A DNA stretch of 64,000 nt from a bacterium (GTDB lineage Bacteria > Actinomycetota > Thermoleophilia > Solirubrobacterales > Solirubrobacteraceae), in the NCBI GenBank assembly GCA_021323635.1, contig JAJPKQ010000023.1:1-64000 (forward strand), given 5' to 3'. A model generated the notes under the pieces. The model had not been told where the DNA came from. It did no database searches and saw only the letters and a list, made by a program, of their open reading frames with translations. Made by a program: the position numbers and the translations under genes. Positions within the stretch are counted from its first letter, which is position 1, and each line of letters starts with the position of its first letter. Below, piece after piece: positions 1 to 64,000 of the stretch.

Positions 1-1
1 C

Positions 2-47
2 GCGCTTAGCGCACGCTAGGAAGCTGTGGCTGCGTGGCGCTTAGCGC
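2..47. repeat. two copies of an 11-bp palindrome
   Basis: GCGCTTAGCGC occurs at 2-12 and again at 37-47. Each copy is a perfect 5-1-5 inverted repeat. The spacing of 35 bp centre to centre is a little over three helical turns. They could be a protein binding pair for a gene lying left of the window, but nothing in the window shows which. Chance occurrence in GC-rich DNA is possible. Confidence 0.4.
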
Positions 48-350
48 GTGGTCAGGGCGTCAAGGAACGGCCAAAGTGGCTGCAATCAAGCAAATGTGAA
101 GGGCTCATCGCAGCTGCTGGCTGCAGATCTACGGGCCTCCCCCCGCGACGAGATCAGGGCTTATGGACCCGCTGCTGATGCTCAGGCGCACTGAGCGCTG
201 CCGCGGCCGCAGGGGCTGATCGAGCCGACCGGCGCCTGCAGCGCAGCCATTGCGAGGCCCATGGGGCGGCGCTTCGCGCAGCGGAGAGGCATCCGGCCGC
301 GCGGCGGATGCAGGTCAGAGGGCGCGTCGGAGGCAGTCCAGAGGGCGGGT

Positions 351-389
351 GCCCCTCCGACGGCGCCTGGGGGGCGCTGTCGGAGGGGC
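351..389 (-). terminator. long GC hairpin downstream of the ferritin-like gene
   Basis: A 17-bp stem (351-367 with 373-389, one G-T wobble or mismatch) encloses a 5-base loop. It starts about 23 bp beyond the stop codon of the minus-strand ferritin-like gene. There is no T-run after the stem, so this is a terminator-like hairpin of the GC-only type common in actinobacteria rather than a classical intrinsic terminator. Confidence 0.55.
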
Positions 390-411
390 GTGTGGCAAGA
401 AGTGTGTGCGG

Positions 412-1170
412 CTAAGCGGGCTTGTTGCTTTCGATCGCGGTGAGGGCGCTGGCGGGCGGGCGCTTGAATTCGTAGAACGCTCCAGCGCCCTTGCCCTTCT
501 TGCCGAATCCGACGCCTGCGTGCTCGAGCGCGGCGACGATGCCTCCGATCGAATGGATTCGGTAGCTCTCGAACCCGACGTTGTTGGGGAGCTTGCCCTG
601 CGCGAAGCGTGCGAGCGCTCGGTGTTCTGCCTCCGTGCCGAGGATCTCGCCGGCATAGCGCGCCAGCGAGGTCTTGCCGGCCTTCGCGAATGTCGTGATC
701 GCGATCAGGTAGGCGTTGACGAACTGTGTCTCGGCGTACTCGATGGTGGCAAACACGTCCTTGCTTGAGGCGAAGAACGAGTTGGGCGCCCAGAACTTCG
801 TCGTCAAGGGCTTGGCGCCGAGCGATCTGAGGGTGCGGTAGTGGTCGTACTCGGCGGCGTTGGCCGCCTTCAGCACCGGCACCAGGTTGGCGGGGATCCC
901 GATCTTGCTGGCGTTCTCGACCAGACCGGTCAGGTAGGTGACCGCGAGCGCCTCGGCGGTGACCGCCGCATCCACAAGCGCGCCGATCCCGCCGGATGGT
1001 GAGGCGAGCGCCGCGGGTATCGGGCCAAGCGCGCCGAGCACGCCGATGCCGGCGGCGCCCAAGGCTGCCTTGCCGATCAAATCGCGCCGCGTAACCGCCG
1101 GCACGGTGTCCGTGAGTACGTTCTCAAGCCGCTGAATGTCCTCGGCCTGAACCTGAGTGTGTTCGCTCAT
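412..1170 (-). CDS. Tat-exported ferritin-like domain protein
   Basis: A 252-residue protein with a twin-arginine signal (RR at residues 28-29, then a hydrophobic stretch to about 57), so it should be exported folded, probably with its metal already bound. The mature part is a four-helix ferritin-like domain of the PF13668 type. Candidate diiron ligands are Glu73, Glu107/His110, Glu147 and Glu180/His183; the two ExxH motifs are typical of diiron carboxylate proteins. A strong GGAGG sits just upstream of the ATG. It is the last gene of a minus-strand series after tatC and tatA, which makes it the likely cargo of that Tat system. The catalysed reaction is unknown; iron handling or oxidative-stress defence is an inference. 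Confidence 0.85.
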   Translation of the reverse strand: MSEHTQVQAEDIQRLENVLTDTVPAVTRRDLIGKAALGAAGIGVLGALGPIPAALASPSGGIGALVDAAVTAEALAVTYLTGLVENASKIGIPANLVPVLKAANAAEYDHYRTLRSLGAKPLTTKFWAPNSFFASSKDVFATIEYAETQFVNAYLIAITTFAKAGKTSLARYAGEILGTEAEHRALARFAQGKLPNNVGFESYRIHSIGGIVAALEHAGVGFGKKGKGAGAFYEFKRPPASALTAIESNKPA

Positions 1171-1313
1171 AGGTGATTTCCTCCGATTGATTTGGGGATC
1201 ATGACCCTGGATACGGACTGCGGCCCTTTTTGGATCACGGTCGGCGATCAGCCGCGAGCATCCGCAATTGGATCGACGGCGCGGTGTCGCTCGCAGCAGA
1301 GGGACTCCGCAAC

Positions 1314-2327
1314 TCAGGCGCCGACCTGCTCGGCGGTGCGTAGCGCGCGGGCGGCGCTCGCGCGCCGTCGGCGCTCGAGCAGCGCGGAGATGGCGATGCC
1401 AAGCTCGAAGAGCAGATAGAGCGGCACGGTCTCGAGCAGCATCGTCAGCGCGTCACCGGGCAGGAACGCGCCCACCGCCGCGGATGCGGCGATCGCATAG
1501 CGACGGCCTCGGCGCAGCTGCGGGGTGCCGAGCGTGCCGCTCTGGGTCACCGCTACGACGAGCACGGGCACCTCGAAGACAAGTCCCATCGTGAGCAGCA
1601 GCTTGGCCGCGAAGCTGTAGTAGGGGCTTGCCTGAACCAGCACGTCGAACTGGTTGGAGTTGAAGCTCTGAAGGAAATGGATTGCGGCGGGCAGGACGAT
1701 GAAGTAGCCGAACATGACCCCGGCTACAAACAGAGCGGGGATCGCCACCAGCAGCGGTCGCATTCGCCGCCTCGCGAGCGGGTCGAGCGCCGGCGCCAGA
1801 AAGTTGTATGCCTGCAGCAGCAATATCGGAAGCGAGAGGATCAGCGCAAAGATCAGTGACACGGTCACAGTGGTGGTGAAAGGCTCACCCAGCCCGAGCG
1901 TGATCGGTCGGTCGCCCTGCGGCGGTGCCGAGAGCCGCTTGATGTCATTGTTGACGGAGGTGCCGATCTGGCTCAATGCGGCGCGATCCTGGCCGGACGT
2001 CGGCTGCGTGCTGATCACGCCGACGAGCAGTCTGAGCTGCACGGCCAAATCACGCGCCGAGCGCTGGGTGGCGTATGCCTGCCCCAAGGGCCCGTTGCCG
2101 TGACGTATCTGCTCTGTCGTCTGGTGGGCGAGAGGGGCGTTCATGACCTGCAAAAGTCGGCCGTTCTGCCAGAAGCAGAGCCCGAATGCGACCCCGATCA
2201 CGACCAGCGACACGAGCAATCGCGTGCGCAGCTCGTCGAGGTGATCGACGAGCGTAAGTTGTTGGCTGTGACCGACGCTGCGCAGCGATGTGCGCACCGC
2301 TCCGATCACCCGCGGCCTGTCCGCCAT
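1314..2327 (-). CDS. tatC: Sec-independent translocase subunit TatC
   Basis: Polytopic membrane receptor of the twin-arginine translocase, which recognises RR signal peptides. The family motif HLDELRTRL is at residues 29-37 and the conserved periplasmic-loop Glu followed by Pro-Phe is at 148-150, followed by the hydrophobic helices expected of TatC. At 337 residues it is about 80 longer than typical TatC (around 250). The excess is a hydrophilic insertion, roughly residues 66-143, in the first extracytoplasmic loop. It lies 16 bp downstream of tatA and upstream of a Tat-signal ferritin-like gene. A start further inside, shortly before the HLDEL motif, is possible. Confidence 0.93.
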   Translation of the reverse strand: MADRPRVIGAVRTSLRSVGHSQQLTLVDHLDELRTRLLVSLVVIGVAFGLCFWQNGRLLQVMNAPLAHQTTEQIRHGNGPLGQAYATQRSARDLAVQLRLLVGVISTQPTSGQDRAALSQIGTSVNNDIKRLSAPPQGDRPITLGLGEPFTTTVTVSLIFALILSLPILLLQAYNFLAPALDPLARRRMRPLLVAIPALFVAGVMFGYFIVLPAAIHFLQSFNSNQFDVLVQASPYYSFAAKLLLTMGLVFEVPVLVVAVTQSGTLGTPQLRRGRRYAIAASAAVGAFLPGDALTMLLETVPLYLLFELGIAISALLERRRRASAARALRTAEQVGA

Positions 2328-2343
2328 CTGCCCGCCGGGGCTC

Positions 2344-2577
2344 TCAGCCGGTGATCCGCGCCTGATCGGACGCTGTCGTTTCGCTTACAGCCTCAGCGGC
2401 AGGCGCCTGCGGCGCGGCGTCCAGGCGGCCGACGCTCTGCTCGCCGCTCATCGCCTCCTTGAACCCCCGCAGGCCATCGCCCAGCGAGCGGCCCATCTCC
2501 GGCAGCCGCCTGGCGCCGAACACCAGCAGCAGGATGACAAGCAGCAGTAGCAAGTGAATTGGATTGTCGAGTCCCAT
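2344..2577 (-). CDS. tatA: twin-arginine translocase pore subunit TatA/TatE
   Basis: A 77-residue TatA-type protein: one N-terminal membrane helix (about residues 7-20), the Phe-Gly hinge (20-21), then the amphipathic helix with RRLPEMGRSLGDGLRGFKEA, and a short Ala/Glu-rich tail. It forms the conducting assembly of the Tat pathway with TatC. GGAGA lies upstream of the ATG. No separate TatB is seen in the window, as is usual for minimal TatAC systems. It sits between the anti-sigma gene (74 bp away) and tatC (16 bp away). Confidence 0.93.
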   Translation of the reverse strand: MGLDNPIHLLLLLVILLLVFGARRLPEMGRSLGDGLRGFKEAMSGEQSVGRLDAAPQAPAAEAVSETTASDQARITG

Positions 2578-2651
2578 GATGTCTCCGTTCGTAGGGGTGC
2601 AGGATGCTCACAACAGGTACGCACCCGACCCCGGTTCGGATCACGCCGGCT

Positions 2652-3347
2652 TCAGCTCAGCGAGGCCACGATCACAGGTCTGGTTGTGGGCACGAGCGTG
2701 CCGCCGACCGGCTCGGCCGTCACAAGCAGCTTGGAGGCGCCGTGCAGCGAGCCGGGAACGACCACATCGGCGCTGCCCGCGGTATCGACATCGAACAGCG
2801 CCCTGGTCGGCTGCGGCGGCTGGCCGCCGTGCTTGAGCCAGACCTCATAGATCCTTCCGGCCCCGGGCTGCGGCAGGTGCTTGACGATCAGCTCAGCCTG
2901 TTCGCGGGAGACTCGCACCATCGCGTCGCCGACCGACGCGGCGAACACACGCGTGGGTCCTGGCGCGCTCGAGCCGCCAAGCTGCGCGCCGCCCAGCACT
3001 GCCAGCGCGAGCAGCGCCGCGGCGCTGATCGCCGCGACCGCTCGCCGCGCGACCCAACCGCGAGGCGATGCGGAGGGCCGCGCGAACCCGCGCTCAGAGC
3101 TGATCTCGCGCATGACCCTTCGCCTTAGGCCCTTCGGTGGAGCGTACTGAGGAACGCTCATCGGCAGGGCCGCGACGACCGTCTCAAAGCTGGCAAGCTC
3201 CTCCGCACATACGGCACAGCTCTCCAGATGCCGACGAAACGCCTCCGCCTCGGCGGGCTCGAGCGCGCCCATCGCATAAGCGGCGGCGTCACCGCCGCAA
3301 TTGGGGAGATCAGATCCGTGACCGTCCATCTCTTGCTCCCAGCTCAT
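2652..3347 (-). CDS. RskA-type zinc anti-sigma factor
   Basis: A 231-residue membrane anti-sigma factor. The N-terminal zinc anti-sigma domain carries the HxxxCxxC motif (His40, Cys44, Cys47), there is one transmembrane segment near residues 104-124, and the outer part resembles the anti-sigma-K (RskA) C-terminal domain. Its ATG overlaps the stop of the ECF sigma gene in an ATGA arrangement (3344-3347), a classic sign of translational coupling between a sigma factor and its inhibitor. It would hold the sigma factor at the membrane until a signal triggers release, usually by regulated proteolysis in this family. The signal cannot be read from the sequence. Confidence 0.9.
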   Translation of the reverse strand: MSWEQEMDGHGSDLPNCGGDAAAYAMGALEPAEAEAFRRHLESCAVCAEELASFETVVAALPMSVPQYAPPKGLRRRVMREISSERGFARPSASPRGWVARRAVAAISAAALLALAVLGGAQLGGSSAPGPTRVFAASVGDAMVRVSREQAELIVKHLPQPGAGRIYEVWLKHGGQPPQPTRALFDVDTAGSADVVVPGSLHGASKLLVTAEPVGGTLVPTTRPVIVASLS

Positions 3348-3934
3348 GCTAGAGCTCCCGCCTGGTCATCGAGCGTGCTTCGCAGCTTTGCCAGCCCAAG
3401 GCGCATCCTTCCCTTGACAGTGCCCTGCGGAAGCTTGAGAAGGGCCGCGATCTCAGTGTGGGTGAAGCCCCCGAAATACGCCAGCTCGATCACCTGCCGC
3501 TGATCTGCCGGCAGCATCTCGAGGGCTCGCCGCATCACGCGCGAGCGCTCGCGCCGCTCTACCTCTACGTCGGTTCGCTCACCCGCCGCGAAGCGATCGG
3601 CGAGACCCTCGTCGCTCACGCTCTGCCCCTCACGCAGCGCATTGCGCCGCAGCATGTCGATTGCACGGTTGTGCACGCTTCCCAGAACCCATGAGCGCAC
3701 GCTGCCGCGAGTCCGGTCATACCGGCCCCCAGCCCGCCAAAGCGACAGGAACGCCTCTTGAACCACATCCTCAGCCACGGCCCGTCGGCCGCAGATTCTG
3801 AACGCCAATGAGAACGCAGGGCCACTATGGCGATCGAAGACGACCTCGAAGGCCCGCGCGTCCCCGGCGGCAACCAGCTCCATCAGATCCTCGTCGGCCA
3901 ACGAGACGTAGCGCCCGCCGGTGCCCCTAAACAT
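3344..3934 (-). CDS. ECF-family RNA polymerase sigma factor (SigK-like)
   Basis: A 196-residue extracytoplasmic-function sigma factor. Region 2 is recognisable around the segment with AEDVVQEAFLSLWR, and region 4 carries the helix-turn-helix around TEIAALLKLPQGTVKGRMR. It directs transcription of a small regulon and is coupled to the RskA-type anti-sigma gene by a 4-base overlap. The sigma, anti-sigma, tatA, tatC and ferritin-like genes run in the same direction with short gaps, so the simplest reading is that this factor controls the Tat genes and probably itself. The exact ECF subgroup cannot be fixed without comparison. Confidence 0.92.
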   Translation of the reverse strand: MFRGTGGRYVSLADEDLMELVAAGDARAFEVVFDRHSGPAFSLAFRICGRRAVAEDVVQEAFLSLWRAGGRYDRTRGSVRSWVLGSVHNRAIDMLRRNALREGQSVSDEGLADRFAAGERTDVEVERRERSRVMRRALEMLPADQRQVIELAYFGGFTHTEIAALLKLPQGTVKGRMRLGLAKLRSTLDDQAGALA

Positions 3935-4237
3935 CGCGCTCAGCCCCTGACATACGGCGCCCGACGCACGGTGCCCACTCGACTGTCGCGCATAGTATCC
4001 ATCTCAGACGCGTACGCACTAGCGGCAATTCTGGATCATCCGGCGCGCTCCTGGCTCGGTGCCACCGAGCCGCTGCCGAGCACGCGCAGCTGCCCCCACG
4101 GAGCGCCGGGCGGCACCGAGCGGTCGCCGTCGGGGGGCTTGGGTCGCCGGCAGCTTGTGGTGCGATCGCTCGCTGCGCGGCGAACATTCCTACGTTCCTC
4201 TTAGAGAGCGCTCAACACCCTCTTATGGAGGGCGATG
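3935..4237. other. divergent intergenic region between the sigma factor and exporter operons
   Basis: About 300 bp separate the divergent ECF sigma and MacA-like genes. Promoters for both directions should lie here, but I could not identify convincing -35/-10 boxes. No protein-coding frame looks real, apart from the short leader frame that begins at the right-hand end and is listed separately. Confidence 0.5.
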
Positions 4238-4288
4238 ATGCTGCAGGCAGCAATCGGTGCGCCGGGCGCGCACCGACTCCAGCAATGA
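4238..4288 (+). CDS. possible 16-residue leader peptide before the exporter operon
   Basis: A short frame (MLQAAIGAPGAHRLQQ) follows a strong GGAGGG at 4227-4232 with 5-base spacing, better than the weak site in front of the MacA-like gene. It stops 28 bp before the ATG at 4317. It may be a leader peptide that couples translation into the exporter gene, or a chance frame. There is no similarity evidence. Confidence 0.25.
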   Translation: MLQAAIGAPGAHRLQQ

Positions 4289-4316
4289 GAAGAGCCGCCA
4301 GCAAGTGCATAAGGGC

Positions 4317-5687
4317 ATGAGCCTCAGAGACGCCGAGCGATCGCGGATCACCTATCTGCTTGCAGTCGCGGTGGTCGCTGTAGCGATATTTGCCTACAGC
4401 TCCGTCGGGCCTGCCTCCTCGCAGACTGACGCAGTGACTCGCACCGCGACAGCTCAGTACGGCGTGGTCCAATCGACCGTCTCAGGATCGGGCACGGTCG
4501 AGCCCGCAGACGAGCTCAACCTCGGCTTCAAAACCGCCGGCACCGTGAGCCACATCTACGTCTCAGCGGGTAAGCACGTGAGCAGGGGCCAGCTGCTCGC
4601 CGAACTCGACCCCAAGGATGCGGAAGTGACGCTCGAGCAGGCCAGAGCCGCTCTGCAGTCAGCTGAAGCGACCCTTGCTCAGGAGGAAGAAAGCGAAGGC
4701 GAAGCCGCCGGCGGCGGCAGCGCGGCGCCTGCCGGAGGCAGCTCGAGCGCAGCGCGGGCTGCTGCAGGCGGCGCAGAGGCGCTGACATCGCAGACGTCGA
4801 CCACACGCACGCGCCAGAGCGCGGCAACGCGCGAAGCCAACCTCGCCTCGGCGCGGGCAGCGGTAAGCAGCGACAAGCTTGCCCTTGAAAGCGATGAACA
4901 GGCGGTCCAGAGCACCAAGCTCTACGCGCCCGAGAGCGGCACCATCATCACGCTCTCCGGCGAAGTCGGCGAAACCGTCTCCGCCACCGGCACGACCAAG
5001 GATGCGACCGCTGCAAGCAGCTCCGCCACGGGCAGCACCGCCGCCGGCGCGGGCGCCGGCCGTGGCGGAGCTGGATCAGGCGCCGGCGCCTCAGGATCCT
5101 CCTCGAGCTCCTCAAGCTCCTCAAGCGCCGCCTTTGCCGTGCTTGGCAAGCTCGGCTCGATGCATCTGGTGGTCGGGCTGAGCGAGTCGGAAATCGGTCA
5201 GGTGAAGGTCGGCCAGGCGGCGACGGTGACCATTGAAGCGCTCGGCGGGGCCAAGCTTGCAGCCCACGTGATCGAAGTTGCATCACTGCCCACGAGCAGC
5301 AGCTCGAGCGGCGTCGTCACCTATGACGTCACCCTCGCGCTTGACCAGCTCGAAGCCGGGCTGAAGCCGGGCATGAGCGCCACCGCCGAAGTGATTGTTT
5401 CGCAGGAAGAAGGCGTGAGCATCCCATCCAGTGCCATCACCGGCGGCGGCGTCACGGTGATCGACGCTGGAGCGCAGGTGCGCCGCAGCGTCGTCACGGG
5501 CCTCGCCGGCAACAGCCAGACGATCATTCGCTCAGGTCTCGGTGCCGGAGAAAAGGTCCTGCTGCCGGCGATCACCAGCACCGGCACGGGCACGAGCGGC
5601 AGCAGCGGCGTCCTCTCGCGCCTGCGCAGCCGCATCGGCGGCGCGCTCGGCGGCGGCCTTTTGGGCGGTGGGCCGGCCGGTGGCTGA
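4317..5687 (+). CDS. MacA/HlyD-like periplasmic adaptor of an ABC exporter
   Basis: About 456 residues: one N-terminal membrane anchor, a biotinyl-lipoyl-like half motif (GFKTAGTVSHIYVSAGKHVS), a helical hairpin region interrupted by Ala/Gly/Ser-rich linkers, the second lipoyl half (LYAPESGTIITLSGEVGE), a run of about ten serines, and a beta-barrel/membrane-proximal domain. This is the fold of membrane-fusion proteins that work with MacB-type ABC transporters. The frame is open from a GTG at 4257, but the ATG at 4317 places the anchor near the N-terminus as usual. The adjoining ATPase and permease genes confirm the assignment; the substrate is unknown. Confidence 0.85.
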   Translation: MSLRDAERSRITYLLAVAVVAVAIFAYSSVGPASSQTDAVTRTATAQYGVVQSTVSGSGTVEPADELNLGFKTAGTVSHIYVSAGKHVSRGQLLAELDPKDAEVTLEQARAALQSAEATLAQEEESEGEAAGGGSAAPAGGSSSAARAAAGGAEALTSQTSTTRTRQSAATREANLASARAAVSSDKLALESDEQAVQSTKLYAPESGTIITLSGEVGETVSATGTTKDATAASSSATGSTAAGAGAGRGGAGSGAGASGSSSSSSSSSSAAFAVLGKLGSMHLVVGLSESEIGQVKVGQAATVTIEALGGAKLAAHVIEVASLPTSSSSSGVVTYDVTLALDQLEAGLKPGMSATAEVIVSQEEGVSIPSSAITGGGVTVIDAGAQVRRSVVTGLAGNSQTIIRSGLGAGEKVLLPAITSTGTGTSGSSGVLSRLRSRIGGALGGGLLGGGPAGG

Positions 5688-5688
5688 G

Positions 5689-6561
5689 ATGCACCGGCCA
5701 GCCCGCAGGCACACCAGCGCCGGCGGGCCGCGCGCGCGACCGCTGATCGCGCGGCGCGTGCCGGGCCACCGGCCTCCGGCGCGCTCGCGCCATCCGGTGA
5801 TCGATGTGCGCGACGTCGCCAAGACCTACAAGATCGGCCAGATCGAAGTGCCGGCGCTGCAAGGGGTGAGCCTGCGCGTGGAGAGCGGCGACTTCGTGGC
5901 GATCATGGGCAGCTCCGGCTCGGGCAAGAGCACCCTGATGAACATCCTCGGCTGCCTGGACGTGCCCAGCAGCGGGCGCTACCTGATCGATGGCACTGAC
6001 ATAAGCCAGCTCGACGAGGACGATCTCTCCGATCTGCGCAGCCGCAAGATCGGCTTTGTCTTCCAGAGCTTCAACCTCGTGCCGCGCACGAGCGCGATCG
6101 CCAATGTCGAGCTTCCGCTCGCATACGCCGGCCTCTCTCGCACCGAGCGCCGGCGGCGCGCGCTGCGCGCGCTGCGGGCGCTCGGGATGGCCGATCGTCT
6201 CGCGCATCAGCCATCCGAGCTCTCCGGCGGCCAGCAGCAGCGCGTCGCGGTTGCGCGCGCGATAGTGACAAATCCATCGCTGCTCCTCGCCGATGAGCCG
6301 ACCGGCAACCTCGACTCGCGCTCAACCGAGGAAGTGCTGAGCATCTTCGCGCGCCTGAATCTTGAAGGGCGCACGGTTGTGCTGATCACGCATGAGCCCG
6401 GCGTCGCGACGCAGGCAAAGCGCGTCGTCCGCCTGAGCGATGGGAAGATCGAGAGCGATGAGCGCCGCTGCGGCGTACACGACCCGCCGCCCGCGCTAGG
6501 GCGCCAGCAGTCCGCGCATGGTCGCCGCTCCGCCCTCCCCGAGGCCGGGAGCGAGCGCTGA
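5689..6561 (+). CDS. MacB-like ABC transporter ATP-binding protein
   Basis: About 290 residues of an ABC ATPase: Walker A GSSGSGKST, Q-loop region, signature LSGGQQQR, and Walker B with LLLADEPTGNLDSRS, the form typical of the LolD/MacB/FtsE class. The frame is open far upstream, but the ATG at 5689 directly follows the stop of the adaptor gene and fits best. It begins with about 35 extra basic, low-complexity residues before the conserved domain (IDVRDVAKTYKIG). The last base of its stop codon is the first base of the permease start, so the two are translationally coupled. It energises the adjoining FtsX-type permease. Confidence 0.93.
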   Translation: MHRPARRHTSAGGPRARPLIARRVPGHRPPARSRHPVIDVRDVAKTYKIGQIEVPALQGVSLRVESGDFVAIMGSSGSGKSTLMNILGCLDVPSSGRYLIDGTDISQLDEDDLSDLRSRKIGFVFQSFNLVPRTSAIANVELPLAYAGLSRTERRRRALRALRALGMADRLAHQPSELSGGQQQRVAVARAIVTNPSLLLADEPTGNLDSRSTEEVLSIFARLNLEGRTVVLITHEPGVATQAKRVVRLSDGKIESDERRCGVHDPPPALGRQQSAHGRRSALPEAGSER

Positions 6562-7778
6562 TGGGCATTCAGACACTGCGCATCGCCTGGGGTGGGATCG
6601 CAGCCAACAAGCTTCGCTCGGGGCTGACGATCCTCGGCATGACGATCGGCGTGGCCTCGGTGATCGTGCTGATAGCGGTGGGCAACGGCTCCTCCCGGGC
6701 GGTGCAGTCGCGCATCAGCCGCCTTGGCACCAACCTGCTCGAGGTCAGCGCCGGGGGCGGCTTTCGCGGCCTCCTGCGCTCATCTTCGCAGAGCAGCATC
6801 TCGCTGACCAGGCAGGACGCCGAAGCGCTCCAAGACAAGAGCCTTGCGCCGGCCGTCAAGAGCGCCTCGCCCGTTGTGCAGGCAAGCGGCGTGACGCTTG
6901 TTCACGGCAGCGCCAGCGCCGAACCCTCAGCGTTCATCGGCACCGATCCCGCATACCTGCAAGCGCGCAACTACCGCGTCGCGGAAGGATCCTCCTTCAC
7001 GAGTGAAGACGTGAGCAAGCACCGCAAGGTGGCTGTGATCGGACAGAGCATCTTTGAAGAACTCTTCCGGGGCGAAAGCGCCGTCGGGCAGACGATCAAG
7101 GTCAACGGATCAAACTATGAGGTCGTGGGTGTGCTCGCGGCCAAGGGCGCGAGCGGCATCACAAATGAAGACAGCGTGGTGATCGCGCCGATCACCACGG
7201 TTCAGGACAACCTCACCGGCATCGGGCCGATCGACGCGATCACGGTCGAGGCGAAGTCGCAGGCTCAGCTTGCGAGCGCCGAAGCCGAGGTCACCCAGAT
7301 CATCGAGGAACGCCATAAGATCACCGACAGCGCAGAACCGGGCTTCGAGGTGCTGAACCAGGGATCGCTGATCGAAACCTCCAGCGAAACGAGCAGAGTC
7401 TTCACGACATTGCTCGGGGCGGTGGCAGCAATCTCGCTGCTGGTCGGCGGCATCGGCGTCATGAACATCATGCTGGTCTCGGTGACCGAGCGCACGCGCG
7501 AGATCGGCATCCGCAAGGCGATCGGCGCGAGGCGGTCGGACATCTTGACGCAGTTCCTCAGCGAGGCGATGATGATCTCGTTCTGCGGCGGCCTGTTGGG
7601 CGTGCTGATCGGAGTTATCGGCAGCCAGTTCAAGATCGCCGGCGTGCAGCCGCAGATCGCGACCTACTCGCTGCCGCTCGCCTTCGGCGCCGCGGCGCTC
7701 TCCGGGCTCTTCTTCGGAACCTACCCGGCCGCGCGCGCGGCGATGCTGGGGCCGATCGAAGCGCTGCGCTATGAGTGA
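6561..7778 (+). CDS. MacB/FtsX-family ABC transporter permease
   Basis: A 405-residue permease with the MacB architecture: one N-terminal membrane helix (GLTILGMTIGVASVIVLIAV), a large extracytoplasmic MacB-PCD domain, and three C-terminal helices forming an FtsX domain, with the conserved ERTREIGIRKAIGARR coupling motif. Such transporters use ATP to drive extracytoplasmic movement or export of lipids, peptides or drugs without a classical channel. It overlaps the ATPase gene by one base and the next gene by 8 bases. The substrate is not evident; the neighbouring two-component system suggests an envelope-stress role. Confidence 0.93.
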   Translation: MGIQTLRIAWGGIAANKLRSGLTILGMTIGVASVIVLIAVGNGSSRAVQSRISRLGTNLLEVSAGGGFRGLLRSSSQSSISLTRQDAEALQDKSLAPAVKSASPVVQASGVTLVHGSASAEPSAFIGTDPAYLQARNYRVAEGSSFTSEDVSKHRKVAVIGQSIFEELFRGESAVGQTIKVNGSNYEVVGVLAAKGASGITNEDSVVIAPITTVQDNLTGIGPIDAITVEAKSQAQLASAEAEVTQIIEERHKITDSAEPGFEVLNQGSLIETSSETSRVFTTLLGAVAAISLLVGGIGVMNIMLVSVTERTREIGIRKAIGARRSDILTQFLSEAMMISFCGGLLGVLIGVIGSQFKIAGVQPQIATYSLPLAFGAAALSGLFFGTYPAARAAMLGPIEALRYE

Positions 7779-8427
7779 AACAACTCCACAGAAGGAGCCG
7801 ATGATGGCAGCAGAAGCAGACAACGATCTCGACACCTTGACCTTCGAGCCACTTGACGGCTCAGAAGCGGAGACTCGAGGGCAGGAGCTGCCGCCACGGC
7901 CGCGCCGACGTCTGCTCACGCCGTTGACTGTCGCGCTGCTTGTGGCGCTGGCGGCGGGCTGCGGGTTCATCGGCGGCGTGCAGGTGCAGAAGGGTGAATC
8001 CTCGGGCGCCACCTCCGCAGGCCTGCCGGCGGGCATCGCGTCGCGGCTGGGAGCGCTGCGCAGTGCGCGCTCAGCGGGCGGCGCGCCAGCGGCAGGATTC
8101 CTGGGCGGCGCGGGCGCCTTCCTGGGAGGCGCGGGTGGCGGCCTCACCACGGGAGAAGTCGCTGACATCAGCGGCTCCACCCTCTATGTGACGACAAGCG
8201 AAGGCAACACCGTGAAGGTGAGCACCGCGGGCGCGAAGGTGACCAAGACCGTCGCAACGCACCTCAGCAGCATTCATCCGGGCGACGCGGTCCTCGTGCG
8301 GGGCGCGAAGGCAAAGAACGGGGCGATCGAAGCCAGCTCGATCTCGATCAGCCCAGCCGCCGCCGGCACCTCCTCGGGCGCAGGGTCGAGCGGCGGCACG
8401 CCCGCGCTGTTTGGCGCGGGTGGATAG
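7771..8427 (+). CDS. membrane-anchored DUF5666-like protein of the exporter operon
   Basis: A 218-residue protein with a cytoplasmic N-terminus of about 50 acidic residues, a transmembrane segment (LTVALLVALAAGCGFIGG), a Gly/Ala-rich linker, then a compact beta domain (about residues 125-195) resembling DUF5666 or OB-like extracytoplasmic domains, where a conserved pattern alternates Thr/Val strands with HPGDAVLVRG. The tail is Gly/Ser-rich. Its start overlaps the permease stop. Function is unknown. Position and topology suggest an accessory part of the exporter, perhaps binding its cargo. Confidence 0.7.
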   Translation: MSETTPQKEPMMAAEADNDLDTLTFEPLDGSEAETRGQELPPRPRRRLLTPLTVALLVALAAGCGFIGGVQVQKGESSGATSAGLPAGIASRLGALRSARSAGGAPAAGFLGGAGAFLGGAGGGLTTGEVADISGSTLYVTTSEGNTVKVSTAGAKVTKTVATHLSSIHPGDAVLVRGAKAKNGAIEASSISISPAAAGTSSGAGSSGGTPALFGAGG

Positions 8428-8491
8428 ACGCGCACGGGCGGATCGTAGCTCGAACACTGAGAAAACACCACAGATCAAGGAGCACACCCAC

Positions 8492-9163
8492 ATGAGCAAT
8501 CGCAAGCGCCGTGCAGGCGACAACCCCGGCAGAGCGCGGGCGGCTCTGCGTCCCCCCGCGCTCCTCGCGTCGGTCTCGCTGCTTGCGCTCGCAAGCCTCG
8601 CGCTCGCCGCGTGCGGCGGATCCTCGAGCGCGGCAAACGCTGCGAGCAAGAGCAGCGCGGCTTCCTCAACCGGCGCGGGCGCCAACGGCGCGGGGCGCTT
8701 CGCGGCGCTGCGCGCCTGCCTCGAAAAGCAGGGCGTCAAGCTGCCCGCACCGGCGGCAGGCGCTCACCCCGGCGGTCGGTTTGCGCCAGGGGGCGTACCC
8801 GGCCGCCCGCCCGGTGGCTTTCACCTCGCCTCCGGCGCTGCGCGCAGCAAGCTCCAAGAAGCGCTTAGTAAGTGCGGCGCGGGCTCCTTCCGCGGCGCAC
8901 GCTTTCGCAGCCCCGCAGTGAAAGCAGCGCTTGAAAAGTATGCCGCGTGCATGCGCGAAAACGGTGTCAACCTGGCCGCGCCCAACGCATCCGGCAGCGG
9001 GCCCGTGTTCAACACCAAGAACATCAACACGAGCAGCGCCGCTTTCAAGTCGGCCGAGAGCCGGTGCCGCAGCGACCTGCCGGGGCTCTTTGCCCATGGC
9101 GCGCCTCCCTCGGGCGGCGCCACGGGTGGCTCCTCAGGCGCTGGAGCGCCGGCGACCGGTTGA
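8492..9163 (+). CDS. lipoprotein with two Cys-GV repeat units
   Basis: A 223-residue predicted lipoprotein. AAGGAG precedes the ATG, and the signal peptide ends in a lipobox (LALAAC). The mature part holds two related units: LRACLEKQGVKLPAP with a later SKC, and YAACMRENGVNLAAP with a later SRC. The CMRENGV pattern is common in uncharacterised actinobacterial lipoproteins. The four Cys could form one disulfide per unit or bind metal. The linkers are Gly/Ala/Pro-rich and the tail ends in Gly/Ser/Ala. It is placed between the exporter and its two-component system, so it may act as the sensor's extracytoplasmic partner or the exporter's cargo receptor. That role is inference. Confidence 0.8.
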   Translation: MSNRKRRAGDNPGRARAALRPPALLASVSLLALASLALAACGGSSSAANAASKSSAASSTGAGANGAGRFAALRACLEKQGVKLPAPAAGAHPGGRFAPGGVPGRPPGGFHLASGAARSKLQEALSKCGAGSFRGARFRSPAVKAALEKYAACMRENGVNLAAPNASGSGPVFNTKNINTSSAAFKSAESRCRSDLPGLFAHGAPPSGGATGGSSGAGAPATG

Positions 9164-9196
9164 GTCACTCTTCCTCGGCAGCGCCACAATCAGACT

Positions 9197-9964
9197 GTGG
9201 AGAGCCCCCGCAATGCCAGCATCCTTGTGGTCGACGATGACCGCGCGGTGCGCAACGCTCTGCGGCGCGTCCTGCGCCTCGCCGGCTACGAGGTGCAGAC
9301 TGCGGAGGGCGGCCTCGAGGCGCTGGATGTGATCGCGCGCTCAGTGCCCGATGCTGTTGTGCTGGACATCGGCCTGCCCGACATCGACGGGCTCGAGGTC
9401 TGTCGGCGCCTGCGGCGGTTGCAGAATCGCGTGCCAATCCTCATCCTCACGGCGCGCGATGAGGTGGCGGATCGCATCGACGGCCTTGACGTCGGCGCAG
9501 ATGACTACATGGTCAAGCCCTTTGATGTCGGGGAGCTCGGGGCGCGTCTGCGGGCCCTGCTGCGACGGGCAAGCCCGCAGAGCGCAGGCCCCGGCGCACG
9601 GCCGCTGTCATTTGCGGAGGTTGTCCTCGACAGCGAGCGCCACGGCGCGATCGTGCGCGCAGCCGACGACCTGCCCGCTGCGGCGGCGGGGCGGGAGGCC
9701 GGAGAGGCTACGCCCGGTCGCGAGGAGCGATTCGTCGAGCTGACCCGCACCGAGTACCAGCTGCTCGAGCTCTTCCTCTCACGCCCACGGCAGGTGCTCT
9801 CGCGCGCGGCGATCTACAACCATGTGTGGGGCTATGACTTCGGGCCGACCTCCAACGCGCTGCGCGTTTACGTCGGCTACCTGCGTCGGAAGCTCGAGGC
9901 AGCCGGCGCGCGCGGTCTCATCCACACGGTCCGCGGGGTGGGCTACGTGCTGCGGGAGCCATGA
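9197..9964 (+). CDS. OmpR/PhoB-family response regulator
   Basis: A 255-residue regulator with a receiver domain (acidic pocket at 13-15, phosphoacceptor Asp57, conserved Lys before Pro-Phe near 107) and a winged-helix DNA-binding domain at the C-terminus (ending in the typical GVGYVLREP). Between the domains and within the start of the effector domain there is an Ala/Gly/Glu-rich insertion of about 25 residues (about 155-175), unusual for this compact family. It starts with GTG. Its stop overlaps the ATG of the histidine kinase gene, so the pair is co-translated. It probably controls the upstream exporter genes. Confidence 0.93.
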   Translation: MESPRNASILVVDDDRAVRNALRRVLRLAGYEVQTAEGGLEALDVIARSVPDAVVLDIGLPDIDGLEVCRRLRRLQNRVPILILTARDEVADRIDGLDVGADDYMVKPFDVGELGARLRALLRRASPQSAGPGARPLSFAEVVLDSERHGAIVRAADDLPAAAAGREAGEATPGREERFVELTRTEYQLLELFLSRPRQVLSRAAIYNHVWGYDFGPTSNALRVYVGYLRRKLEAAGARGLIHTVRGVGYVLREP

Positions 9965-11394
9965 GCCTGCGCGGACGGATCGCAGCTGCGGCGAGCCTCT
10001 CGGTGGCGCTTGCGGTGATCGCCGCGGCGGCGGGGGTCTATTTCGCGGTGCGCTCGGACCTGCGCGGTGGCATCGACAAGTTCCTCACCCAGCGCTCGCA
10101 CAAGATCGTCACGCTCGCAGCGGCGGCGCCGGAGCGCGCGCTCTCGACGCTCGATCAGCTGCGTGCGCTCGCTCGCGGCGCGCGGGCGCCGGGCGGGTTC
10201 CCGCCGCACCTGCCCTCTCCGCGGTTCGGCGCGCCACCTGGCTTTATCGAGCTGATCGCGCCGAGCGGCGCGGCGGTCGTTCCGGGCGGGCAGGGAGCGT
10301 CGCCGGCGCTGGCGCCCGATGCGAGCGACAGGCGGATTGCACGCAGCGGACGCGGCAGCTCCTTCAGCGATCGGCTCATCAAGGGAACTGAACTGCGCGT
10401 GCTGACGGTGGGGATCGGGAGCAGGGGCGCAGTCCTGATCGCCCGTCCGCTGACGGAAGTCAACGACGACCTGAGCAGCCTGCTGCCGCTGCTTGCCCTG
10501 GTTGCGATCGGCGGGATCGTTCTCGCGGCGCTGCTTGGTGTGCTCGTCGCGCGCACGGCGCTCGTCCCGATCGCGCGCTTCACCGCGCGCACGGAGGAGC
10601 TCAGCGACAGCCTCGATCTGGCGCAGCGCCTGGAAATCAAGGGGCGCGATGAGCTGGCGCGGCTGGCGCACAGCTTCAACACCACGCTGGATGCGCTCGA
10701 GCGCTCAATCGAGGCGCAGCGTCATCTGATCGCGGACGCAAGCCACGAGCTGCGCACGCCGATCGCGAGCCTGCACGCCAACATTCAGGTTCTCAGGGAG
10801 GCCGACCGTCTCTCGCCAAGCGAGCAGGAGGGCCTGCGCAACGACATTGAAGAGGAGCTCGCAGAGCTGACCTCGCTCGTCAGCGACATCGTCGAGCTGG
10901 CGCGGGGCAGCAAGCGCATCGACACGCTCGACGAGCTGCGTCTGGACCAAATCGTAGAGAGCGTGCTCGAGCGCGCTCGCCGGCGCAGCGACGTGCGCTT
11001 TGTCGTGAGCCTGGAGCCGACGTTGATCCGTGCGCAGGGGCAGCGGATCGACCGGGCGATCTCAAACCTGATCGACAACGCGTGCAAGTGGAGCCCACCA
11101 CAGGGGCCGGTCGAGGTTGCGCTGATCGGCGGCGTCCTCAGCGTGCGCGATCACGGCCCGGGCTTTGCCGAGCACGACCTGCCCTTCGTCTTCGACCGCT
11201 TCTACCGTGCCGACCGCGCCCGCAATCTGCCCGGGTCAGGGCTGGGCTTGGCGATCGTGCGCCAGGTGGCGGAGTCCCACGACGGCTACGCGCACGCCGC
11301 AAACGCGCCGGGCGGCGGCGCCGTGCTCTATGTGAGCTTTGGCGCGCCGATCGAGATTGGCGCACCCGCCGCGCGCTCTCCATCCCCCGCATAG
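9961..11394 (+). CDS. HAMP-domain sensor histidine kinase
   Basis: A 477-residue membrane kinase: transmembrane helices at about 10-30 and 174-198 enclosing an extracytoplasmic sensor region, a HAMP linker, the HisKA motif with SHELRTP (phosphorylated His262), and a HATPase domain with the N-box (NLIDNACKW) and DHGPG and GSGLGLAI nucleotide-binding motifs. It phosphorylates the response regulator encoded immediately upstream (4-base overlap). The sensor region is Pro/Arg-rich and unlike known ligand-binding domains. The gene ends the plus-strand series that begins with the exporter. Confidence 0.93.
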   Translation: MSLRGRIAAAASLSVALAVIAAAAGVYFAVRSDLRGGIDKFLTQRSHKIVTLAAAAPERALSTLDQLRALARGARAPGGFPPHLPSPRFGAPPGFIELIAPSGAAVVPGGQGASPALAPDASDRRIARSGRGSSFSDRLIKGTELRVLTVGIGSRGAVLIARPLTEVNDDLSSLLPLLALVAIGGIVLAALLGVLVARTALVPIARFTARTEELSDSLDLAQRLEIKGRDELARLAHSFNTTLDALERSIEAQRHLIADASHELRTPIASLHANIQVLREADRLSPSEQEGLRNDIEEELAELTSLVSDIVELARGSKRIDTLDELRLDQIVESVLERARRRSDVRFVVSLEPTLIRAQGQRIDRAISNLIDNACKWSPPQGPVEVALIGGVLSVRDHGPGFAEHDLPFVFDRFYRADRARNLPGSGLGLAIVRQVAESHDGYAHAANAPGGGAVLYVSFGAPIEIGAPAARSPSPA

Positions 11395-11495
11395 ACGACA
11401 CCGGCGCGGGCTTCGGATCGCAGCTGGATGCGACCGCGCTCGGCCCAGGCCGACGAGGGCGCGCCGAAGGGGCGGCCGGGCAGCAGCCTCCGCCC

Positions 11496-12557
11496 TCAGG
11501 CCTCGGACGCCCGTGCGTCGCAGCCCCGTGCGGATCTCCGCCACCCCGCGCGTCGCTGCGAGCCGCCCGCGCGCGCCTGCGCGAAGGTGACCATGCGCTT
11601 GCGATCCTCGTCCCAGAGCTTGAGCCGCACAGCCCGGATGCCGTCCCAGAGCGAGAGCGTCGGCACCGTATCGAAGATCGCGTTCTCGTAATGCGCGCGG
11701 CGCAGGTTGTAGTTGGGAATGCGCGGGTTGAGGTGGTGGACGTGGTGGTAGCCGATGTTGCCGCTGAAGAACTCAAGCAGCTTGGGCAGCTTCAGGAAGG
11801 AGCTGCCCTTCAGCGCTGCGTTTGCGTACTCCCAGTCGGCGCCGCGCTCCCAGTAGGCGTCCTCGAACTGATGCTGGACGTAAAAGAGCCAGATGCCCAC
11901 GGAGCCCGCCAGCAGCGCTGGCGGTGCCCACACAAGCAGGTATTGGAGCGGGCCGATCAGCCAGCAGCAGGCGGCGACGATCACCGCGAGGGCGACATCG
12001 GTGAGGATCACGCTGCGGCGCATGCGCGGGCGTGCGTTGCGGGCGACGATGCGCGGCCCGATCACCATCGCGATGATCGGGCCCAAGCCGAACATAAGCA
12101 GCGGGTGTCGCTGGAGGCGATAGGCGAGGCGCCCGCGGGGAGGAAGGGCGCGGTACTCGCTGACCGTCAGCGTACGGATGTCACCCACGCCGCGCCTACC
12201 GAGATCGCCGGAGGTCGCATGATGCACCGCGTGGTCGTGCCGCCAGCGCACGAAAGGTGACCACAGCAGCAGCCCCAGCGCGACGCCAAGCCATGCGTTC
12301 GCACGCCGGGAGGCGAGCAGCGAGCCGTGAGAGCAGTCGTGGAAGAGGATGAATGTGCGCACGAGGAAACCGGCGGTGGGCACCGCGAGCACGAGGACGA
12401 GGAGCACCGAGACCCGCAGAGCGAAGTACATCGCGACCGAGAGAGCGAGATACGGCAGCACGGAGGTCGCGATGTCACGCAGCGCAAGGCCCAGCGAAGG
12501 CCGGGCGTAGGGAGCAAGCTGCTGGCGCCAGTCCTGCCCAGAATTGGCCGAGATCAA
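11496..12557 (-). CDS. membrane fatty acid desaturase
   Basis: A 353-residue member of the fatty acid desaturase family (PF00487) with three His boxes: HDCSH at 73-77, HDHAVHH at 107-113 and HHVHHLNPRIPNY near the C-terminal third. These bind the diiron centre that inserts double bonds into acyl chains at the membrane. Hydrophobic stretches are spaced as in acyl-lipid desaturases. The gene converges with the histidine kinase gene and stands alone. The last 25 or so residues are Arg/Ala-rich and look like a non-conserved extension. Substrate and double-bond position cannot be told from sequence. Confidence 0.9.
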   Translation of the reverse strand: MISANSGQDWRQQLAPYARPSLGLALRDIATSVLPYLALSVAMYFALRVSVLLVLVLAVPTAGFLVRTFILFHDCSHGSLLASRRANAWLGVALGLLLWSPFVRWRHDHAVHHATSGDLGRRGVGDIRTLTVSEYRALPPRGRLAYRLQRHPLLMFGLGPIIAMVIGPRIVARNARPRMRRSVILTDVALAVIVAACCWLIGPLQYLLVWAPPALLAGSVGIWLFYVQHQFEDAYWERGADWEYANAALKGSSFLKLPKLLEFFSGNIGYHHVHHLNPRIPNYNLRRAHYENAIFDTVPTLSLWDGIRAVRLKLWDEDRKRMVTFAQARAGGSQRRAGWRRSARGCDARASEA

Positions 12558-12561
12558 GGAG

Positions 12562-12690
12562 TCACCTTGCTGCGGCGCACCCGCAGGTGCTTGCGCCGCG
12601 ACGCCGGCCTACCCGCTTGTGATGGTCGCGGGCTTTGATCAGCCTGTAAATCATCTTCTTCCAGAGCCATCTGAGGGCACCTACTGCCAT
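12562..12690 (-). CDS. possible 42-residue cationic peptide
   Basis: A short frame with AAAGG five bases before an ATG. The peptide starts with an amphipathic, strongly basic segment (MAVGALRWLWKKMIYRLIKA) and ends with several Cys and Arg residues. The aromatic/Lys spacing would suit membrane association. It lies just upstream of the desaturase gene on the same strand, with 4 bp between. No family is recognised and it may be a chance frame. Confidence 0.25.
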   Translation of the reverse strand: MAVGALRWLWKKMIYRLIKARDHHKRVGRRRGASTCGCAAAR

Positions 12691-12907
12691 ATCGGCCTTT
12701 GCGTCCGCACCCTGAAGCGCTGCGCCGCGAGGATTGCAGTAAGCAATGACCACCAGCAACGATGCCTGCCATGGTCCGGTCGATCCACAACCGCTCAGCG
12801 CACCCTATCAGCCGTTGCGGCGCCCCGTGCGCTCATGGTCGCCCAGGCGGAGCACGGAGCCGGCCGGAGCGCTCCGGGCACTTCAAGCGCTCGCGCTGCG
12901 CCTGGCT
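12691..12907. other. short intergenic stretch, no clear feature
   Basis: The gap between the desaturase (with its possible small upstream frame) and the end of the DEAD-box gene contains only frames without ribosome binding sites or recognisable products. A promoter for the desaturase should lie here but is not obvious. Confidence 0.4.
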
Positions 12908-14110
12908 TCATGCGCCTGCTCGGCGCCGGCGCGAGCCGCCTCCAGGGCGGGCGGTCCGAGACCTCGCGGCAGGCGCGGGGTGGCGGCGGTGATGCTCGGC
13001 AGCGGAGCCGGAGAGCTCGTGCGCGATGCCAAGCTCCTCGGCCAGTCGGCGCACCTCACGGCGCTCGCCTGAGCTCACAAGCGTGATCCCGATGCCGCTG
13101 CGCCCGGCGCGCGCGGTGCGCCCGACGCGGTGCACATAGGAGTCGCGATCGCCCGGCGGGTCGAAGTTGATGACGTGCGAGATGCCCGCCACATCGATGC
13201 CGCGGGCGGCGACGTCGGTTGCGACCATCGTGTCGATCGCGCCGGACTCAAAGCGCGCCAGCGCCTGCTCGCGCTGGCGCTGGGACTTGTCTCCGTGCAT
13301 TGCGACAGCCTCGACGCCGTGGCTGCCCAGACGTCGCACCAAGCGGTCTGCGCCGCGCTTGGTGCGCACGAACACGAGCGCCAGCGCGCGCTCCCCGGCA
13401 AGCTCCTCGACGAGCGCATGCACGCGGCGCTCGGATGCCACCGTGATGAACCGGTGCTCGATCGCCGGGGCGGAGCGAGGGGCGTCGGAGCCCTGCTCGC
13501 GCAGCACCGCATCCCTTGTGTAGCGCTTGGCGAAGTGGCCCGCCTCGCCGTCGAGCGTCGCTGAAAACAGCAGCGTCTGGCGTCCCTTGGGACACGCGTC
13601 GATGATCCGCTCGACCGCCGGCCGGAAGCCCATGTCGAGCATCCGATCGGCCTCGTCGAGCGCGAGGATGCGGATCGCATCAAGCGTGAAGGCGCCCCGT
13701 GCAAGCAGGTCCTCCAGGCGACCCGGCGTCGCAACGAGGATGTGCGAGCGAGCGGCGGTGCTCGCCTGCCTGGTCAGGCCGACGCCGCCGTAGACGGCGC
13801 AGACCCGAAGGCCGCGCGCCTGTGCGAGCGGCCTGACCTCATCGACTATCTGGCTTGTCAGCTCGCGCGTGGGCGCGAGCACGAGCGCGGCAGGGCGCGC
13901 AGCTGCGGCAGCGATCCGCTCGACGATTGGGATGCCGAACGCAAGCGTCTTGCCGGAGCCGGTCGGCGACTTCACGAGCACATCCCGACCGGCGAGGACG
14001 TCGCCGATGACAAGACGCTGAACAGGGAAGGGCTGCGTGATCTGCCGGCGAGCAAGGGCCTGCACGAGAGCGCGCGAGACTCCAAGCTCGGCAAAGGTAT
14101 GTGTGGACAT
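12908..14110 (-). CDS. DEAD-box ATP-dependent RNA helicase (RhlE-like)
   Basis: A 400-residue DEAD-box helicase with all core motifs: Q-motif region around FPVQ, Walker A SPTGSGKT (48-55), PTREL, TPGR, the DEAD box in ALDEADRMLDMGF, SAT, and in the second RecA domain TDVAARGIDV and HRVGRTAR. It unwinds structured RNA, typically in ribosome assembly, mRNA decay or cold adaptation. AAGGAG precedes the ATG. The C-terminal 35 residues are basic and rich in His/Arg/Gly, as often seen for RNA binding. It is a single gene with no functional link to its neighbours. Confidence 0.95.
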   Translation of the reverse strand: MSTHTFAELGVSRALVQALARRQITQPFPVQRLVIGDVLAGRDVLVKSPTGSGKTLAFGIPIVERIAAAAARPAALVLAPTRELTSQIVDEVRPLAQARGLRVCAVYGGVGLTRQASTAARSHILVATPGRLEDLLARGAFTLDAIRILALDEADRMLDMGFRPAVERIIDACPKGRQTLLFSATLDGEAGHFAKRYTRDAVLREQGSDAPRSAPAIEHRFITVASERRVHALVEELAGERALALVFVRTKRGADRLVRRLGSHGVEAVAMHGDKSQRQREQALARFESGAIDTMVATDVAARGIDVAGISHVINFDPPGDRDSYVHRVGRTARAGRSGIGITLVSSGERREVRRLAEELGIAHELSGSAAEHHRRHPAPAARSRTARPGGGSRRRRAGA

Positions 14111-14290
14111 GAGCTTCTCCTTGGCGGCACGGTGGGCCGCGTACGGTTCGGGAGGCCGTGGCTAACCCGAACCGCATCGCTGCGGGACCCAAGTAAGCTG
14201 CCTCGCGGCCGACGGCGCCGACCGCGCAGCTCAAGTTAGCAGGTCACGCGGGCAGCGGACGCTCAGCGCGCCTCAGCCTGTCGGCTGCGC

Positions 14291-15058
14291 TTAGTCCAGG
14301 AGGGCAAGCTCATCGGCGCTTAGCTCAAGCTGCGCTGCTGCGACGTTCTGCTCGAGATGCGCAAGCGAGGATGTGCCCGGGATCGGCAGCATCACCGGGC
14401 TGTGAGCGAGCAGCCAGGCCAGCGCGACCTGGGCGGCGGTAGCCTCGTGCGCGGCGGCGATCTCAGCGACGGGCCCGCCGGGCTCCGCCAGCCTGCCTGC
14501 GGCGAGCGGGAACCAGGGGATGAAGCCGATTCCCTCTTGCTCGCAGTAGCGCAGCACGTCCTCAGATTGGCGATCGACCAGGTTGTAGCGGTTCTGCACG
14601 GTTGCAACAGGGAAGTGCTCCTGGGCTGCCTTGATGTCCTCCACAGACACCTCCGAGAGCCCCAGATGACGCACCTTGCCCTCCTCCTGCAGCTCTTTCA
14701 TCAGCCCGAGCTGCTCCTCGCGCGGCACCTTCGCGTCGATGCGATGCAGCTGCCAGAGGTCGATCGTCTCGACGCCGAGCCTGCGCATGCTCATCAGGCA
14801 GCATTGGCGAAGATACTCTGGGCGCCCGACCTCCGCCCAGCGGTTGGGCCCCTGGCGCGTGAAGCCCCCCTTGGTGGCGATATGAACGCCTTCGAAGGGA
14901 TGGAGAGCCTCATGGATCAGGTTCTCGGAGTCCTCGGGGCCGTAGGAGTCCGCGGTGTCGATGAAGTTGACCCCCAGCTCAGGCAGGCGCTTGAGCAGCG
15001 CGATCGCGCCGTCGTGATCGCGCGGCGGGCCCCAGACTCCCGCGCCGGTGATGCGCAT
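14291..15058 (-). CDS. aldo-keto reductase with missing canonical start
   Basis: NADPH-dependent oxidoreductase of the aldo/keto reductase superfamily. The catalytic pattern is visible: DTADSYG (Asp34 and Tyr39 counted from the ATG), the Lys in HIATKGG, and the His in LWQLHRID, followed by the barrel strands to [14 protein letters not shown]. The first in-frame ATG (15058) lies inside the usual N-terminal hairpin: the upstream codons encode [16 protein letters not shown], exactly what the family has before this point. No ATG, GTG or TTG occurs between the upstream stop (near 15188) and 15058; an ATC at 15136 would give a normal-length protein. Either a rare start or a frameshift is likely. 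Confidence 0.85.
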
Positions 15059-15187
15059 GGCGCCGTAGCCCAGGCGTGTGACCTCGAGGTCGCCGCCGAT
15101 CTTGAAGCTGCCGGAGGGAGTAGCGCTTGCGCTGATCGAACAAGTATGCCAGCGCTCAGCCTTGCTCCCTCGCGCGGGCTGCGGCTC

Positions 15188-15508
15188 CTAGCCTGCGAGC
15201 AGCGGCGAGGGTGGAATGCGCGTCGCTCCGTGGACGCTTGCGATGCGCATCGTGATCTGGTCCAAATAGCACCAGCACCAATCCTCGCCCGGCTCCAGCG
15301 AGCGTATGATCGGATGCCCGGCCGTCTCTGCGTGCTCGCTCGCGTGACGGTTGGGCGAGCCATCGCAGCAGCCGACGTAGCCGCACTCCAGGCAGATCCG
15401 CAGGTGGAGCCACTTGCCGCCGGAGGCAAGGCAGCCCTCGCAGCCCTCGACCGCGCCGGGAAGCTCGCTTATGAGCACGTGATCCAGGTGGGTGCAGCTG
15501 TTGGTCAT
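15188..15508 (-). CDS. UBP-type zinc finger protein
   Basis: A 106-residue protein that is almost entirely a zf-UBP domain. Cys and His residues are spaced as in the ubiquitin-hydrolase-type zinc finger (CEGC, CLECGYVGCCD, HASEHAETAGHP, then W-C-W-C). In bacteria without ubiquitin these stand-alone domains probably bind peptide C-termini or act in stress responses, but no function is proven. The start at 15508 is favoured by an upstream GGGGGAG; an earlier ATG at 15604 would add a low-complexity Arg/Ala segment. Confidence 0.85.
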   Translation of the reverse strand: MTNSCTHLDHVLISELPGAVEGCEGCLASGGKWLHLRICLECGYVGCCDGSPNRHASEHAETAGHPIIRSLEPGEDWCWCYLDQITMRIASVHGATRIPPSPLLAG

Positions 15509-15597
15509 CCGGCGCTCCCCCCTGGCTCGCTGCGCTCGGTGACCATCACGCCGCGGCTCTCGCTGCGCGCGGGCGAGCGCCGCGTGGCTCGCAGCCG

Positions 15598-17172
15598 GTG
15601 CCATGCTGGTCCTGGATGGATTGCAGCTTCGCGCACGAGCAGGGCAGGAGTCTATCGAGCCCCGCGGGTAGGTGGCTGCTTGCGGCCGCGGTCCTCGGCT
15701 CGGGGATGGTGTTTCTCGACGGGACCGTCGTGAATGTCGCCCTGCCTCGCATCGGCACCGCTCTCAGGGCCTCGACGAGCGCTCTGCAGTGGGTTCTCGA
15801 CGGCTATCTGCTGACGCTCACATCCCTGATCACGCTCGGCGGAGCGCTCGGCGATCGCTACGGACGCCGCCGAGTCTTCGCAATCGGCGCCACGCTCTTT
15901 GCGGTCTCATCGCTGCTCTGTGCCATGAGCGCTACCGCGGCGGAGCTCCTCGCTGCGCGGATGCTGCAAGGGGCCGGCGGCGCCCTGCTCGCGCCTGGCA
16001 GCCTCGCGATGATCGAGTCGAGCTTTCGCCCCGCCGACCGGGCCCGGGCGATTGGCGCATGGTCCGGGCTCGGCGGCGTGGTCGCCGCGCTCGGGCCGCT
16101 TCTGGGCGGATACCTGGTGGAGGCCGTCTCGTGGCGGGCGATCTTCCTGATCAACATTCCCTTGGCGGCCATCGTCATCGTCGTGGCCAGGCGCCACGTA
16201 GCGGAGAGGCGCGACATGGCTGCTCGCGGGCCGCTCGACCTCGTCGGCGCGATGCTTGCCGTGGTCGCGCTCGCCGGGATCGCTTACGCGCTGATCGAGG
16301 GGCTGGTCGCAGGCGCTTCGGCTGCGATTTTGGGCTCGGGCATCGGCGGCATGCTCGTGCTGTGTGTATTTCTGCTCTGGGAGCGCGGCGCAGCCAATCC
16401 GATGGTGCCGCTCTCGCTCTTTGACTCCAAGCAGTTCAGCTCGGCCAATGCGGTCACGTTCGTCGTCTACGCGGCGCTCGGCGGAGTCTTCTTCCTGCTG
16501 GTCGCCTTTCTTCAGGTGGCGCTCAGGTACACGCCGATGGCGGCCGGAGCTGCCGCCCTGCCAGCGACGGCGCTGATGCTGGCGCTCTCGGCACGCGCAG
16601 GTGCGCTGGCACAGCGGATCGGACCTCGTGCGCCGCTAGCGCTTGGCTGCTTTCTGATCGCCTCCGGCCTGCTGCTGATGACGCAAATCGATCCGGGCGC
16701 TCGCTACCTCTCGAGCGTGCTGCCCGCGGTGCTCGTCTTCGGGCTGGGTCTGACGATCGTGGTGGCTCCGGTCACGGCGACGGTCCTCGCATCGGCCGAT
16801 GACCGGCTTGCCGGTACCGCTTCAGCAATAAACAATGCCGTCTCGCGTCTGGGCGGGCTCATCGCCGTGGCCGTGCTGCCGCTGATAGGGGGCCTGAGCG
16901 GCCGGAGGTTCTACCTGCCGCTCGCGATGGCGCACGGCTTCCACATCGCGATGGCGGCGTGCTCGCTGCTGGCGCTGGCCGGCGGCGTCCTCTCGTGGCT
17001 GACGATCAGCCCGCACGCCCTTGATGCCGCCTTTACCGGCGCGGGCTCGGGCATGCAGATCCTGCGCGAGCGCTCCTGCTCGGTCACGGGCACGCCGCTG
17101 TACCTCTCGTCTATGGCTGCCGATCGGGCGCGCCCGCCGCGACAGACGGCTGCAAATACGCCCAGGGGCTAA
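15598..17172 (+). CDS. MFS drug-efflux transporter (DHA2 family)
   Basis: A protein of about 520 residues, mostly hydrophobic, of the 14-helix proton-driven drug/H+ antiporter family. The first helix carries GMVFLDGTVVNVALPRIG (motif D1 of DHA2 proteins) and the loop 2-3 motif GDRYGRRRVF (motif A). The likely start is the GTG at 15598 or the ATG at 15616; neither has a good ribosome binding site. The C-terminal 45 residues are hydrophilic. It would export hydrophobic compounds; the substrate is unknown. No regulator is adjacent, and the next element downstream is a riboswitch belonging to the following gene. Confidence 0.9.
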   Translation: MPCWSWMDCSFAHEQGRSLSSPAGRWLLAAAVLGSGMVFLDGTVVNVALPRIGTALRASTSALQWVLDGYLLTLTSLITLGGALGDRYGRRRVFAIGATLFAVSSLLCAMSATAAELLAARMLQGAGGALLAPGSLAMIESSFRPADRARAIGAWSGLGGVVAALGPLLGGYLVEAVSWRAIFLINIPLAAIVIVVARRHVAERRDMAARGPLDLVGAMLAVVALAGIAYALIEGLVAGASAAILGSGIGGMLVLCVFLLWERGAANPMVPLSLFDSKQFSSANAVTFVVYAALGGVFFLLVAFLQVALRYTPMAAGAAALPATALMLALSARAGALAQRIGPRAPLALGCFLIASGLLLMTQIDPGARYLSSVLPAVLVFGLGLTIVVAPVTATVLASADDRLAGTASAINNAVSRLGGLIAVAVLPLIGGLSGRRFYLPLAMAHGFHIAMAACSLLALAGGVLSWLTISPHALDAAFTGAGSGMQILRERSCSVTGTPLYLSSMAADRARPPRQTAANTPRG

Positions 17173-17214
17173 AGGTTGGGAGCCTGCCGCCGATACTGGC
17201 CGCGAGAGAGGGAG

Positions 17215-17290
17215 ATCGTCAAAGGCATACCCGTCGCGAGGCGGGGACGCAAAGTCAGGGATCTCTATGAGACCGCCCGGCTGCCGACCT
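17215..17290 (+). promoter_or_regulatory. cyclic di-GMP-I (GEMM) riboswitch
   Basis: The stretch matches the GEMM-I aptamer closely. It has AAAGGCA at 17221-17227; a first hairpin CCCGTC-GCGA-GGCGGG with a GNRA tetraloop; the invariant GGGACGCAAAG block at 17244-17254; a second hairpin around GATCTC-TAT-GAGACC; and the closing GGCTGCCGA at 17279-17287, where TGCC pairs with GGCA and GAC with the upstream GTC. These are the nucleotides that form the c-di-GMP pocket and the tetraloop-receptor contact. It lies between the stop of the MFS gene and, 50 bp further on, the ribosome binding site (AGGGAGG, 17328-17334) and ATG of an exported protein. Whether binding turns the gene on or off cannot be told by eye. 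Confidence 0.88.
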
Positions 17291-17341
17291 CAAAGTCACA
17301 GTCGCTGCGAAGGGTCGCGGCGCGATCAGGGAGGTCCACAG

Positions 17342-17863
17342 ATGGTACAGGTCATCGCCCTTGCGTCCATTGCCACAGTCGTGCTGACTGCCGCGGCATT
17401 TGCGCTTGCCGCCCCGCCGGCGCCCCCGGCGGCTGCTGCGCGCCAGAGCCGATTGGCGCCTGAGGGCGCGGCTGCCGAAGTCCCGGCGGGGCAGGCGCCC
17501 TCGCTGCTGCCGGCGACGATCTCACAGCTGCCGGCAGCGGGCGACCAGGCGCCCGCAGCATACGGCCAGACGGCCGCGCCGCCATCCGGCCTTCCGGCGG
17601 CGGTGAACCTGATCGTCACCGTCCCGGTGATCGTCGGCGGCCTGCCCCAGCGCGAGCCGGAGGTCGTGAGCGGATCCGTGGCCATCTCGGGGCAGAGCTG
17701 GGAGGAGGTCGTGCAGCGACCCGATGCCGATGCGCTCGAGGAGCTGCCGGCGCAGCTTGCGCCACATCGCTATCAGCTGCCCGTCCGAGCCACCGCGCTC
17801 TCCGCGCCCCAGCTCCTGGCCGCTCCCGGCGGCTCTCAGGCGGCGGTGGACGTGGTTGCCTGA
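17342..17863 (+). CDS. uncharacterised exported protein under c-di-GMP riboswitch control
   Basis: A 173-residue protein with an N-terminal hydrophobic signal or anchor (MVQVIALASIATVVLTAAAF, then Ala/Pro), a long Pro/Ala/Gln-rich segment, and a C-terminal part with beta-like segments (NLIVTVPVIVGGLPQ, VVSGSVAISGQSWEEVV, HRYQLPVRATAL). It has no Cys and no recognisable family. AGGGAGG lies seven bases before the ATG, and a GEMM-I riboswitch occupies the leader. Genes controlled by this riboswitch class often act in adhesion, pili, matrix or wall remodelling, so a surface role is a reasonable inference. The frame is open upstream, but the earlier part overlaps the MFS gene and the riboswitch and is not coding. 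Confidence 0.75.
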   Translation: MVQVIALASIATVVLTAAAFALAAPPAPPAAAARQSRLAPEGAAAEVPAGQAPSLLPATISQLPAAGDQAPAAYGQTAAPPSGLPAAVNLIVTVPVIVGGLPQREPEVVSGSVAISGQSWEEVVQRPDADALEELPAQLAPHRYQLPVRATALSAPQLLAAPGGSQAAVDVVA

Positions 17864-17974
17864 CCCGCAGCTGCTTGCAGCGACCCCGGCGGGCGCCTGC
17901 CAGCGCTCAGCACAGCCTGCCGCTACGCTCTTCAAGTGCTACAGCGGGACGCAAGCGGGCAGAGGCGCTGAGCA

Positions 17975-18943
17975 GTGGGCGGACGCTCGGAGCAACCCGG
18001 CCTGCGCAGAGCGCAACGGACGGCCGAGGAGGGGTGGCCTGCGGTCAACTACGCCGACTGGTCTGAGACATGCGACACGCTGCACGCGCACACACAGGTC
18101 CTGGGCAAGCTTGCCGCGGCGCTCGCGCCACCTCAGCCGCAGCTCCAGCACGCTGCGCTGCGCCTGACCGCAAGGGGCTTCGAGACGCCGCCGCTGCCCG
18201 CACCAGATCGCTCGGGTGCGCTGGTGATCGGCCTTGACCTGCGCGCTCACGAGGCATTCGTCGAGCACAGCGCGGGCCGCAGCCTGCGGGTTCCCCTGAC
18301 ACCAGATGCGGCCGTCGGGGAGGTTGCGAGGGAGCTGATCGCAGGCACGAGGTCGCTGGGTGGCCGGGTGGAGATCGACACGACTCCCCAGGAGGTCTGG
18401 TGGAGCGTGCCACTAGACGCCGATCGCGAGCACGGCAGCTACGACACCGAGGCGGTGGCTTCCTACCACGCTGCTGCGACCAGAGCAGCGCTGGTGCTGG
18501 CTGCCTTTCGCGCTCCGTATCGGGGACGCTCGACTCCCGTCAACGCCTGGTGGGGATCGTTTGACCTGGCGGTCAATCTGTTCTCGGGGTCACCCGCAAC
18601 GCCGCCTTCGGAGGGCTTCATCATGCGCAACGCGATGGATTCCCAGGAGGTCGCCGTCGGCTGGTGGCCGGGAGATCCCCGCTACGGGAAGGCCGCGTTC
18701 TACGCATACGCGCACCCGGCCCCGGAGAGCTTCGCGCACGCCGAGATCTCGCCCGAGCCCGCTCGCTGGGAGGAGGCGCTTGGGGAGCACGTGCTCGACT
18801 GGGACGACGTCCGCTCAGGCGCCCATCCGCACGAGCGTGCTCTGCAGTTCGCGCGCTCGGCGTTTCGCGAGGCGTGCACGGTGTGCGAGTGGGACCCGGC
18901 GCTGCTGGCAAGCATGGAAGGCGCGCCGCCGCCAATCAGGTGA
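17975..18943 (+). CDS. DUF5996 family protein
   Basis: A 322-residue soluble protein that fits the DUF5996 family: an N-terminal NYADWSETCDTLHAHTQVLGKL block, the PLDADREHGSYD region, and the conserved NAWWGSFDLAVNLFSG and MRNAMDSQEVAVGWWPGD motifs. No enzymatic role is known for the family. The start is a GTG at 17975; about 25 residues precede the conserved block. It follows the riboswitch-controlled gene by 111 bp and could be co-transcribed with it, but there is no overlap to prove this. Confidence 0.85.
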   Translation: MGGRSEQPGLRRAQRTAEEGWPAVNYADWSETCDTLHAHTQVLGKLAAALAPPQPQLQHAALRLTARGFETPPLPAPDRSGALVIGLDLRAHEAFVEHSAGRSLRVPLTPDAAVGEVARELIAGTRSLGGRVEIDTTPQEVWWSVPLDADREHGSYDTEAVASYHAAATRAALVLAAFRAPYRGRSTPVNAWWGSFDLAVNLFSGSPATPPSEGFIMRNAMDSQEVAVGWWPGDPRYGKAAFYAYAHPAPESFAHAEISPEPARWEEALGEHVLDWDDVRSGAHPHERALQFARSAFREACTVCEWDPALLASMEGAPPPIR

Positions 18944-19038
18944 CGCTGTCCGCCGAGCCGCGCCTGCCAGCCGATCGAGGAGGGGTGGAGCATCGGAGAC
19001 CGCGATCAGCGCGCTCGAGTCGCAGGTACTCTTTGAGC

Positions 19039-20190
19039 ATGGGCCGAGCTGAATGCGCGCCAAGCCGCAGATGGTCGCAAGAGCGGCTGGCGCTCATCCG
19101 CAGGCGGCCTGTGCGGCTGCTGGCCCTGCCGGCCGCCGCGCTGGCGCTGGGGGCGGCACCGGCGGGCGGGCAGGCGGCGCCTGCCGCGACAAGCACGACG
19201 CCGGCGCCCGGACCTGCGCCTGCGACCGAGATCACCCTGCAGCCTCGCCGCCACCTCGCAAACGGCGCCGCCCCTCTGCTCGTGCGCCTCTCGGCCCCAC
19301 TCGCCCCAGGGTCGCCGAGCCCGACGCTCGTGCCGCGTGTCGCAGGCAGCTGGCGCGCGGAGGGCGCCGCCGAGGTGTTCACACCAGCCTCCGCATTGCT
19401 GCCGTGCTCGCGCTACACGCTTGTCATCTCCGGGCGAACGCAGTCTGTCGGCCACGCTCCGCTCGGACGCCGGCGCAAGCTCCACCTCGCTGTCTCGTGT
19501 CCGTCGATCACAGCGCTGCAGGAGGCGCTGGCGCACCTTGGCTACCTCGATGCAAGGCTGCGAGCGGGCCGCCATGTGCGTCTGCCTCGGGCGCACGAGA
19601 GCCGCCGTGAAGCAGCGCTCAGCATCTTCAGCCCGCCGCCGGCGGCGCTTGTGACCTACCCCGCCAATGCCCCGCCGGTGCGGCGCGGCCAGCTGAACAC
19701 GATCACACGGGCGGCGCTTGAGGTCTACCAGTCCGATCGCGGCCTGAGCGTCACCGGCTCACCGGACAGGCAGACTTGGCTCATGCTGCTTGACGACCTG
19801 AGCACCGACCGGCGCGATCCGCGGCCCTACACCTGGGTCCAGGTCTCAGAGTCCCAGCCGGAGCGACTGTGGCTGCATCGCGGCGCTCGCGTGGCCTTGA
19901 CGACGCTGGTCAACACCGGCGTGGCGGGCGCCGAAACCCCGCACGGCATCTTCCCGATCTACCTGCGCTTCGTCTCGACATCGATGGCCGGCGAAGACCC
20001 CAACGGGACCAGGTACGACGTGCCTGACGTGCCCTGGGTGAACTACTTCTACGGCGGCGACGCCGTGCATGGCTACCCCCGCGAAGCCTACGGCTTCCCG
20101 CAGTCCAACGGCTGCGTCGAGCTGCCGATCGAAGCTGCGCGCACGATCTTCCCGATGCTGCAGATCGGCGACCTCGTGTGGGTGCAGTAG
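19039..20190 (+). CDS. exported L,D-transpeptidase (YkuD domain) with peptidoglycan-binding region
   Basis: A 383-residue exported protein: signal segment about 22-45, an Ala/Pro linker, a beta domain (about 63-150), a peptidoglycan-binding-like region (about 157-250, with TALQEALAHLGYLD and the later RAALEVYQSDRGLSVTG), and a C-terminal YkuD domain (266-383) with catalytic motif HGY (His344) and SNGCVELP (Cys359). It would form 3-3 crosslinks or attach groups to meso-diaminopimelate stems in the wall. The usual His before Gly-Cys is Asn here, a tolerated variant. The ATG at 19039 gives a normal signal peptide; the frame runs open upstream into the previous gene but is not coding there. Confidence 0.88.
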   Translation: MGRAECAPSRRWSQERLALIRRRPVRLLALPAAALALGAAPAGGQAAPAATSTTPAPGPAPATEITLQPRRHLANGAAPLLVRLSAPLAPGSPSPTLVPRVAGSWRAEGAAEVFTPASALLPCSRYTLVISGRTQSVGHAPLGRRRKLHLAVSCPSITALQEALAHLGYLDARLRAGRHVRLPRAHESRREAALSIFSPPPAALVTYPANAPPVRRGQLNTITRAALEVYQSDRGLSVTGSPDRQTWLMLLDDLSTDRRDPRPYTWVQVSESQPERLWLHRGARVALTTLVNTGVAGAETPHGIFPIYLRFVSTSMAGEDPNGTRYDVPDVPWVNYFYGGDAVHGYPREAYGFPQSNGCVELPIEAARTIFPMLQIGDLVWVQ

Positions 20191-20246
20191 CGAGCTTCGC
20201 AAGCCACCGCAGCGCCCTCGCGCGCGGCGATCGCGCTGCATCGGCC

Positions 20247-21755
20247 TCACGCCGCCTGGCGCTCGAGCTCCATCCGCGGCGGGCTCAGGGCTTCAGGGGC
20301 CTCTCCGCCCGCCAGCTGAAGATCGGGCGCAGCGCGACGCGGTCGCAGCAGCGCTATCGCAAGCACGACGCCTGCCCCGATGGCGCCGGCACCGGCGAGA
20401 AACGCCAGGTGGTAGCCGCCGATCAGGGCGCTCGTGACCCCGTCGTGTGCGCTCAGCAGGCTCTTCGTGCGGCTTGTGGCAAGACTGTCGAGCAACGCGA
20501 GGCCGAGAGCGCCGCTGACCTGCATTGAGACGTTCGTGATGCCGGAGCCAAGCCCGGCGTCGGCCGGCGGAACCTCAGCCATCGCGATCGTGAGCAGCGG
20601 CAGAAATGCGCTGCCGATCCCGGCGCCGAGCGCCAGGCAGACAAGAAAGACGGTCGGGAAGTACGCCGTCTGCGGCCCCACCGTGGCAAACAGCATCAGA
20701 CCGAGAGCGGCGGCGAGCATCCCGCCGAGCAGCACGCGCAAGGGGCCAAGGCGGCCGACCATGCCGGCGACGATCCCCTGCGAGAGGATTGCGACTGTGA
20801 TCGTCCAGGGCAGGAAGGCGGCGCCGGTCTGGATTGCGCTGTAGTGACGGACGTGCTCCAGGTAGAGCGTGCCGATGAAGAAGGTCGAGTACATCGCGGT
20901 GACCAGAAACGCCCGCACGAGATTGGCCTGCAGGACACCGCGCACGGCGAATATGCGCAGCGGCATGATCGGGTTTGCAATCCTCCGCTCCAGCGCTATG
21001 AAGCAACCCATCAGCACCAGTGCGAGCGCGCCTGGGTCGAGCACCTCGCCGGAGGCCCATCCGTGCGTTGAGGCCCGCACGATTGCGTAGATGGCGCTCA
21101 TCATGGAGGCGGTGACAAGGAGCGAGCCGAGCCAGTCGATGCCCGCCTTCGAGCGGGCGCCGGCGTCGTCTGGGATCAGCGCAGCCCCGAGCAGGAGCGT
21201 CGCCAGCCCGATCGGGAGGTTGACGAAGAAGATCCAGTGCCAGCTGAGCGCCTGGGTGAGCAGGCCGCCCGCGAGCAGGCCAAGCGAGCCGCCGGCGACG
21301 GAGACGAGCATGTAGGTGCCCATCGCGCGGGCGCGCTCCGCAGCCTCGGCGAACTCGGTGACGATTATCGCCAGGGTCACCGATGCCTGGACGGCGGCAC
21401 CGACCCCCTGCAGGAAGCGCGCCGCCACCAGCCATCCCTGGCTTGGCGCGAGCCCGCAGAGTGCGGAGGCGCTCGCAAACAGGACGACGCCGACCAGGAA
21501 GATGCGCTTGCGCCCGAACAGGTCGCCCAGACGGCCGGCGAGCAGGAGCAGGCTTCCGAAGGTGATCAGAAAGGAGTTGACCACCCAGGTGAGGCTGCCC
21601 TGGGTGAAGTGCAGGTCGCGCTGGATCGACGGCAGCGCGACATTGACGATCGTTGTGTCCAGAACGATCATCAGCTGAGCCATGCAGACGACCAGCAGCG
21701 TTGCCCAGCGGCGGCGCTCTGCGGTGGCAAGGGGTGCGTCGGATGCGGTGCTCAT
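20247..21755 (-). CDS. MFS drug-efflux transporter (EmrB/QacA, DHA2 family)
   Basis: A 502-residue 14-helix transporter: first helix with MIVLDTTIVNVALPSIQ (motif D1), motif A GDLFGRKRIFLVG, and motif C-like Gly/Pro spacing in helix 5. It would expel hydrophobic drugs or metabolites using the proton gradient. The start at 21755 follows AGGAG; an open frame continues upstream to 21944 but crosses the operator region. It is divergent from a TetR gene with three tandem palindromes between them, so repression by that TetR and relief by a pump substrate is the expected circuit. The C-terminus is hydrophilic and Pro/Glu-rich. Confidence 0.93.
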   Translation of the reverse strand: MSTASDAPLATAERRRWATLLVVCMAQLMIVLDTTIVNVALPSIQRDLHFTQGSLTWVVNSFLITFGSLLLLAGRLGDLFGRKRIFLVGVVLFASASALCGLAPSQGWLVAARFLQGVGAAVQASVTLAIIVTEFAEAAERARAMGTYMLVSVAGGSLGLLAGGLLTQALSWHWIFFVNLPIGLATLLLGAALIPDDAGARSKAGIDWLGSLLVTASMMSAIYAIVRASTHGWASGEVLDPGALALVLMGCFIALERRIANPIMPLRIFAVRGVLQANLVRAFLVTAMYSTFFIGTLYLEHVRHYSAIQTGAAFLPWTITVAILSQGIVAGMVGRLGPLRVLLGGMLAAALGLMLFATVGPQTAYFPTVFLVCLALGAGIGSAFLPLLTIAMAEVPPADAGLGSGITNVSMQVSGALGLALLDSLATSRTKSLLSAHDGVTSALIGGYHLAFLAGAGAIGAGVVLAIALLRPRRAAPDLQLAGGEAPEALSPPRMELERQAA

Positions 21756-21797
21756 ATCAGCTCCTAACGTGTCGAGGTGGCTTCGCCCGGCTAAAAT

Positions 21798-21856
21798 GGA
21801 GGCGTCCTCCGAAGTTATGTGGAGGGTGCCTCCGGAAGTATACGGAGGAAACCTCC
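21798..21856. promoter_or_regulatory. three tandem palindromic operators between TetR and MFS genes
   Basis: Three perfect inverted repeats of the form GGAGG-N3-CCTCC lie at 21798-21810, 21821-21833 and 21844-21856. Their centres are exactly 23 bp apart and the 10-bp spacers are related (GAAGTTATGT and GGAAGTATAC). The alternative register, CCTCCG-N8-CGGAGG around 21829-21848, is also a good 20-bp TetR-type palindrome. A TAAAAT box (21792-21797) abuts the first repeat. The array ends 20 bp before the TetR ATG. It is very probably the operator of the divergent tetR/MFS pair. Confidence 0.8.
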
Positions 21857-21876
21857 GGTTTTCAAGGGGCAGTTTC

Positions 21877-22464
21877 ATGAGCACCGTCGAGGCACCGCAG
21901 ACGACCCTTCTCACGCGGCCCAAGCGCGCCGATGCGCGCCGCAACTACGAGAAGGTGCTGGCGGCGGCCCGGGAGGCGTTCGCCGAAGGTGGCCAGGCGA
22001 CATCGCTCGAGGCGATCGCGCGCCGCGCGGGGGTCGGCATCGGCACGCTCTACCGCCATTTTCCAACGCGCCAAGCGCTCGTCGAGGCGCTTTACCTCGA
22101 CGAGATTGAGGGGGTCTGCCGCGCTGCCGCAGCGCTCGAAGCGGCAGACCCGTGGGAGGCGCTCAGCCGCTGGCTGGATCGTGTGATCGACTACATCGCG
22201 ACCAAGCAGGCGCTGGCCCATGAGCTCTTGAATGCTCTTCGACCGGATGCGTCGATGTTCAGGAGCTCTCGCGCATCACTAATCGCGGCGGGGCAGCCAC
22301 TGCTGCGGCGCGCACAGGATGCGGGGCTGGTGCGCGGCGACGTAGATATCGAGCAGGTAGTGCAGATGCTGGTAGCGATCGCCAAGACGCCCGCCGGCGA
22401 TCAGGATCAGATCAAGCATCTGGCGCACGTCGCGCTCGACGGCCTCCGCTATCGCCCCGATTGA
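21877..22464 (+). CDS. TetR-family transcriptional repressor
   Basis: A 195-residue regulator. The N-terminal helix-turn-helix is clear (KVLAAAREAFAEGG, then TSLEAIARRAGVGIGTLYRHF at about 42-62), followed by a helical ligand-binding domain. TetR dimers bind palindromic operators and release DNA when a small molecule binds. The gene diverges from an MFS efflux pump with a triple palindrome between them, which it most likely binds, controlling both itself and the pump. The ATG at 21877 is preceded by AAGGGGC; an open frame upstream is not needed. Ligand unknown. Confidence 0.93.
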   Translation: MSTVEAPQTTLLTRPKRADARRNYEKVLAAAREAFAEGGQATSLEAIARRAGVGIGTLYRHFPTRQALVEALYLDEIEGVCRAAAALEAADPWEALSRWLDRVIDYIATKQALAHELLNALRPDASMFRSSRASLIAAGQPLLRRAQDAGLVRGDVDIEQVVQMLVAIAKTPAGDQDQIKHLAHVALDGLRYRPD

Positions 22465-22710
22465 GGGCGCTCTGCAGGCGCGAGCAGCGCCTCAGGCGGT
22501 GCCGCTCGTCCACGCGGGTGGTCTGCCGGCGCGCACGGCCGCGACCTCAGCGGCGATCTCCTGCCTGCTGGCGCCCTTCGCGCGTCAGCAGCGAGCACCG
22601 GCATGCCGGGGGCGAGGCGTATTGTGCTCAGCGCGGTCTCAAGCGAGCAGGCGACGCAAATCGCCGATCGGCACGATCGATGCCCGCACGCTTGCGTCCT
22701 CAGCGCCGGG

Positions 22711-23475
22711 TCAGGCGCGCTCGCCGACTGCCACGACGATTGGAAAGGCGAAGTGAATCGCGCCATCGCGACGGCGCTCTTCCAGGCCGAGCGTCTCGCC
22801 CGTGGCGATCGCTCGCTCGAAGTGCGCGCGCACAACGCCCGGATCGGGCGGGGCCGAGCGAGCGAGCACCGACTCCAGCTCGACCGCCAGGCGGTAGGAG
22901 CCTGCAATGCGAGCGCGGAGATCCGCCGATCGCATTGAGCTGAGAATCTCATCGTCAGTCAAGGCGCGCACGTGAGATGGATCGCGCGCGCGCTCAGCTT
23001 CGTTGAAGCGCCGCGCGATCAGCGGGTCGCTGCTGGCGACGATGTCGGCGACAACGACGCGACCTCCCGGAGCGCATACGCGCGCCATCTGCGCGAGGGC
23101 TCCTGCCGGGTCGGGCAGATGGTGCAGCGCATATCGGCAGGTGACGATCGTGAAGGCGCGATCGGCGTATGGCAGCTGCGCCACGTCGCCCACTGCAAAT
23201 GACACATTGGCGAGACCCTGCGCCGCGCAGCGTAGCTGCGCCTGCGCCACCATCTCGGGCGTGAGGTCGATGCCGGTCACGCGCTCTGCGTGCGCCGCAA
23301 ATGCGGCCGCGACGATCCCCGGGCCGCAGGCCACGTCGAGGACTACATCCGAGCTCCGAACTCGTGCGGCAGTGAGGAGCATCTGCATAGCCGAGGCGTC
23401 GTTCAGCGCGGCGGCCTGCGCAAATCCTGCCGCCTGACGAGTGAACTGCTCGACCATTGTCTCGCGGTGGCCCAC
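22711..23475 (-). CDS. class I SAM-dependent methyltransferase (UbiE/Methyltransf_11 type)
   Basis: A 254-residue methyltransferase. Motif I is VVLDVACGPGIVAAAF (about 44-59), followed by the acidic end of strand 2 (TGIDLTPEM), motif around AVGDVAQLPYADRAFTIV, and the post-motif region RVCAPGGRVVVAD. This pattern is shared by UbiE/COQ5-like and small-molecule methyltransferases; the substrate cannot be assigned. It is a single gene, convergent with the tetR gene across 246 bp in which I see no gene. Confidence 0.9.
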   Translation of the reverse strand: MGHRETMVEQFTRQAAGFAQAAALNDASAMQMLLTAARVRSSDVVLDVACGPGIVAAAFAAHAERVTGIDLTPEMVAQAQLRCAAQGLANVSFAVGDVAQLPYADRAFTIVTCRYALHHLPDPAGALAQMARVCAPGGRVVVADIVASSDPLIARRFNEAERARDPSHVRALTDDEILSSMRSADLRARIAGSYRLAVELESVLARSAPPDPGVVRAHFERAIATGETLGLEERRRDGAIHFAFPIVVAVGERA

Positions 23476-23493
23476 CGCGCTCGAGCGTACCTG

Positions 23494-24525
23494 CTACGGT
23501 GCCGGGACCCCGACCCGCTCCCCGATGACGCGGCCCGAGGGAAGCTGCACGAAGGTCTCAGATGCGTTGTTGGCAGTGTTCGATTCCCACCACAGGTTGC
23601 GCGGGTTGACGATCTGTACGAACGCGAAGCGCCCGCGCAGGCCGGTCACGTCGATCCACTGTTCGGGATAGCCGTAAGGGTAGATGTCCGACCAGCCGAC
23701 CGAGGTGCCGAACAGATCGTGCGAGATGTCGGCCTGTTCGCTGCAGCCGGGGTAGACCGCGGAGGTCGGCGAGCGCCGCGAGGGATGTGTTCGGGCCAGG
23801 TCGCGCAGGCAGTAGTCGACCTTGGGGCCCGTGCGCACCAGGCGCTCGAGCCTGAGGTGCGGGCCCAGCGACCAGAGCTGGAAGGAGGCGAGGTGGCGCA
23901 CCTTCCAGTAGCTCGTGGAGCCGACGTAGCCGTATTCGTAGCGGTAGCCGGGTATGTACTTGTAGACGAGCTGCACGCGCGTGCGGAAGAGATGGACGTG
24001 GCCGCGGCGGTCGTAGATCGCCTGGCTGACGATCCAGCGCCGGTGGGCGCCGCGGCGCGCGCGCAGCTCGATCGGCCCGGCGCCGAGGCTGTTGACCGAG
24101 CTGGTCGCTCGCAGCAGCAGGCGTCCGGGGATCGTGGTCGTGTCCAGATGCAGTTCGGAGGGCGCCGACATCACAAGGTCCGGGCAGCGCAGGTGCAGCG
24201 ACCTGCGCTGGCAGGGGTTGGCGGCAATCGTCTCGGTGGTCGTGGTGGTCGTGGTGAGAGCGGCCGAGCTCGTCGTGAGCGTCGTCGAGCTTGCGCTTGA
24301 GCTCTCCGAGCTTGTCGTGGCGGCTGTCGCGCCGCTCGCAGGCGTCTGCGCACCGGCAGCGCCCGCGGCAGCGCGGGCGCTCAGCGCAGCCGCCACCCCG
24401 ACCGCCAGCAGGATCGCTGCTGAGCTGCTCATCGCCCCTGCCGCCAGCAGGCGCGCTGCGTGCGCAAACGCGCGCGGGCGACCCCTGCGCCGGCGCTCTC
24501 TGGCTCTGATGGACTCGCTCCGCAT
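23494..24525 (-). CDS. exported lysyl-oxidase-like protein lacking most copper ligands
   Basis: A 343-residue exported protein: signal or anchor segment (about 30-55), a Ser/Thr-rich linker of about 50 residues, and a domain resembling lysyl oxidase (PF01186). The best match is the C-terminal block GWSDIYPYGYPEQWIDVTGL followed by NPRNLWWESNTANNASE, with Cys residues placed as in bacterial homologues. True lysyl oxidases oxidise peptidyl lysine using copper held by an HxHxxxF-type cluster. Here the matching segment reads RHLASFQLWSL, with one His; a separate HVH occurs earlier. Catalytic activity is therefore doubtful and a structural or binding role is possible. No ribosome binding site is obvious at the start. 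Confidence 0.75.
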   Translation of the reverse strand: MRSESIRARERRRRGRPRAFAHAARLLAAGAMSSSAAILLAVGVAAALSARAAAGAAGAQTPASGATAATTSSESSSASSTTLTTSSAALTTTTTTTETIAANPCQRRSLHLRCPDLVMSAPSELHLDTTTIPGRLLLRATSSVNSLGAGPIELRARRGAHRRWIVSQAIYDRRGHVHLFRTRVQLVYKYIPGYRYEYGYVGSTSYWKVRHLASFQLWSLGPHLRLERLVRTGPKVDYCLRDLARTHPSRRSPTSAVYPGCSEQADISHDLFGTSVGWSDIYPYGYPEQWIDVTGLRGRFAFVQIVNPRNLWWESNTANNASETFVQLPSGRVIGERVGVPAP

Positions 24526-24609
24526 CGATATTGTCGCCCCTGGCTCCGGCTCAGGCTCTCGTACGGGCCCCCAGCGCGCGCCACATGATACAGGCGCCTC
24601 TTGCGGCGC

Positions 24610-25119
24610 TCACCCTCTGCGCCGAGAGCCGCTCTCAGCGCGGGCGACCAGCTCCAGCTCATCGACGCTCACGCGATGGCCGGCGGCGCAGCGCAGCTCG
24701 ACGTGTACCGGCTCGCCGCACCCGGCGTGGCGCAGCTGCACCGGGCCTCCGCGCTCATCCAGCCAGCGGTCGCCCCACTGCATCAGCGCTGCCAGCGCCG
24801 GGAAGAGGTCGGCGCCCTTCTCGGTCAGCAGGTAGCGCTGGCGGGTGCGCTGGCCGGGCTCGCGATAGTCCTCGCGCTCAAGCAGGCCCTGATCGACCAG
24901 CTCGCGCAGGCGCTGGGCCGCCACGGGCTCGCTGATTCCCGCCCGCAGAGCGAAGTCGTCAAAGCGCGTGGTGCCGTAGAAGGCCTCGCGCAGGATCAGG
25001 AACGCAGAGCGCGTGCTTACGACGCCGAGGGTCTTTGCGATCGTGCAGCGCTCCGCGCTCCAACCGCTGCGCGGGTCAAGCCGGCCGGCCATGTGTATCG
25101 CGTGGCTCATCACCACCAT
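24610..25119 (-). CDS. HxlR-family helix-turn-helix regulator
   Basis: A 169-residue regulator with the HxlR winged helix (C-T-IAKTLGVVSTRSAFLILREAFYGTTRFDDF, then ISEPVAAQRLRELVDQGLLER). The Cys near the N-terminus of this domain is the redox or electrophile sensor in several relatives. The C-terminal extension has HAGCG...LRC..GH, a possible metal-binding cluster. It diverges from an MFS pump with only 35 bp between start codons, so it very likely represses the pump and itself. The inducer is unknown; aldehydes and quinones are typical for the family. Confidence 0.9.
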   Translation of the reverse strand: MVVMSHAIHMAGRLDPRSGWSAERCTIAKTLGVVSTRSAFLILREAFYGTTRFDDFALRAGISEPVAAQRLRELVDQGLLEREDYREPGQRTRQRYLLTEKGADLFPALAALMQWGDRWLDERGGPVQLRHAGCGEPVHVELRCAAGHRVSVDELELVARAESGSRRRG

Positions 25120-25154
25120 CGTAGCTGGCTTTCCGTCGCCTAAGCCAGTGTGCT

Positions 25155-26603
25155 ATGGCCCTGGCTATGCAGACTCTAAGTCAGCTTCAGACGGGCGCGC
25201 GGAGGCAGGCAGCTGCAGGCGCGGTGCTCGCGATCGCCTGCGCCGGTGTCGCGATGGCAAGCCTGGACCTGTTCATCGTCAACGTCGCGCTGCCCCGGAT
25301 CGCCGCCGACCTCCACCTGCGCGGTGGCGGGCTGGGCCAGCTCTCGTGGGTTCTGAACGCCTACGCGATCGCCTATGCCGCGCTGCTGGTCCTCTTCGGG
25401 CGGATCGCCGAGCGCCATCGGCGGGACCTGGGCTTCCTGGTCGGCGTCGCGACGTTCGTGGCGGCCTCTGCCGCCTGTGGCGCCTCCGACAGCCTGACGA
25501 TGCTGATCGCCTGCCGTGTCATTCAGGCGGCAGGCGCTGCGCTGCTCACGCCGACCTCGCTTGGCCTGGTCCTTGCCGCCACTGCGCCTGCGCGCCGCCA
25601 CGGCGCGGTGCGCGCCTGGACCGCGGTCGGCGGCCTTGCGGCTGCGCTTGGCCCGGTGATCGGTGGGCTGCTGGTGGCCTCAAGCTGGCGCTGGGTCTTC
25701 TATGTAAACGTGCCTGTCGGCCTGATCGCCCTCGCCCTGGGGTACAGGTTGCTGCCGCAGATAGCCGGCCAGCCGCTGCGGCGGCCTAATGTGAGCGGGG
25801 CGCTCTTCATAACCCTCGGCGTCGCGGCGCTTGCGCTCGGGCTCGTCGACGGCGGTAGGTGGGGATGGGGCGACGTCAAGACGCTTGCCGCGATCGGCCT
25901 CGCGGCAGGAGCACTTGCGCTCTTTGCGGCGCACACCGCGTGGCACGCAAACCCGCTGATCGAGCGCTCGCTCTTTCGTATCCGGCCCTTCACCGGCGCG
26001 TCGGTGGTGGCGGTGCTCTTCTCCGCGGCCTTCGGCGCGATGCTGCTCTCGCGGGTGCTCTGGGCTCAGGACGTCTGGCACTTCTCGCCGCTGCTCACCG
26101 GGCTTGCGATCGCTCCCGGCCCGATCATGGTGCCGATGGTCGCCTGGGCGCTCACCGGTCGGCTGGTGCAGGGCTTTGGGGCGGGCGCCGTCATCGCCGC
26201 CGGCTGCGCCCTCTTTGCCGCGGGACTCGCCTGGTGGGCGCTTGCGATCGGTCTGCGTCCGGACTACACGGGTGAGATGCTCGGCGGCATGCTGCTGACC
26301 GGCATCGGCGTCGGGCTGACGCTGCCGACGCTGATGGCAAGCGCAGCTGCGTCGCTTCCCGACCGCGCCTTCGCGACCGGATCGGCGGTCATCAACATGC
26401 TCCGCCAGATCGGCCTCGCGGTCGGCGTCGCCGCTCTGGTTGCGGCGCTCGGCACACCCGCCTCGCCCGCAGCGACGCTCGTCGCCTACCAGCGGGCCGC
26501 GTGGATCACGGCCGGGACCTCGCTCGCTGGCGCTCTGGCCGGGCTGCTGTTGCTCTCAGTGCGAGGGCTGCGCGGGCGACGCCTCGTGGCAGATCGGCGC
26601 TAG
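25155..26603 (+). CDS. MFS drug-efflux transporter (DHA2-like)
   Basis: A 482-residue polytopic transporter with the DHA2 first-helix motif (MASLDLFIVNVALPRIA) and a motif A variant (GRIAERHRRDLGF), followed by the usual hydrophobic segments. It would export small hydrophobic compounds in exchange for protons. It is divergent from an HxlR regulator, 35 bp away, and converges on a TfoX-like gene with which it shares four bases at the stop codons. This is the third DHA2 pump within 11 kb, so the region is rich in xenobiotic or secondary-metabolite efflux. Confidence 0.92.
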   Translation: MALAMQTLSQLQTGARRQAAAGAVLAIACAGVAMASLDLFIVNVALPRIAADLHLRGGGLGQLSWVLNAYAIAYAALLVLFGRIAERHRRDLGFLVGVATFVAASAACGASDSLTMLIACRVIQAAGAALLTPTSLGLVLAATAPARRHGAVRAWTAVGGLAAALGPVIGGLLVASSWRWVFYVNVPVGLIALALGYRLLPQIAGQPLRRPNVSGALFITLGVAALALGLVDGGRWGWGDVKTLAAIGLAAGALALFAAHTAWHANPLIERSLFRIRPFTGASVVAVLFSAAFGAMLLSRVLWAQDVWHFSPLLTGLAIAPGPIMVPMVAWALTGRLVQGFGAGAVIAAGCALFAAGLAWWALAIGLRPDYTGEMLGGMLLTGIGVGLTLPTLMASAAASLPDRAFATGSAVINMLRQIGLAVGVAALVAALGTPASPAATLVAYQRAAWITAGTSLAGALAGLLLLSVRGLRGRRLVADRR

Positions 26604-26935
26604 CGCTTTGGCGGCAATGTGCGCACGTACGCGAGGCTCTCGTGCACCCAAGGTCGCAGCTGCCTCTTGCCCCGAACGCCCTCCGCCGCCACCCTGACCC
26701 AGCCCCTCATCGGGCGCCCGCGCATCACAGCGATGCTTGCATGCGGGCGCGCTGCGTGCGCGTCGGTCAGCTCGGGATCCACCCGCACCAGCAAGCCGCC
26801 CTGACCGGAGGCCGCAAAGGCCAGGTTCCCGTCAAGCAGGAACGCGAGCCCGCCGAACATCGCCTTCTCAGTGATGGCCTCCCCCGCGCCGGTCAGCTCG
26901 CGCAGGAGGTTGACGAGTTCGCTGCAAGCCGGCAT
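26600..26935 (-). CDS. TfoX N-terminal-domain protein
   Basis: A 111-residue protein that corresponds to the TfoX N-terminal domain alone: GEAITEKAMFGGLAFLLDGNLAF is the typical first block, followed by the LLVRVDPE and MRGRPMRGWVRV segments. In gamma-proteobacteria TfoX regulates competence, but single-domain actinobacterial relatives have no proven function. Its stop overlaps that of the convergent MFS gene by 4 bases. Confidence 0.85.
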   Translation of the reverse strand: MPACSELVNLLRELTGAGEAITEKAMFGGLAFLLDGNLAFAASGQGGLLVRVDPELTDAHAARPHASIAVMRGRPMRGWVRVAAEGVRGKRQLRPWVHESLAYVRTLPPKR

Positions 26936-26967
26936 TGCAGCCGAACCCTATCTGCGCGATCGTTGCC

Positions 26968-28743
26968 TCAGCCGGCTGGCGGCGCTCGCAGCGAGACTGT
27001 GAGCGTGTGGCTGCCGCTGCCACCGGGCAGCCACGGCGCGCCGTGCAGGCGGAGGCGTGCGATCACCGTGCCGAGACGGTCAGGGGCCCGAGTGTCCGCG
27101 TCGGCCAGCACCAGGGCGTAGGCGCCGCTCGCGCGAGCAGGATCCGCTTCGTTCGCGGGCTCAAGCACGCGTGCGCCCCGCAGCTGCAGCGCATACTTGA
27201 CACCCGCTTCAAACGGCGCGGCTGTCACGCCCTCACGTCTCAGCGTCACGGTGGCGCCGGGCGGGATCCGACGCGCGATCGCCCTCATGATCGTGTGCAG
27301 GAGCGCGTACTCGGAGCGGTGCGCGTCCGGCGGCTGCGCGGCTGCGACAGCGCTACAGCCGATCAGCAGGATGACCCCGCCGGCGAGGTGCCCGGTCCGA
27401 CGTGCCCGGCGGTGCACGATGCGACTGAACCCCAAGCGCATCGCAAGCTGCCTGACGACCAGGACGGACGCCGCGTATCCGAGCACGAGCCATGTCCACA
27501 TGCCGACGATCGAGCCCCACCAGAGCGTGTAGCCGAGCGTGTCGATGGAGCTGCGCGGCGTCGCCGCGCCCTGCCACGCAAAGCACATGCAGAGCACCAA
27601 CGCGATGATCGTCCCCGCCACGAGCTCGCTGCGCCCTCGCCGCAGCCCGCCGTATGCGGCAAGCGCGAGCGCGAGCAGCACGAGCGCCGATGAGGTGGTG
27701 CGCAGCGGCGAGGGCACGCTCCAGATGTCGCTCAGGCGGGTGTCGCCGTAGTCGCCGCCGCTCATGCTTCCAACGGCCCGGCCGGAGGGGGAGGTCACCA
27801 GATCCTGAGGCGAGCGCAGCCACCGTGGCACTATGCCGATCGCCTGGGTGAGGGCGCGCCAGCCAGCGGTCGCACCCGCGATCTGTGCATGAGACGCCGT
27901 TGCGGCCCGCGCCAACAGCGAGAGGTTGCCGGGTGATGTGGTCAGCTGCTGGGCGAGCGGCGCGCTCCAGCAGACCAGCAACACGGCAAGCGCCGCAAGC
28001 GCCCAGTGTCTGGGCGAAGGGCGTGCGCTCGGCTCACGCCCCATCGGACGTTCGCGCAGCGAGCGGCTGCGTGCGCTCTTCAGCGACAGGGCAAGCCCGC
28101 CGAAGCCGACAGCAAGCGCTGCTGCGCTTGGCGCAACGTAGGCGAGGTGGCATTGAACGACAAAGCTTGCAAGCAGCGCTACGAGCGGCAGCAGTCGATG
28201 CTCGCCACATGCAAGCGACCAGCACGCGAAGATCAGCAGAGTCAATGGGAGGAGCGCGGCAGCGGGGTTCCAGATGCCGTCTATCGCTTCGGTTGCGAAC
28301 GAGCGCGAGAGAAGCGCAAGGCAGACAGCGGTCGCAACCATCAGCCCGATCCCGCCTCGGCGTCGCGCGATCGCAACGCTTGCGATGATCGCCGCGCTGT
28401 TCACCGTCCCCATCGTGACGGTCAAGGCGACCGGGCCGCCGAAGCGCGCGGGCAGCGCCAGCAGCCAGTAAAGCAGCGGTCCTGCGTCAAAAGTGGTATG
28501 ACCGACAACGCGCGACACGAACGAGTACTGGCCGAGCAACGGGGAGTGCGGGCCAAGCACTTCGTAGGCGCGCGTTGCGATAGTCCCCTGGTCGCCGAGT
28601 GGCATCCATCCGCCGCCGAGCGCGCGTGCGCAGGCCACGATCACCGGCACGGCCGCGCCGATGCCTGCGAGTGCAGTCAAGGTGCGCTGACCGCGCCTCT
28701 GCAGCCCGGATGAGGCGCGCAGCGCTCGCCTGCCTTGCCGCAT
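26968..28743 (-). CDS. large GT-C-like polytopic membrane protein
   Basis: About 590 residues: many transmembrane helices in the first 480 residues and a soluble extracytoplasmic tail of about 120. The segment after the first helix (MPLGDQGTIATRAYEVLGPH, then the FDAGPLLYWLLALPARFGGP block) has the acidic first-loop layout of GT-C glycosyltransferases that use polyprenyl-phosphate sugars, such as the family 39 and arabinosyltransferase-like proteins of actinobacteria. I infer a role in cell-envelope glycan assembly, but the family is not certain. The ATG at 28743 is favoured; an upstream ATG at 28830 adds an unlikely Arg-rich extension. No linked genes. Confidence 0.7.
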   Translation of the reverse strand: MRQGRRALRASSGLQRRGQRTLTALAGIGAAVPVIVACARALGGGWMPLGDQGTIATRAYEVLGPHSPLLGQYSFVSRVVGHTTFDAGPLLYWLLALPARFGGPVALTVTMGTVNSAAIIASVAIARRRGGIGLMVATAVCLALLSRSFATEAIDGIWNPAAALLPLTLLIFACWSLACGEHRLLPLVALLASFVVQCHLAYVAPSAAALAVGFGGLALSLKSARSRSLRERPMGREPSARPSPRHWALAALAVLLVCWSAPLAQQLTTSPGNLSLLARAATASHAQIAGATAGWRALTQAIGIVPRWLRSPQDLVTSPSGRAVGSMSGGDYGDTRLSDIWSVPSPLRTTSSALVLLALALAAYGGLRRGRSELVAGTIIALVLCMCFAWQGAATPRSSIDTLGYTLWWGSIVGMWTWLVLGYAASVLVVRQLAMRLGFSRIVHRRARRTGHLAGGVILLIGCSAVAAAQPPDAHRSEYALLHTIMRAIARRIPPGATVTLRREGVTAAPFEAGVKYALQLRGARVLEPANEADPARASGAYALVLADADTRAPDRLGTVIARLRLHGAPWLPGGSGSHTLTVSLRAPPAG

Positions 28744-29041
28744 GCGCGGTCGCCTGCACGCCTCGATTGAGCGCAGCGACCAGGTGGCGTCAGCTCTCGC
28801 GAAGCCTGCGCACCAGGTCTCAGCGTACACCCGAAAACATTACACCTCTCTGCAGTCCTTGCTTTTTTGATCTCCCGGTGGCGTGGATCTGACGCCGGAT
28901 CGGTCCGCTGTCGGGACCTGCTACGTCCTCACCGCTGCCGCGCGGCGGCGCGCGGCGCGTGGCACCCGCGCCTCGGGGTGGGCGCAGGCAGGCGGGCGGG
29001 CCACCAGGCCCGCCCGCCTGCCGCCATCGCGACGGCTTCGA
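28744..29041. other. intergenic stretch with a perfect hairpin
   Basis: The 298 bp between the two minus-strand genes contain no credible gene. They hold the hairpin listed at 28987-29022. An AT-richer pocket around 28830-28875 (aaaacattacacctctctgc) could carry the promoter of the membrane protein, but no clear boxes were identified. Confidence 0.5.
28987..29022 (-). terminator. perfect 16-bp hairpin terminator
   Basis: GGCAGGCGGGCGGGCC at 28987-29002 and its exact reverse complement at 29007-29022 are separated by the loop ACCA. It lies 20 bp beyond the stop codon of the small exported Ser/Arg/Asp-rich protein on the minus strand, so it most likely ends that transcript. No U-run follows. 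Confidence 0.7.
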
Positions 29042-29293
29042 TCAGCGGTCGCCGGCTTCATGGCCGTCAACCGAGCGGTCTGGGCTGCCGGCGCTCGAGT
29101 CCGAGCGTCCGTTGTCCGAGCGCGAGCGGTCGCGATTGCCCGCGCCCTCGCTTACGTCGCGCGAGCTGTCCGAGCGCGAGAGCGCGGTCGTGTGCGCGTG
29201 CCCTCTGCCGGCGGCAAGCGCGGAGGTCATCGGCGTGACTGCCATGAGCAGCGTCACGGCCGGGACGAGAATGGCGAGCTTCGGTGACTTCAT
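29042..29293 (-). CDS. small exported Ser/Arg/Asp-rich protein
   Basis: An 83-residue protein with an excellent ribosome binding site (AAAGGAGG) and a textbook signal peptide (MKSPKLAILVPAVTLLMAV, cut after ALA at about 27-28). The mature 55 residues are hydrophilic and of very low complexity: Ser, Arg, Asp and Gly with repeated RSDSS and DRS motifs and three His. No Cys and no hydrophobic core, so it is probably disordered. It diverges from a two-component system 157 bp away and ends at a perfect hairpin. Possible roles are binding metal or anionic polymers, or being the signal sensed by the kinase. No family is recognised. Confidence 0.8.
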   Translation of the reverse strand: MKSPKLAILVPAVTLLMAVTPMTSALAAGRGHAHTTALSRSDSSRDVSEGAGNRDRSRSDNGRSDSSAGSPDRSVDGHEAGDR

Positions 29294-29381
29294 CGTGTCC
29301 TCCTTTGGAGAGTTCGTGCTGTCCCTTGTCTGTGGTCCAGCGGTTGACTCTCCCCAGAGTGCAGCGGGATCTCAAGAGCAA

Positions 29382-29410
29382 GGTAAGAATGGGTTCAGAG
29401 ATCGCTTACC
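29382..29410. promoter_or_regulatory. possible operator between small exported gene and two-component system
   Basis: An inverted repeat GGTAAG (29382-29387) and CTTACC (29405-29410) with a 17-bp spacer lies in the 157-bp divergent region, 41 bp before the response regulator start. OmpR-type regulators usually bind direct repeats, so this may be something else or chance. Its location makes it a candidate control site. Confidence 0.35.
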
Positions 29411-29450
29411 GCCGCGGCTGGGCCGCAATCGGCCCGTAGCATGGGCCCAT

Positions 29451-30128
29451 ATGCAGATATTGGTGATCGAGGACGAGCGCACATTGGCGGGCTTCATCGA
29501 GCAGAGCCTGCGCAGCGAGGGCCACGCAGTCACGGTCGCCCACGACGGCGAGCATGGCGAGGCGGCTGCGCTTGGCGGGGAGTACGCGCTGGTGCTGCTC
29601 GACCTTTCGCTGCCGGGCAAGGACGGGCTGGAGGTGCTCGAGGCGATCCGTGCTCGCAGGCCCGCCCTGCCAGTGATCGTGCTTACCGCTCGCGCCGCGG
29701 TCGAGCAGAAGGTTGCCGGCCTCGATGCCGGCGCCAACGACTACGTGACCAAGCCCTTCTCCCTCGAGGAGCTGCTGGCGCGTGTGCGCGCGCAGCTGCG
29801 TGGCGCAGAGCAGCGGGAGTCCTCGGCGCTCGAGGTCGGTGACATCCACATGGACCTGCGCACGCGCCGGGTTCGGTGCAATGGCCGGGAGGTGGCGCTC
29901 ACAGCCCGCGAGTTCGAGGTCCTTGCCTACCTGATGCGCCACCCCGATCAGGTGCTCTCGCGCGAGCAGATCCTCAACGCCGTCTGGGGCTTTGACTTTG
30001 AGCCCGGCACCAAGGTGCTCGAGGTCTACATCGGCTACCTGCGCCGGAAGCTCCGCGCGCCCGGCGGGCCCGACCCGATCGAGACCGTGAGGAATGTCGG
30101 CTACAGGCTGCTGGTGGGGCATGGCTAG
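29451..30128 (+). CDS. OmpR/PhoB-family response regulator
   Basis: A 225-residue two-domain regulator: receiver with acidic pocket (EDE at 7-9), phosphoacceptor Asp51 (LLDLSLPGKDG), the conserved Lys in VTKPF near 100, and a winged-helix effector domain (LTAREFEVLAYLMRHPDQVL, ending in ETVRNVGYRL). The ATG at 29451 is used because the receiver starts immediately there; the open frame further upstream is not coding. It overlaps the histidine kinase gene by 8 bases. It is divergent from the small exported protein gene, a likely target. Confidence 0.94.
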   Translation: MQILVIEDERTLAGFIEQSLRSEGHAVTVAHDGEHGEAAALGGEYALVLLDLSLPGKDGLEVLEAIRARRPALPVIVLTARAAVEQKVAGLDAGANDYVTKPFSLEELLARVRAQLRGAEQRESSALEVGDIHMDLRTRRVRCNGREVALTAREFEVLAYLMRHPDQVLSREQILNAVWGFDFEPGTKVLEVYIGYLRRKLRAPGGPDPIETVRNVGYRLLVGHG

Positions 30129-31566
30129 CAGGCTCGTGCCCGGCGGGCTGCGCTCGCAGCTTGCGCTTGTGATCGCCGCGGTTGCGGTGCTCGGCGTGGT
30201 CGCGAGCTTCCTGGCGCTTCGCAGCGGCGTCGAATCGCGCCTGCGCTCGCAGATCGACGCGAACCTGCGCGCCCAGGCGGCCGAGTGGGCCCAGCTGAGC
30301 GCCCATACGGAAGTCTCGACGCCGGCAGGCCTCGAAGCCACGGCCCGACGCTTTCTCAAGGATCAGCGCTACCACGCCTCCTCGCTGATCTTCCTGATCG
30401 CGGTGAACGGGGGCAGAGCGGTCACAAACGCAGCGGAGGTTGTCGGCCTTGAGGAAGAGCGCGAGCGCAGGCACAGCTCATCGGCAGGGCTGCTCAACGC
30501 TGCGCCCGGTCTGAGCAGCGCGCCGGTCTCCGAGGCCGGCAACATGCGTGTGCTCACGCAGCCGATCACCAGCGGCGGCCGAGCGGTCGGAGCCCTGCGC
30601 ATCGCCGCGCCGCTCAGGCCGGTCGAACAGGCGCTATCGAGCCTCACGCGCACCTTCCTGGTCGTCGGGCTGGTCGTGCTCGTCGTCGCCGTGCTTGCGG
30701 CTGTGGGGCTGGCAAGGCTGATTGCCCGGCCGCTGCGGCGGATCGCGCGCGTCGCAAGCGCGGTCGAGGCCGGCGACCTGTCGATGCGCGCGGGATTCGT
30801 CTCGGCACGCGGCGAGGTCGGTGTGCTTGCCGATGCCTTCGATCACATGCTCGCGCAGCTCCAGCGCGCATTCGAGCGCCAGCGCGACTTTGTCTCGGAT
30901 GCCTCGCACGAGCTGCGCACGCCGCTTGCGGTGATACGAGCACAGGCCGAGCTGCTCGATCAGGAGCGCGACGAGCAAAGGCGCCACGAGGGCACGGCGA
31001 CACTTCTGCGACGGCTCGATCAGCTCGACCGACTTGTGGGCGACATGCTGCTGCTGGCAAGCGCTGAAGGCGGTCAGCTTGTGGAGCCGCACACGATCGA
31101 CCTCGTTGATTTCTTCGAGGACCTGCGGCGCGACCTGCCGCTCTTTGGCGAGCGCGCCTTCCGACTGCTGCCGGTCGGCGGAACGCTCCGAGCCGACGCC
31201 GAGCGCCTCACGCAGGTCCTGCGCAATCTGATCCGAAACGCCGTCGCACACACAAAGCCCGGGGGCAGGGTCAGCGTGGTGGCGCGTGCTCGCGACAGCA
31301 AGCTCGAGATCGCGGTGAGCGACGATGGTCCGGGCATTCCGCCCGACCAGCTCGAGCTGGTCTTCGAGCGCTTCCACCGCGTCGATGGCGGCCGCTCGCG
31401 GGAGGATGGCGGCAGCGGCCTGGGGCTCGCGATCGCCCGCGCCATCGTCGAGGCGCACGGTGGCACGATCCGGGCCGAGTCAAGCCCCAGCGATGGTGCG
31501 ACGATCCGCCTGCTGCTGCCCGGATATGCAAGTGGCGCGCGGCAGACGCCGAGGGCGGCCGCCTGA
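30121..31566 (+). CDS. HAMP-domain sensor histidine kinase
   Basis: A 481-residue membrane kinase: first helix about 12-33, an extracytoplasmic sensor region of about 140 residues, second helix about 178-202, HAMP linker, HisKA motif with SDASHELRTP (His263), and HATPase with N-box (NLIRNAVAHTKPGG), DDGPGIPP and GSGLGLAIARAI. It is the partner of the preceding response regulator, whose stop codon it overlaps. The sensor region has no recognised domain. Because the divergent neighbour encodes a tiny exported protein, sensing of that protein or of the same stress is conceivable. Confidence 0.94.
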   Translation: MASRLVPGGLRSQLALVIAAVAVLGVVASFLALRSGVESRLRSQIDANLRAQAAEWAQLSAHTEVSTPAGLEATARRFLKDQRYHASSLIFLIAVNGGRAVTNAAEVVGLEEERERRHSSSAGLLNAAPGLSSAPVSEAGNMRVLTQPITSGGRAVGALRIAAPLRPVEQALSSLTRTFLVVGLVVLVVAVLAAVGLARLIARPLRRIARVASAVEAGDLSMRAGFVSARGEVGVLADAFDHMLAQLQRAFERQRDFVSDASHELRTPLAVIRAQAELLDQERDEQRRHEGTATLLRRLDQLDRLVGDMLLLASAEGGQLVEPHTIDLVDFFEDLRRDLPLFGERAFRLLPVGGTLRADAERLTQVLRNLIRNAVAHTKPGGRVSVVARARDSKLEIAVSDDGPGIPPDQLELVFERFHRVDGGRSREDGGSGLGLAIARAIVEAHGGTIRAESSPSDGATIRLLLPGYASGARQTPRAAA

Positions 31567-32451
31567 GCACATCTGTCATCTGCGCTCGATGCGTCCGCGC
31601 CTGTGACCTGCGCGAGGAGACTCGTCGTGCCTCCGGCGACGGTGAAGACGCTGGCGTCGCCATGCCCTGCGCCCGGCGATCTGCGCCCAGGCTGCGGCCG
31701 CCTCGTGCGCAGGGTCGGCCGGGATGGCGGCCGCGAAGATCGCGGCGGTCCCCGGTCTGGAGGGCGCCTCGCTGTCCCGGCTCAGCAGCAACGTCGCGGG
31801 AGAGAGCGTCGAGAGCCCGAACCTATCGGTCGGTGTTGCCGCTGGCGATCCAAGATCGTCCGAGGCGGCCCAGGAAGCGCTCTGCCGGTATCCAAGCGCC
31901 GTCGAGAATGCCTGCAGGTGGGCCACATAGTCATGGGCGGCCGCGGCACACAGGCAAGGCCGACGCTGCCGCCTGCCGCCGCATGGTGCGGGGTGCGCGG
32001 GCGCCGCTAGCTGTCGCCTGCTGCCCGCCAGACCAGCTCCGGCCCCAGCGCTGGAGCAGGAAAGCCAGCCGGCGTCTTCATCCCTGCCATCGACAGAACG
32101 CCACCTGGCCCGGGCCGCGCAGAGGTCACCTTCGGCGTCGATCGCGATCGTCCCGTCCATCCACCACTCGCTTGTCGACTCGTCCCGGCACCGCCGCCGA
32201 CGCTCGCCGGTGCCGACCACGTGCTGCCAGTCGCTGGAGGAGGCGAAGTAGCTACAGAGCGTCGCATCGATCGGCGGAGTGCTGCATGAAGCGACTCCGC
32301 GCTGGCGAGGAGGGCCGGTCGAGCTCTTCGCTGGCTCAGTAGTACGTGCGGCTCGGCGTGCGGCTAAACGCGGATGAATCGTGTGCCCCACGCGGTCATC
32401 CTCCCTTTACTTAGAGATTCAGCCAGCTCACTGACGAGCAAGGAAAGGGGC
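31567..32451. other. poorly coding 0.9-kb stretch
   Basis: No convincing gene. The longest minus-strand frame (32391 to 31576, 271 codons) lacks a ribosome binding site, is rich in Ser, Arg and Cys and switches composition; protein-like pieces (for example SEWWMDGTIAIDAEGD near 32155-32205 and YVAHLQAFSTALGYR near 31885-31930) look like fragments of a decayed gene. A promoter for the flavodoxin gene should lie at the right end. Confidence 0.5.
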
Positions 32452-33003
32452 ATGGTCATGACGGCACTAATAGTCTATGAGTCGATTTACGGCAACACCC
32501 GCGCAGTTGCCGAAGCGCTCGCCGAAGGTCTTGGCGACGCGCGCGTCCTGCCGGTGCACGAGGCCGCTGGGCACACCGAGGAGCCCGACTTGCTGGTCGT
32601 CGGTGGTCCTACCCACATGCACGGGCTGGCGACAGCACGCAGTCGCCAGATCGCGGCATCGGCAGCGCACGAGGACGGGGGCGTAGCGGTCGAGGCTGCG
32701 GCGACAGCAGAGCCTGGGCTGCGCAAGTGGCTCCACGAGCTGCCCGACCGGCCCGGCGCGCGCGCGGCGGCATTCGACACCCGCCTTGACAAGTCTCCCT
32801 GGCTCACAGGCGTCGCCTCGCGCGGCATCGCCAAGCGGCTGCGCCGCCACGGCTACGAGATCGTTGACAGTGAGAGCTTCTTGGTCGAGGACTCTGAGGG
32901 CCCGCTTGAGCAAGGCGAGATCGAGCGCGCCCGCTCATGGGGCGCCAAGCTTGCCACGATGGCGGCAGGCGGAGCCGGCCGGCCGCAAGAGGCCTCGGCG
33001 TGA
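32452..33003 (+). CDS. flavodoxin-family protein
   Basis: A 183-residue flavodoxin-like protein. The FMN phosphate loop is visible as YESIYGNTRAVAEALA at the N-terminus, followed by a beta strand ending LLVVGGPTHMHG, which in flavodoxins contacts the isoalloxazine ring. It carries electrons or acts as a small quinone or nitroreductase partner. AAGGAAAGG precedes the ATG at 32452 (a second ATG follows two codons later). An Ala-rich insertion lies near residues 65-85. Its stop codon overlaps the GTG of a small membrane protein gene. Confidence 0.9.
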   Translation: MVMTALIVYESIYGNTRAVAEALAEGLGDARVLPVHEAAGHTEEPDLLVVGGPTHMHGLATARSRQIAASAAHEDGGVAVEAAATAEPGLRKWLHELPDRPGARAAAFDTRLDKSPWLTGVASRGIAKRLRRHGYEIVDSESFLVEDSEGPLEQGEIERARSWGAKLATMAAGGAGRPQEASA

Positions 33004-33167
33004 CCCTGATCTGGCTGATCGTGTGGTTCATCGTCGACCAGGTGAGCGGCAGACAGCCGCTGCTGCTCGATCCGGTCAACGCCTGGACGGCGACCCTTAT
33101 CCTCGCGTTGGCGCTTGATCTGAGCGCCGCGAACGCCCGTGGAGCCCGTGGACGAGGTCGACCCTGA
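33000..33167 (+). CDS. small membrane protein overlapping the flavodoxin stop
   Basis: A 55-residue frame that starts with GTG overlapping the flavodoxin stop (GTGA). It predicts two short hydrophobic segments (TLIWLIVWFIVDQV and WTATLILALALDL) joined by a polar loop, and ends in Arg/Gly-rich residues. Translational coupling and the hydrophobic pattern favour a real gene. It overlaps the next gene by about 29 bases, which weakens the case. No family recognised. Confidence 0.45.
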   Translation: MTLIWLIVWFIVDQVSGRQPLLLDPVNAWTATLILALALDLSAANARGARGRGRP

Positions 33168-33837
33168 GGGAGTGCGGCCGCCGGAGGCCGCGCCTGAGCC
33201 GAAGCCCGGAGGGGGCTACCCCCTGCGCTTTGCTGTCGACTTCCCCGACCGCCCGCTGAACCGCCTGACGAGCGCGCTTCGCATCTTCACCGTCATCCCG
33301 ATCGCGATCGTGCTGGGCGCGATCGGCGGCTACACCGCAAAGTGGGGCGGGGAAGCCTCCGGGGCGACAACGATTGCGGTCGGCGGCAGCGGGTTGCTGT
33401 TCATTCCTCCGCTGTTGATGATCGTCTTTCGCCAGAAGTATCCACGCTGGTGGTTTGACTGGAATCTGGCGCTGCTGCGCTTCGGCAACCGTGTGGGCGT
33501 CTACCTGGCGCTGATGGACGACCGTTATCCCTCCACCGACGAGGAGCAGTCGGTGCATGTGGAGCTTCCCTACCCCGATGCCCGCGGCGAGCTCAATCGC
33601 TGGTTGCCGATAGTCAAGTGGCTGCTGGCGATACCGCATTACATAGCGCTGCTCTTCTTGGGCATCGGGGCGATCATCGCGGTGATCGGAGCGTGGTTTG
33701 CGATCCTCTTCAGCGGCCACTACCCGCGCACGATCTTTGACTACGTCGAGGGCGTCATCCGCTGGCAGAACCGCGTCGTCGCCTACGCGATCATTCTGGC
33801 AACCGACGAGTATCCGCCGTTCCGGCTGGCGCCCTGA
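33139..33837 (+). CDS. DUF4389 membrane protein
   Basis: A 232-residue membrane protein of the DUF4389 type: helices at about 45-65, 80-97 and 155-185 and the conserved pattern YPLRFAVDFPDRPLNRLTSA, FRQKYPRWWFDWNLALLRF and GHYPRTIFDYVEGVIRWQNR. The family is widespread in actinobacteria and has no known function. Candidate starts are GTG at 33139 or 33148. It lies directly after the flavodoxin and the small membrane protein, probably in one transcript. Confidence 0.85.
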   Translation: MEPVDEVDPEGVRPPEAAPEPKPGGGYPLRFAVDFPDRPLNRLTSALRIFTVIPIAIVLGAIGGYTAKWGGEASGATTIAVGGSGLLFIPPLLMIVFRQKYPRWWFDWNLALLRFGNRVGVYLALMDDRYPSTDEEQSVHVELPYPDARGELNRWLPIVKWLLAIPHYIALLFLGIGAIIAVIGAWFAILFSGHYPRTIFDYVEGVIRWQNRVVAYAIILATDEYPPFRLAP

Positions 33838-33934
33838 GAGCGCAAGCCCGCCACCCCGCCTCGCAATGGCGCGTGGAGTATCTCGCTGTGGCTCTCAGTT
33901 GCGGCGGGTCCGGTCAGGGGACGCAGCGCGCTCC

Positions 33935-35824
33935 TCAGGGCTTTGCGCGGCCGGAGGCGCCTTGCTGCGGCGCGCTGGCGCCGTTGCTTGCATTCGCGCT
34001 GGACGCAGGGGCTTCAGCGGTGTCGTGAGCCTGCGACCCGGCGCCCGAGGCGGCGGTGGGTTCGGTGGGCACGCTCGCTTCTGAGCCGCTTGCAGATGGC
34101 GCGCCTTCGGAGCTCCGATGGGCGCCCGCTTCTGAGCCGTTCGTCGCGGCAGAGGTAGGCTGTGGTTGGCCCCCGGCGCTGCGCTGGCCCGCTTCAGATT
34201 CGGCATGCGATCCGCGTGCACTGCCTTGGCTGCCGCCACCGGAGCTCGCCGTGGATTGGACCTGGGAGCCGCGGTGCGATTTGCTGCCGGCTTCTTCGGG
34301 GCGGCCGTGGCCCGCGCCTTTGCTCGATCCCGCCGACCGCCCTTCGCCTGTGGCATCCCAGCGGCGCACCTGCGCGCCCTGACCAGCCAGGGGTTCGCCC
34401 GAGGCCGCACCCGCGGCCAGGACCGCAGCGGGCGCATTGCCGCCGGCGGCGCTCGACGCCCCGGAGGGCTCGGCGATGGAGCGCGCGATGGGCCGAGCGG
34501 GGGGCGCGCCGGCGCCCGCCCTGATCGGCACTGCGCGCACGCTGGCGATGCGTGCGTGCAGCGAGCCGCCGAGCGGGGCTTCAAGCAGAGCGCCTGACTG
34601 ACCCTGGCCCGGCAGTGCCTGAGGCGCGAGCGAGGCTGCCAGGCGCTCTGCGGCGGCGCTAGCCCTGGCAGCGGCGACTGGCCGATGCGCCCGGGCGGGA
34701 ACCACCAGCGCAAGCGCGCCCGTTGCCGCCGAGACACCGCCGAGCGTGACCGCGAGCGCGGCAAGCTTGGCCGGTGCGCCGGCGCCAAACAGCGCGCCTG
34801 CGACACGCGCCAAGATCCCTTCCGGGAGGCTCGTGAGCGTCGCCCACGCGGTCAGCGGCGCTCGGCCGGAGTAGTGGGCGCAGAAGGCACGGACCGCATC
34901 GGGGTCCAGCCTTTCGCCGGCCTCGGCACGGAGGATCGCGAGCGCTTGCTGGTGCGAGCGCGAGGACCGGTAGGGGCGCACCGAGGTGATCGCGTCGAAG
35001 GTGTCTGCAACCGAGATGATCCGGGCGCCGATCGGGATCTCCTCGCCGGCGAGCCCGTCCGGATAGCCGCTGCCGTCAAGGCGCTCGTGGTGGTGGCGGA
35101 TGATCGCGCAGAGCCTCTTGTCGCGCAGCGCTGCCGCGATCTGGGCGCCATCGACCGGGTGGCGCTTGATCACAGCGAACTCCGCGTCGCTCAGGCGCGA
35201 GGGCTTGCGCAGAATCTCAAGCGGCGTGTTGATCTTGCCGACATCGTGGATGGCCGCCGCGGTGCGGATGCGCGCTACTTCCTCGCTGCTGCACCCCATG
35301 CGCTGGGCGAGCATCCAGGCGTGGCGGGCGACGCGGCGCGAGTGCCCGTAGGTCAGCGGGTCGCGCGCGTCGAGCATGCGCGCCAGCCGTTCAAGCACGC
35401 GTGCGCGCTCCTCCGCGCCGCTCGCTGCCCCTGGAGCCGCGCTCAGGCGCCCCAGCATCGACTTCGCGCTGGCCAGGCGTCGTTCACGTAGGCGGCGATA
35501 GAGATAGCCCCAAAGCAGAAGCTCGTTGAAGAGCATGTCCCGGGAGGCCGGCCTGCGCTTCCAGTAGGCGGCGCCGAGGTTGGCCAAGAGCAGCGAGAGG
35601 GCGACGCCCGCGCCCATGCTCCCAAGCGGCGAGCGCAGCGTCCCGGAGAGCCGCAGCCACCAGACGAGCAGCACTGGAAAGATCGCGACCACGAAGGTTG
35701 CGATCAGCACGCGCAGGAGCACAGGCGTCGCATGAGGGCGGACCGGCGGGCGCTTTGCTTCCTGCACAGCCGCCAAGTGGCGCTCTTCGGCGTGCACGGC
35801 GTGACGTTCAGTGGCGGCAACCAT
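33935..35824 (-). CDS. membrane HD-GYP domain protein, probable c-di-GMP phosphodiesterase
   Basis: About 629 residues: two N-terminal helices (about 35-57 and 68-87), an HD-GYP domain (about 145-330) with HD in AAAIHDVGK, HP near 222, HHERLDGSGYP (244-255) and FDAITSVRPYR, then a further hydrophobic segment (about 350-376) and a tail of about 250 residues rich in Ala, Ser, Gly and Pro. HD-GYP enzymes hydrolyse c-di-GMP; all key metal and GYP residues are present. If the last hydrophobic segment crosses the membrane, the tail is outside the cell. ATG 35824 follows GGAAG; a TTG at 35842 is also possible. It may set the c-di-GMP level read by the riboswitch at 17.2 kb. Confidence 0.88.
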   Translation of the reverse strand: MVAATERHAVHAEERHLAAVQEAKRPPVRPHATPVLLRVLIATFVVAIFPVLLVWWLRLSGTLRSPLGSMGAGVALSLLLANLGAAYWKRRPASRDMLFNELLLWGYLYRRLRERRLASAKSMLGRLSAAPGAASGAEERARVLERLARMLDARDPLTYGHSRRVARHAWMLAQRMGCSSEEVARIRTAAAIHDVGKINTPLEILRKPSRLSDAEFAVIKRHPVDGAQIAAALRDKRLCAIIRHHHERLDGSGYPDGLAGEEIPIGARIISVADTFDAITSVRPYRSSRSHQQALAILRAEAGERLDPDAVRAFCAHYSGRAPLTAWATLTSLPEGILARVAGALFGAGAPAKLAALAVTLGGVSAATGALALVVPARAHRPVAAARASAAAERLAASLAPQALPGQGQSGALLEAPLGGSLHARIASVRAVPIRAGAGAPPARPIARSIAEPSGASSAAGGNAPAAVLAAGAASGEPLAGQGAQVRRWDATGEGRSAGSSKGAGHGRPEEAGSKSHRGSQVQSTASSGGGSQGSARGSHAESEAGQRSAGGQPQPTSAATNGSEAGAHRSSEGAPSASGSEASVPTEPTAASGAGSQAHDTAEAPASSANASNGASAPQQGASGRAKP

Positions 35825-36030
35825 CGCAATCTTCCAGCTCAAGCTCGCTCGCTGGCCCTGACGCGGCTGCTCGGCACGCCGCTGCGCGCTTGGGTCTACA
35901 GCCTCCCCTCGGTCGTCGCGAGCGTGTGTGCAACTTCGCTTGCAGGAACTGGACGAACGTTGAGGTCAAGCGTCCGTGGGGCACAGCAGGTGAACCTCCA
36001 GCTGCCTCGCTTGCCACTATCATCACACAA

Positions 36031-36690
36031 GTGACCATCGATGCGTCGCAGGGGCCAGCAGCCGTTCGCACGCGCTCAGAGCCCTACCCGCCGGCCCCTT
36101 GGGAGCTCTTCGGCCAGGCGCAGGTCCATCTCCTTGCGCTGCCCGCCGCGCGCCTTCAGCGCGTCCCGGATGGCTTTGCGCCGCTGCTGCTGGGTGGCAG
36201 CGCGCTGGTGGCTGCGGGCTTCATCGACTACCAACGGAGCAGCATGGTCCGCTACGGCGAGCTCTTCGCGGCGGTGGTGGGTCGCATCGAGGGCACGGGC
36301 AGGGTCACCTCGACGGTCACGCACATGTGGGTCGACAGCGATGTCTCGCGCCGCGGCGGCCGTGAGCTCTGGGGCTATCCCAAGGAGCTCGCAAGCCTGC
36401 GCCTCGCGATCGACCCCGGGGGCAGCGCGAGCGCGGCGGACACCGCAGGCCAGATCGCAAGCGCCCAGATGCGCCCGCTGCTCGTCTCGCCGCTGCGCAT
36501 CAGCTTCAACGGAGGGACCGCGCAGCCCCTCCACGGCGCGTTGCGCCCGGTGCGCGCGCGCATGCGCGGGCGACCGGTGATCGGCGCCGGCTCATTTGCC
36601 GCCGATCGTGACGGGCCGCTCGGCTTCCTGACCGACGCCCGTCACATCATCGCCTTCGGCCTGCGCGACTTCCACTTCACCTTCGGCTAG
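36031..36690 (+). CDS. acetoacetate decarboxylase-like protein
   Basis: A 219-residue protein of the acetoacetate decarboxylase (ADC) superfamily. The signature segment RRGGRELWGYPKELASL corresponds to the part of ADC holding the Schiff-base lysine; one Lys is retained and the adjacent second Lys of true ADC is Glu here, so the chemistry may differ. Related enzymes act on polyketide-like or keto acids. The GTG at 36031 is chosen because the conserved part begins soon after; no strong ribosome binding site is seen. It converges with the ogt gene, overlapping by 14 bases. Confidence 0.8.
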   Translation: MTIDASQGPAAVRTRSEPYPPAPWELFGQAQVHLLALPAARLQRVPDGFAPLLLGGSALVAAGFIDYQRSSMVRYGELFAAVVGRIEGTGRVTSTVTHMWVDSDVSRRGGRELWGYPKELASLRLAIDPGGSASAADTAGQIASAQMRPLLVSPLRISFNGGTAQPLHGALRPVRARMRGRPVIGAGSFAADRDGPLGFLTDARHIIAFGLRDFHFTFG

Positions 36691-37348
36691 CGCCGCCGGC
36701 CGATCGGCGCTCGAGCGAGAGCAGCGCTCGCTTCGCCTCAACGCCGCCGGCGTAGCCGCCCAGCGACCCGTCCGAGCGCAGGACGCGGTGGCAGGGGATC
36801 ACGATCGGCAGCGGGTTGCGCGCACAGGCGCTCCCGACCGCGCGTGCAGCGCGTGGGCGCCCGCAGGCGCCCGCCAGCGCGCTGTAGGAGATTGTCTGGC
36901 CATAGGGTACCTCCCGCAGGCGCTCCAGCGCCGCGCGGCGAAAGCCCCGGGAAAGGCGCAGGTCGAGATCGATGCTGAAGCGCTGCAGCGCGCCCGCGAA
37001 GTAGCGGTCAAGCTCGCGCGCGGCGCGATCGAGGCTGCGCGGCGCCAGCAGGATGCGTGGCCCGACGCTCTCTGCGAGCGCGGCGAGCACCTGCTGGGGG
37101 CTCTCGCAAGGCAGCGCCACGCGCAGCAGGCCGCGCGGCGTGCCTGCGATCAGCAGCGTGCCGAGCGGGCTCTCAAGCGTGCGGTAGGCGACCTCGAGCA
37201 GGCCCGCGGCCTGCGCCCGTGCGGCAAGGCGCTCACGCAGGGCACCATCAAGCGGCGGCTGCGCGCCGATGCCTGGGGACGCTGCTCCCCCGTCGCCTGC
37301 GATCAGCTCGGCAAGGGGCGCTGGCATGGTCTTGGGTGCGGCGCTCAC
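36677..37348 (-). CDS. ogt: methylated-DNA-[protein]-cysteine S-methyltransferase
   Basis: A 223-residue DNA repair protein that transfers alkyl groups from O6-alkylguanine to its own Cys. The active site is IPCHRVLRSDGSLGGYAGG near residue 180; the N-terminal Ogt-type domain precedes it, and the helix-turn-helix for guanine flipping is in YGQTISYSALAGACGRPRAA. The first 50 residues are a less conserved extension. Its GTG overlaps the stop of the upstream ECF sigma gene (GTGA, 37345-37348), so the two are translated together, suggesting that the sigma factor controls alkylation repair. Confidence 0.93.
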   Translation of the reverse strand: MSAAPKTMPAPLAELIAGDGGAASPGIGAQPPLDGALRERLAARAQAAGLLEVAYRTLESPLGTLLIAGTPRGLLRVALPCESPQQVLAALAESVGPRILLAPRSLDRAARELDRYFAGALQRFSIDLDLRLSRGFRRAALERLREVPYGQTISYSALAGACGRPRAARAVGSACARNPLPIVIPCHRVLRSDGSLGGYAGGVEAKRALLSLERRSAGGASRR

Positions 37349-37851
37349 CCGGGGACCTCCGCAAGGCGCCTGCGCAGCGCGGCGATGCCGTCGGCCGCAG
37401 CGCGGCGGGCCGCGCCCTCGCTTGAGCCGATCAGCCTGGCCACGTCGGCGTAGGGGAGGTCGATCAGGTAGTGGTAGAGGATCGCAGCGCGCTGGCGCTC
37501 GCTGAGCGCGTCAAGCGCCAACCGCAGCGCGCCCGAGCGCTCCAGGGAGGAGCGGTGATCGTGCTGCTCGCAAAAGTGGCCATCGACGGCCGCAGCCTCG
37601 GCGAGGCTGGCCACGGGGATCGGCTGGCGCTGGGCGCTGCGATGGCGATCGATGCTCTTGCGTCGAGCGATCGTCGCAAGCCACGCGCGCAGGTTGGCGG
37701 CGGACTCGAGCGTCGGGTAGGCGGCAAGCGCCGCCAGGAAGGTCTCAGACCAGACGTCCTCTGCCTCCTGCGGCCCACAGAGCGCGTAGCAGAGACGCAG
37801 CAGCGCGGGGCCGTGCTCGCAGACGACCTGGTCAAATGGGGGAAGCGTCAA
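37345..37851 (-). CDS. ECF-type RNA polymerase sigma factor coupled to ogt
   Basis: A 168-residue sigma-70-family factor: region 2 with ALLRLCYALCGPQEAEDVWS and LRAWLATIARRKSIDRHR, a short linker, and region 4 with LDALSERQRAAILYHYLIDL and the helix-turn-helix YADVARLIGSSEGAARRAA. The frame is open far upstream to 38964, but the part before 37851 is antisense to other genes and not coding. The TTG at 37851 has GGAG seven bases upstream and gives a family-typical length. It overlaps ogt by four bases. No anti-sigma gene is adjacent; control may be transcriptional or by a remote partner. Confidence 0.85.
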   Translation of the reverse strand: MTLPPFDQVVCEHGPALLRLCYALCGPQEAEDVWSETFLAALAAYPTLESAANLRAWLATIARRKSIDRHRSAQRQPIPVASLAEAAAVDGHFCEQHDHRSSLERSGALRLALDALSERQRAAILYHYLIDLPYADVARLIGSSEGAARRAAADGIAALRRRLAEVPG

Positions 37852-37982
37852 TGGGTGCTCCGATCGCCATGAACCATTAACGCCCGAGCGGGCGCCGCCG
37901 TGAGCACCCCGCTGCGGTTGGCTCGGCGCGGCTGGCGGGCGCCGTCCGCTGCGCCGCCACGCTGACCGGTCGAGGTTGGCGC

Positions 37983-38480
37983 TCAAGGGTACGACGGAGC
38001 CTCGGCTGGCCTCCTCCGGAGATGCTCGGTGAGCAGGTCGATGAAGGGCACCTGACTCTTGGTCAGCTTGATGCGCGCTGTCCTGAGATCGAACCAGCCG
38101 GCGCGATCGACCTCCGGGAACCGCTGCATGCGTCCTGAGCGCGGCGGCCATTCGATCTCGAAGGTGTTGCTCACGATCTCGGAGACGTCGAGATCTGCCA
38201 TCAGCGCCCAGGCGCGGATGAGCTTTCCGTGCGATTGCCTGATCTCGCCGAGGTAGACGGGGTCTCCGGGTGGCACCGCCAGGCCAAGCTCCTCGGTGAA
38301 CTCGCGCCGAGCTGCCGCGAGCGGCTCCTCGCCAGCGCCGTGTTCGCCCTTTGGAAGCGACCAGCCACCGGCGTCCCGCTGCGACCAAAACGGCCCCCCT
38401 ATGTGAGCGAGCAGCACCTCCACCTCTGCCCCAGGATGCTGCCGGTAGAGGAGCAGCCCGGCGCTGCGTCTTCTGGCCAT
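37983..38480 (-). CDS. NUDIX hydrolase
   Basis: A 165-residue NUDIX protein. The Nudix box (GX5EX7REUXEEXGU) is present as GEHGAGEEPLAAARREFTEE followed by LGL, which binds the metal for pyrophosphate cleavage. The N-terminal ARRRSAGLLLYRQ and the SLPKGE before the box match NTP- or dinucleotide-type members such as Ap4A- or diphosphate-cleaving enzymes. It could act in nucleotide pool cleaning. It stands upstream of the sigma/ogt pair on the same strand (131 bp), so a shared role in nucleotide damage control is possible but not proven. Confidence 0.92.
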   Translation of the reverse strand: MARRRSAGLLLYRQHPGAEVEVLLAHIGGPFWSQRDAGGWSLPKGEHGAGEEPLAAARREFTEELGLAVPPGDPVYLGEIRQSHGKLIRAWALMADLDVSEIVSNTFEIEWPPRSGRMQRFPEVDRAGWFDLRTARIKLTKSQVPFIDLLTEHLRRRPAEAPSYP

Positions 38481-38582
38481 CTGCGATGCACCTCCTCAAG
38501 CTCGTCTCTGTCATCGGGCCCGCGCCGCGCGCCTCCTCGCCCGCCGCCGGCCCACATTGCTCTCGCGCCGGCACCGGGGAGC

Positions 38583-39563
38583 CTAGCCGTGGCCGAGCAC
38601 CGGATGGGGGACGTATGGCTCCTCGAGACGCGCGATCTCCTCGGCGCTCAGCGACAGCTGCTCTGCGGCCAGCGCATCGCTCACATGCTCGACCTTTGTC
38701 GCGCCGATGATCGGCGCGGTCACGCCGGGCTTGTGCAGAAGCCAGGCGAGCGCGACCTGAGCGGGGGCCAGCCCGCGCGCGGCGGCGACCTCGGCGGTGC
38801 GCTCGACCACGTCGAAGTCCGTCGGCTGGTTGTAGAGGAGATCGGTGAACTGGTCGGTCTCCGCCCGCGTCGTGCGTCGCTCGCCCGAGCGGGTGCGCGT
38901 GCCGGTCAGGACCCCGCGCGCCAGCGGGCTCCAGGGGATCACGCCGACCCCCATGTCGATGCATTGCGGGATCATCTCCCGCTCCTCCTCGCGATAGATC
39001 AGGTTGTAGTGGTTCTGCATCGACACAAACGCGCTCCAGCCGTGGCGCTCGGCGATGCGCTGAGCCTTGGCGAACTGCCAGGCGAACATGCTCGAGGCGC
39101 CTATATAGCGGGCCTTGCCCGCACGCACCACGTCGTGGAGCGCCTCCATCGTCTCCTCAAGCGGTGTGCGGTAGTCGAAGCGATGGATCTGGTAGAGGTC
39201 CACGTAGTCCATCCCCAGGCGCTGCAGGGAGGCGTCGATCGCGCTCAGGATGTGCTTGCGCGAGAGGCCGCCGCCGTTCTCCCCCGGCGCCATCGGCATG
39301 AAGACCTTGGTTGCGACGACAACCTCATCGCGGCTGAGCAGCCTGCCGAGCAGCCGACCGGTGGCGACCTCGCTGGCCCCCTTGGAGTAGGTGTCGGCGG
39401 TGTCAAAGAAGTTGATCCCGCCCTCGACGGCCGCTTTGACGATCGGCTCAGCGGCGCGCTCGTCGAGCACCCAGGGGCGATCGCTGTCGTCGCCGAAGCT
39501 CATCATTCCCAGGCACACGCGCGAGACACGTAGCCCGGTGCGCCCGAGGTTCACGTATTGCAT
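38583..39563 (-). CDS. aldo-keto reductase
   Basis: A 326-residue aldo/keto reductase of the large oxidoreductase subfamily (YghZ/AKR12-like). The N-terminus reads MQYVNLGRTGLRVSRVCLG, and catalytic residues appear as DTADTYSKGASE (Asp, Tyr), the Lys in VVATKVF, and the His in DLYQIHRFD. The C-terminal NADPH-binding block (GVTAPIIGATKVEHVSDALA) is intact. AAGGAG lies upstream of the ATG at 39563. It reduces carbonyl compounds with NADPH; the substrate cannot be told. Unlike the reductase at 14.3 kb, this copy has a complete N-terminus. Confidence 0.94.
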   Translation of the reverse strand: MQYVNLGRTGLRVSRVCLGMMSFGDDSDRPWVLDERAAEPIVKAAVEGGINFFDTADTYSKGASEVATGRLLGRLLSRDEVVVATKVFMPMAPGENGGGLSRKHILSAIDASLQRLGMDYVDLYQIHRFDYRTPLEETMEALHDVVRAGKARYIGASSMFAWQFAKAQRIAERHGWSAFVSMQNHYNLIYREEEREMIPQCIDMGVGVIPWSPLARGVLTGTRTRSGERRTTRAETDQFTDLLYNQPTDFDVVERTAEVAAARGLAPAQVALAWLLHKPGVTAPIIGATKVEHVSDALAAEQLSLSAEEIARLEEPYVPHPVLGHG

Positions 39564-39994
39564 GCGCTTTGCTCCTTGCTCGGGTTGCGCCCGGGACCCG
39601 CAGGGAGCGTCCCGGTCTGCGCCTTCGTTGAGGAAGGGGAGTCTAGTCGCAGGCCGGCAGCACCTAGCCACCACACCTTGTCGCCGCAGGGTGGTGGCTG
39701 GGGGCCTCCGGGTTGCCTGCCAGCCGCCCGTCTCGCAGTGCGCTCGCTGCGCCATCACTGCCGCGATCTGCCTCTGAGCGATCCTGCGGGTGTGCGCAGT
39801 GGTGCGGGAGCCGCGAGAATCGTCTCACAAGCTACACGTTAGCTTTGCTCGGGGCGCCTGTCAATAAGTGACATGGTTCTCTATGTAGGGGCGTGTTGCA
39901 GCGACGGACGGCCCCGTCATGGCGCGGGGCTTGCGATCGCGCCGTCTCGGAGCCTCGACACCTGATCTGGCTCGCCACGCTGCACTGCAGCGCT
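39564..39994. other. intergenic stretch beside the nuclease gene
   Basis: About 430 bp without a credible gene. Base composition is more mixed than in the neighbours around 39800-39900 (for example acaagctacacgttagc). It is the outer flank of the nuclease gene that adjoins the tRNA. I searched for a copy of the tRNA 3-prime end as an attachment-site repeat and saw none. Confidence 0.5.
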
Positions 39995-41002
39995 CTACAT
40001 TGGCTCCTGTAGCACGTCATCGAGCCGGCCCAGCTGATCGAGCGCGGCAGCGAGCTGGACGTAGGCTGGCGCCGCAGTCGCACTGCGGTCAGGCAGCTTG
40101 CCGAGTGATGCTGCAGTGCGCCCCAAGCGGACCAGCACATCCGGGATCGCAGACTCAGGAACTCCTTTCACGTGGGCGCCGCGGTAGTTGCTGACGATCG
40201 CCTGCACGGCCTTCGGGAGCCTGCGCACGTCGGGACTGCCGTCGGAGCTCAGGTAGGGCAGGTACCAGGTGCTTGTATCGGAGGCGTCGCCGACGTAGGC
40301 AAAGCAGCGCGCCGGCAGCTTGTATTTCGGATGCAGCAGGGCATCTGCGCTGACCTGACAGTTGTCAGCCTCCGCCGCGGGCGATTCGGGCAGCACGCCG
40401 AGCGAGCAGCCATCGAGGTCTCGACATTCACGGTAGATTCCATCCTTGCTGATCCACCACAGCGCCTTCTGTGGAGTAGAGTCCTCGAGCGAGCAGAAGA
40501 CACGGTCGCGTAACCCTCCGTTGACTACATCAGCTGCGTAGAGCATCATGCCATCGCTGATTGCGACGCAGCGCACCTTTTGCTCTGCTGCGTAACGTGA
40601 GGCTTGATCGAGTGCCTGCTCGACGGCTCGTTTGCCCCAGGCGAGCGCGCCGGGCCGCTTGGCCTCGACGATGAGGCACTTGATGCCCAGCCGCGTGAGG
40701 AGGATGTCTACGTTGCCGACCTGATGGTTGATGTCAGCAATGTCCCAGCCCAAGATGATGGTCAGGAGGTCTTCGATGATGCTCTCCGTTGCACGCTCAG
40801 CTGCGTGGCCGAAGCGCTCGCGCTCGCGGAGCCGGTCGAGTCTCCTCGCCTGGAACTCGTGCCAGCACGCATCGATCAGCTTGATGAAGTCGCGGTAGAG
40901 GGCGAGCTGAAGAGGACTCTCCATGGTGCGCGCGCACAGTGTACAGTCGCATCGAGGCTCAGCTTCGCCGCGATCGCGCAGCTTCTGCATTGAGCTCAGC
41001 AT
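39995..41002 (-). CDS. PD-(D/E)XK nuclease-like protein (type I restriction R N-terminal-like)
   Basis: A protein of about 335 residues with a restriction-endonuclease-like core resembling the N-terminal domain of HsdR: AADVVN...; the catalytic motif is NVDILLTRLGIKCLIVEAKR (Asp99, Glu113, Lys115 counted from the ATG at 41002), and Glu in ESIIEDLLTIILGWD supplies an earlier acidic residue. There is no helicase domain. Four Cys near the N-terminus (CDCTLC) could bind metal if that start is right; ATG at 40924 would drop them. Codon use is more relaxed than in neighbours, and the gene abuts the 3-prime side of a tRNA-Arg, both hinting at acquisition. A defence role is an inference. Confidence 0.75.
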   Translation of the reverse strand: MLSSMQKLRDRGEAEPRCDCTLCARTMESPLQLALYRDFIKLIDACWHEFQARRLDRLRERERFGHAAERATESIIEDLLTIILGWDIADINHQVGNVDILLTRLGIKCLIVEAKRPGALAWGKRAVEQALDQASRYAAEQKVRCVAISDGMMLYAADVVNGGLRDRVFCSLEDSTPQKALWWISKDGIYRECRDLDGCSLGVLPESPAAEADNCQVSADALLHPKYKLPARCFAYVGDASDTSTWYLPYLSSDGSPDVRRLPKAVQAIVSNYRGAHVKGVPESAIPDVLVRLGRTAASLGKLPDRSATAAPAYVQLAAALDQLGRLDDVLQEPM

Positions 41003-41082
41003 CGCGTCGCCGGCGGCTGGCTGAGACGCGGTGCGGAAGGGTGGTGATCCCGGAGCAGCACGGCTCCCGTGCCTTTCCCCCA

Positions 41083-41154
41083 TGCCCCCGCCAGGAGTCG
41101 AACCTGGATTTACCGCTTAGGAGGCGGTCGTCTTATCCATTGGACTACGAGGGC
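41083..41154 (-). tRNA. tRNA-Arg (anticodon CCT)
   Basis: A complete cloverleaf can be drawn on the minus strand: 7-bp acceptor stem (GCCCTCG with CGGGGGC, one G-T), 3-bp D stem, anticodon stem ACCGC/GCGGT with loop CTCCTAA giving anticodon CCT, variable loop AAAT, and T stem CCAGG/CCTGG with loop TTCGACT. It decodes AGG, a rare Arg codon in this GC-rich genome. CCA is not encoded. Integrases commonly use tRNA 3-prime ends; here the nuclease gene begins about 80 bp beyond that end. Confidence 0.95.
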
Positions 41155-41202
41155 AGCTTGTGCGCGGCTCGAGCCCTTCGGTCCGCTGCCGCCAAGCGAA
41201 GG

Positions 41203-41721
41203 CTAGCGGTCGGGGCGCTCCGGGTAGACCTCGTCGATCGTCGTCAGGGCGCGGAAGGGCGCAGAGGTGACCGCGGCGATCGCCTCCGCCCCGCCGGCCA
41301 AGCGATCGAGCACGCAGACCACGCCCGCGATCTCTATCTCCTCCTCAGCCAGCTGCTCGAGCACGCGCACCGTCGAGCCGCCGGTCGTGACGACATCCTC
41401 AACCAGCAGGCAGCGCTCGCCCCGCGCAAGCTCTGGCCCCTCGATCGACCGCCGCAGCCCGTGTGCCTTGCGCTCGCTGCGGATGATGAAGGCGCGCTCG
41501 AGCGTCGTGTGCTGCCCTGCCGCGGCAGCGCCAAGCGCGGCGCAGGCCACCGGGATCGCGCCGACCGGCACCCCGCCAATCGCGCTTGCGTCCAGCTCCG
41601 TAGCGATCTGTGCGAGTAGCGCGCCGACATCTCCAAAGACCGCCGGGAGCAGCACGGCGCGCCGAACGTCGACGTAGTACTGCGCCTGCCGGCCGCTTGC
41701 AAGCGTCACCTCCCCGATCAC
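41203..41721 (-). CDS. pyrE: orotate phosphoribosyltransferase
   Basis: Catalyses orotate + PRPP to orotidine 5-phosphate in pyrimidine synthesis. The family pattern is clear: GEVTLASGRQAQYYVDVRR, the flexible loop with AFIIRSERKAHGLRRSIEG, and the PRPP site LLVEDVVTTGGSTV. From the GTG at 41721 the protein has 172 residues. Upstream codons continue in frame with a family-like N-terminal helix (QARARLIEALRRESL) that would extend to about 41793, but the only candidate starts there are an ATT (41793) or a CTG (41751). Either the enzyme begins late at GTG or uses a rare start. No other pyr gene is adjacent. Confidence 0.92.
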   Translation of the reverse strand: MIGEVTLASGRQAQYYVDVRRAVLLPAVFGDVGALLAQIATELDASAIGGVPVGAIPVACAALGAAAAGQHTTLERAFIIRSERKAHGLRRSIEGPELARGERCLLVEDVVTTGGSTVRVLEQLAEEEIEIAGVVCVLDRLAGGAEAIAAVTSAPFRALTTIDEVYPERPDR

Positions 41722-41844
41722 CAGCGACTCTCTGCGCAGCGCCTCGATCAGCCGCGCGCGCGCCTGCGTCGGGCTCGTGCCGCGCTCCCTAATACATTCG
41801 TTTGCCGCGCGCGGATCGCCTCCGTGGGCCTCTACTCTTGATCC

Positions 41845-42249
41845 GTGTCGCGTGGCCTCTCCTCCTTCCTAGCCAGGCTGCTCGGGCTCGCCTCGACGAT
41901 CTGCTCGCTGCTTGTCATCGCCGGCTTCATACTCTTCGTAGTCAATCAGAGCAAGGCCGCGTCTGCTCGCCAGCAGGCGGTGCTGAACGGCACCGGCGAC
42001 GGCACCGGCAGCAATGGCACGGCGCAGCGTGGAGCCGCCAGCACGGGCGCCGAAGCGGAAGAGCATGGCGCCCTGCAGGGGGCGATCCATAGCGCCGCGA
42101 AGGCGCTGCGCTCGCCCTTTGCCTCGCTGACGTCAAGCTCTCACTCGCGCTGGACGGTCGAGATCGTCGGGACGCTGCTCGCGCTCCTGCTCTACGGCTT
42201 CATCCTGCGCTACCTGATGCGGATGTTGACCATGCGCGTGCGAACCTGA
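41845..42249 (+). CDS. small two-helix membrane protein
   Basis: A 134-residue protein with an N-terminal helix (LLGLASTICSLLVIAGFILFV) and a C-terminal helix (VEIVGTLLALLLYGFILRYL), joined by about 70 polar residues rich in Ala, Gly, Thr and Ser. The short cytoplasmic ends are basic. The start is GTG. No family is recognised. It is divergent from pyrE and convergent with the CPBP protease gene, so genetic context gives no hint. Confidence 0.7.
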   Translation: MSRGLSSFLARLLGLASTICSLLVIAGFILFVVNQSKAASARQQAVLNGTGDGTGSNGTAQRGAASTGAEAEEHGALQGAIHSAAKALRSPFASLTSSSHSRWTVEIVGTLLALLLYGFILRYLMRMLTMRVRT

Positions 42250-42321
42250 GGCGCCCCCACGGCTCACGCCGCCCGGGGATCGAAGCCCACGCGGCCGCAC
42301 TCGTCGGCAAGCCTCCCGATC

Positions 42322-43254
42322 CTATGCCTCAAGCGCCCCCGCGGCCGCCTGCGCCGTCGGCTTGGGCTCTGTTGCAAGGACGCCCACGCCAAGCAGCAGG
42401 CGGTAGACCAGATAGAGCACCGCCAGGGCAAGTGCCGGCAGGCCGAGCACCTGCCACCAGGCCCAGCCTTCCAGATCGCCGAAGGCCAGCGCGTTGTTGA
42501 TCACATGCACCGAGATCGTCAGGTACAGCGAGCCCGTTGCGCGGTAGAGCAGGCAGAGCAGGAGGCCGAGCACGCCCAGCGGCAGCAGGTCTGCGACCGG
42601 CGCCGAGCCGGCATGCACGGCGCCGAAGACGATGCCTGTGATCAGCGCCGCGGGAAGCGCTCCGCGCCAGTTGGCGAGCGCACGGAAGAAGAAGCCCCGG
42701 AAGATGATCTCCTCGCAGATCGGCGCGATCAGACAGGTGAGGACCGCCCCCGCGGCAAGCAGCGCCGTGCCTTCGTTGGTGCCGAGCGATTCAAGGATCT
42801 TCTCCTTTTCAGTGATCCCGAGCACCACTGCCCACGCGTAGCTGAAGGCAAGGAAGGCGAGGTAGGTGCCCACCACCAGCAGAGCCGCCCGTCGCACGCC
42901 GATCCTTGGTGGGCGCAGCCCAAGGTCGTAGGTGTGAAAGCGATGGCCGCCAAGCTGGGCGAAGATCACCGCAGCGGCCACGAAGGCGATGTCCTGTATC
43001 GCCGTGTCTGCGATCACGAGGCTGCCGGGCAGGTGCGAGGAGCTCACGCGCACCCCGGCAAGCGCCGCCGGGATGTCGGCGAGCGCGCTGCCGAGCAGGG
43101 CGAGCGCAAAGGCACCGACGAGCGCCGCCGGCGCGGTCCAGCCCGGCCAGGGCACCTGCGGGCCGTAGGGAAAGCCCCGCGCTCTTATCGGCTTGCCGGG
43201 ACCCTGCTCGGGCGCGCCAGGCTTGCCATTCGTACTTGCTGTAGCCATGCTCAT
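42322..43254 (-). CDS. CPBP-family intramembrane glutamic endopeptidase
   Basis: A 310-residue membrane protein with the ABI/CPBP domain (CAAX protease-like). The signature motifs are EEIIFRGFFFRAL and, further on, FGAVHAG, giving the conserved EExxxR and FxxxH residues; a third motif (HVINNAL, with His and Asn) is in the next helix. Family members cleave within or at the surface of membranes, and in bacteria are linked to bacteriocin immunity or maturation. The N-terminal 35 residues are cytoplasmic and Pro/Gly-rich. It is the last of three minus-strand genes spaced within 50 bp (mannosyltransferase, HAD, CPBP). Confidence 0.9.
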   Translation of the reverse strand: MSMATASTNGKPGAPEQGPGKPIRARGFPYGPQVPWPGWTAPAALVGAFALALLGSALADIPAALAGVRVSSSHLPGSLVIADTAIQDIAFVAAAVIFAQLGGHRFHTYDLGLRPPRIGVRRAALLVVGTYLAFLAFSYAWAVVLGITEKEKILESLGTNEGTALLAAGAVLTCLIAPICEEIIFRGFFFRALANWRGALPAALITGIVFGAVHAGSAPVADLLPLGVLGLLLCLLYRATGSLYLTISVHVINNALAFGDLEGWAWWQVLGLPALALAVLYLVYRLLLGVGVLATEPKPTAQAAAGALEA

Positions 43255-43302
43255 CGTTTGCGCCGCCGGCGCCCGGCCGGGCGCTGCAAGCTCCCGGCCA
43301 GC

Positions 43303-44079
43303 CTACCTGCCCTCGCCGTCCGCAGTTGCATCCTCAGTCAGATCGGGAAGCTGGTCGAGCGAGGCGATCACCGGGACGGCTCCTTGCAGCTGCTGCTGCG
43401 GTGCGCCGTGCGCGCGCACAAGCAGCGCCGCGCGCATCCCCACCGCCTGCGCGCCTGCCACGTCGGCCTCGATCGAGTCCCCGACATGGAGCGCCTCCTG
43501 CGGCTCTGCGCCTGCCAGGGCAAGCGCCCGCTCGAAGGGAGCTCGCGCCGGCTTGGCCGCCCCGACGCCTGCGGAGCAGACCACCCCGTCAAGCAGCTTC
43601 GCGAGGCCGGCGCGCTCGAGCGTGCAGGGCAGCGAGACATCCCAGTTGCTCACAGCGATCAGCTTCAGGCCGTGCGCGCGCGCCCGCCTGAGGGCGGCTT
43701 GCACCTCGCCGAAGGGCCGGAAGCGCAGCGCTGCCATCAGCGCGGCCTGCACCGTCTCGATCGCCGGCGCCCCGCCTTGCGCTTGCGGCAGCGCCGCAGC
43801 GAGCGCAAGCGCGCAGCGTCGGCGCAGCTCTGCAAGCGATCTGCGATCGCTCCCCTCCAGGTGGTGGGCGCGGTAGTAGGCAAACTCCGCCGCAAGCGCG
43901 CGCTGCGCCTCAAGAGGGCTGATCGCGACGCCAGGCTCACCGCGCAGCGCCTCCCGCAGGCGTCGCGCTGGCTGGTCGAGCTCAAGCAGCGTGCCGAGCA
44001 CGTCCAGCGTGAGCACACGCAGCGCCGCTCTGCGCTCGCCCAAGCTCGCTCGGTCAGGCAACCCAGTGCCAGGTTGCAA
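43303..44079 (-). CDS. HAD-superfamily hydrolase
   Basis: A 258-residue HAD hydrolase. Motif I is LTLDVLGTLLEL (nucleophile Asp, but Leu at the position of the usual general acid Asp), motif II is around LKLIAVSNWD, and motif III/IV is with the Lys in GAAKPARAPFE and GDSIEADVAGA. The replacement at Asp+2 is seen in the haloacid dehalogenase-like and several uncharacterised members and may mean it is not a classical phosphatase. It overlaps the end of the upstream mannosyltransferase gene by 26 bases. Confidence 0.88.
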   Translation of the reverse strand: MQPGTGLPDRASLGERRAALRVLTLDVLGTLLELDQPARRLREALRGEPGVAISPLEAQRALAAEFAYYRAHHLEGSDRRSLAELRRRCALALAAALPQAQGGAPAIETVQAALMAALRFRPFGEVQAALRRARAHGLKLIAVSNWDVSLPCTLERAGLAKLLDGVVCSAGVGAAKPARAPFERALALAGAEPQEALHVGDSIEADVAGAQAVGMRAALLVRAHGAPQQQLQGAVPVIASLDQLPDLTEDATADGEGR

Positions 44080-45553
44080 AGGCAGCGGTGAAGAAGACCA
44101 TCAGCAGCGCGCTTGAAGGCAGCAGCAGCCGGCGAGCGCGCGCGTTGCGCTCAAGCCAGACCGCTGCGGCGATCGCGAGCGGGAAGAGCACGATCAGGAA
44201 GCGTGGCAGCGACATCAGCGGTTCGCCCGCAACCGGGTAGGAGAGCGGCAGCGCAAGCGCGGTCGCGACATAGGCGATGTATGCGATCGGCAGCGTGCGC
44301 GCGAGTGCCACGCACAGCGCGATCGTCAGCAGAGCGGCCGCAAAGAGGGGGATGTTGTGCGAGGCCGCCACCAGCGGGCTGCCGGTGACCCCGGCGAGGT
44401 AGGAGTGGTGGGACTGCATCGAGAGCAGCTGACGGACGCCGTCGAAGGCGGCGACGGTGGCGCTCCACAGCGCAACGAAGGGCCCGGCGAATTCACGCCC
44501 CCACAGCGCCTCCGCCGAGAAGGGGGCGCTCGCGGAGCCGCCCGCAAGCGCAAGGTAGGCCATGAACGCAAGCACGCCCGCGGGGATCAGCGCGATGTAG
44601 GCTGCATCGCCGCTCAGGCGGTAGCGCGGGCGCGAGCGCTCCAGGAGCGCTCGCAGGCGGGGCGCAAGCGCTGTGCGCAGCGGCGCTCTCTGCGCCGGCA
44701 TGCCCTGCTCTCGTGGCCCGTAGAGGTAGAGCAGGGCGGCGGGGATCACCAGCAGCACGCCGGTCGGCCGTGTGGCGCTTGCCAGCGCTCCCAGCAGGCC
44801 CGCTCGCGCCCAGGCGCCGCGGCGCGCGTACCAGAAGACCGCAAGCGAGAGCGCCAGGTAGAGCGACTCGGAGTAGTCCGCGGAGAAGAAGAAGGCCATC
44901 GGCGAGAGGGCGGTCATGACAACCGCAAGGCGCGCCACCGAGCGCGGTTCCCCGACTCGCCTCCCTGCGGCCCGCAGCCGGCTCATTTCAAGTCGCGTCA
45001 GGCGATGCAGCAGGTAGAGGCCGATGGCGAAGGCGGCCAACGAGACGAACGCCCCGGCCAGCGCGGGCGGCAGGGCGAGAAGGGAGAGGGCGCGGATCGC
45101 AAGCGGGTAGAGCGGGAAGAAGGCGCTCCTGGCGATCGTCGCGGAGCCGAGCGCAGGAGCGTACCCCGCGTGGGCGATCAGCAGGTACCACGCAGCATCC
45201 CACCGCGCCACCGGCGCCAGCAGCACATTGCCGAGAGCGCCGAAGCCGCGCGTGAGCTGTGCGTGCTGGAAGACCTTGCGCGCGGGTCCGAACCCGAAGG
45301 CGAGCACCGCGCCCCATCCGGCTGCGAACACAAGCGCACGGGAGAGCAGAAATCCCGGCAGCAGGTCGCGCAGCGCCTCGATGTCGAGGCTGCCGAGGAG
45401 CGACGCCAGGCGCGCCTGGCGTCGCGGGCGCAGCGTGGGCCAGCTCCTGCTGGCGCCCAGCCCGCCGCGCCGCCCAAGCGTTGGGCGCTCTGCGTGGTTG
45501 CCCACTGCCTGCGGCGCTGGCTCCACGGGCAGCTTGATCGACTCTGTGCTCAT
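44054..45553 (-). CDS. PIG-V/GT-C-type mannosyltransferase-like membrane protein
   Basis: About 499 residues with roughly ten or more membrane helices. The motif RWDAAWYLLIAHAGY, followed by FFPLYPLAIRAL, is characteristic of the PIG-V (GPI mannosyltransferase 2) and related GT-C families that use polyprenyl-phosphate mannose. FFSADYSESLYLALSL is the second conserved block. It probably mannosylates an envelope lipid or glycan. The ATG at 45553 begins a 70-residue cytoplasmic N-terminus; an open frame upstream to 45718 is antisense to the PBP gene. It diverges from the PBP gene with 59 bp between starts. Confidence 0.85.
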   Translation of the reverse strand: MSTESIKLPVEPAPQAVGNHAERPTLGRRGGLGASRSWPTLRPRRQARLASLLGSLDIEALRDLLPGFLLSRALVFAAGWGAVLAFGFGPARKVFQHAQLTRGFGALGNVLLAPVARWDAAWYLLIAHAGYAPALGSATIARSAFFPLYPLAIRALSLLALPPALAGAFVSLAAFAIGLYLLHRLTRLEMSRLRAAGRRVGEPRSVARLAVVMTALSPMAFFFSADYSESLYLALSLAVFWYARRGAWARAGLLGALASATRPTGVLLVIPAALLYLYGPREQGMPAQRAPLRTALAPRLRALLERSRPRYRLSGDAAYIALIPAGVLAFMAYLALAGGSASAPFSAEALWGREFAGPFVALWSATVAAFDGVRQLLSMQSHHSYLAGVTGSPLVAASHNIPLFAAALLTIALCVALARTLPIAYIAYVATALALPLSYPVAGEPLMSLPRFLIVLFPLAIAAAVWLERNARARRLLLPSSALLMVFFTAAFATWHWVA

Positions 45554-45612
45554 CGCAATCCGGCTCCGCGGCACATGATGGCGCTCGCCCTGCCAGACTT
45601 GCCCCGGTAGAG

Positions 45613-47838
45613 ATGGCCATGCACGCTCGACAGCGCCGTCGCAAGCGTAACCGGGCGGGCGCTCCGGATGCGCTGCGTGCGCTCCTGCTCGGCTCAGCGA
45701 TCGCGCTGATTGCGGCAATCGCCTTCGGCGGCGCTTACGTCGACGCGGTCTGGTCCTCGATCACGCCGCTGGCCGACCGCCATCCGCTGCTGCTCGGGAC
45801 TCCTTCGGAAGTATTTGCCGCAGACGGTGAGCGACTTGGCTTCATCCAATCGACGGCGCTCCGCACACCGGTCGCCTGGAGCCAGATTCCGGCGGCGCTG
45901 AAGAACGCGACCGTGGCGATCGAGGACCAGCGCTTCTACCACAACAACGGCGTCGACCCCACCTCGATCGCACGCGCCGCGGTTGCGGACATCACGCGCG
46001 GCGAAGCGCTGCAGGGGGCCTCGACGATCACGATGCAGCTCGTGCGCAACCTCTACCTCGGCAATGACCTGAAGACCATCAAGCAGAAGCTCGCTGAGGC
46101 CAAGCTGGCGATCGAATACAACAAGGCCCACGGCAAGCGTGAAATCCTCACCAGCTACCTGAACGACGTCACCTACGGCACTGTCGGCGGCCAGAGCGCG
46201 CTCGGCGTGCAGGCCGCCTCACGCATCTTCTTCAATCGCCCCGTCTGGCAGATCGATCTCGCCCAGGCGGCGCTGCTGGCCGGCCTGCCGCAGGCGCCCA
46301 GCTCATACAACCCCTTCCTTCACCCCTCCGCAGCGCGCGCGCGGCGCAACGAGGTACTCGCCAAGATGGCCGAACTGCACTACATCTCCCCCCTGCAGGC
46401 GAAGGTCGCCGAGCGCGAGCCGCTCGGGCTCGAACACGGCTACTACTACGCCAATCTGCTTGAAGGCTTCTTCTTTGAATACGTTCGCCAAGAACTGATC
46501 GAACGCTACGGAGCGACGACGGTCGAGGACGGTGGCCTGAAGGTATATACGACGCTGAACCTGAGCTTCCAGCGCCAGGCGCGCGAAGCGATCCAATCGA
46601 TCCTGCCTGAATCGGGCGATCCGGCCGCCGCAATCGTCTCAGTCGAACCAGGCAGCGGCTACATCCGCGCGATGACCGAGTCCCCCGCTTACGAACGCTC
46701 GCAGTTCAACCTCGCCGCCGACGCACACCGCCAGGCCGGCTCCACATTCAAGGCCTTCGTGCTGCTCACCGCGCTCAAGCAGGGCGTGAACCCCTATACC
46801 ACCTACTACCCCTCAAAGCCGCTGCACTTCGTCGACCCGCGCTGGGGGCCGATCAACATCGAAAGCTACTCCGGCACGCTCGGCGCCAGCTACAACATCG
46901 CCACCGCGCTGATGCAGTCTAACGACCCGATCTTCACGCTCTTCGACATCGACCTCGGGCCGCCCAACGTGAAGCGCACCGCCGAAGAAGCCGGCATCAC
47001 CGCGCCGCTCCTCGGCAATCCTGCAGAAGCGCTCGGTGGCCTCAAGGTAGGCGTGAGCCCGCTGGAAATGGCGGATGCCTACGCGACGATCGCCTCGGGC
47101 GGCTACCGCGCCCGCCCGGTTGCGATCACCAAGGTCGTCTTTCCGGATGGCCGTGTTGAAAACCTCGGCAAGCAGCACCCACAGAAGGTCTTCTCCAACG
47201 GGGTCACCGGCGAAGCGACAAAGCTGCTCCAGCGCTACATCACGGCCGGGCTGGGAACGCGCGCCTACTACGGCTGCCCCTACGCCGGCGGCAAGACCGG
47301 GACATCGAACAACAACGTCGATGCCTGGTTCGTGGGCTTCACCGCGCACCTCTCGAGCGCCGTGTGGATCGGCTACCCGCAGGGGAGGGTGCCGATGACG
47401 GACGTCGGCGGCCTCACCGTGGAAGGCCCAAACCTGCCTGCCGAGCTTTGGCACGACTACATGGCAAAGGCAACCGAAGGCGCCTGCACCCCCTTCCCGC
47501 CGATCACCGAACCGGTTGAATTCAAGCCCTTCTTCGGCCAATACATGAGCTCGCCGACGAACGCGACGGAAGTGCCGGTGGTGCCGAGCACTGCGACCTC
47601 GACGCCGCATGCGCAAGCGCAGTCCCCCGGCGGCGCGCGCTCGCCGGGCGGCGGCGAAGGACAGGCCGGCGCGCAGGCGCCCGGGCAGCTGGGCGGGGGT
47701 GGGCAGCAGCCCGAAGGGGCCGGCGGCGGCGAAGGGCCGGGGGAAGGAGCCACTCCCCCCGAAGCGCGCGCGCCGTCAGAAGCAGGACAGGGCGCTTCAC
47801 CGCCCGAACGCGGCCCCGGCGCGGGCGGCGGGCACTGA
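45613..47838 (+). CDS. class A penicillin-binding protein (glycosyltransferase/transpeptidase)
   Basis: A 741-residue bifunctional wall synthase: cytoplasmic basic N-terminus, one membrane helix (about 20-42), a GT51 glycosyltransferase domain with EDQRFYHNNGVD (Glu104) and GASTITMQLVRNLYLG, and a transpeptidase domain with SxxK (Ser377-Lys380), SYN (426-428) and KTGTS (561-565). It polymerises lipid II and crosslinks stem peptides. After about residue 635 a Gly/Pro/Ala-rich, disordered tail of about 100 residues extends outside, as in several actinobacterial PBPs. It is divergent from the mannosyltransferase gene. Confidence 0.95.
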   Translation: MAMHARQRRRKRNRAGAPDALRALLLGSAIALIAAIAFGGAYVDAVWSSITPLADRHPLLLGTPSEVFAADGERLGFIQSTALRTPVAWSQIPAALKNATVAIEDQRFYHNNGVDPTSIARAAVADITRGEALQGASTITMQLVRNLYLGNDLKTIKQKLAEAKLAIEYNKAHGKREILTSYLNDVTYGTVGGQSALGVQAASRIFFNRPVWQIDLAQAALLAGLPQAPSSYNPFLHPSAARARRNEVLAKMAELHYISPLQAKVAEREPLGLEHGYYYANLLEGFFFEYVRQELIERYGATTVEDGGLKVYTTLNLSFQRQAREAIQSILPESGDPAAAIVSVEPGSGYIRAMTESPAYERSQFNLAADAHRQAGSTFKAFVLLTALKQGVNPYTTYYPSKPLHFVDPRWGPINIESYSGTLGASYNIATALMQSNDPIFTLFDIDLGPPNVKRTAEEAGITAPLLGNPAEALGGLKVGVSPLEMADAYATIASGGYRARPVAITKVVFPDGRVENLGKQHPQKVFSNGVTGEATKLLQRYITAGLGTRAYYGCPYAGGKTGTSNNNVDAWFVGFTAHLSSAVWIGYPQGRVPMTDVGGLTVEGPNLPAELWHDYMAKATEGACTPFPPITEPVEFKPFFGQYMSSPTNATEVPVVPSTATSTPHAQAQSPGGARSPGGGEGQAGAQAPGQLGGGGQQPEGAGGGEGPGEGATPPEARAPSEAGQGASPPERGPGAGGGH

Positions 47839-47886
47839 GCGGGTGCACGAGCCCTCCCGCAGCGGGCAATTGCGCCCCGCCATGAG

Positions 47887-47915
47887 TTGATAGGTTTAGA
47901 GCGACAAGCTATGGT
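47887..47915 (+). promoter_or_regulatory. sigma-70-type promoter of infA
   Basis: TTGATA (47887-47892) and TATGGT (47910-47915) are separated by exactly 17 bp, a near-consensus housekeeping promoter, very rare to find so clearly in this GC-rich window. Transcription would begin near 47922, about 40 bases before the infA start codon. It lies in the gap after the PBP gene. Confidence 0.75.
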
Positions 47916-47962
47916 CGCGGAGAGTCCCGCTCGGGCGCTCCGGCCGGATGGTTAGCGCGAGG

Positions 47963-48181
47963 GTGCCAAAAGAAGACAAGATCGAATTTGACGGCGAGGT
48001 GATCGAGGCATTGCCGAACGCGATGTTTCGCGTCAAGCTCGACAACGATCATGTTGTCCTCGGCCATGTCGCAGGCAAGATGCGCCGCTACCGGATTCGC
48101 ATCCTCCCCGGCGATCGCGTGCGCTGCGAGCTCTCTCCCTACGACCTCGACCGCGCGCGCATCGTCTACCGCCATCGCTGA
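47963..48181 (+). CDS. infA: translation initiation factor IF-1
   Basis: A 72-residue OB-fold protein that matches IF-1: [26 protein letters not shown] and later the [24 protein letters not shown] block and the conserved [15 protein letters not shown] end. It binds the ribosomal A site during initiation. The GTG at 47963 fits the family N-terminus (M-x-K-E-D); an ATG at 47948 would add five residues. In most bacteria infA sits with rpmJ and rpsM. Here it is linked to thiL, whose reading frame overlaps the end of infA, so this may be a second copy or a relocated one. A near-consensus promoter precedes it. Confidence 0.93.
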
Positions 48182-49163
48182 GCGCTCGCTGATCGACGCG
48201 ATAGCGGCTGCGCTCGGCAGCCCAGCGGACGAGCGCCTGCTGCGCGGCATCGGCGACGACTGCGCAATCGTGCGCTCGCGCCCGGTCACCCTGACGTCGG
48301 TCGACTCCTATGTCGAGGGGGTGCACTTCCGCCTCGACCCGGGTTGGCCGGAGCCGGCGCAGATCGGCGCCCGTGCGCTTGCCGCCTCGCTGTCGGACTT
48401 GGCGGCGATGGGGGCCCGGCCAGCTGAGGCATACGTCGCGCTTGGCGTTCCCGAGCGCTTCGGCGAGCGGCGCGCGCTCGAGCTGATGCGCGGCGCAGCG
48501 CAGGCAGCCGCTGGCGCGGGGGCGCAGATCGCAGGCGGTGACCTGGTCTCTGCGCCGATCCTCTTCATCTCGGTCACCGTCGTGGGCTGGGCGGCGCAGG
48601 AGAGCGATGTGGTCACGCGCGCCGGCGCGCAGCCGGGCGACCTGTTGGCCGTCACCGGCGCCATCGGCGGCGCGGGCGCAGGGCTGATGCTGCTGCAGCG
48701 CGGCGAAGGGGCACGCTCAGATCCACCTGCGCTGCGCGCGCTCGCGCGCCTGCGCGCGCCCCGCCCGCGACTCGCGGCCGGGCTTGCGCTTGCGCAGGCC
48801 GGCGCGCACGCGATGATCGACCTCTCCGACGGCCTTGCCGAGGATGCCCTGCAGCTGGCGCGCTCAAGCTCGCTCGCGGTCGAGATCGACCTGCAGTCGC
48901 TGCCGCTCGAGGAGGGGCTGCATGAGCTCTGCGCGCAGCTGCAGCGAGACCCTTACGAGCTGGCGGCAAGCGCGGGCGAGGACTACGAGCTCTGCGTCGC
49001 GCTGCCCCCGACGGCGCTCGCGCGCGCCAGGGAGGTGCTTGCGCGCAGCGAGGGGCTCGCGCTGACGGTGATCGGGCGTCTGAGCGCGGGCGCGCCGAGC
49101 GTCGCATTTCGCGCGCCCGATGGCGGCGTGCGCAGGCTGCGCGGCTATGAGCACCGCATCTGA
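48174..49163 (+). CDS. thiL: thiamine-monophosphate kinase with no canonical start codon
   Basis: Phosphorylates thiamine monophosphate to the active cofactor diphosphate. Family motifs are [51 protein letters not shown] and [13 protein letters not shown], so all nucleotide and metal sites are present. The N-terminal [14 protein letters not shown] also matches family members. No ATG, GTG or TTG exists in frame between 48066 (inside infA) and this point; an ATC at 48174, overlapping the infA stop, would give the expected N-terminus, and a CTG at 48189 is another choice. The coordinate given uses the ATC. Coupling to infA translation is likely. Confidence 0.85.
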
Positions 49164-49171
49164 CCGCGCGC

Positions 49172-50074
49172 TCAGATGTGAGCGGTCGGCGTAGCGGGCG
49201 GCAGCTTCAGCGCGCGCCCCAGCGCGCTGGAGGGAGCCGAGCGGGCGATCAGCGATTGGACGAAGCTGCGGGCGGCGCCCAGTGGCGTCACGCTTGCCAG
49301 CCCAGCGTCGATCAGGATCCGCTGGGCCGCCGAGAAGGGCGGGTTGCAGGAGGAGAGCACAAGCCGGACGCCGCCGCCCGGATGCATCACGGCGGCGACA
49401 TCTTCGGGCGCGACGACCCTCGTGCGCCGCACTCGGTAGAGGAAGCGCGCGTAGGGCATCGTGATGATGATCTGATCGCCCGGGCGCAGCTCTTCGACGT
49501 GGCGAAATGGCGCAAGGAAGGTCGTGCGATGGCCGGCGATCGCGGTGATCCCGCCACTTCCGGGGAAGTGGCTCTGCGGGTATTCGCCGCGCCAGTAGAT
49601 CCCGGGGCCCTCCTCAAGTTCTTCGTTGCCCGTGCCCTTGACCAGGGCGAAGCTCACACCGATGCGGGGAATGTCGATTTCGCCAACCGCCGTCCCGCTC
49701 TTGGCGCTTGCTTCAAGTCGCGCCGCAAGCAACGCGATGCGCGCCCGCTCGTCGTGCGCGAGCGCCAGCTGCGCGGCAAGCGCGCTGGATGGCGCCCTTT
49801 CCTCCAGGCGCTTGAGGGCACCGTGCAGCTCGCCCTGCTGGATCGAGGCGTAGATCGCCGTCAGCGGCTCCTGCCAGAGCATCGTCACGACGACATCGAG
49901 CAGGCAGAGGATGCCGATCACGATCAGCGCGTTCGCGAGCGCGCGCGCCAGGTGCCCGTGGCGCGGTCTGCCTCCCTGCGCGCGCAGCGCCGGAGCGTCG
50001 CGCCCCGACAGGGGAAGCGCCGCGACCTGGATCTGGCCGCGCCTGGTGCGCCGCCGCGTCGCACGCCGTCTCAT
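49172..50074 (-). CDS. class E sortase
   Basis: A 300-residue transpeptidase with one N-terminal membrane helix (about 45-68), a helical linker, and the sortase barrel. The catalytic His is in AGHRTTFLAPF, the Cys in LVLSSCNPPFSAAQRILI with Arg in the same segment; the TLxTC motif appears as LVLSSC. Class E sortases of actinobacteria anchor proteins with LAXTG-like signals to the wall. No protein with such a signal is encoded nearby. The gene is convergent with thiL and lies 4 bp downstream of the M28-like gene on the same strand. Confidence 0.9.
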   Translation of the reverse strand: MRRRATRRRTRRGQIQVAALPLSGRDAPALRAQGGRPRHGHLARALANALIVIGILCLLDVVVTMLWQEPLTAIYASIQQGELHGALKRLEERAPSSALAAQLALAHDERARIALLAARLEASAKSGTAVGEIDIPRIGVSFALVKGTGNEELEEGPGIYWRGEYPQSHFPGSGGITAIAGHRTTFLAPFRHVEELRPGDQIIITMPYARFLYRVRRTRVVAPEDVAAVMHPGGGVRLVLSSCNPPFSAAQRILIDAGLASVTPLGAARSFVQSLIARSAPSSALGRALKLPPATPTAHI

Positions 50075-50078
50075 CGCG

Positions 50079-51974
50079 CTAGCGGCGCACGGTCACGCGC
50101 ACGCCGCTGCTCAGCCGCTGGTCGTAGAGGGCGGATGGCTGCGGCAAGCGCTCTCGCTGCTCCTGTCCAGGTGTGCGCGCAGGCAGCGCGCTGGGCGCCC
50201 CGCCCCAGAGCACCCTTGCTGCCGCACACAGCGCCGCTCCCGCAAGCACGCTGAGCAGGACCGCGCTGCCCGGCCCGAGCGCCCCGCTTGCAAACAGCGC
50301 CGGCCCCAGCCAGAGCCAGCCTGCGGCCGCCAGCGCCGAGCCCGATGCGTAGTAGGCATAGATCAGCACCGGACCGCATAGTCCCAACAGTACCAGCGCC
50401 AGTGCCACAGGACGCCACGATCGCCGCAGCTGAAGGCCGCACGCGGGGATCCAGAGGTGGACCGCCGGCAGCAGCAGCAGCGCAAGGTAGGGGTTTGCGA
50501 TCCAGGCGCCGATCGCAGCGCAGTCGAGCAGGATCAGCAGCGCCAGGCCGCCTGCCGGCCTCCGCAGCAGGCCGCGCTGGGCGCGCACCAGGCGCAGCCA
50601 TCGCCACAGGGCGGCAAGCATGACGATGCCGCTCAGCGCAATCACAAGCGCTGCTGTGCTGTCGAGGCCGAAGGCGCCGGCGGTGGCCGGCAGCACGCCG
50701 ATGCCTCCGGCCACTCCCGCAGCGCCGGCGACCATCAGCATGATCGCGGCGGCCAGGAAGGGGAGCGCCCCGGCGGCGCCCAGCAGCAGCGCCCCGGCGA
50801 TCGCCCGGCGCCCGCGCAGGCGCGCGCAGGCATCGATGGTGAGCGCAAGCGCAGGGACAAGCGCGGCCGCCACGAGCAGCTGGAGCGCCCATTCTGGTAC
50901 CAGCTTGCCCCCGACTTCCAGATCGCCGCTCGGCGCGCCGAGCGCTCGCGTGCCTGCTTGAAGCCCCGAGAGCGCTGCTGCGACCGCGCTGCCTGCCGCT
51001 TCCAGGCGCGCTTCGCTTACCGGCGCGCGCGGCGGCGGTTCGGCTTCGCCGGAGAGCGACAGCCGCGCCGCCGGCAGGCCGAGGGCATCGAACACCGCCT
51101 GTTCGCCGATCTCCACAGGGAGCGCGCGGTGCGCAAGCTGGGCGAGGAAGCCAGGCTGGGCACCGCCGATGCCGGCCTGCCCGGAGAGCGCTGCAGCGAG
51201 CGTCGCGGTCAGCGCGGGCGGCGCAAGCGCTGCGCCGTCGGAGTAGGGGAGGATGGCCGGGCGGGAGACCTGCGGCGAGGCGACATCGCCGATCGAGATC
51301 ACCGCCGCTGCGCCAGGCGCAGAGACGCCCGCGCTCTGCGCGCCGCCCGCCCCCGCTTCGCCTTCGCCGCCTCCCGGCGGCGCCGGCGCTCCTCCCGGCG
51401 GCGCTCCGGGAAGCGCGCCTGCGGCGAGCGCCTGCGCGATGCGCACAGCGCCGCTGTAGCCGCCTGTTCCGCCGTCGCTTGAGACCAGCACGATCGGCCT
51501 GACCAGCTGCTCCTGGGCGAGCGTATGGGCAAGGGCCAGCAGCAGCGCGGTCGCGGAGAGCTGCGCCTGGGCGTCGTATCCGCTCGTGTCGTGGTGGGCG
51601 ATCAGCACGATCGGTTGCCCGCCTGCAGACCCGGCCCGCTCCGCGACGACGTTGTAAAGCGTGCGCTCGCCGTAGACGGTCTCGCCCTTATAGCGTTCAG
51701 TACGTACACGGAAGCCGCTTCCGGCAGCCGCCAGGTCGCTCAGGTCCTGGGCGACATAGGCGGCGAGCGCAGCGTCTCCGGCGCTGCCCGGCCGGCTGCG
51801 GGGAAAGCGCGCCGCCAGGTAGTTCAGCTCTTCGAGGGCCAGGCGAGCGTCGAACGCTTCGGTCCCGCCGGGCGCGCTCTGCGCTGGCGGCCGATTGCCG
51901 AGCGAGAGCCCGAGCAGGGCGAGTGCGGCAACCAATGGCAGCGCTCCAGCGCGGTAGATGCGTCCATTGACCAT
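50079..51974 (-). CDS. membrane M28-like protein with degenerate metal site
   Basis: A 631-residue protein: signal or anchor (about 8-25), a domain resembling the M28 aminopeptidase fold (about 40-310), and a long hydrophobic C-terminal half with about eight helices. The fold match is clear around LYNVVAERAG, PIVLIAHHDTSGYD (127-134) and RPIVLVSSDGGTGGYSGAVR. In active M28 enzymes the bridging Asp follows as GANDNASG and the zinc Glu pair as GEE; here these are AQLSATALL and SSDGGT, so the catalytic residues are lost and the protein is probably not a peptidase. The Gly/Ala/Pro insert near 195-220 is another oddity. It is divergent from treT. Confidence 0.75.
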   Translation of the reverse strand: MVNGRIYRAGALPLVAALALLGLSLGNRPPAQSAPGGTEAFDARLALEELNYLAARFPRSRPGSAGDAALAAYVAQDLSDLAAAGSGFRVRTERYKGETVYGERTLYNVVAERAGSAGGQPIVLIAHHDTSGYDAQAQLSATALLLALAHTLAQEQLVRPIVLVSSDGGTGGYSGAVRIAQALAAGALPGAPPGGAPAPPGGGEGEAGAGGAQSAGVSAPGAAAVISIGDVASPQVSRPAILPYSDGAALAPPALTATLAAALSGQAGIGGAQPGFLAQLAHRALPVEIGEQAVFDALGLPAARLSLSGEAEPPPRAPVSEARLEAAGSAVAAALSGLQAGTRALGAPSGDLEVGGKLVPEWALQLLVAAALVPALALTIDACARLRGRRAIAGALLLGAAGALPFLAAAIMLMVAGAAGVAGGIGVLPATAGAFGLDSTAALVIALSGIVMLAALWRWLRLVRAQRGLLRRPAGGLALLILLDCAAIGAWIANPYLALLLLPAVHLWIPACGLQLRRSWRPVALALVLLGLCGPVLIYAYYASGSALAAAGWLWLGPALFASGALGPGSAVLLSVLAGAALCAAARVLWGGAPSALPARTPGQEQRERLPQPSALYDQRLSSGVRVTVRR

Positions 51975-52032
51975 CTGGGCCTGCGAACGATAGCCGCTGG
52001 GCGGGCGTTGCGCTCGCGCGTATAGTGCGTCC

Positions 52033-53295
52033 GTGCTCCAGCGCGTCCAAGTTGCCGCCAAGCCACTCTCCGACTACACGCACATCTGCTCGCGTGACCT
52101 GCTCGAGGAGATCCGCGCGCTTGCCGAGCCGCTGCGCGGGGCGCGGGTGGCCCATCTCTCTGCGACCGCCTTCGGGGGCGGGGTCTCCGAGATCCTCTAC
52201 ACGCTGATACCGCTGCTTGTCGATGTCGGCATCGAGTGCGAGTGGCAGGTGATCTACGGACGCGAGGAGTTCTTCAATGTGACCAAGCTGCTGCACAACG
52301 CGCTCCAGGGCGCCGAGACAGAGCTGACCGACGAGCAGTGGGAGATCTGGCTGCGCTACAACGAGATGAACGCGCGCGAGCTTGCCGGCGGCTTCGATGT
52401 CTGCGTGATTCACGATCCCCAGCCGGCGGCGATGCGCGCGCTTGCGCCCGAGAAGGCGGCCGGCTGGCTCTGGCGCTGTCACATCGACCTCTCCACCCCG
52501 CAGCAGGCAGCGCTCGAGCGTCTCCTTCCCTACATCCGCGACTACCCCCAGACCCTCTTCCACCACGCCGACTTCGTCCCGCCCGGCATGCGCGGGAAGG
52601 TGAACATCGTGCCGCCCGCGATCGACCCGCTGGCGCCTAAGAACATGGCGCTTGCGCCAAGCGAAGCCGCATACGTCTGCGAGCAGCTCGGGATCGACAG
52701 CGGGCGCCCGCTTCTCTGCCAGGTCTCCCGCTTTGATCCCTGGAAGGACCCGCTCGGGGTGATCGATGCCTACCGCATCGTCAAGCAGGGCCGGCCCGAC
52801 CTGCAGCTTGCGCTGGTGGGCTCGATGGCATCGGATGACCCGGAGGGCTGGGAGCTCTTCAACCAGACGCTCGCCCACGCCGACGGCGACCGCGACATCC
52901 ACATCCTCAACAACTTCAACAATGTCGGCGCGATCGAGGTAAATGCCTTCCAGACGCGCTCTGAGGTGATCGTGCAGAAGTCGCTGCGCGAGGGCTTCGG
53001 GCTGACCGTCACCGAGGCGATGTGGAAGGCGCGACCGGTGATCGGCGGCGCGGTGGGCGGAATCCCGCTGCAGATCGAGGACGGCCACTCCGGCTTCCTC
53101 GTCTCCTCGAAGGAGCAGTGCGCAGAGCGCGTTCAGACGCTGCTCTCAGATCCGGAGCTTGGGCGCCAGCTTGGGAGCGCCGCCAAGGAGCGCGTGCGCG
53201 AGCGCTTCCTGACCCCGCGCCTGCTGCGCGATCACCTGCGGATCATGACGGACCTGCTGGGCGGCGCTCACTCCGGCAAGGCGGTGGCGCCTTGA
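52033..53295 (+). CDS. treT: trehalose synthase, glycosyltransferase family 4 (TreT-like)
   Basis: A 420-residue GT4 enzyme with the N-terminal pattern of trehalose glycosyltransferring synthases (RVAHLSATAFGGGVSEILYT, IYGREEFFNVTKLLHNALQG, WRCHIDLSTP) and a C-terminal GT-B nucleotide-sugar site (QVSRFDPWKDPLGVIDAYR, SLREGFGLTVTEAMWKARPVIGG, here quoted in pieces). TreT makes trehalose from NDP-glucose and glucose. The start is GTG. Its stop overlaps the TTG of the OtsA-like gene, so the two are translated in tandem, linking two trehalose routes in one operon. Confidence 0.88.
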   Translation: MLQRVQVAAKPLSDYTHICSRDLLEEIRALAEPLRGARVAHLSATAFGGGVSEILYTLIPLLVDVGIECEWQVIYGREEFFNVTKLLHNALQGAETELTDEQWEIWLRYNEMNARELAGGFDVCVIHDPQPAAMRALAPEKAAGWLWRCHIDLSTPQQAALERLLPYIRDYPQTLFHHADFVPPGMRGKVNIVPPAIDPLAPKNMALAPSEAAYVCEQLGIDSGRPLLCQVSRFDPWKDPLGVIDAYRIVKQGRPDLQLALVGSMASDDPEGWELFNQTLAHADGDRDIHILNNFNNVGAIEVNAFQTRSEVIVQKSLREGFGLTVTEAMWKARPVIGGAVGGIPLQIEDGHSGFLVSSKEQCAERVQTLLSDPELGRQLGSAAKERVRERFLTPRLLRDHLRIMTDLLGGAHSGKAVAP

Positions 53296-54749
53296 GCGAC
53301 CGCCCGCCGCTGGTGCTCGTCTCCAACCGCGGTCCGGTCACCTACGACCAGGAGGGCAGGCCGCAGCGCGGCACCGGCGGGCTCGTCACCGCCCTCTCCG
53401 GGCTCGCCTCCCATCGCGAGGCGCTGTGGGTGGCCTCGGCGATGAGCGAGGGGGATGCGCTTGTCACCGAGCGCCACGGCGGCCGCGCCTTCTCGGTGCG
53501 CTCGCCCGCCGGCGGCGAGTACCGACTGCGCCTCGTCGTCTCCGATCCGCTCGCCTACGACCGCTTCTACAACGTCTTTGCAAACCCGATGCTGTGGTTC
53601 ATCCAGCATTACCTCTGGGACCTCTCCAACGCGCCGGACATCCGCCGCGAGGAGATCGAGGCCTTCGAGTTCGGCTACAACGTCGTCAACGAGGATCTGG
53701 CGCGCGCGGTGGTCGAGGAGGTGCACGGCCTCGAGCGCCCGGTCGTGATGGTGCACGACTACCACCTCTACACGCTCCCGGACCTGATCCGGCGTGCGCG
53801 CCCTGACGTCTTCCTCCATCACTTCATCCACATCCCCTGGACGCAGCCGGACGCCTGGCGTGTGCTCCCGGCGCGAATCCGCGAGGAGCTCTTCGCCGGG
53901 CTGCTGGCAAACGACATCATCGGCTTTCACACCCGCTCCTACCGCCACAACTTCCTGCAGTGCTGCCGCGACCTGCTCGAGCTCGATGTCGACTTCGACG
54001 CCGGCACCGTCCGCTACGGCGGTCGCGAGGTGTGGGTGCGCTCCTACCCGCTGCCGATCGACCATGTCGCGACACGAAGGCTGGCCGCAAGCGAGGCGGT
54101 CGCCGCCTACGAGCAGGAGCTGCTGCGCCGCCGGCGCGACTTCCTGATCCTCCGCGTCGACCGCGCCGACCTCTCCAAGAACATCCTGCGCGGCTTCTCC
54201 GCCTTCGACCTCTTCCTGGAGCAGCATCCGGAGCTGCGCGAGCGGGTGACCTTCGTCGCCCAGCTGATGCCCTCGCGGACGGACGTGCCCCAGTATGCCG
54301 AGTACATCGAGCGGATCGAGGCGCTCGTGGCGGTCGTCAACCACCGTCACGGCACCCCCGACTGGATGCCGATCCAGCTGAAGCTGCGCGACTCGCTCGA
54401 GGAGGCGCTTGCCGCCTACAAGCACTACGACGTGCTGCTGGTCAATGCGATGTTCGACGGCATGAACCTGGTTGCAAAGGAGGGCCCGATCATCAACGAG
54501 CGCAGCGGCGTCTCGATCCTCTCCGAGAACACCGGCGCGCACGAGGAGCTGGCGGAGTTCGCGCTCTCGGTGAACCCCTTCGACATTCAGGAGCTTGCCG
54601 ACTCGATCGACGCGGCGCTGCGCATGAGCCCGCAGGAGCGCGCACGCCGGGCGGAGGGCCTGCGCTCGATCATCACCCGTCGTGACCCCGGCGACTGGAT
54701 CGACGAGCAGCTCGCCGACATCGCGCGCAAGGGCGCTGCGGCATCCTGA
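53292..54749 (+). CDS. otsA: trehalose-6-phosphate synthase-like glycosyltransferase (GT20)
   Basis: A 485-residue GT20-family protein. Recognisable motifs are LVSNRGPVTYDQEG, RGTGGLVTAL, VMVHDYHLYTLPDLIR, FLHHFIHIPW, NDIIGFHTRSY, and the C-terminal NAMFDGMNLVAKEG and LSENTGAHEEL. The glucose-6-phosphate/UDP motif usually RLDYTKG is changed to RADLSKN, so the enzyme is divergent and might use a different acceptor or donor. The TTG start overlaps the treT stop (TTGA). No OtsB phosphatase gene is seen in the window, so the phosphate product must be handled elsewhere, or the product differs from trehalose-6-phosphate. Confidence 0.85.
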   Translation: MSDRPPLVLVSNRGPVTYDQEGRPQRGTGGLVTALSGLASHREALWVASAMSEGDALVTERHGGRAFSVRSPAGGEYRLRLVVSDPLAYDRFYNVFANPMLWFIQHYLWDLSNAPDIRREEIEAFEFGYNVVNEDLARAVVEEVHGLERPVVMVHDYHLYTLPDLIRRARPDVFLHHFIHIPWTQPDAWRVLPARIREELFAGLLANDIIGFHTRSYRHNFLQCCRDLLELDVDFDAGTVRYGGREVWVRSYPLPIDHVATRRLAASEAVAAYEQELLRRRRDFLILRVDRADLSKNILRGFSAFDLFLEQHPELRERVTFVAQLMPSRTDVPQYAEYIERIEALVAVVNHRHGTPDWMPIQLKLRDSLEEALAAYKHYDVLLVNAMFDGMNLVAKEGPIINERSGVSILSENTGAHEELAEFALSVNPFDIQELADSIDAALRMSPQERARRAEGLRSIITRRDPGDWIDEQLADIARKGAAAS

Positions 54750-54840
54750 CTGTGGGCGCATCCGCCGCGGGCGCTCCGGCGCCCCCCGCCCGGCGCTGGT
54801 ATCATGCGCGCCCGCGCCGTGCCCAGGGGAGGGGAGGGCC

Positions 54841-55431
54841 GTGCGCAGGCTTGCAATGACTCAGGCAACCACCGCGACAGCAACCTACGATCTGATGCTG
54901 CTCCTCGAGCCCGAGCGCGAGGAGGGCGTGCGCGCCGCCGTGGTCGACTCCGCGCTGAAGATGATCGAGCGCGGGGGCGAGCTGGTGCGCCACGACCGCT
55001 GGGGCGTGCGCGAGCTTGCCTACCCGATCAAGCATCACACGAGCGCCGAGTACCACCTGCTGCAGTTTCGTCCCTCCGGGCGCGAGCTGCTGGGCGAGCT
55101 CGACCGCTCGCTGCGCATCGCCGAAGGGCTGATGCGCTTTCGGATCGTCAAGCTGGCGCCGGGCACGCCGGAGCCGCCCGCGATCCATGCGGGCGAGCCC
55201 ACAGCCGCTGCGCAGGCGCAGCCGGCGGCGGCCGAGAGCGAACACACGCCGAGCGCGCAGATCGACGATCCGGCCGCAGCCGCAGCCGCAGCCGCAGCCG
55301 CAGCGGCGCCGGCGCCCGAGGCTGCGCCTGAGCCGACAGAGTCCGCCGCAGCCGCGCCGACCGCTGCGGATGCCGGCGAAGAGGACCCCGTGCCGAGCGC
55401 GGGGGACGAGGGCGGAGAGGGGCAAGGCTGA
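54841..55431 (+). CDS. rpsF: small ribosomal subunit protein bS6 with long Ala-rich tail
   Basis: A 196-residue protein whose first 110 residues are ribosomal S6 (TYDLMLLLEPEREEGVRAAV, LAYPIKHHTSAEYHLLQFR, RIAEGLMRFRIVKLA). S6 pairs with S18 on the platform of the 30S subunit. A strong GGGGAGGGGAGG precedes the GTG at 54841; the ATG at 54856 is possible. After residue 110 there is a tail of about 85 residues rich in Ala, Glu and Pro, including an unbroken Ala run encoded by a GCCGCA repeat; normal S6 proteins are about 100 residues. It heads the rpsF-ssb-rpsR-rplI-dnaB cluster. Confidence 0.95.
   Translation: MRRLAMTQATTATATYDLMLLLEPEREEGVRAAVVDSALKMIERGGELVRHDRWGVRELAYPIKHHTSAEYHLLQFRPSGRELLGELDRSLRIAEGLMRFRIVKLAPGTPEPPAIHAGEPTAAAQAQPAAAESEHTPSAQIDDPAAAAAAAAAAAAPAPEAAPEPTESAAAAPTAADAGEEDPVPSAGDEGGEGQG
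55273..55302 (+). repeat. GCCGCA hexanucleotide repeat in rpsF
   Basis: Five tandem copies of GCCGCA encode part of the poly-Ala run in the S6 tail. Such a slippage-prone tract could vary in length between strains without shifting the frame because the unit is six bases. Confidence 0.8.
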
Positions 55432-55481
55432 CCGCAGCGGTCGGACCTGCCGCCCAAGCCTGCTAATACCTTCGCACGGCG

Positions 55482-55940
55482 ATGCCCGAGTCGAACCTGC
55501 ACGCGCGCGAGGAGCTGCTTGAGAGCCTGCGCGGCTCCATAGACCACCTTGCCGGCGCCCTTGCCCTCCTGGGCGAGGCCTACGACCATCTCGACGAGCA
55601 GCAGGCGGATGCGCTTGAGAGCTCGCTCTTCAAGCCTCTGCAGCGGGGCTATGGGCGCGCGAAGCGTGCCGTGATCGAGTTTGCCGCCCGCCATGACCAG
55701 TCGCCCCCGCAGCTTGGGCAGCCGCCGGCGCCGCTGCCCGCCACGGGCGTGAAGGCGCTCGTCGAGGGCGCGCTCGCGGAGGTCGAGGAGGCCGAGAACG
55801 GGATCGTGACGCTGCAGGACTCCCTTGTCCTGCTGGACCTCGGCGACCAGGAGCTGCGGGCGCGCCTTGCCGAGGTGCGCCAGGCGCTCGAGGAGGCGCG
55901 CGGCGGCGCCCGCCACTTCCTCAGAACGCTCGGTCGCTGA
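55482..55940 (+). CDS. uncharacterised helical protein inserted in the rpsF-ssb cluster
   Basis: A 152-residue soluble protein, predicted almost entirely helical: ESLRGSIDHLAGALALLGEA and the later EALAEVEEAENGIVTLQDSL and LRARLAEVRQALEEARGG suggest two coiled-coil pairs around a Pro-rich loop (about residues 74-90). No Cys and no known family. It lies 50 bp after rpsF and 20 bp before the hydroxylase gene, so it is probably in the same operon. Its role cannot be inferred from sequence. Confidence 0.7.
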   Translation: MPESNLHAREELLESLRGSIDHLAGALALLGEAYDHLDEQQADALESSLFKPLQRGYGRAKRAVIEFAARHDQSPPQLGQPPAPLPATGVKALVEGALAEVEEAENGIVTLQDSLVLLDLGDQELRARLAEVRQALEEARGGARHFLRTLGR

Positions 55941-55959
55941 GCAGTAGACTGCGCAGCGC

Positions 55960-56613
55960 ATGGCCGGAAGCGAGGCACAGCCAGGGCAGAGCACCCGCAG
56001 CGAGATCCTGCGCGCCTCCCCGCGCATGTTCGACTCCGACCTGCTCGACTTCTTCTCGCGCGTCCACCCCTCCGTGCCGGTGCTGATCTTTGCGCCCGCG
56101 ATCGCTGCGCTCTGCTACTGGGGGCTGCAGGAATCCTCGCCCGGCGCGTTCATCGGCCTCTTTGCCGCCGGCTACGTGATCTGGAGGCTGTTCGAGTACT
56201 GGCTGCACCGCCTCGTCTTCCACTTCGAGCCCGAGGCCGGGCTGGGCGCGCGGCTGCACTGGATCATCCATGGCGTGCACCACGACCACCCCAACGACCC
56301 CCTGCGGCTGGTGATGCCCCCGGCGGTGAGCGTGCCGCTGGGAGCGATCATCTTTGCCGCCTTCTACGGCATCTTCGGCGCGCGCTACGCACCGGCGCTC
56401 GACGGCGGCTTCATCGCCGGCTACCTGCTCTACGACATGATGCACTACTACCTCCACCACTTCACGCCCCGCTCGCGTCTCGGGCGGCTGCTGCGCGAGC
56501 TGCACATGCGCCACCACTTCCAGGACGACACACGCGGCTTCGGTATCAGCGCCCCCTACTGGGACCTCATCTTCCGCACGCTTCCGCAACATCGCGCAAA
56601 GAGCGCCCCTTAG
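55960..56613 (+). CDS. fatty acid hydroxylase-superfamily protein (FA2H-like)
   Basis: A 217-residue membrane protein of the sterol desaturase/fatty acid hydroxylase superfamily (PF04116). His clusters WLHRLVFH, HWIIHGVHHDHPND, YYLHHF and HMRHHFQDD are exactly those that bind the diiron centre, and the spacing resembles fatty acid 2-hydroxylase (FA2H/Scs7) more than sterol desaturases. Helices flank the His boxes. It would hydroxylate acyl chains of lipids at the membrane. It sits inside the ribosomal/replication cluster, 123 bp before ssb, an unusual location. Confidence 0.88.
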   Translation: MAGSEAQPGQSTRSEILRASPRMFDSDLLDFFSRVHPSVPVLIFAPAIAALCYWGLQESSPGAFIGLFAAGYVIWRLFEYWLHRLVFHFEPEAGLGARLHWIIHGVHHDHPNDPLRLVMPPAVSVPLGAIIFAAFYGIFGARYAPALDGGFIAGYLLYDMMHYYLHHFTPRSRLGRLLRELHMRHHFQDDTRGFGISAPYWDLIFRTLPQHRAKSAP

Positions 56614-56736
56614 CCTGACCTGCGCGGATCGGCCCGCACGCGGCCGCCGGGGTCTTCTCTACACTCAGGCGATCGGCCGCTTGCCAGAGCGCTGCCGCGG
56701 CCGTCAAGCGCACCCGACCACAGGAGCAGAAGAGCA

Positions 56737-57222
56737 GTGGCAAGTTCAAACATCAACAGAGTTGTTATGACCGGCAATCTGACCGCCGACCCGGAGCTGC
56801 GGTCGCTGCCGAGCGGGACCTCGGTCTGCAAGCTGCGCATCGCCAGCAACACGCGCCGGCGCAATGGCTCAACCGGCGAATGGGAGGACAAGCCCAACTA
56901 CTTCAACGTCACGGTCTGGGGGGCGCAGGGCGAGAACGCCGCGCGCTACCTGACCAAGGGCCGGCCGGTCGCAATCGACGGGCGCCTGGAATGGCGCGAG
57001 TGGGAGGCCGAAGACGGCAGCAAGCGCCAGGCAATCGATATCATCGCGGAAACTGTTCAGTTCCTGGGCTCTGCGCGGGAAGGCGGCCCGACGGGCGGCG
57101 GCGGCGGCTTCAGCGCCGGCGCCGGAGCGGGAGATGCGCCGATCGACGGCCAGGACTTCGAGCAGCCTGTGCCGATCGCAAGCGGCGGCATGCAGACCGG
57201 AGACGACGAGGTTCCCTTCTAA
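56737..57222 (+). CDS. ssb: single-stranded DNA-binding protein
   Basis: A 161-residue SSB: OB-fold with [20 protein letters not shown], the [20 protein letters not shown] segment and [13 protein letters not shown], then a Gly-rich linker and the acidic C-terminal tip DDEVPF that binds partner proteins. It protects single-stranded DNA during replication and repair. The start is GTG. It stands between the hydroxylase gene and rpsR in the cluster normally written rpsF-ssb-rpsR. Confidence 0.96.
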
Positions 57223-57293
57223 AGCGCCGCCGGCAGGGTGGCAGCAGGAGAAGGGCAGGGAAGAGACAAGAGCAGAAAGGCAGGATCGCAGCG

Positions 57294-57605
57294 GTGGCAA
57301 AGCAGAGAAACAGCAGGGCAAAGGGATCACGGCGGCGTGAGCGGCGGATCATCGGCGTGCGGCGCAAGCCCTGTCAGCACTGCCGCGAGCACATCGAGCA
57401 CGTCGACTACAAGGATGTAGCTGCGCTGCGGCGCTTCATCTCCGAGCGGGGCAAGATGCGCTCGCGGCGGATCACGGGCGCCTGCAGGCGCCACCAGAGC
57501 CAGATCGCCAGGGCGATCAAGATCGCGCGCGAACTTGCCCTGCTGCCCTATGTCTCGGAGGGCTCTGGCGGCGAAGGCTCATACCACCGTCGAGGTCGCT
57601 CCTAG
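57294..57605 (+). CDS. rpsR: small ribosomal subunit protein bS18
   Basis: A 103-residue S18 protein. The conserved core is [19 protein letters not shown] and [20 protein letters not shown], ending LALLPYV, and an N-terminal extension is rich in Arg/Lys. The Cys pattern KPCQHC and, later, GAC could bind zinc as in other Cys-containing S18. S18 contacts S6 at the platform. The GTG at 57294 is preceded by AAAGGCAGGA; an upstream open frame is antisense-like shadow of ssb and not coding. rplI follows after 3 bp. Confidence 0.94.
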
Positions 57606-57608
57606 GCC

Positions 57609-58076
57609 GTGCCCGAGGTCGTTCTGCTCAAGGATGTCGAGTCGCTTGGCGAGCGCGGCAGCGTCGTCGAGGTCTCGAAGGGCTATCTGCGCAACTTCCT
57701 GATCCCGCGCAAACTTGCCACCGTCGCGACGCCAGGGGCGCTGGAGGCGTTCCGGCGCCGCCAGGAGGCCGAGGAGCGGGCGCGGCGCGAAGCGCTCGAG
57801 CGCGCTGAGCAGAACGCGGCGATGCTCTCGCGGACGGTGCTCACGATCCCCGCGCAGGCCGGTCCCGACGGGCACCTGTTCGGGTCGGTCGGACCGCGGG
57901 ACATCGTCGAGGCGATCCGTGCCGCCCGCCAGCTGAAGCTCGATCGCCGCGCGGTGCATCTGCCCGAGCCGATCAAGAGCGTGGGCACCTACATGGTCGA
58001 CGTCGAGCTTCCCGCCGGGCACCGCGCGAGCGTGAAGACGATCGTGGTCGCCGCGCAGGACAAGCGAGAGCACTGA
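57609..58076 (+). CDS. rplI: large ribosomal subunit protein bL9
   Basis: A 155-residue L9: the N-terminal domain EVVLLKDVESLGERGSVVEV and GYLRNFLIPRKLA binds 23S rRNA, a long helix (EAFRRRQEAEERARREALER) connects to the C-terminal domain with GHLFGSVGPRDIVEAI. It starts with GTG, 3 bp after rpsR, and dnaB follows 11 bp downstream. Confidence 0.96.
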   Translation: MPEVVLLKDVESLGERGSVVEVSKGYLRNFLIPRKLATVATPGALEAFRRRQEAEERARREALERAEQNAAMLSRTVLTIPAQAGPDGHLFGSVGPRDIVEAIRAARQLKLDRRAVHLPEPIKSVGTYMVDVELPAGHRASVKTIVVAAQDKREH

Positions 58077-58087
58077 GGCAAAAGATC

Positions 58088-59569
58088 ATGGCGGAGACGA
58101 TCCTGCCGCCGCACGACCTGGACGCCGAGCAGGCGGTGCTGGGCGCGATCCTGCTCTCGGACCGCTCGCTGTATGCGCTTGTGATCGAGGAGGGCCTGCG
58201 CCCGGCGGACTTCTACCACGAGCGCCACACGCGCATCTACGAGGCGATGCTCTCCCTCTACAACGAATCGCAGCCGGTCGATCCGCTGACGGTGACCGAG
58301 CGCCTGGCGCGCATGGGCCACCTCGAGAAGGTGGGCGGCAGGGGAGCGATCGAGGAGCTCACCGGTGTCGTGCCCGCAGCCGGCCATGCCCGCCGCTACG
58401 CCCAGATCGTGCGCGAGGCCGCGCTGCTGCGGCGCCTGCTGGGCGCGACCTATGAGATCCAGGGCGAGGTCGCAGAGCACAGCGCGCCCCCGCGCGAGCT
58501 CGTCGAGCGCGCGGAGCGCGCGATCCTCGAGGTTGCGCGCGATGACCGCCGCCAGGACTTCCGCTCGATCGAGGATGTCCTCCACAACGAGCTTGACAAG
58601 CTTCACCGCCTCTCGCTGGAAGGCACGCGCCTGACCGGGACCCCCTCGGGCTTCACCGACCTGGATGCGATCACGGGCGGCTTTCAGCCGGGGAACCTGA
58701 TCATCGTCGCGGCGCGCCCCGCGATGGGCAAGAGCGCGCTGGTCTGCAACATCGCCGAGAACGCCGCGGTCAAGCACAACGTCCCGGTCGCGCTCTTCTC
58801 GCTTGAGATGGCCGAGGCGGAGCTCGCCCAGCGCTTTGTCGCCTCCCAGACGCCGATCAAGGGCGAGGAGCTGCGCCGCGGGCGTGTGCCGGAGAGCCGC
58901 TGGCCGAAGATCTTGAAGGCGACCCAGCGCCTCGCCGCCGCGCCGCTGTGGATCGACGACTCCAGCGATGTCGGCCTGCTCGAGATCCGCGCCAAGGCCA
59001 GGCGTCTGCACAGCCAGCGCGAGGGCGGGCTGGGGCTGATCATCGTCGACTACCTGCAGCTGATGCGCACCGAGAGCCGCTATGACAGCCGCGTCACCGC
59101 CGTCGGTGAGCTCTCGCGGGGGCTGAAGATCTTAGCCCGCGAGCTGGAAGTGCCGGTGATCGCGATCTCGCAGCTCTCGCGCGCTGTCGAGCAGCGGCCC
59201 GACAAGAAGCCGATGCTCTCCGATCTGCGCGAGTCCGGGAACCTCGAGCAGGACTCCGACCTGGTCGTCTTCCTCTATCGCGACGAGTACTACAACGAGG
59301 ACTCCGAGCGCATCGGCGAGGCTGACCTGATGATCGCAAAGCACCGCAACGGCGCGCTCGGCACCGTCACCCTCACATTTCAGAAGGACTACCCGAAGTT
59401 CATGAACTTCGCCTCCGAGCGCTCGCTGGGGGCGGGCGTCGGGGTCGGCGCCGGAGCGCCGCGCCGCCACGAGCGCGGGCAGGGCGGGGAAGTGATCGAG
59501 GCGGACTTCAGCCGCTCGGGTGCCGCGGATGCGGGCGGCTTCCCCGAGGATGAGGACTATGACTTCTAA
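58088..59569 (+). CDS. dnaB: replicative DNA helicase DnaB
   Basis: A 493-residue hexameric helicase. The N-terminal domain begins PPHDLDAEQAVLGAILLS; the RecA-like domain has Walker A (ARPAMGKSAL, about 209-218), Walker B (LGLIIVDYLQLM) and the conserved ISQLSRAVEQRPDKKPMLSD and SDLVVFLYRD blocks. No intein is inserted. The C-terminal tail (after 450) is Gly-rich and acidic. It unwinds DNA at the fork. The next gene, which overlaps its 3-prime end by 11 bases, is a DnaC/DnaI-like ATPase, a probable loader. Confidence 0.96.
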   Translation: MAETILPPHDLDAEQAVLGAILLSDRSLYALVIEEGLRPADFYHERHTRIYEAMLSLYNESQPVDPLTVTERLARMGHLEKVGGRGAIEELTGVVPAAGHARRYAQIVREAALLRRLLGATYEIQGEVAEHSAPPRELVERAERAILEVARDDRRQDFRSIEDVLHNELDKLHRLSLEGTRLTGTPSGFTDLDAITGGFQPGNLIIVAARPAMGKSALVCNIAENAAVKHNVPVALFSLEMAEAELAQRFVASQTPIKGEELRRGRVPESRWPKILKATQRLAAAPLWIDDSSDVGLLEIRAKARRLHSQREGGLGLIIVDYLQLMRTESRYDSRVTAVGELSRGLKILARELEVPVIAISQLSRAVEQRPDKKPMLSDLRESGNLEQDSDLVVFLYRDEYYNEDSERIGEADLMIAKHRNGALGTVTLTFQKDYPKFMNFASERSLGAGVGVGAGAPRRHERGQGGEVIEADFSRSGAADAGGFPEDEDYDF

Positions 59570-60398
59570 GCGCGGCTCCGCGCGCGCTCCAGGGTCCGGG
59601 CGCGAGGGCTCCGGCGCGCGCTGCCCCTATGGGCTCTGTGACGGATCTGGGTTCGTGATCGACTTCGAGGCCAACAGCGCGCGCCGCTGCGAGTGCATGC
59701 CGGCGCGGGTCGCTCGGCGGCTGGCAAGCCGCCTGCAGGGGCGCATCCCCACCAGGTACGAGGGCGTCTCCTTCGAGCGCCCGCCGATCTCCGAGCTTCC
59801 CCAGCCCGTGCTGGAAGCGCTGCGCGCCTACACGCACGACATCTCTGCGAGCCTTGCGGAGGGACGCGGGCTCTGGGTGGTCGGCGATGTCGGCACCGGC
59901 AAGACCTCGGTGGCGATGCTCGTCTCCAAGCTGGCGATCGCCGCCGGCCAGACCGTCGCGATCTACTCGCTGCCGCGGCTGCTCAACCTGCTGCGCGAGG
60001 AGATCGCCCACGAGGCGGGAGTGCTCGCGCTGCTCGATGACCTCACTGCGGTGGACCTGCTGCACATCGACGACCTCGGGGCACACCACTCGACCGGGTG
60101 GGCGCTCGAGCAGCTCTATCTGCTGATCGACGCCCGCTACCAGGCCGGACGGGCGATCGTCGCGACGACCAATGTCAAGGACAACGAGCTGCACCCCGAC
60201 GGCATCGCGCGCCAGCTTGCGGCGCCGCTGCTGGGCTCCAAGGCTGCGGAGGGCGCCGATCAGGCGATGGGGCCCGGCGGCCACCTGGGGGCGCGCATCG
60301 TCTCGCGGCTGATCGAGATCTGTGGTGACCCGCTGCCGCTCTTCGGCGATGACCTCCGCCGTCCCTATCGCGCTCGCGGCAGCCTGACGCTGCCCTAG
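59559..60398 (+). CDS. DnaC/DnaI-like AAA+ ATPase, probable helicase loader
   Basis: A 279-residue AAA+ protein: a Cys-rich N-terminal motif (Cys22, Cys27, Cys44, Cys46) resembling the zinc ribbon of DnaI, then Walker A (GDVGTGKT, 109-116), Walker B (LLHIDDLG, 167-174), a sensor region (VATTN, 201-205), and an Arg in GARIVSRLIE likely acting as an arginine finger. This is the layout of DnaC, DnaI and IstB-type proteins. Because it overlaps the 3-prime end of dnaB, it is most likely the loader of this helicase. ATG 59559 is chosen; 59550 is an alternative. Confidence 0.88.
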   Translation: MTSKRGSARAPGSGREGSGARCPYGLCDGSGFVIDFEANSARRCECMPARVARRLASRLQGRIPTRYEGVSFERPPISELPQPVLEALRAYTHDISASLAEGRGLWVVGDVGTGKTSVAMLVSKLAIAAGQTVAIYSLPRLLNLLREEIAHEAGVLALLDDLTAVDLLHIDDLGAHHSTGWALEQLYLLIDARYQAGRAIVATTNVKDNELHPDGIARQLAAPLLGSKAAEGADQAMGPGGHLGARIVSRLIEICGDPLPLFGDDLRRPYRARGSLTLP

Positions 60399-61739
<1,341 letters not shown>

Positions 61740-61743
61740 TCGC

Positions 61744-62484
61744 TCAGAGCGCTCTGCGGTCGCTGTCTGCCGCCGGGGAGGGCGCGTGCAGCAGCTCCGG
61801 GCCCTCGGGCGCGCGGGGGGAGCCCACCGCCGGATTGGCAGCCTCGGCGTGGGTGCGCTCGCTGGGCAGCGTCGCGCATAGCGAGAGCGCCTCTTCGCCG
61901 CTCAGCGCAGGATCGAGCCATGCCTCCTGCAGCGCTCGATCGGCAAGCACCACCGGCATCCTTGCGTGCACCGAGCGGGCGACCGCGTTGCCATCCGACG
62001 CACAGGTCAAGAGCGCGATCGAGCGGCGCTCGTGCCCATCGGCGCTCGATGCCGTGCAGCTCAGCGCGGCGAAGGCAAACGGCGCGCCGTCGTCGACGGT
62101 GAAGCGGAAGGGCTGCCCGGGGGCCCCCCGGCGCTCGGCGTGCAGCCACTCATACCAGCCGTCGGCGATCTGCAGCGCTCGGAGCGCCGGGTCTGCAAGC
62201 AGCGGGCCGTAGGTGCGGCTGGTGAGCGCGCTCTCGACGCGCGCGTTGATCAGGCTGTAGCGGCTGGCCCTGCCACCGCGCTCTCTGGCCTGCAGCAGCC
62301 AGGGCGGCAGCAGCCCCCAGCGCATCAGCTGTGGCACGCGCTCGCCCGCCCGCGCGACGATCGCGAGCACCTCCTGGGTCGGGGCGATGTTGTAGCGGCG
62401 GGTGCCGCGCGCGTCCGGAAGCCTGACACCGAAGCGGCCGTTGATCTCCTCCGGCCCCGCGGTGTTTGTGTAGCGGCCGCACAT
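61744..62484 (-). CDS. SRAP-domain protein (YedK/HMCES family)
   Basis: A 246-residue SOS response-associated peptidase domain protein. Cys2 (MCGRYTN) is the nucleophile that crosslinks to abasic sites in single-stranded DNA; the other active-site residues appear as Asn in YSLINARVES, Glu in GWYEW and His in VHARMPVVL. The last 40 residues are a non-conserved Pro/Ala-rich tail. It protects stalled forks at abasic sites. It converges with purA (4 bp apart) and stands near the replication genes. It diverges from an MFS gene. Confidence 0.94.
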   Translation of the reverse strand: MCGRYTNTAGPEEINGRFGVRLPDARGTRRYNIAPTQEVLAIVARAGERVPQLMRWGLLPPWLLQARERGGRASRYSLINARVESALTSRTYGPLLADPALRALQIADGWYEWLHAERRGAPGQPFRFTVDDGAPFAFAALSCTASSADGHERRSIALLTCASDGNAVARSVHARMPVVLADRALQEAWLDPALSGEEALSLCATLPSERTHAEAANPAVGSPRAPEGPELLHAPSPAADSDRRAL

Positions 62485-62526
62485 CGTCCGCGCAGCCTAG
62501 CGCGCTGGAGCAAATAGGCTGCGCAG

Positions 62527-63984
62527 GTGTCAGGCAGGCAGGCAGCGGAGGATCGCCGCGAGCAGGGCCCTCAGGTGCGCCCGCGACCCTCAGGCGCGCT
62601 CGCGCGCACGCTCGCGCAGATGGGCGCAACGCTTGCGGTCGGCGGGCGCGACGCTCGCCTGCTGCTGGCCGCACGCGTGCTGATGAGCGCCCAGCGGGCG
62701 CTCGTGGGCGTCGTCGCGCCGATCTACCTGGCACGTCGCGGGCTCTCAGGCACGGAAGTCGGCATGCTTTTCTCCGCCGTCGGGCTCGCAGGCGCAGCGA
62801 TCAGCGCGATCGTCGGCTTCGGCGCCGACCGCTTCGGACGCAAGCCCTTTGTCGTCTACGTCCCGCTGCTTGCGGCAGGCGCAGGCTTCGTGTTCGCGTT
62901 CGTCGGTGCGACCGGAGCGCTCTTTGCCGCGGCGGCGATCGGCTCCTTCGGCCGCGGCTCGGGCGCGGGCGCGGGGATGGTCGGTCCCTACCAGCCTGCC
63001 GAGCAGGCCCTGCTCGCCGGGCTCGTCGACGATCGCAGCCGTCCGCGCCTGTTTGCGAACATCGCCTCCGCCTCCGCGCTCGGGGGCCTGCTCGGCGCGG
63101 TCCTTGCGGCCAGCCCGCTCACGCAAGCCGCTTCGGGTCCAGCGGGGACAGGCACCTACCGCGATGCCTTCCTCGTCGCTGCGCTGCTTGCGCTCCTGAC
63201 CGCGCTGCTTGCAATGCCCGTGCGCGAAGGGCGACGCCCGGCCCGCCAACAGCGCGGCGAAGATGCGCGCTCGCGCGCGCCCCGGCGACTCTCGGCGCCG
63301 GCGCGCTCGCTGGTGCTGCGGCTGGCGGCGACGAACACCGTCAATGGGCTTGCCGTCGGCCTCTTCGGTCCCTTTGTGAGCTACTGGCTCTACCGTCGCT
63401 TCGGCGCAGGGCCGAGCACGATCGGCCTGCTCTACATCGCCGCAAATGTCGTGACGATAATGACGAATCAGCTGGCGACGCCGCTGGCGCGCCGCCACGG
63501 CATGGTGCGCACGGTCGTGATCGCACGCATGCTGCAGGCGCTGCTGCTGATCCCGCTCGCGCTCTCGCCGAGCCTCTACGTCGCCGGCGCCCTCTACTCG
63601 CTGCGCCTGGTCGCCCAGCGCATCGGGCTTGCGCTGCGCCAGACCTTCGTGATGAGCGCTGCTCCGGAGAGCGAGCGCGCCAAGGTCGCAGCGCTCTCGC
63701 AGCTGCCCATGCAGGGAGCCTCGGCGACCGCGCCGACGCTCGCGGGCTACCTCTTCGATGCGGTCGGCCTTGCCGTGCCCTTCGAGATCGCCGGGGTGCT
63801 GCAGCTGATCAACGCGGGGCTCTTCCAGTGGTTCTTCGGTCGCGCCGCCAAGGCCGACGGCGAGGGCGCCAGCAAGCCGCCACGCGCATCGCCCATCGGG
63901 CGCGAGCAGCTGCCGGCCGCCGGCAGGATCCTGACCGGCGAGGAGGACACCGGCGAGCTGACCCTCCCGGAGGGCGGCCGCTGA
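62527..63984 (+). CDS. MFS transporter
   Basis: A 485-residue transporter with 12 predicted helices. The cytoplasmic loop 2-3 carries GFGADRFGRKPFVVY (motif A), and the first helix begins LLLAARVLMSAQRALVGVVA. It resembles uncharacterised bacterial MFS proteins with a central hydrophilic loop (EGRRPARQQRGEDARSRAPR); the substrate is unknown. The start is GTG 62527, with a possible internal ATG (62620) giving a shorter N-terminus. It is divergent from the SRAP-domain gene, 42 bp away. The window ends 16 bp after its stop. Confidence 0.85.
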   Translation: MSGRQAAEDRREQGPQVRPRPSGALARTLAQMGATLAVGGRDARLLLAARVLMSAQRALVGVVAPIYLARRGLSGTEVGMLFSAVGLAGAAISAIVGFGADRFGRKPFVVYVPLLAAGAGFVFAFVGATGALFAAAAIGSFGRGSGAGAGMVGPYQPAEQALLAGLVDDRSRPRLFANIASASALGGLLGAVLAASPLTQAASGPAGTGTYRDAFLVAALLALLTALLAMPVREGRRPARQQRGEDARSRAPRRLSAPARSLVLRLAATNTVNGLAVGLFGPFVSYWLYRRFGAGPSTIGLLYIAANVVTIMTNQLATPLARRHGMVRTVVIARMLQALLLIPLALSPSLYVAGALYSLRLVAQRIGLALRQTFVMSAAPESERAKVAALSQLPMQGASATAPTLAGYLFDAVGLAVPFEIAGVLQLINAGLFQWFFGRAAKADGEGASKPPRASPIGREQLPAAGRILTGEEDTGELTLPEGGR

Positions 63985-64000
63985 GCGCCGGGCGCAGTGC

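What the first reader, a model, noticed from the sequence alone, without database searches (positions are those of the whole stretch)
17215..17863. c-di-GMP-I riboswitch in front of an unrecognised exported protein
The leader contains all GEMM-I signature blocks (AAAGGCA, GNRA hairpin, GGGACGCAAAG, second hairpin, GGCTGCCGA) and ends 50 bp before a good ribosome binding site. The protein has a signal segment, a Pro/Ala-rich stalk and beta-like segments, with no family. This points to an unknown c-di-GMP-controlled surface function.
Basis: partly seen in the sequence, partly recalled or inferred. Interest (0 to 1): 0.75.

Follow-up and report, generated by a model that had tools for sequence, protein, structure and literature searches.

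The report
c-di-GMP riboswitch before orphan exported protein
A real c-di-GMP-sensing RNA switch of a known class sits in front of a gene for a small, probably exported protein with no known relatives; the same switch precedes mostly pilin and secreted-protein genes in related soil actinobacteria, so the RNA is ordinary and only its protein and its likely "ON" wiring are new.

Summary
The riboswitch is real. Window 17215-17289 (+) matches the Rfam c-di-GMP-I clan strongly: RF03167 62.7 bits (cut-off 59); RF01051 55 bits (cut-off 35). Homologues show compensatory base changes. Rfam's top label is "c-di-GMP-I-GGC", but that model has G at the A47 position and the window has A; the ligand contacts (G20/A47/C92) are canonical, so I file it as ordinary c-di-GMP-I.

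The genome carries five copies plus 32 GGDEF and 8 EAL matches. Of 61 genomes searched (own plus relatives, Solirubrobacterales) 40 carry the aptamer. Target genes look exported or pilin-like in 73 of 85 cases, against 63 of 256 neighbouring genes.

The predicted platform is translational and ON: the 3' side of P1 (GACCUC) is complementary to the Shine-Dalgarno (GAGGUC). Enforcing the bound aptamer raises predicted SD openness from 0.16 to 0.69. Two congeners share the pairing; four other sites keep it with a one-base bulge.

The 173-aa protein has coding statistics but no relative in 23 congeners, a pattern scan of about 85,000 species genomes, Pfam, NCBIfam, PHROGs or PDB. Its N-terminus is hydrophobic but uncharged, so export is probable, not shown. 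AlphaFold gives no usable fold.

The parts
17215..17289 (+). c-di-GMP-I riboswitch aptamer
   Evidence: RF03167 62.7 bits (cut-off 59), E=2e-12; RF01051 55 bits (cut-off 35); compensatory changes in 8 of 21 pairs over 19 homologues, 0/500 shuffles reach it
17212..17218 (+). P1 5' strand GAGAUCG, extended stem with 17285-17291 (one A-C mismatch)
   Evidence: sequence; core pairs 17217-17218 with 17285-17286 in the Rfam alignment
17224..17224 (+). equivalent of Vc2 G20 (ligand contact), here G
   Evidence: alignment; contact residues from PMC4744006
17236..17239 (+). GNRA tetraloop (GCGA) of P2
17251..17251 (+). equivalent of Vc2 A47 (ligand contact), here A; the RF03167 consensus has G
   Evidence: A at this position in essentially all 92 homologous sites, no G
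17284..17284 (+). equivalent of Vc2 C92 (ligand contact), here C
17286..17291 (+). predicted anti-Shine-Dalgarno GACCUC, overlapping the 3' strand of P1
   Evidence: complementary to 17331-17336; same in L040 and L049, bulged version in L062/L063/L069/L078
17259..17266 (+). second possible SD-sequestering strand (GGAUCUCU, 5' side of P3)
   Evidence: paired with the SD region in the unconstrained fold; the SD stays closed when the P1 anti-SD is mutated in silico
17303..17322 (+). linker hairpin CGCUGCGA-AGGG-UCGCGGCG, no T-run after it
   Evidence: fold; no terminator-like site
17329..17334 (+). Shine-Dalgarno GGGAGG, 7 nt before the ATG
   Evidence: sequence; SD detection
17342..17863 (+). 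orphan ORF, 173 aa: hydrophobic N-terminus, Pro/Ala-rich stretch, no family
   Evidence: coding score 0.106 per codon versus 0.095 and 0.156 for flanking genes; no relatives

Best explanation
A canonical c-di-GMP-I aptamer controls translation of a lineage-specific, probably exported 173-aa protein as a c-di-GMP ON switch. Without ligand, the 3' strand of P1 (GACCUC, 17286-17291), or alternatively the 5' strand of P3, pairs with the Shine-Dalgarno (GAGGUC, 17331-17336) across a linker hairpin, and ribosomes cannot bind. When c-di-GMP is high, the aptamer folds, P1 takes GACCUC back, the SD is freed and the protein is made. The protein is then likely placed at the cell surface as part of a sessile/adhesion regulon that in relatives includes type IV pilins and other exported proteins. 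Shown: the aptamer, the contact residues, coding character of the ORF, and the exported/pilin bias of homologous targets. Inferred: ligand binding, the ON direction, export of this protein and its role.
For: Aptamer: Rfam scores, covariation, G20/A47/C92 identities (contacts from PMC4744006). Signal in the cell: 32 GGDEF and 8 EAL matches in this 2.6-Mb genome. ON platform: predicted SD openness 0.16 free versus 0.69 with the aptamer enforced; only 2 of 35 leaders taken from other sites, and 2 of 200 SD-flank shuffles, reach that change. The GACCUC:GAGGUC pairing recurs in L040 and L049, with matched variants GAC-U-CUCC:GGAGGUC (L062/63/69) and GGC-U-CUCC:GGAGGCC in another genus (L078). No terminator-like site. 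Surface regulon: 73 of 85 aptamer-led ORFs look exported or pilin-like, versus 63 of 256 other coding-like ORFs in the same loci.
Against: No binding or expression data. The ON direction rests on thermodynamic folding; the permutation test over all long-spacer non-pilin leaders is only p=0.058, and 16 of 200 linker shuffles also reach the observed change. The N-terminal hydrophobic segment has no positive n-region. The ORF has no homologue, so it has no conservation support as a gene. The four other copies in this genome do not share the exact platform.
Confidence: 0.6

Rival explanations
1. The switch works as OFF, or acts on transcription: c-di-GMP lowers expression through Rho or an undetected terminator, or by freeing a strand that closes the SD.
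For: In the 'abutting' class of relatives the SD lies directly at the 3' side of P1 and the P1 5' strand is complementary to it beyond swapped controls (p=0.007), which would be OFF, so both logics may exist in this lineage. High-GC actinobacteria often use Rho (general knowledge).
Against: In the window the SD is 40 nt beyond the aptamer, is not part of P1, and folding favours ON. No T-run terminator.
Confidence: 0.2
2. The aptamer is functional but the ORF 17342-17863 is not a true protein gene (decaying or newly arisen frame), or its real product starts elsewhere.
For: No homologue in 23 congeners or in about 85,000 species genomes; neither aptamer nor ORF beside orthologues of the downstream gene in 99 loci; low-confidence fold.
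Against: Codon usage is coding-like in this frame only; SD and ATG well placed; hydrophobic N-terminus as in other targets.
Confidence: 0.15
3. The RNA is a 'GGC' variant with altered ligand preference, as Rfam's best label might suggest.
For: RF03167 outscores RF01051.
Against: The RF03167 consensus has G where the window has A at position 47; G20/A47/C92 are canonical in 87 of 92 homologous sites and none has G47; the genome is full of GGDEF genes.
Confidence: 0.05

Closest known systems
c-di-GMP-I (GEMM-I) riboswitch, RF01051, e.g. Vibrio cholerae Vc2
   Same: Secondary structure, GNRA loop, G20/A47/C92 ligand contacts; 55 bits against a cut-off of 35
   Different: Compact GC-rich P3 without the long Vc2 arm; host is an actinobacterium of Solirubrobacterales; target protein unknown
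c-di-GMP-I-GGC, RF03167
   Same: Best covariance-model score (62.7, cut-off 59), full length 1-80
   Different: Model consensus has G at the A47 position; the window has A
C. difficile c-di-GMP-II switch upstream of a type IV pilin gene (ON; described in PMC4744006)
   Same: Works like it: c-di-GMP turning on a surface gene; relatives of the window's aptamer precede pilins
   Different: Different aptamer class; different, translational platform predicted here

Membership tests
c-di-GMP-I (RF01051) | Covariance-model score above the curated cut-off | tested here: met
   55 bits, cut-off 35
c-di-GMP-I (RF01051) | G20, A47 and C92 ligand-contact residues | tested here: met
   G 17224, A 17251, C 17284 (contacts)
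c-di-GMP-I (RF01051) | Three-way junction P1/P2/P3 with pairing kept by covariation | tested here: met
   93.5% of cells paired, 8 pairs with double changes, 0/500 shuffles
c-di-GMP-I (RF01051) | GNRA tetraloop in P2 docking into a P3 receptor | tested here: inconclusive
   GCGA loop present; receptor in P3 not verifiable by sequence alone
c-di-GMP-I (RF01051) | Binds c-di-GMP | not testable with these tools
   needs in-line probing or ITC
c-di-GMP-I-GGC (RF03167) | Covariance-model score above the curated cut-off | tested here: met
   62.7 bits, cut-off 59
c-di-GMP-I-GGC (RF03167) | G at the position equivalent to A47 (my reading of the model consensus and of the name; the founding paper was not available) | tested here: not met
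   A in the window; no G in any of 92 sites

The most novel reading that the evidence does not exclude
In Solirubrobacterales, one c-di-GMP-I aptamer has spread as a leader cassette in front of unrelated exported and pilin genes, with two opposite translational platforms: SD inside P1 (OFF) and anti-SD inside P1 (ON). The same signal would then swap one set of surface proteins for another. The window gene is a genome-specific surface protein recruited to the ON set.
Probability: 0.35. Interest if true: 0.55.

Novelty: new member of a known kind. Interest (0 to 1): 0.35.

Why it matters
It gives a concrete, testable entry into c-di-GMP control of surface proteins and pili in Solirubrobacterales, for which the held literature returned no paper on c-di-GMP riboswitches. 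The same aptamer upstream of many unknown exported proteins is a way to predict which orphan proteins act in adhesion or sessile life.

Tried and rejected
Transcription terminator platform: none found. GGC variant with changed ligand: the position tested is not met. rsmX-like hit at 17297-17401: 15.9 bits against a cut-off of 56, chance. Homologues of the protein: weak hits in G021 and G001 are confined to the Ala/Pro-rich stretch; PDB hits are non-significant. Conserved neighbourhood: neither aptamer nor ORF beside DUF5996 orthologues. Structure: mean pLDDT 43.7, so no fold search was run. The founding papers for RF03167 are not held. Folding did not consistently predict OFF for the abutting class or any change for the pilin class, so the regulatory direction of those groups is left open.

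Full report
Observation. Rfam gives it 62.7 bits to RF03167 (c-di-GMP-I-GGC; cut-off 59; E=2e-12 over the window) and 55 bits to RF01051 (cut-off 35). On 19 homologous aptamers the structure keeps 93.5% of pairs, 8 of 21 pairs show changes on both sides, and no shuffle out of 500 reaches these values; slid controls collapse to about 32-44%. The element is real.

Which class. RF03167's consensus reads GACGC-G-AAG where the window reads GACGC-A-AAG. That position is A47 in Vc2, which with G20 and C92 contacts the ligand (PMC4744006). The window has G 17224, A 17251 and C 17284. In 87 of 92 homologous sites the triad is G/A/C, and none has G47 (some of the five exceptions look like shifts in my parsing). 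I take the "GGC" in the Rfam name to be these three identities; this is my reading, as the founding papers are not held. By that test the window RNA is ordinary c-di-GMP-I with a body that resembles RF03167 members.

Genome and relatives. The genome (G000, 2.6 Mb, 46 contigs) has five copies, 32 GGDEF matches and 8 EAL matches. Of 61 genomes searched (own plus relatives), 40 have the aptamer. Named neighbours of the downstream gene are mostly Solirubrobacterales soil genomes; one congener match has the same contig coordinates as the record of MAG palsa_744, so the genus is probably GTDB Palsa-744 (inference).

Regulon. Eighty-five of the 92 sites have an SD-led ORF within 150 nt. Seventy-three look exported or pilin-like by N-terminal hydrophobicity, against 63 of 256 other coding-like ORFs in the same loci. 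Seventeen long-spacer targets carry a type IV pilin signature (such as FTLIELLVVILIIGILAAIALP; grouping; N_methyl PF07963 confirmed for one). In the own genome the other four targets are a long exported protein (C38), a camelysin-like protein (C33), a large exported protein (C24) and a collagen-like protein (C30).

Expression platform in the window. P1 extends to GAGAUCG/CGACCUC (17212-17218 with 17285-17291). Its 3' strand GACCUC (17286-17291) is perfectly complementary to GAGGUC in the SD (17331-17336), across a linker hairpin at 17303-17322. The SD is predicted 0.16 open in the free RNA and 0.69 open when the aptamer is enforced. Only 2 of 35 leaders from other sites grafted on this aptamer, and 2 of 200 SD-flank shuffles, change as much; 16 of 200 linker shuffles do. 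Mutating the P1 anti-SD in silico does not open the free form, probably because the 5' strand of P3 (17259-17266) can also pair with the SD; both pairings exclude the folded aptamer, so the ON prediction holds either way. The same arrangement with a linker hairpin occurs in L040 and L049 (same pairing), in L062, L063 and L069 (one-base bulge), and in L078 from another genus with a matched change to GGC/GGAGGCC. For the heterogeneous group of 22 long-spacer non-pilin leaders as a whole the swap test is p=0.058. There is no terminator-like site. I therefore propose a translational ON switch, with moderate confidence.

The protein. ORF 17342-17863 scores 0.106 per codon, like the DUF5996 gene next door (0.095), and the competing frames score below zero. 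It has no match in Pfam, NCBIfam, PHROGs or PDB, none in 23 congeners beyond low-complexity hits, and none in the pattern-plus-tblastn scan of genome contigs. That scan uses short exact peptides and would miss diverged relatives. The N-terminal segment is hydrophobic (17-residue mean up to 2.4) but lacks a positive n-region. AlphaFold without an alignment gives mean pLDDT 43.7 with a tentative beta hairpin at residues 86-117. The aptamer is closest in DNA to those in front of the congeners' MPYI-type exported family (83-91% identity, ending at the P1 3' strand) while the protein is unrelated. That is consistent with a leader joined to a different gene.

Verdict. It is a new member of a known riboswitch class in front of an orphan gene. 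The interest lies in the lineage-wide surface regulon and the predicted ON wiring, not in the class itself.

Noticed in passing
L040-L131 (92 aptamer sites): Aptamer-to-start distances fall into three classes (7-16, 17-24 and 28-93 nt) with different target types; the shortest class has the SD immediately 3' of the aptamer with P1 5'-strand complementarity (p=0.007), suggesting OFF switches beside ON switches.
   Followed up: partly
L046, L054, L068, L079, L082, L104, L112: In the mid-spacer class the P3 3' strand (GAUAGCUC) is complementary to the SD and what follows (GAGGGCUAUC), a different way of closing the SD.
   Followed up: partly
G009:C1:406532-406609 and 407708-407785 (L047, L109): Two c-di-GMP-I aptamers about 1.2 kb apart, the second leading an exported protein of a family found behind the aptamer in several congeners (SQPF...GDSNYY...GWTLSGGA), with no Pfam match.
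   Followed up: partly
L121 (G000:C30), window genome: Collagen-like GPTGATG-repeat protein directly under a c-di-GMP-I aptamer; the contig ends inside it.
   Followed up: no
window 17975-18943: DUF5996 protein (PF19459, E=2.7e-82) directly downstream on the same strand; its orthologues in other genomes lack the aptamer and the orphan ORF.
   Followed up: yes
window about 19053-20190: L,D-transpeptidase (YkuD) with a peptidoglycan-binding domain, same strand, a cell-wall enzyme downstream of the orphan gene.
   Followed up: no
window 1-64000: GACCTC/GAGGTC occurs 79 times against 39 expected from dinucleotide shuffles; codon usage may explain it.
   Followed up: no
L130 (G030:C7:35927-36000): Weak aptamer-like hit (35.6 bits) in front of a ClpC-like protein; J1/2 is degraded and it may be a relic or chance.
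   Followed up: no
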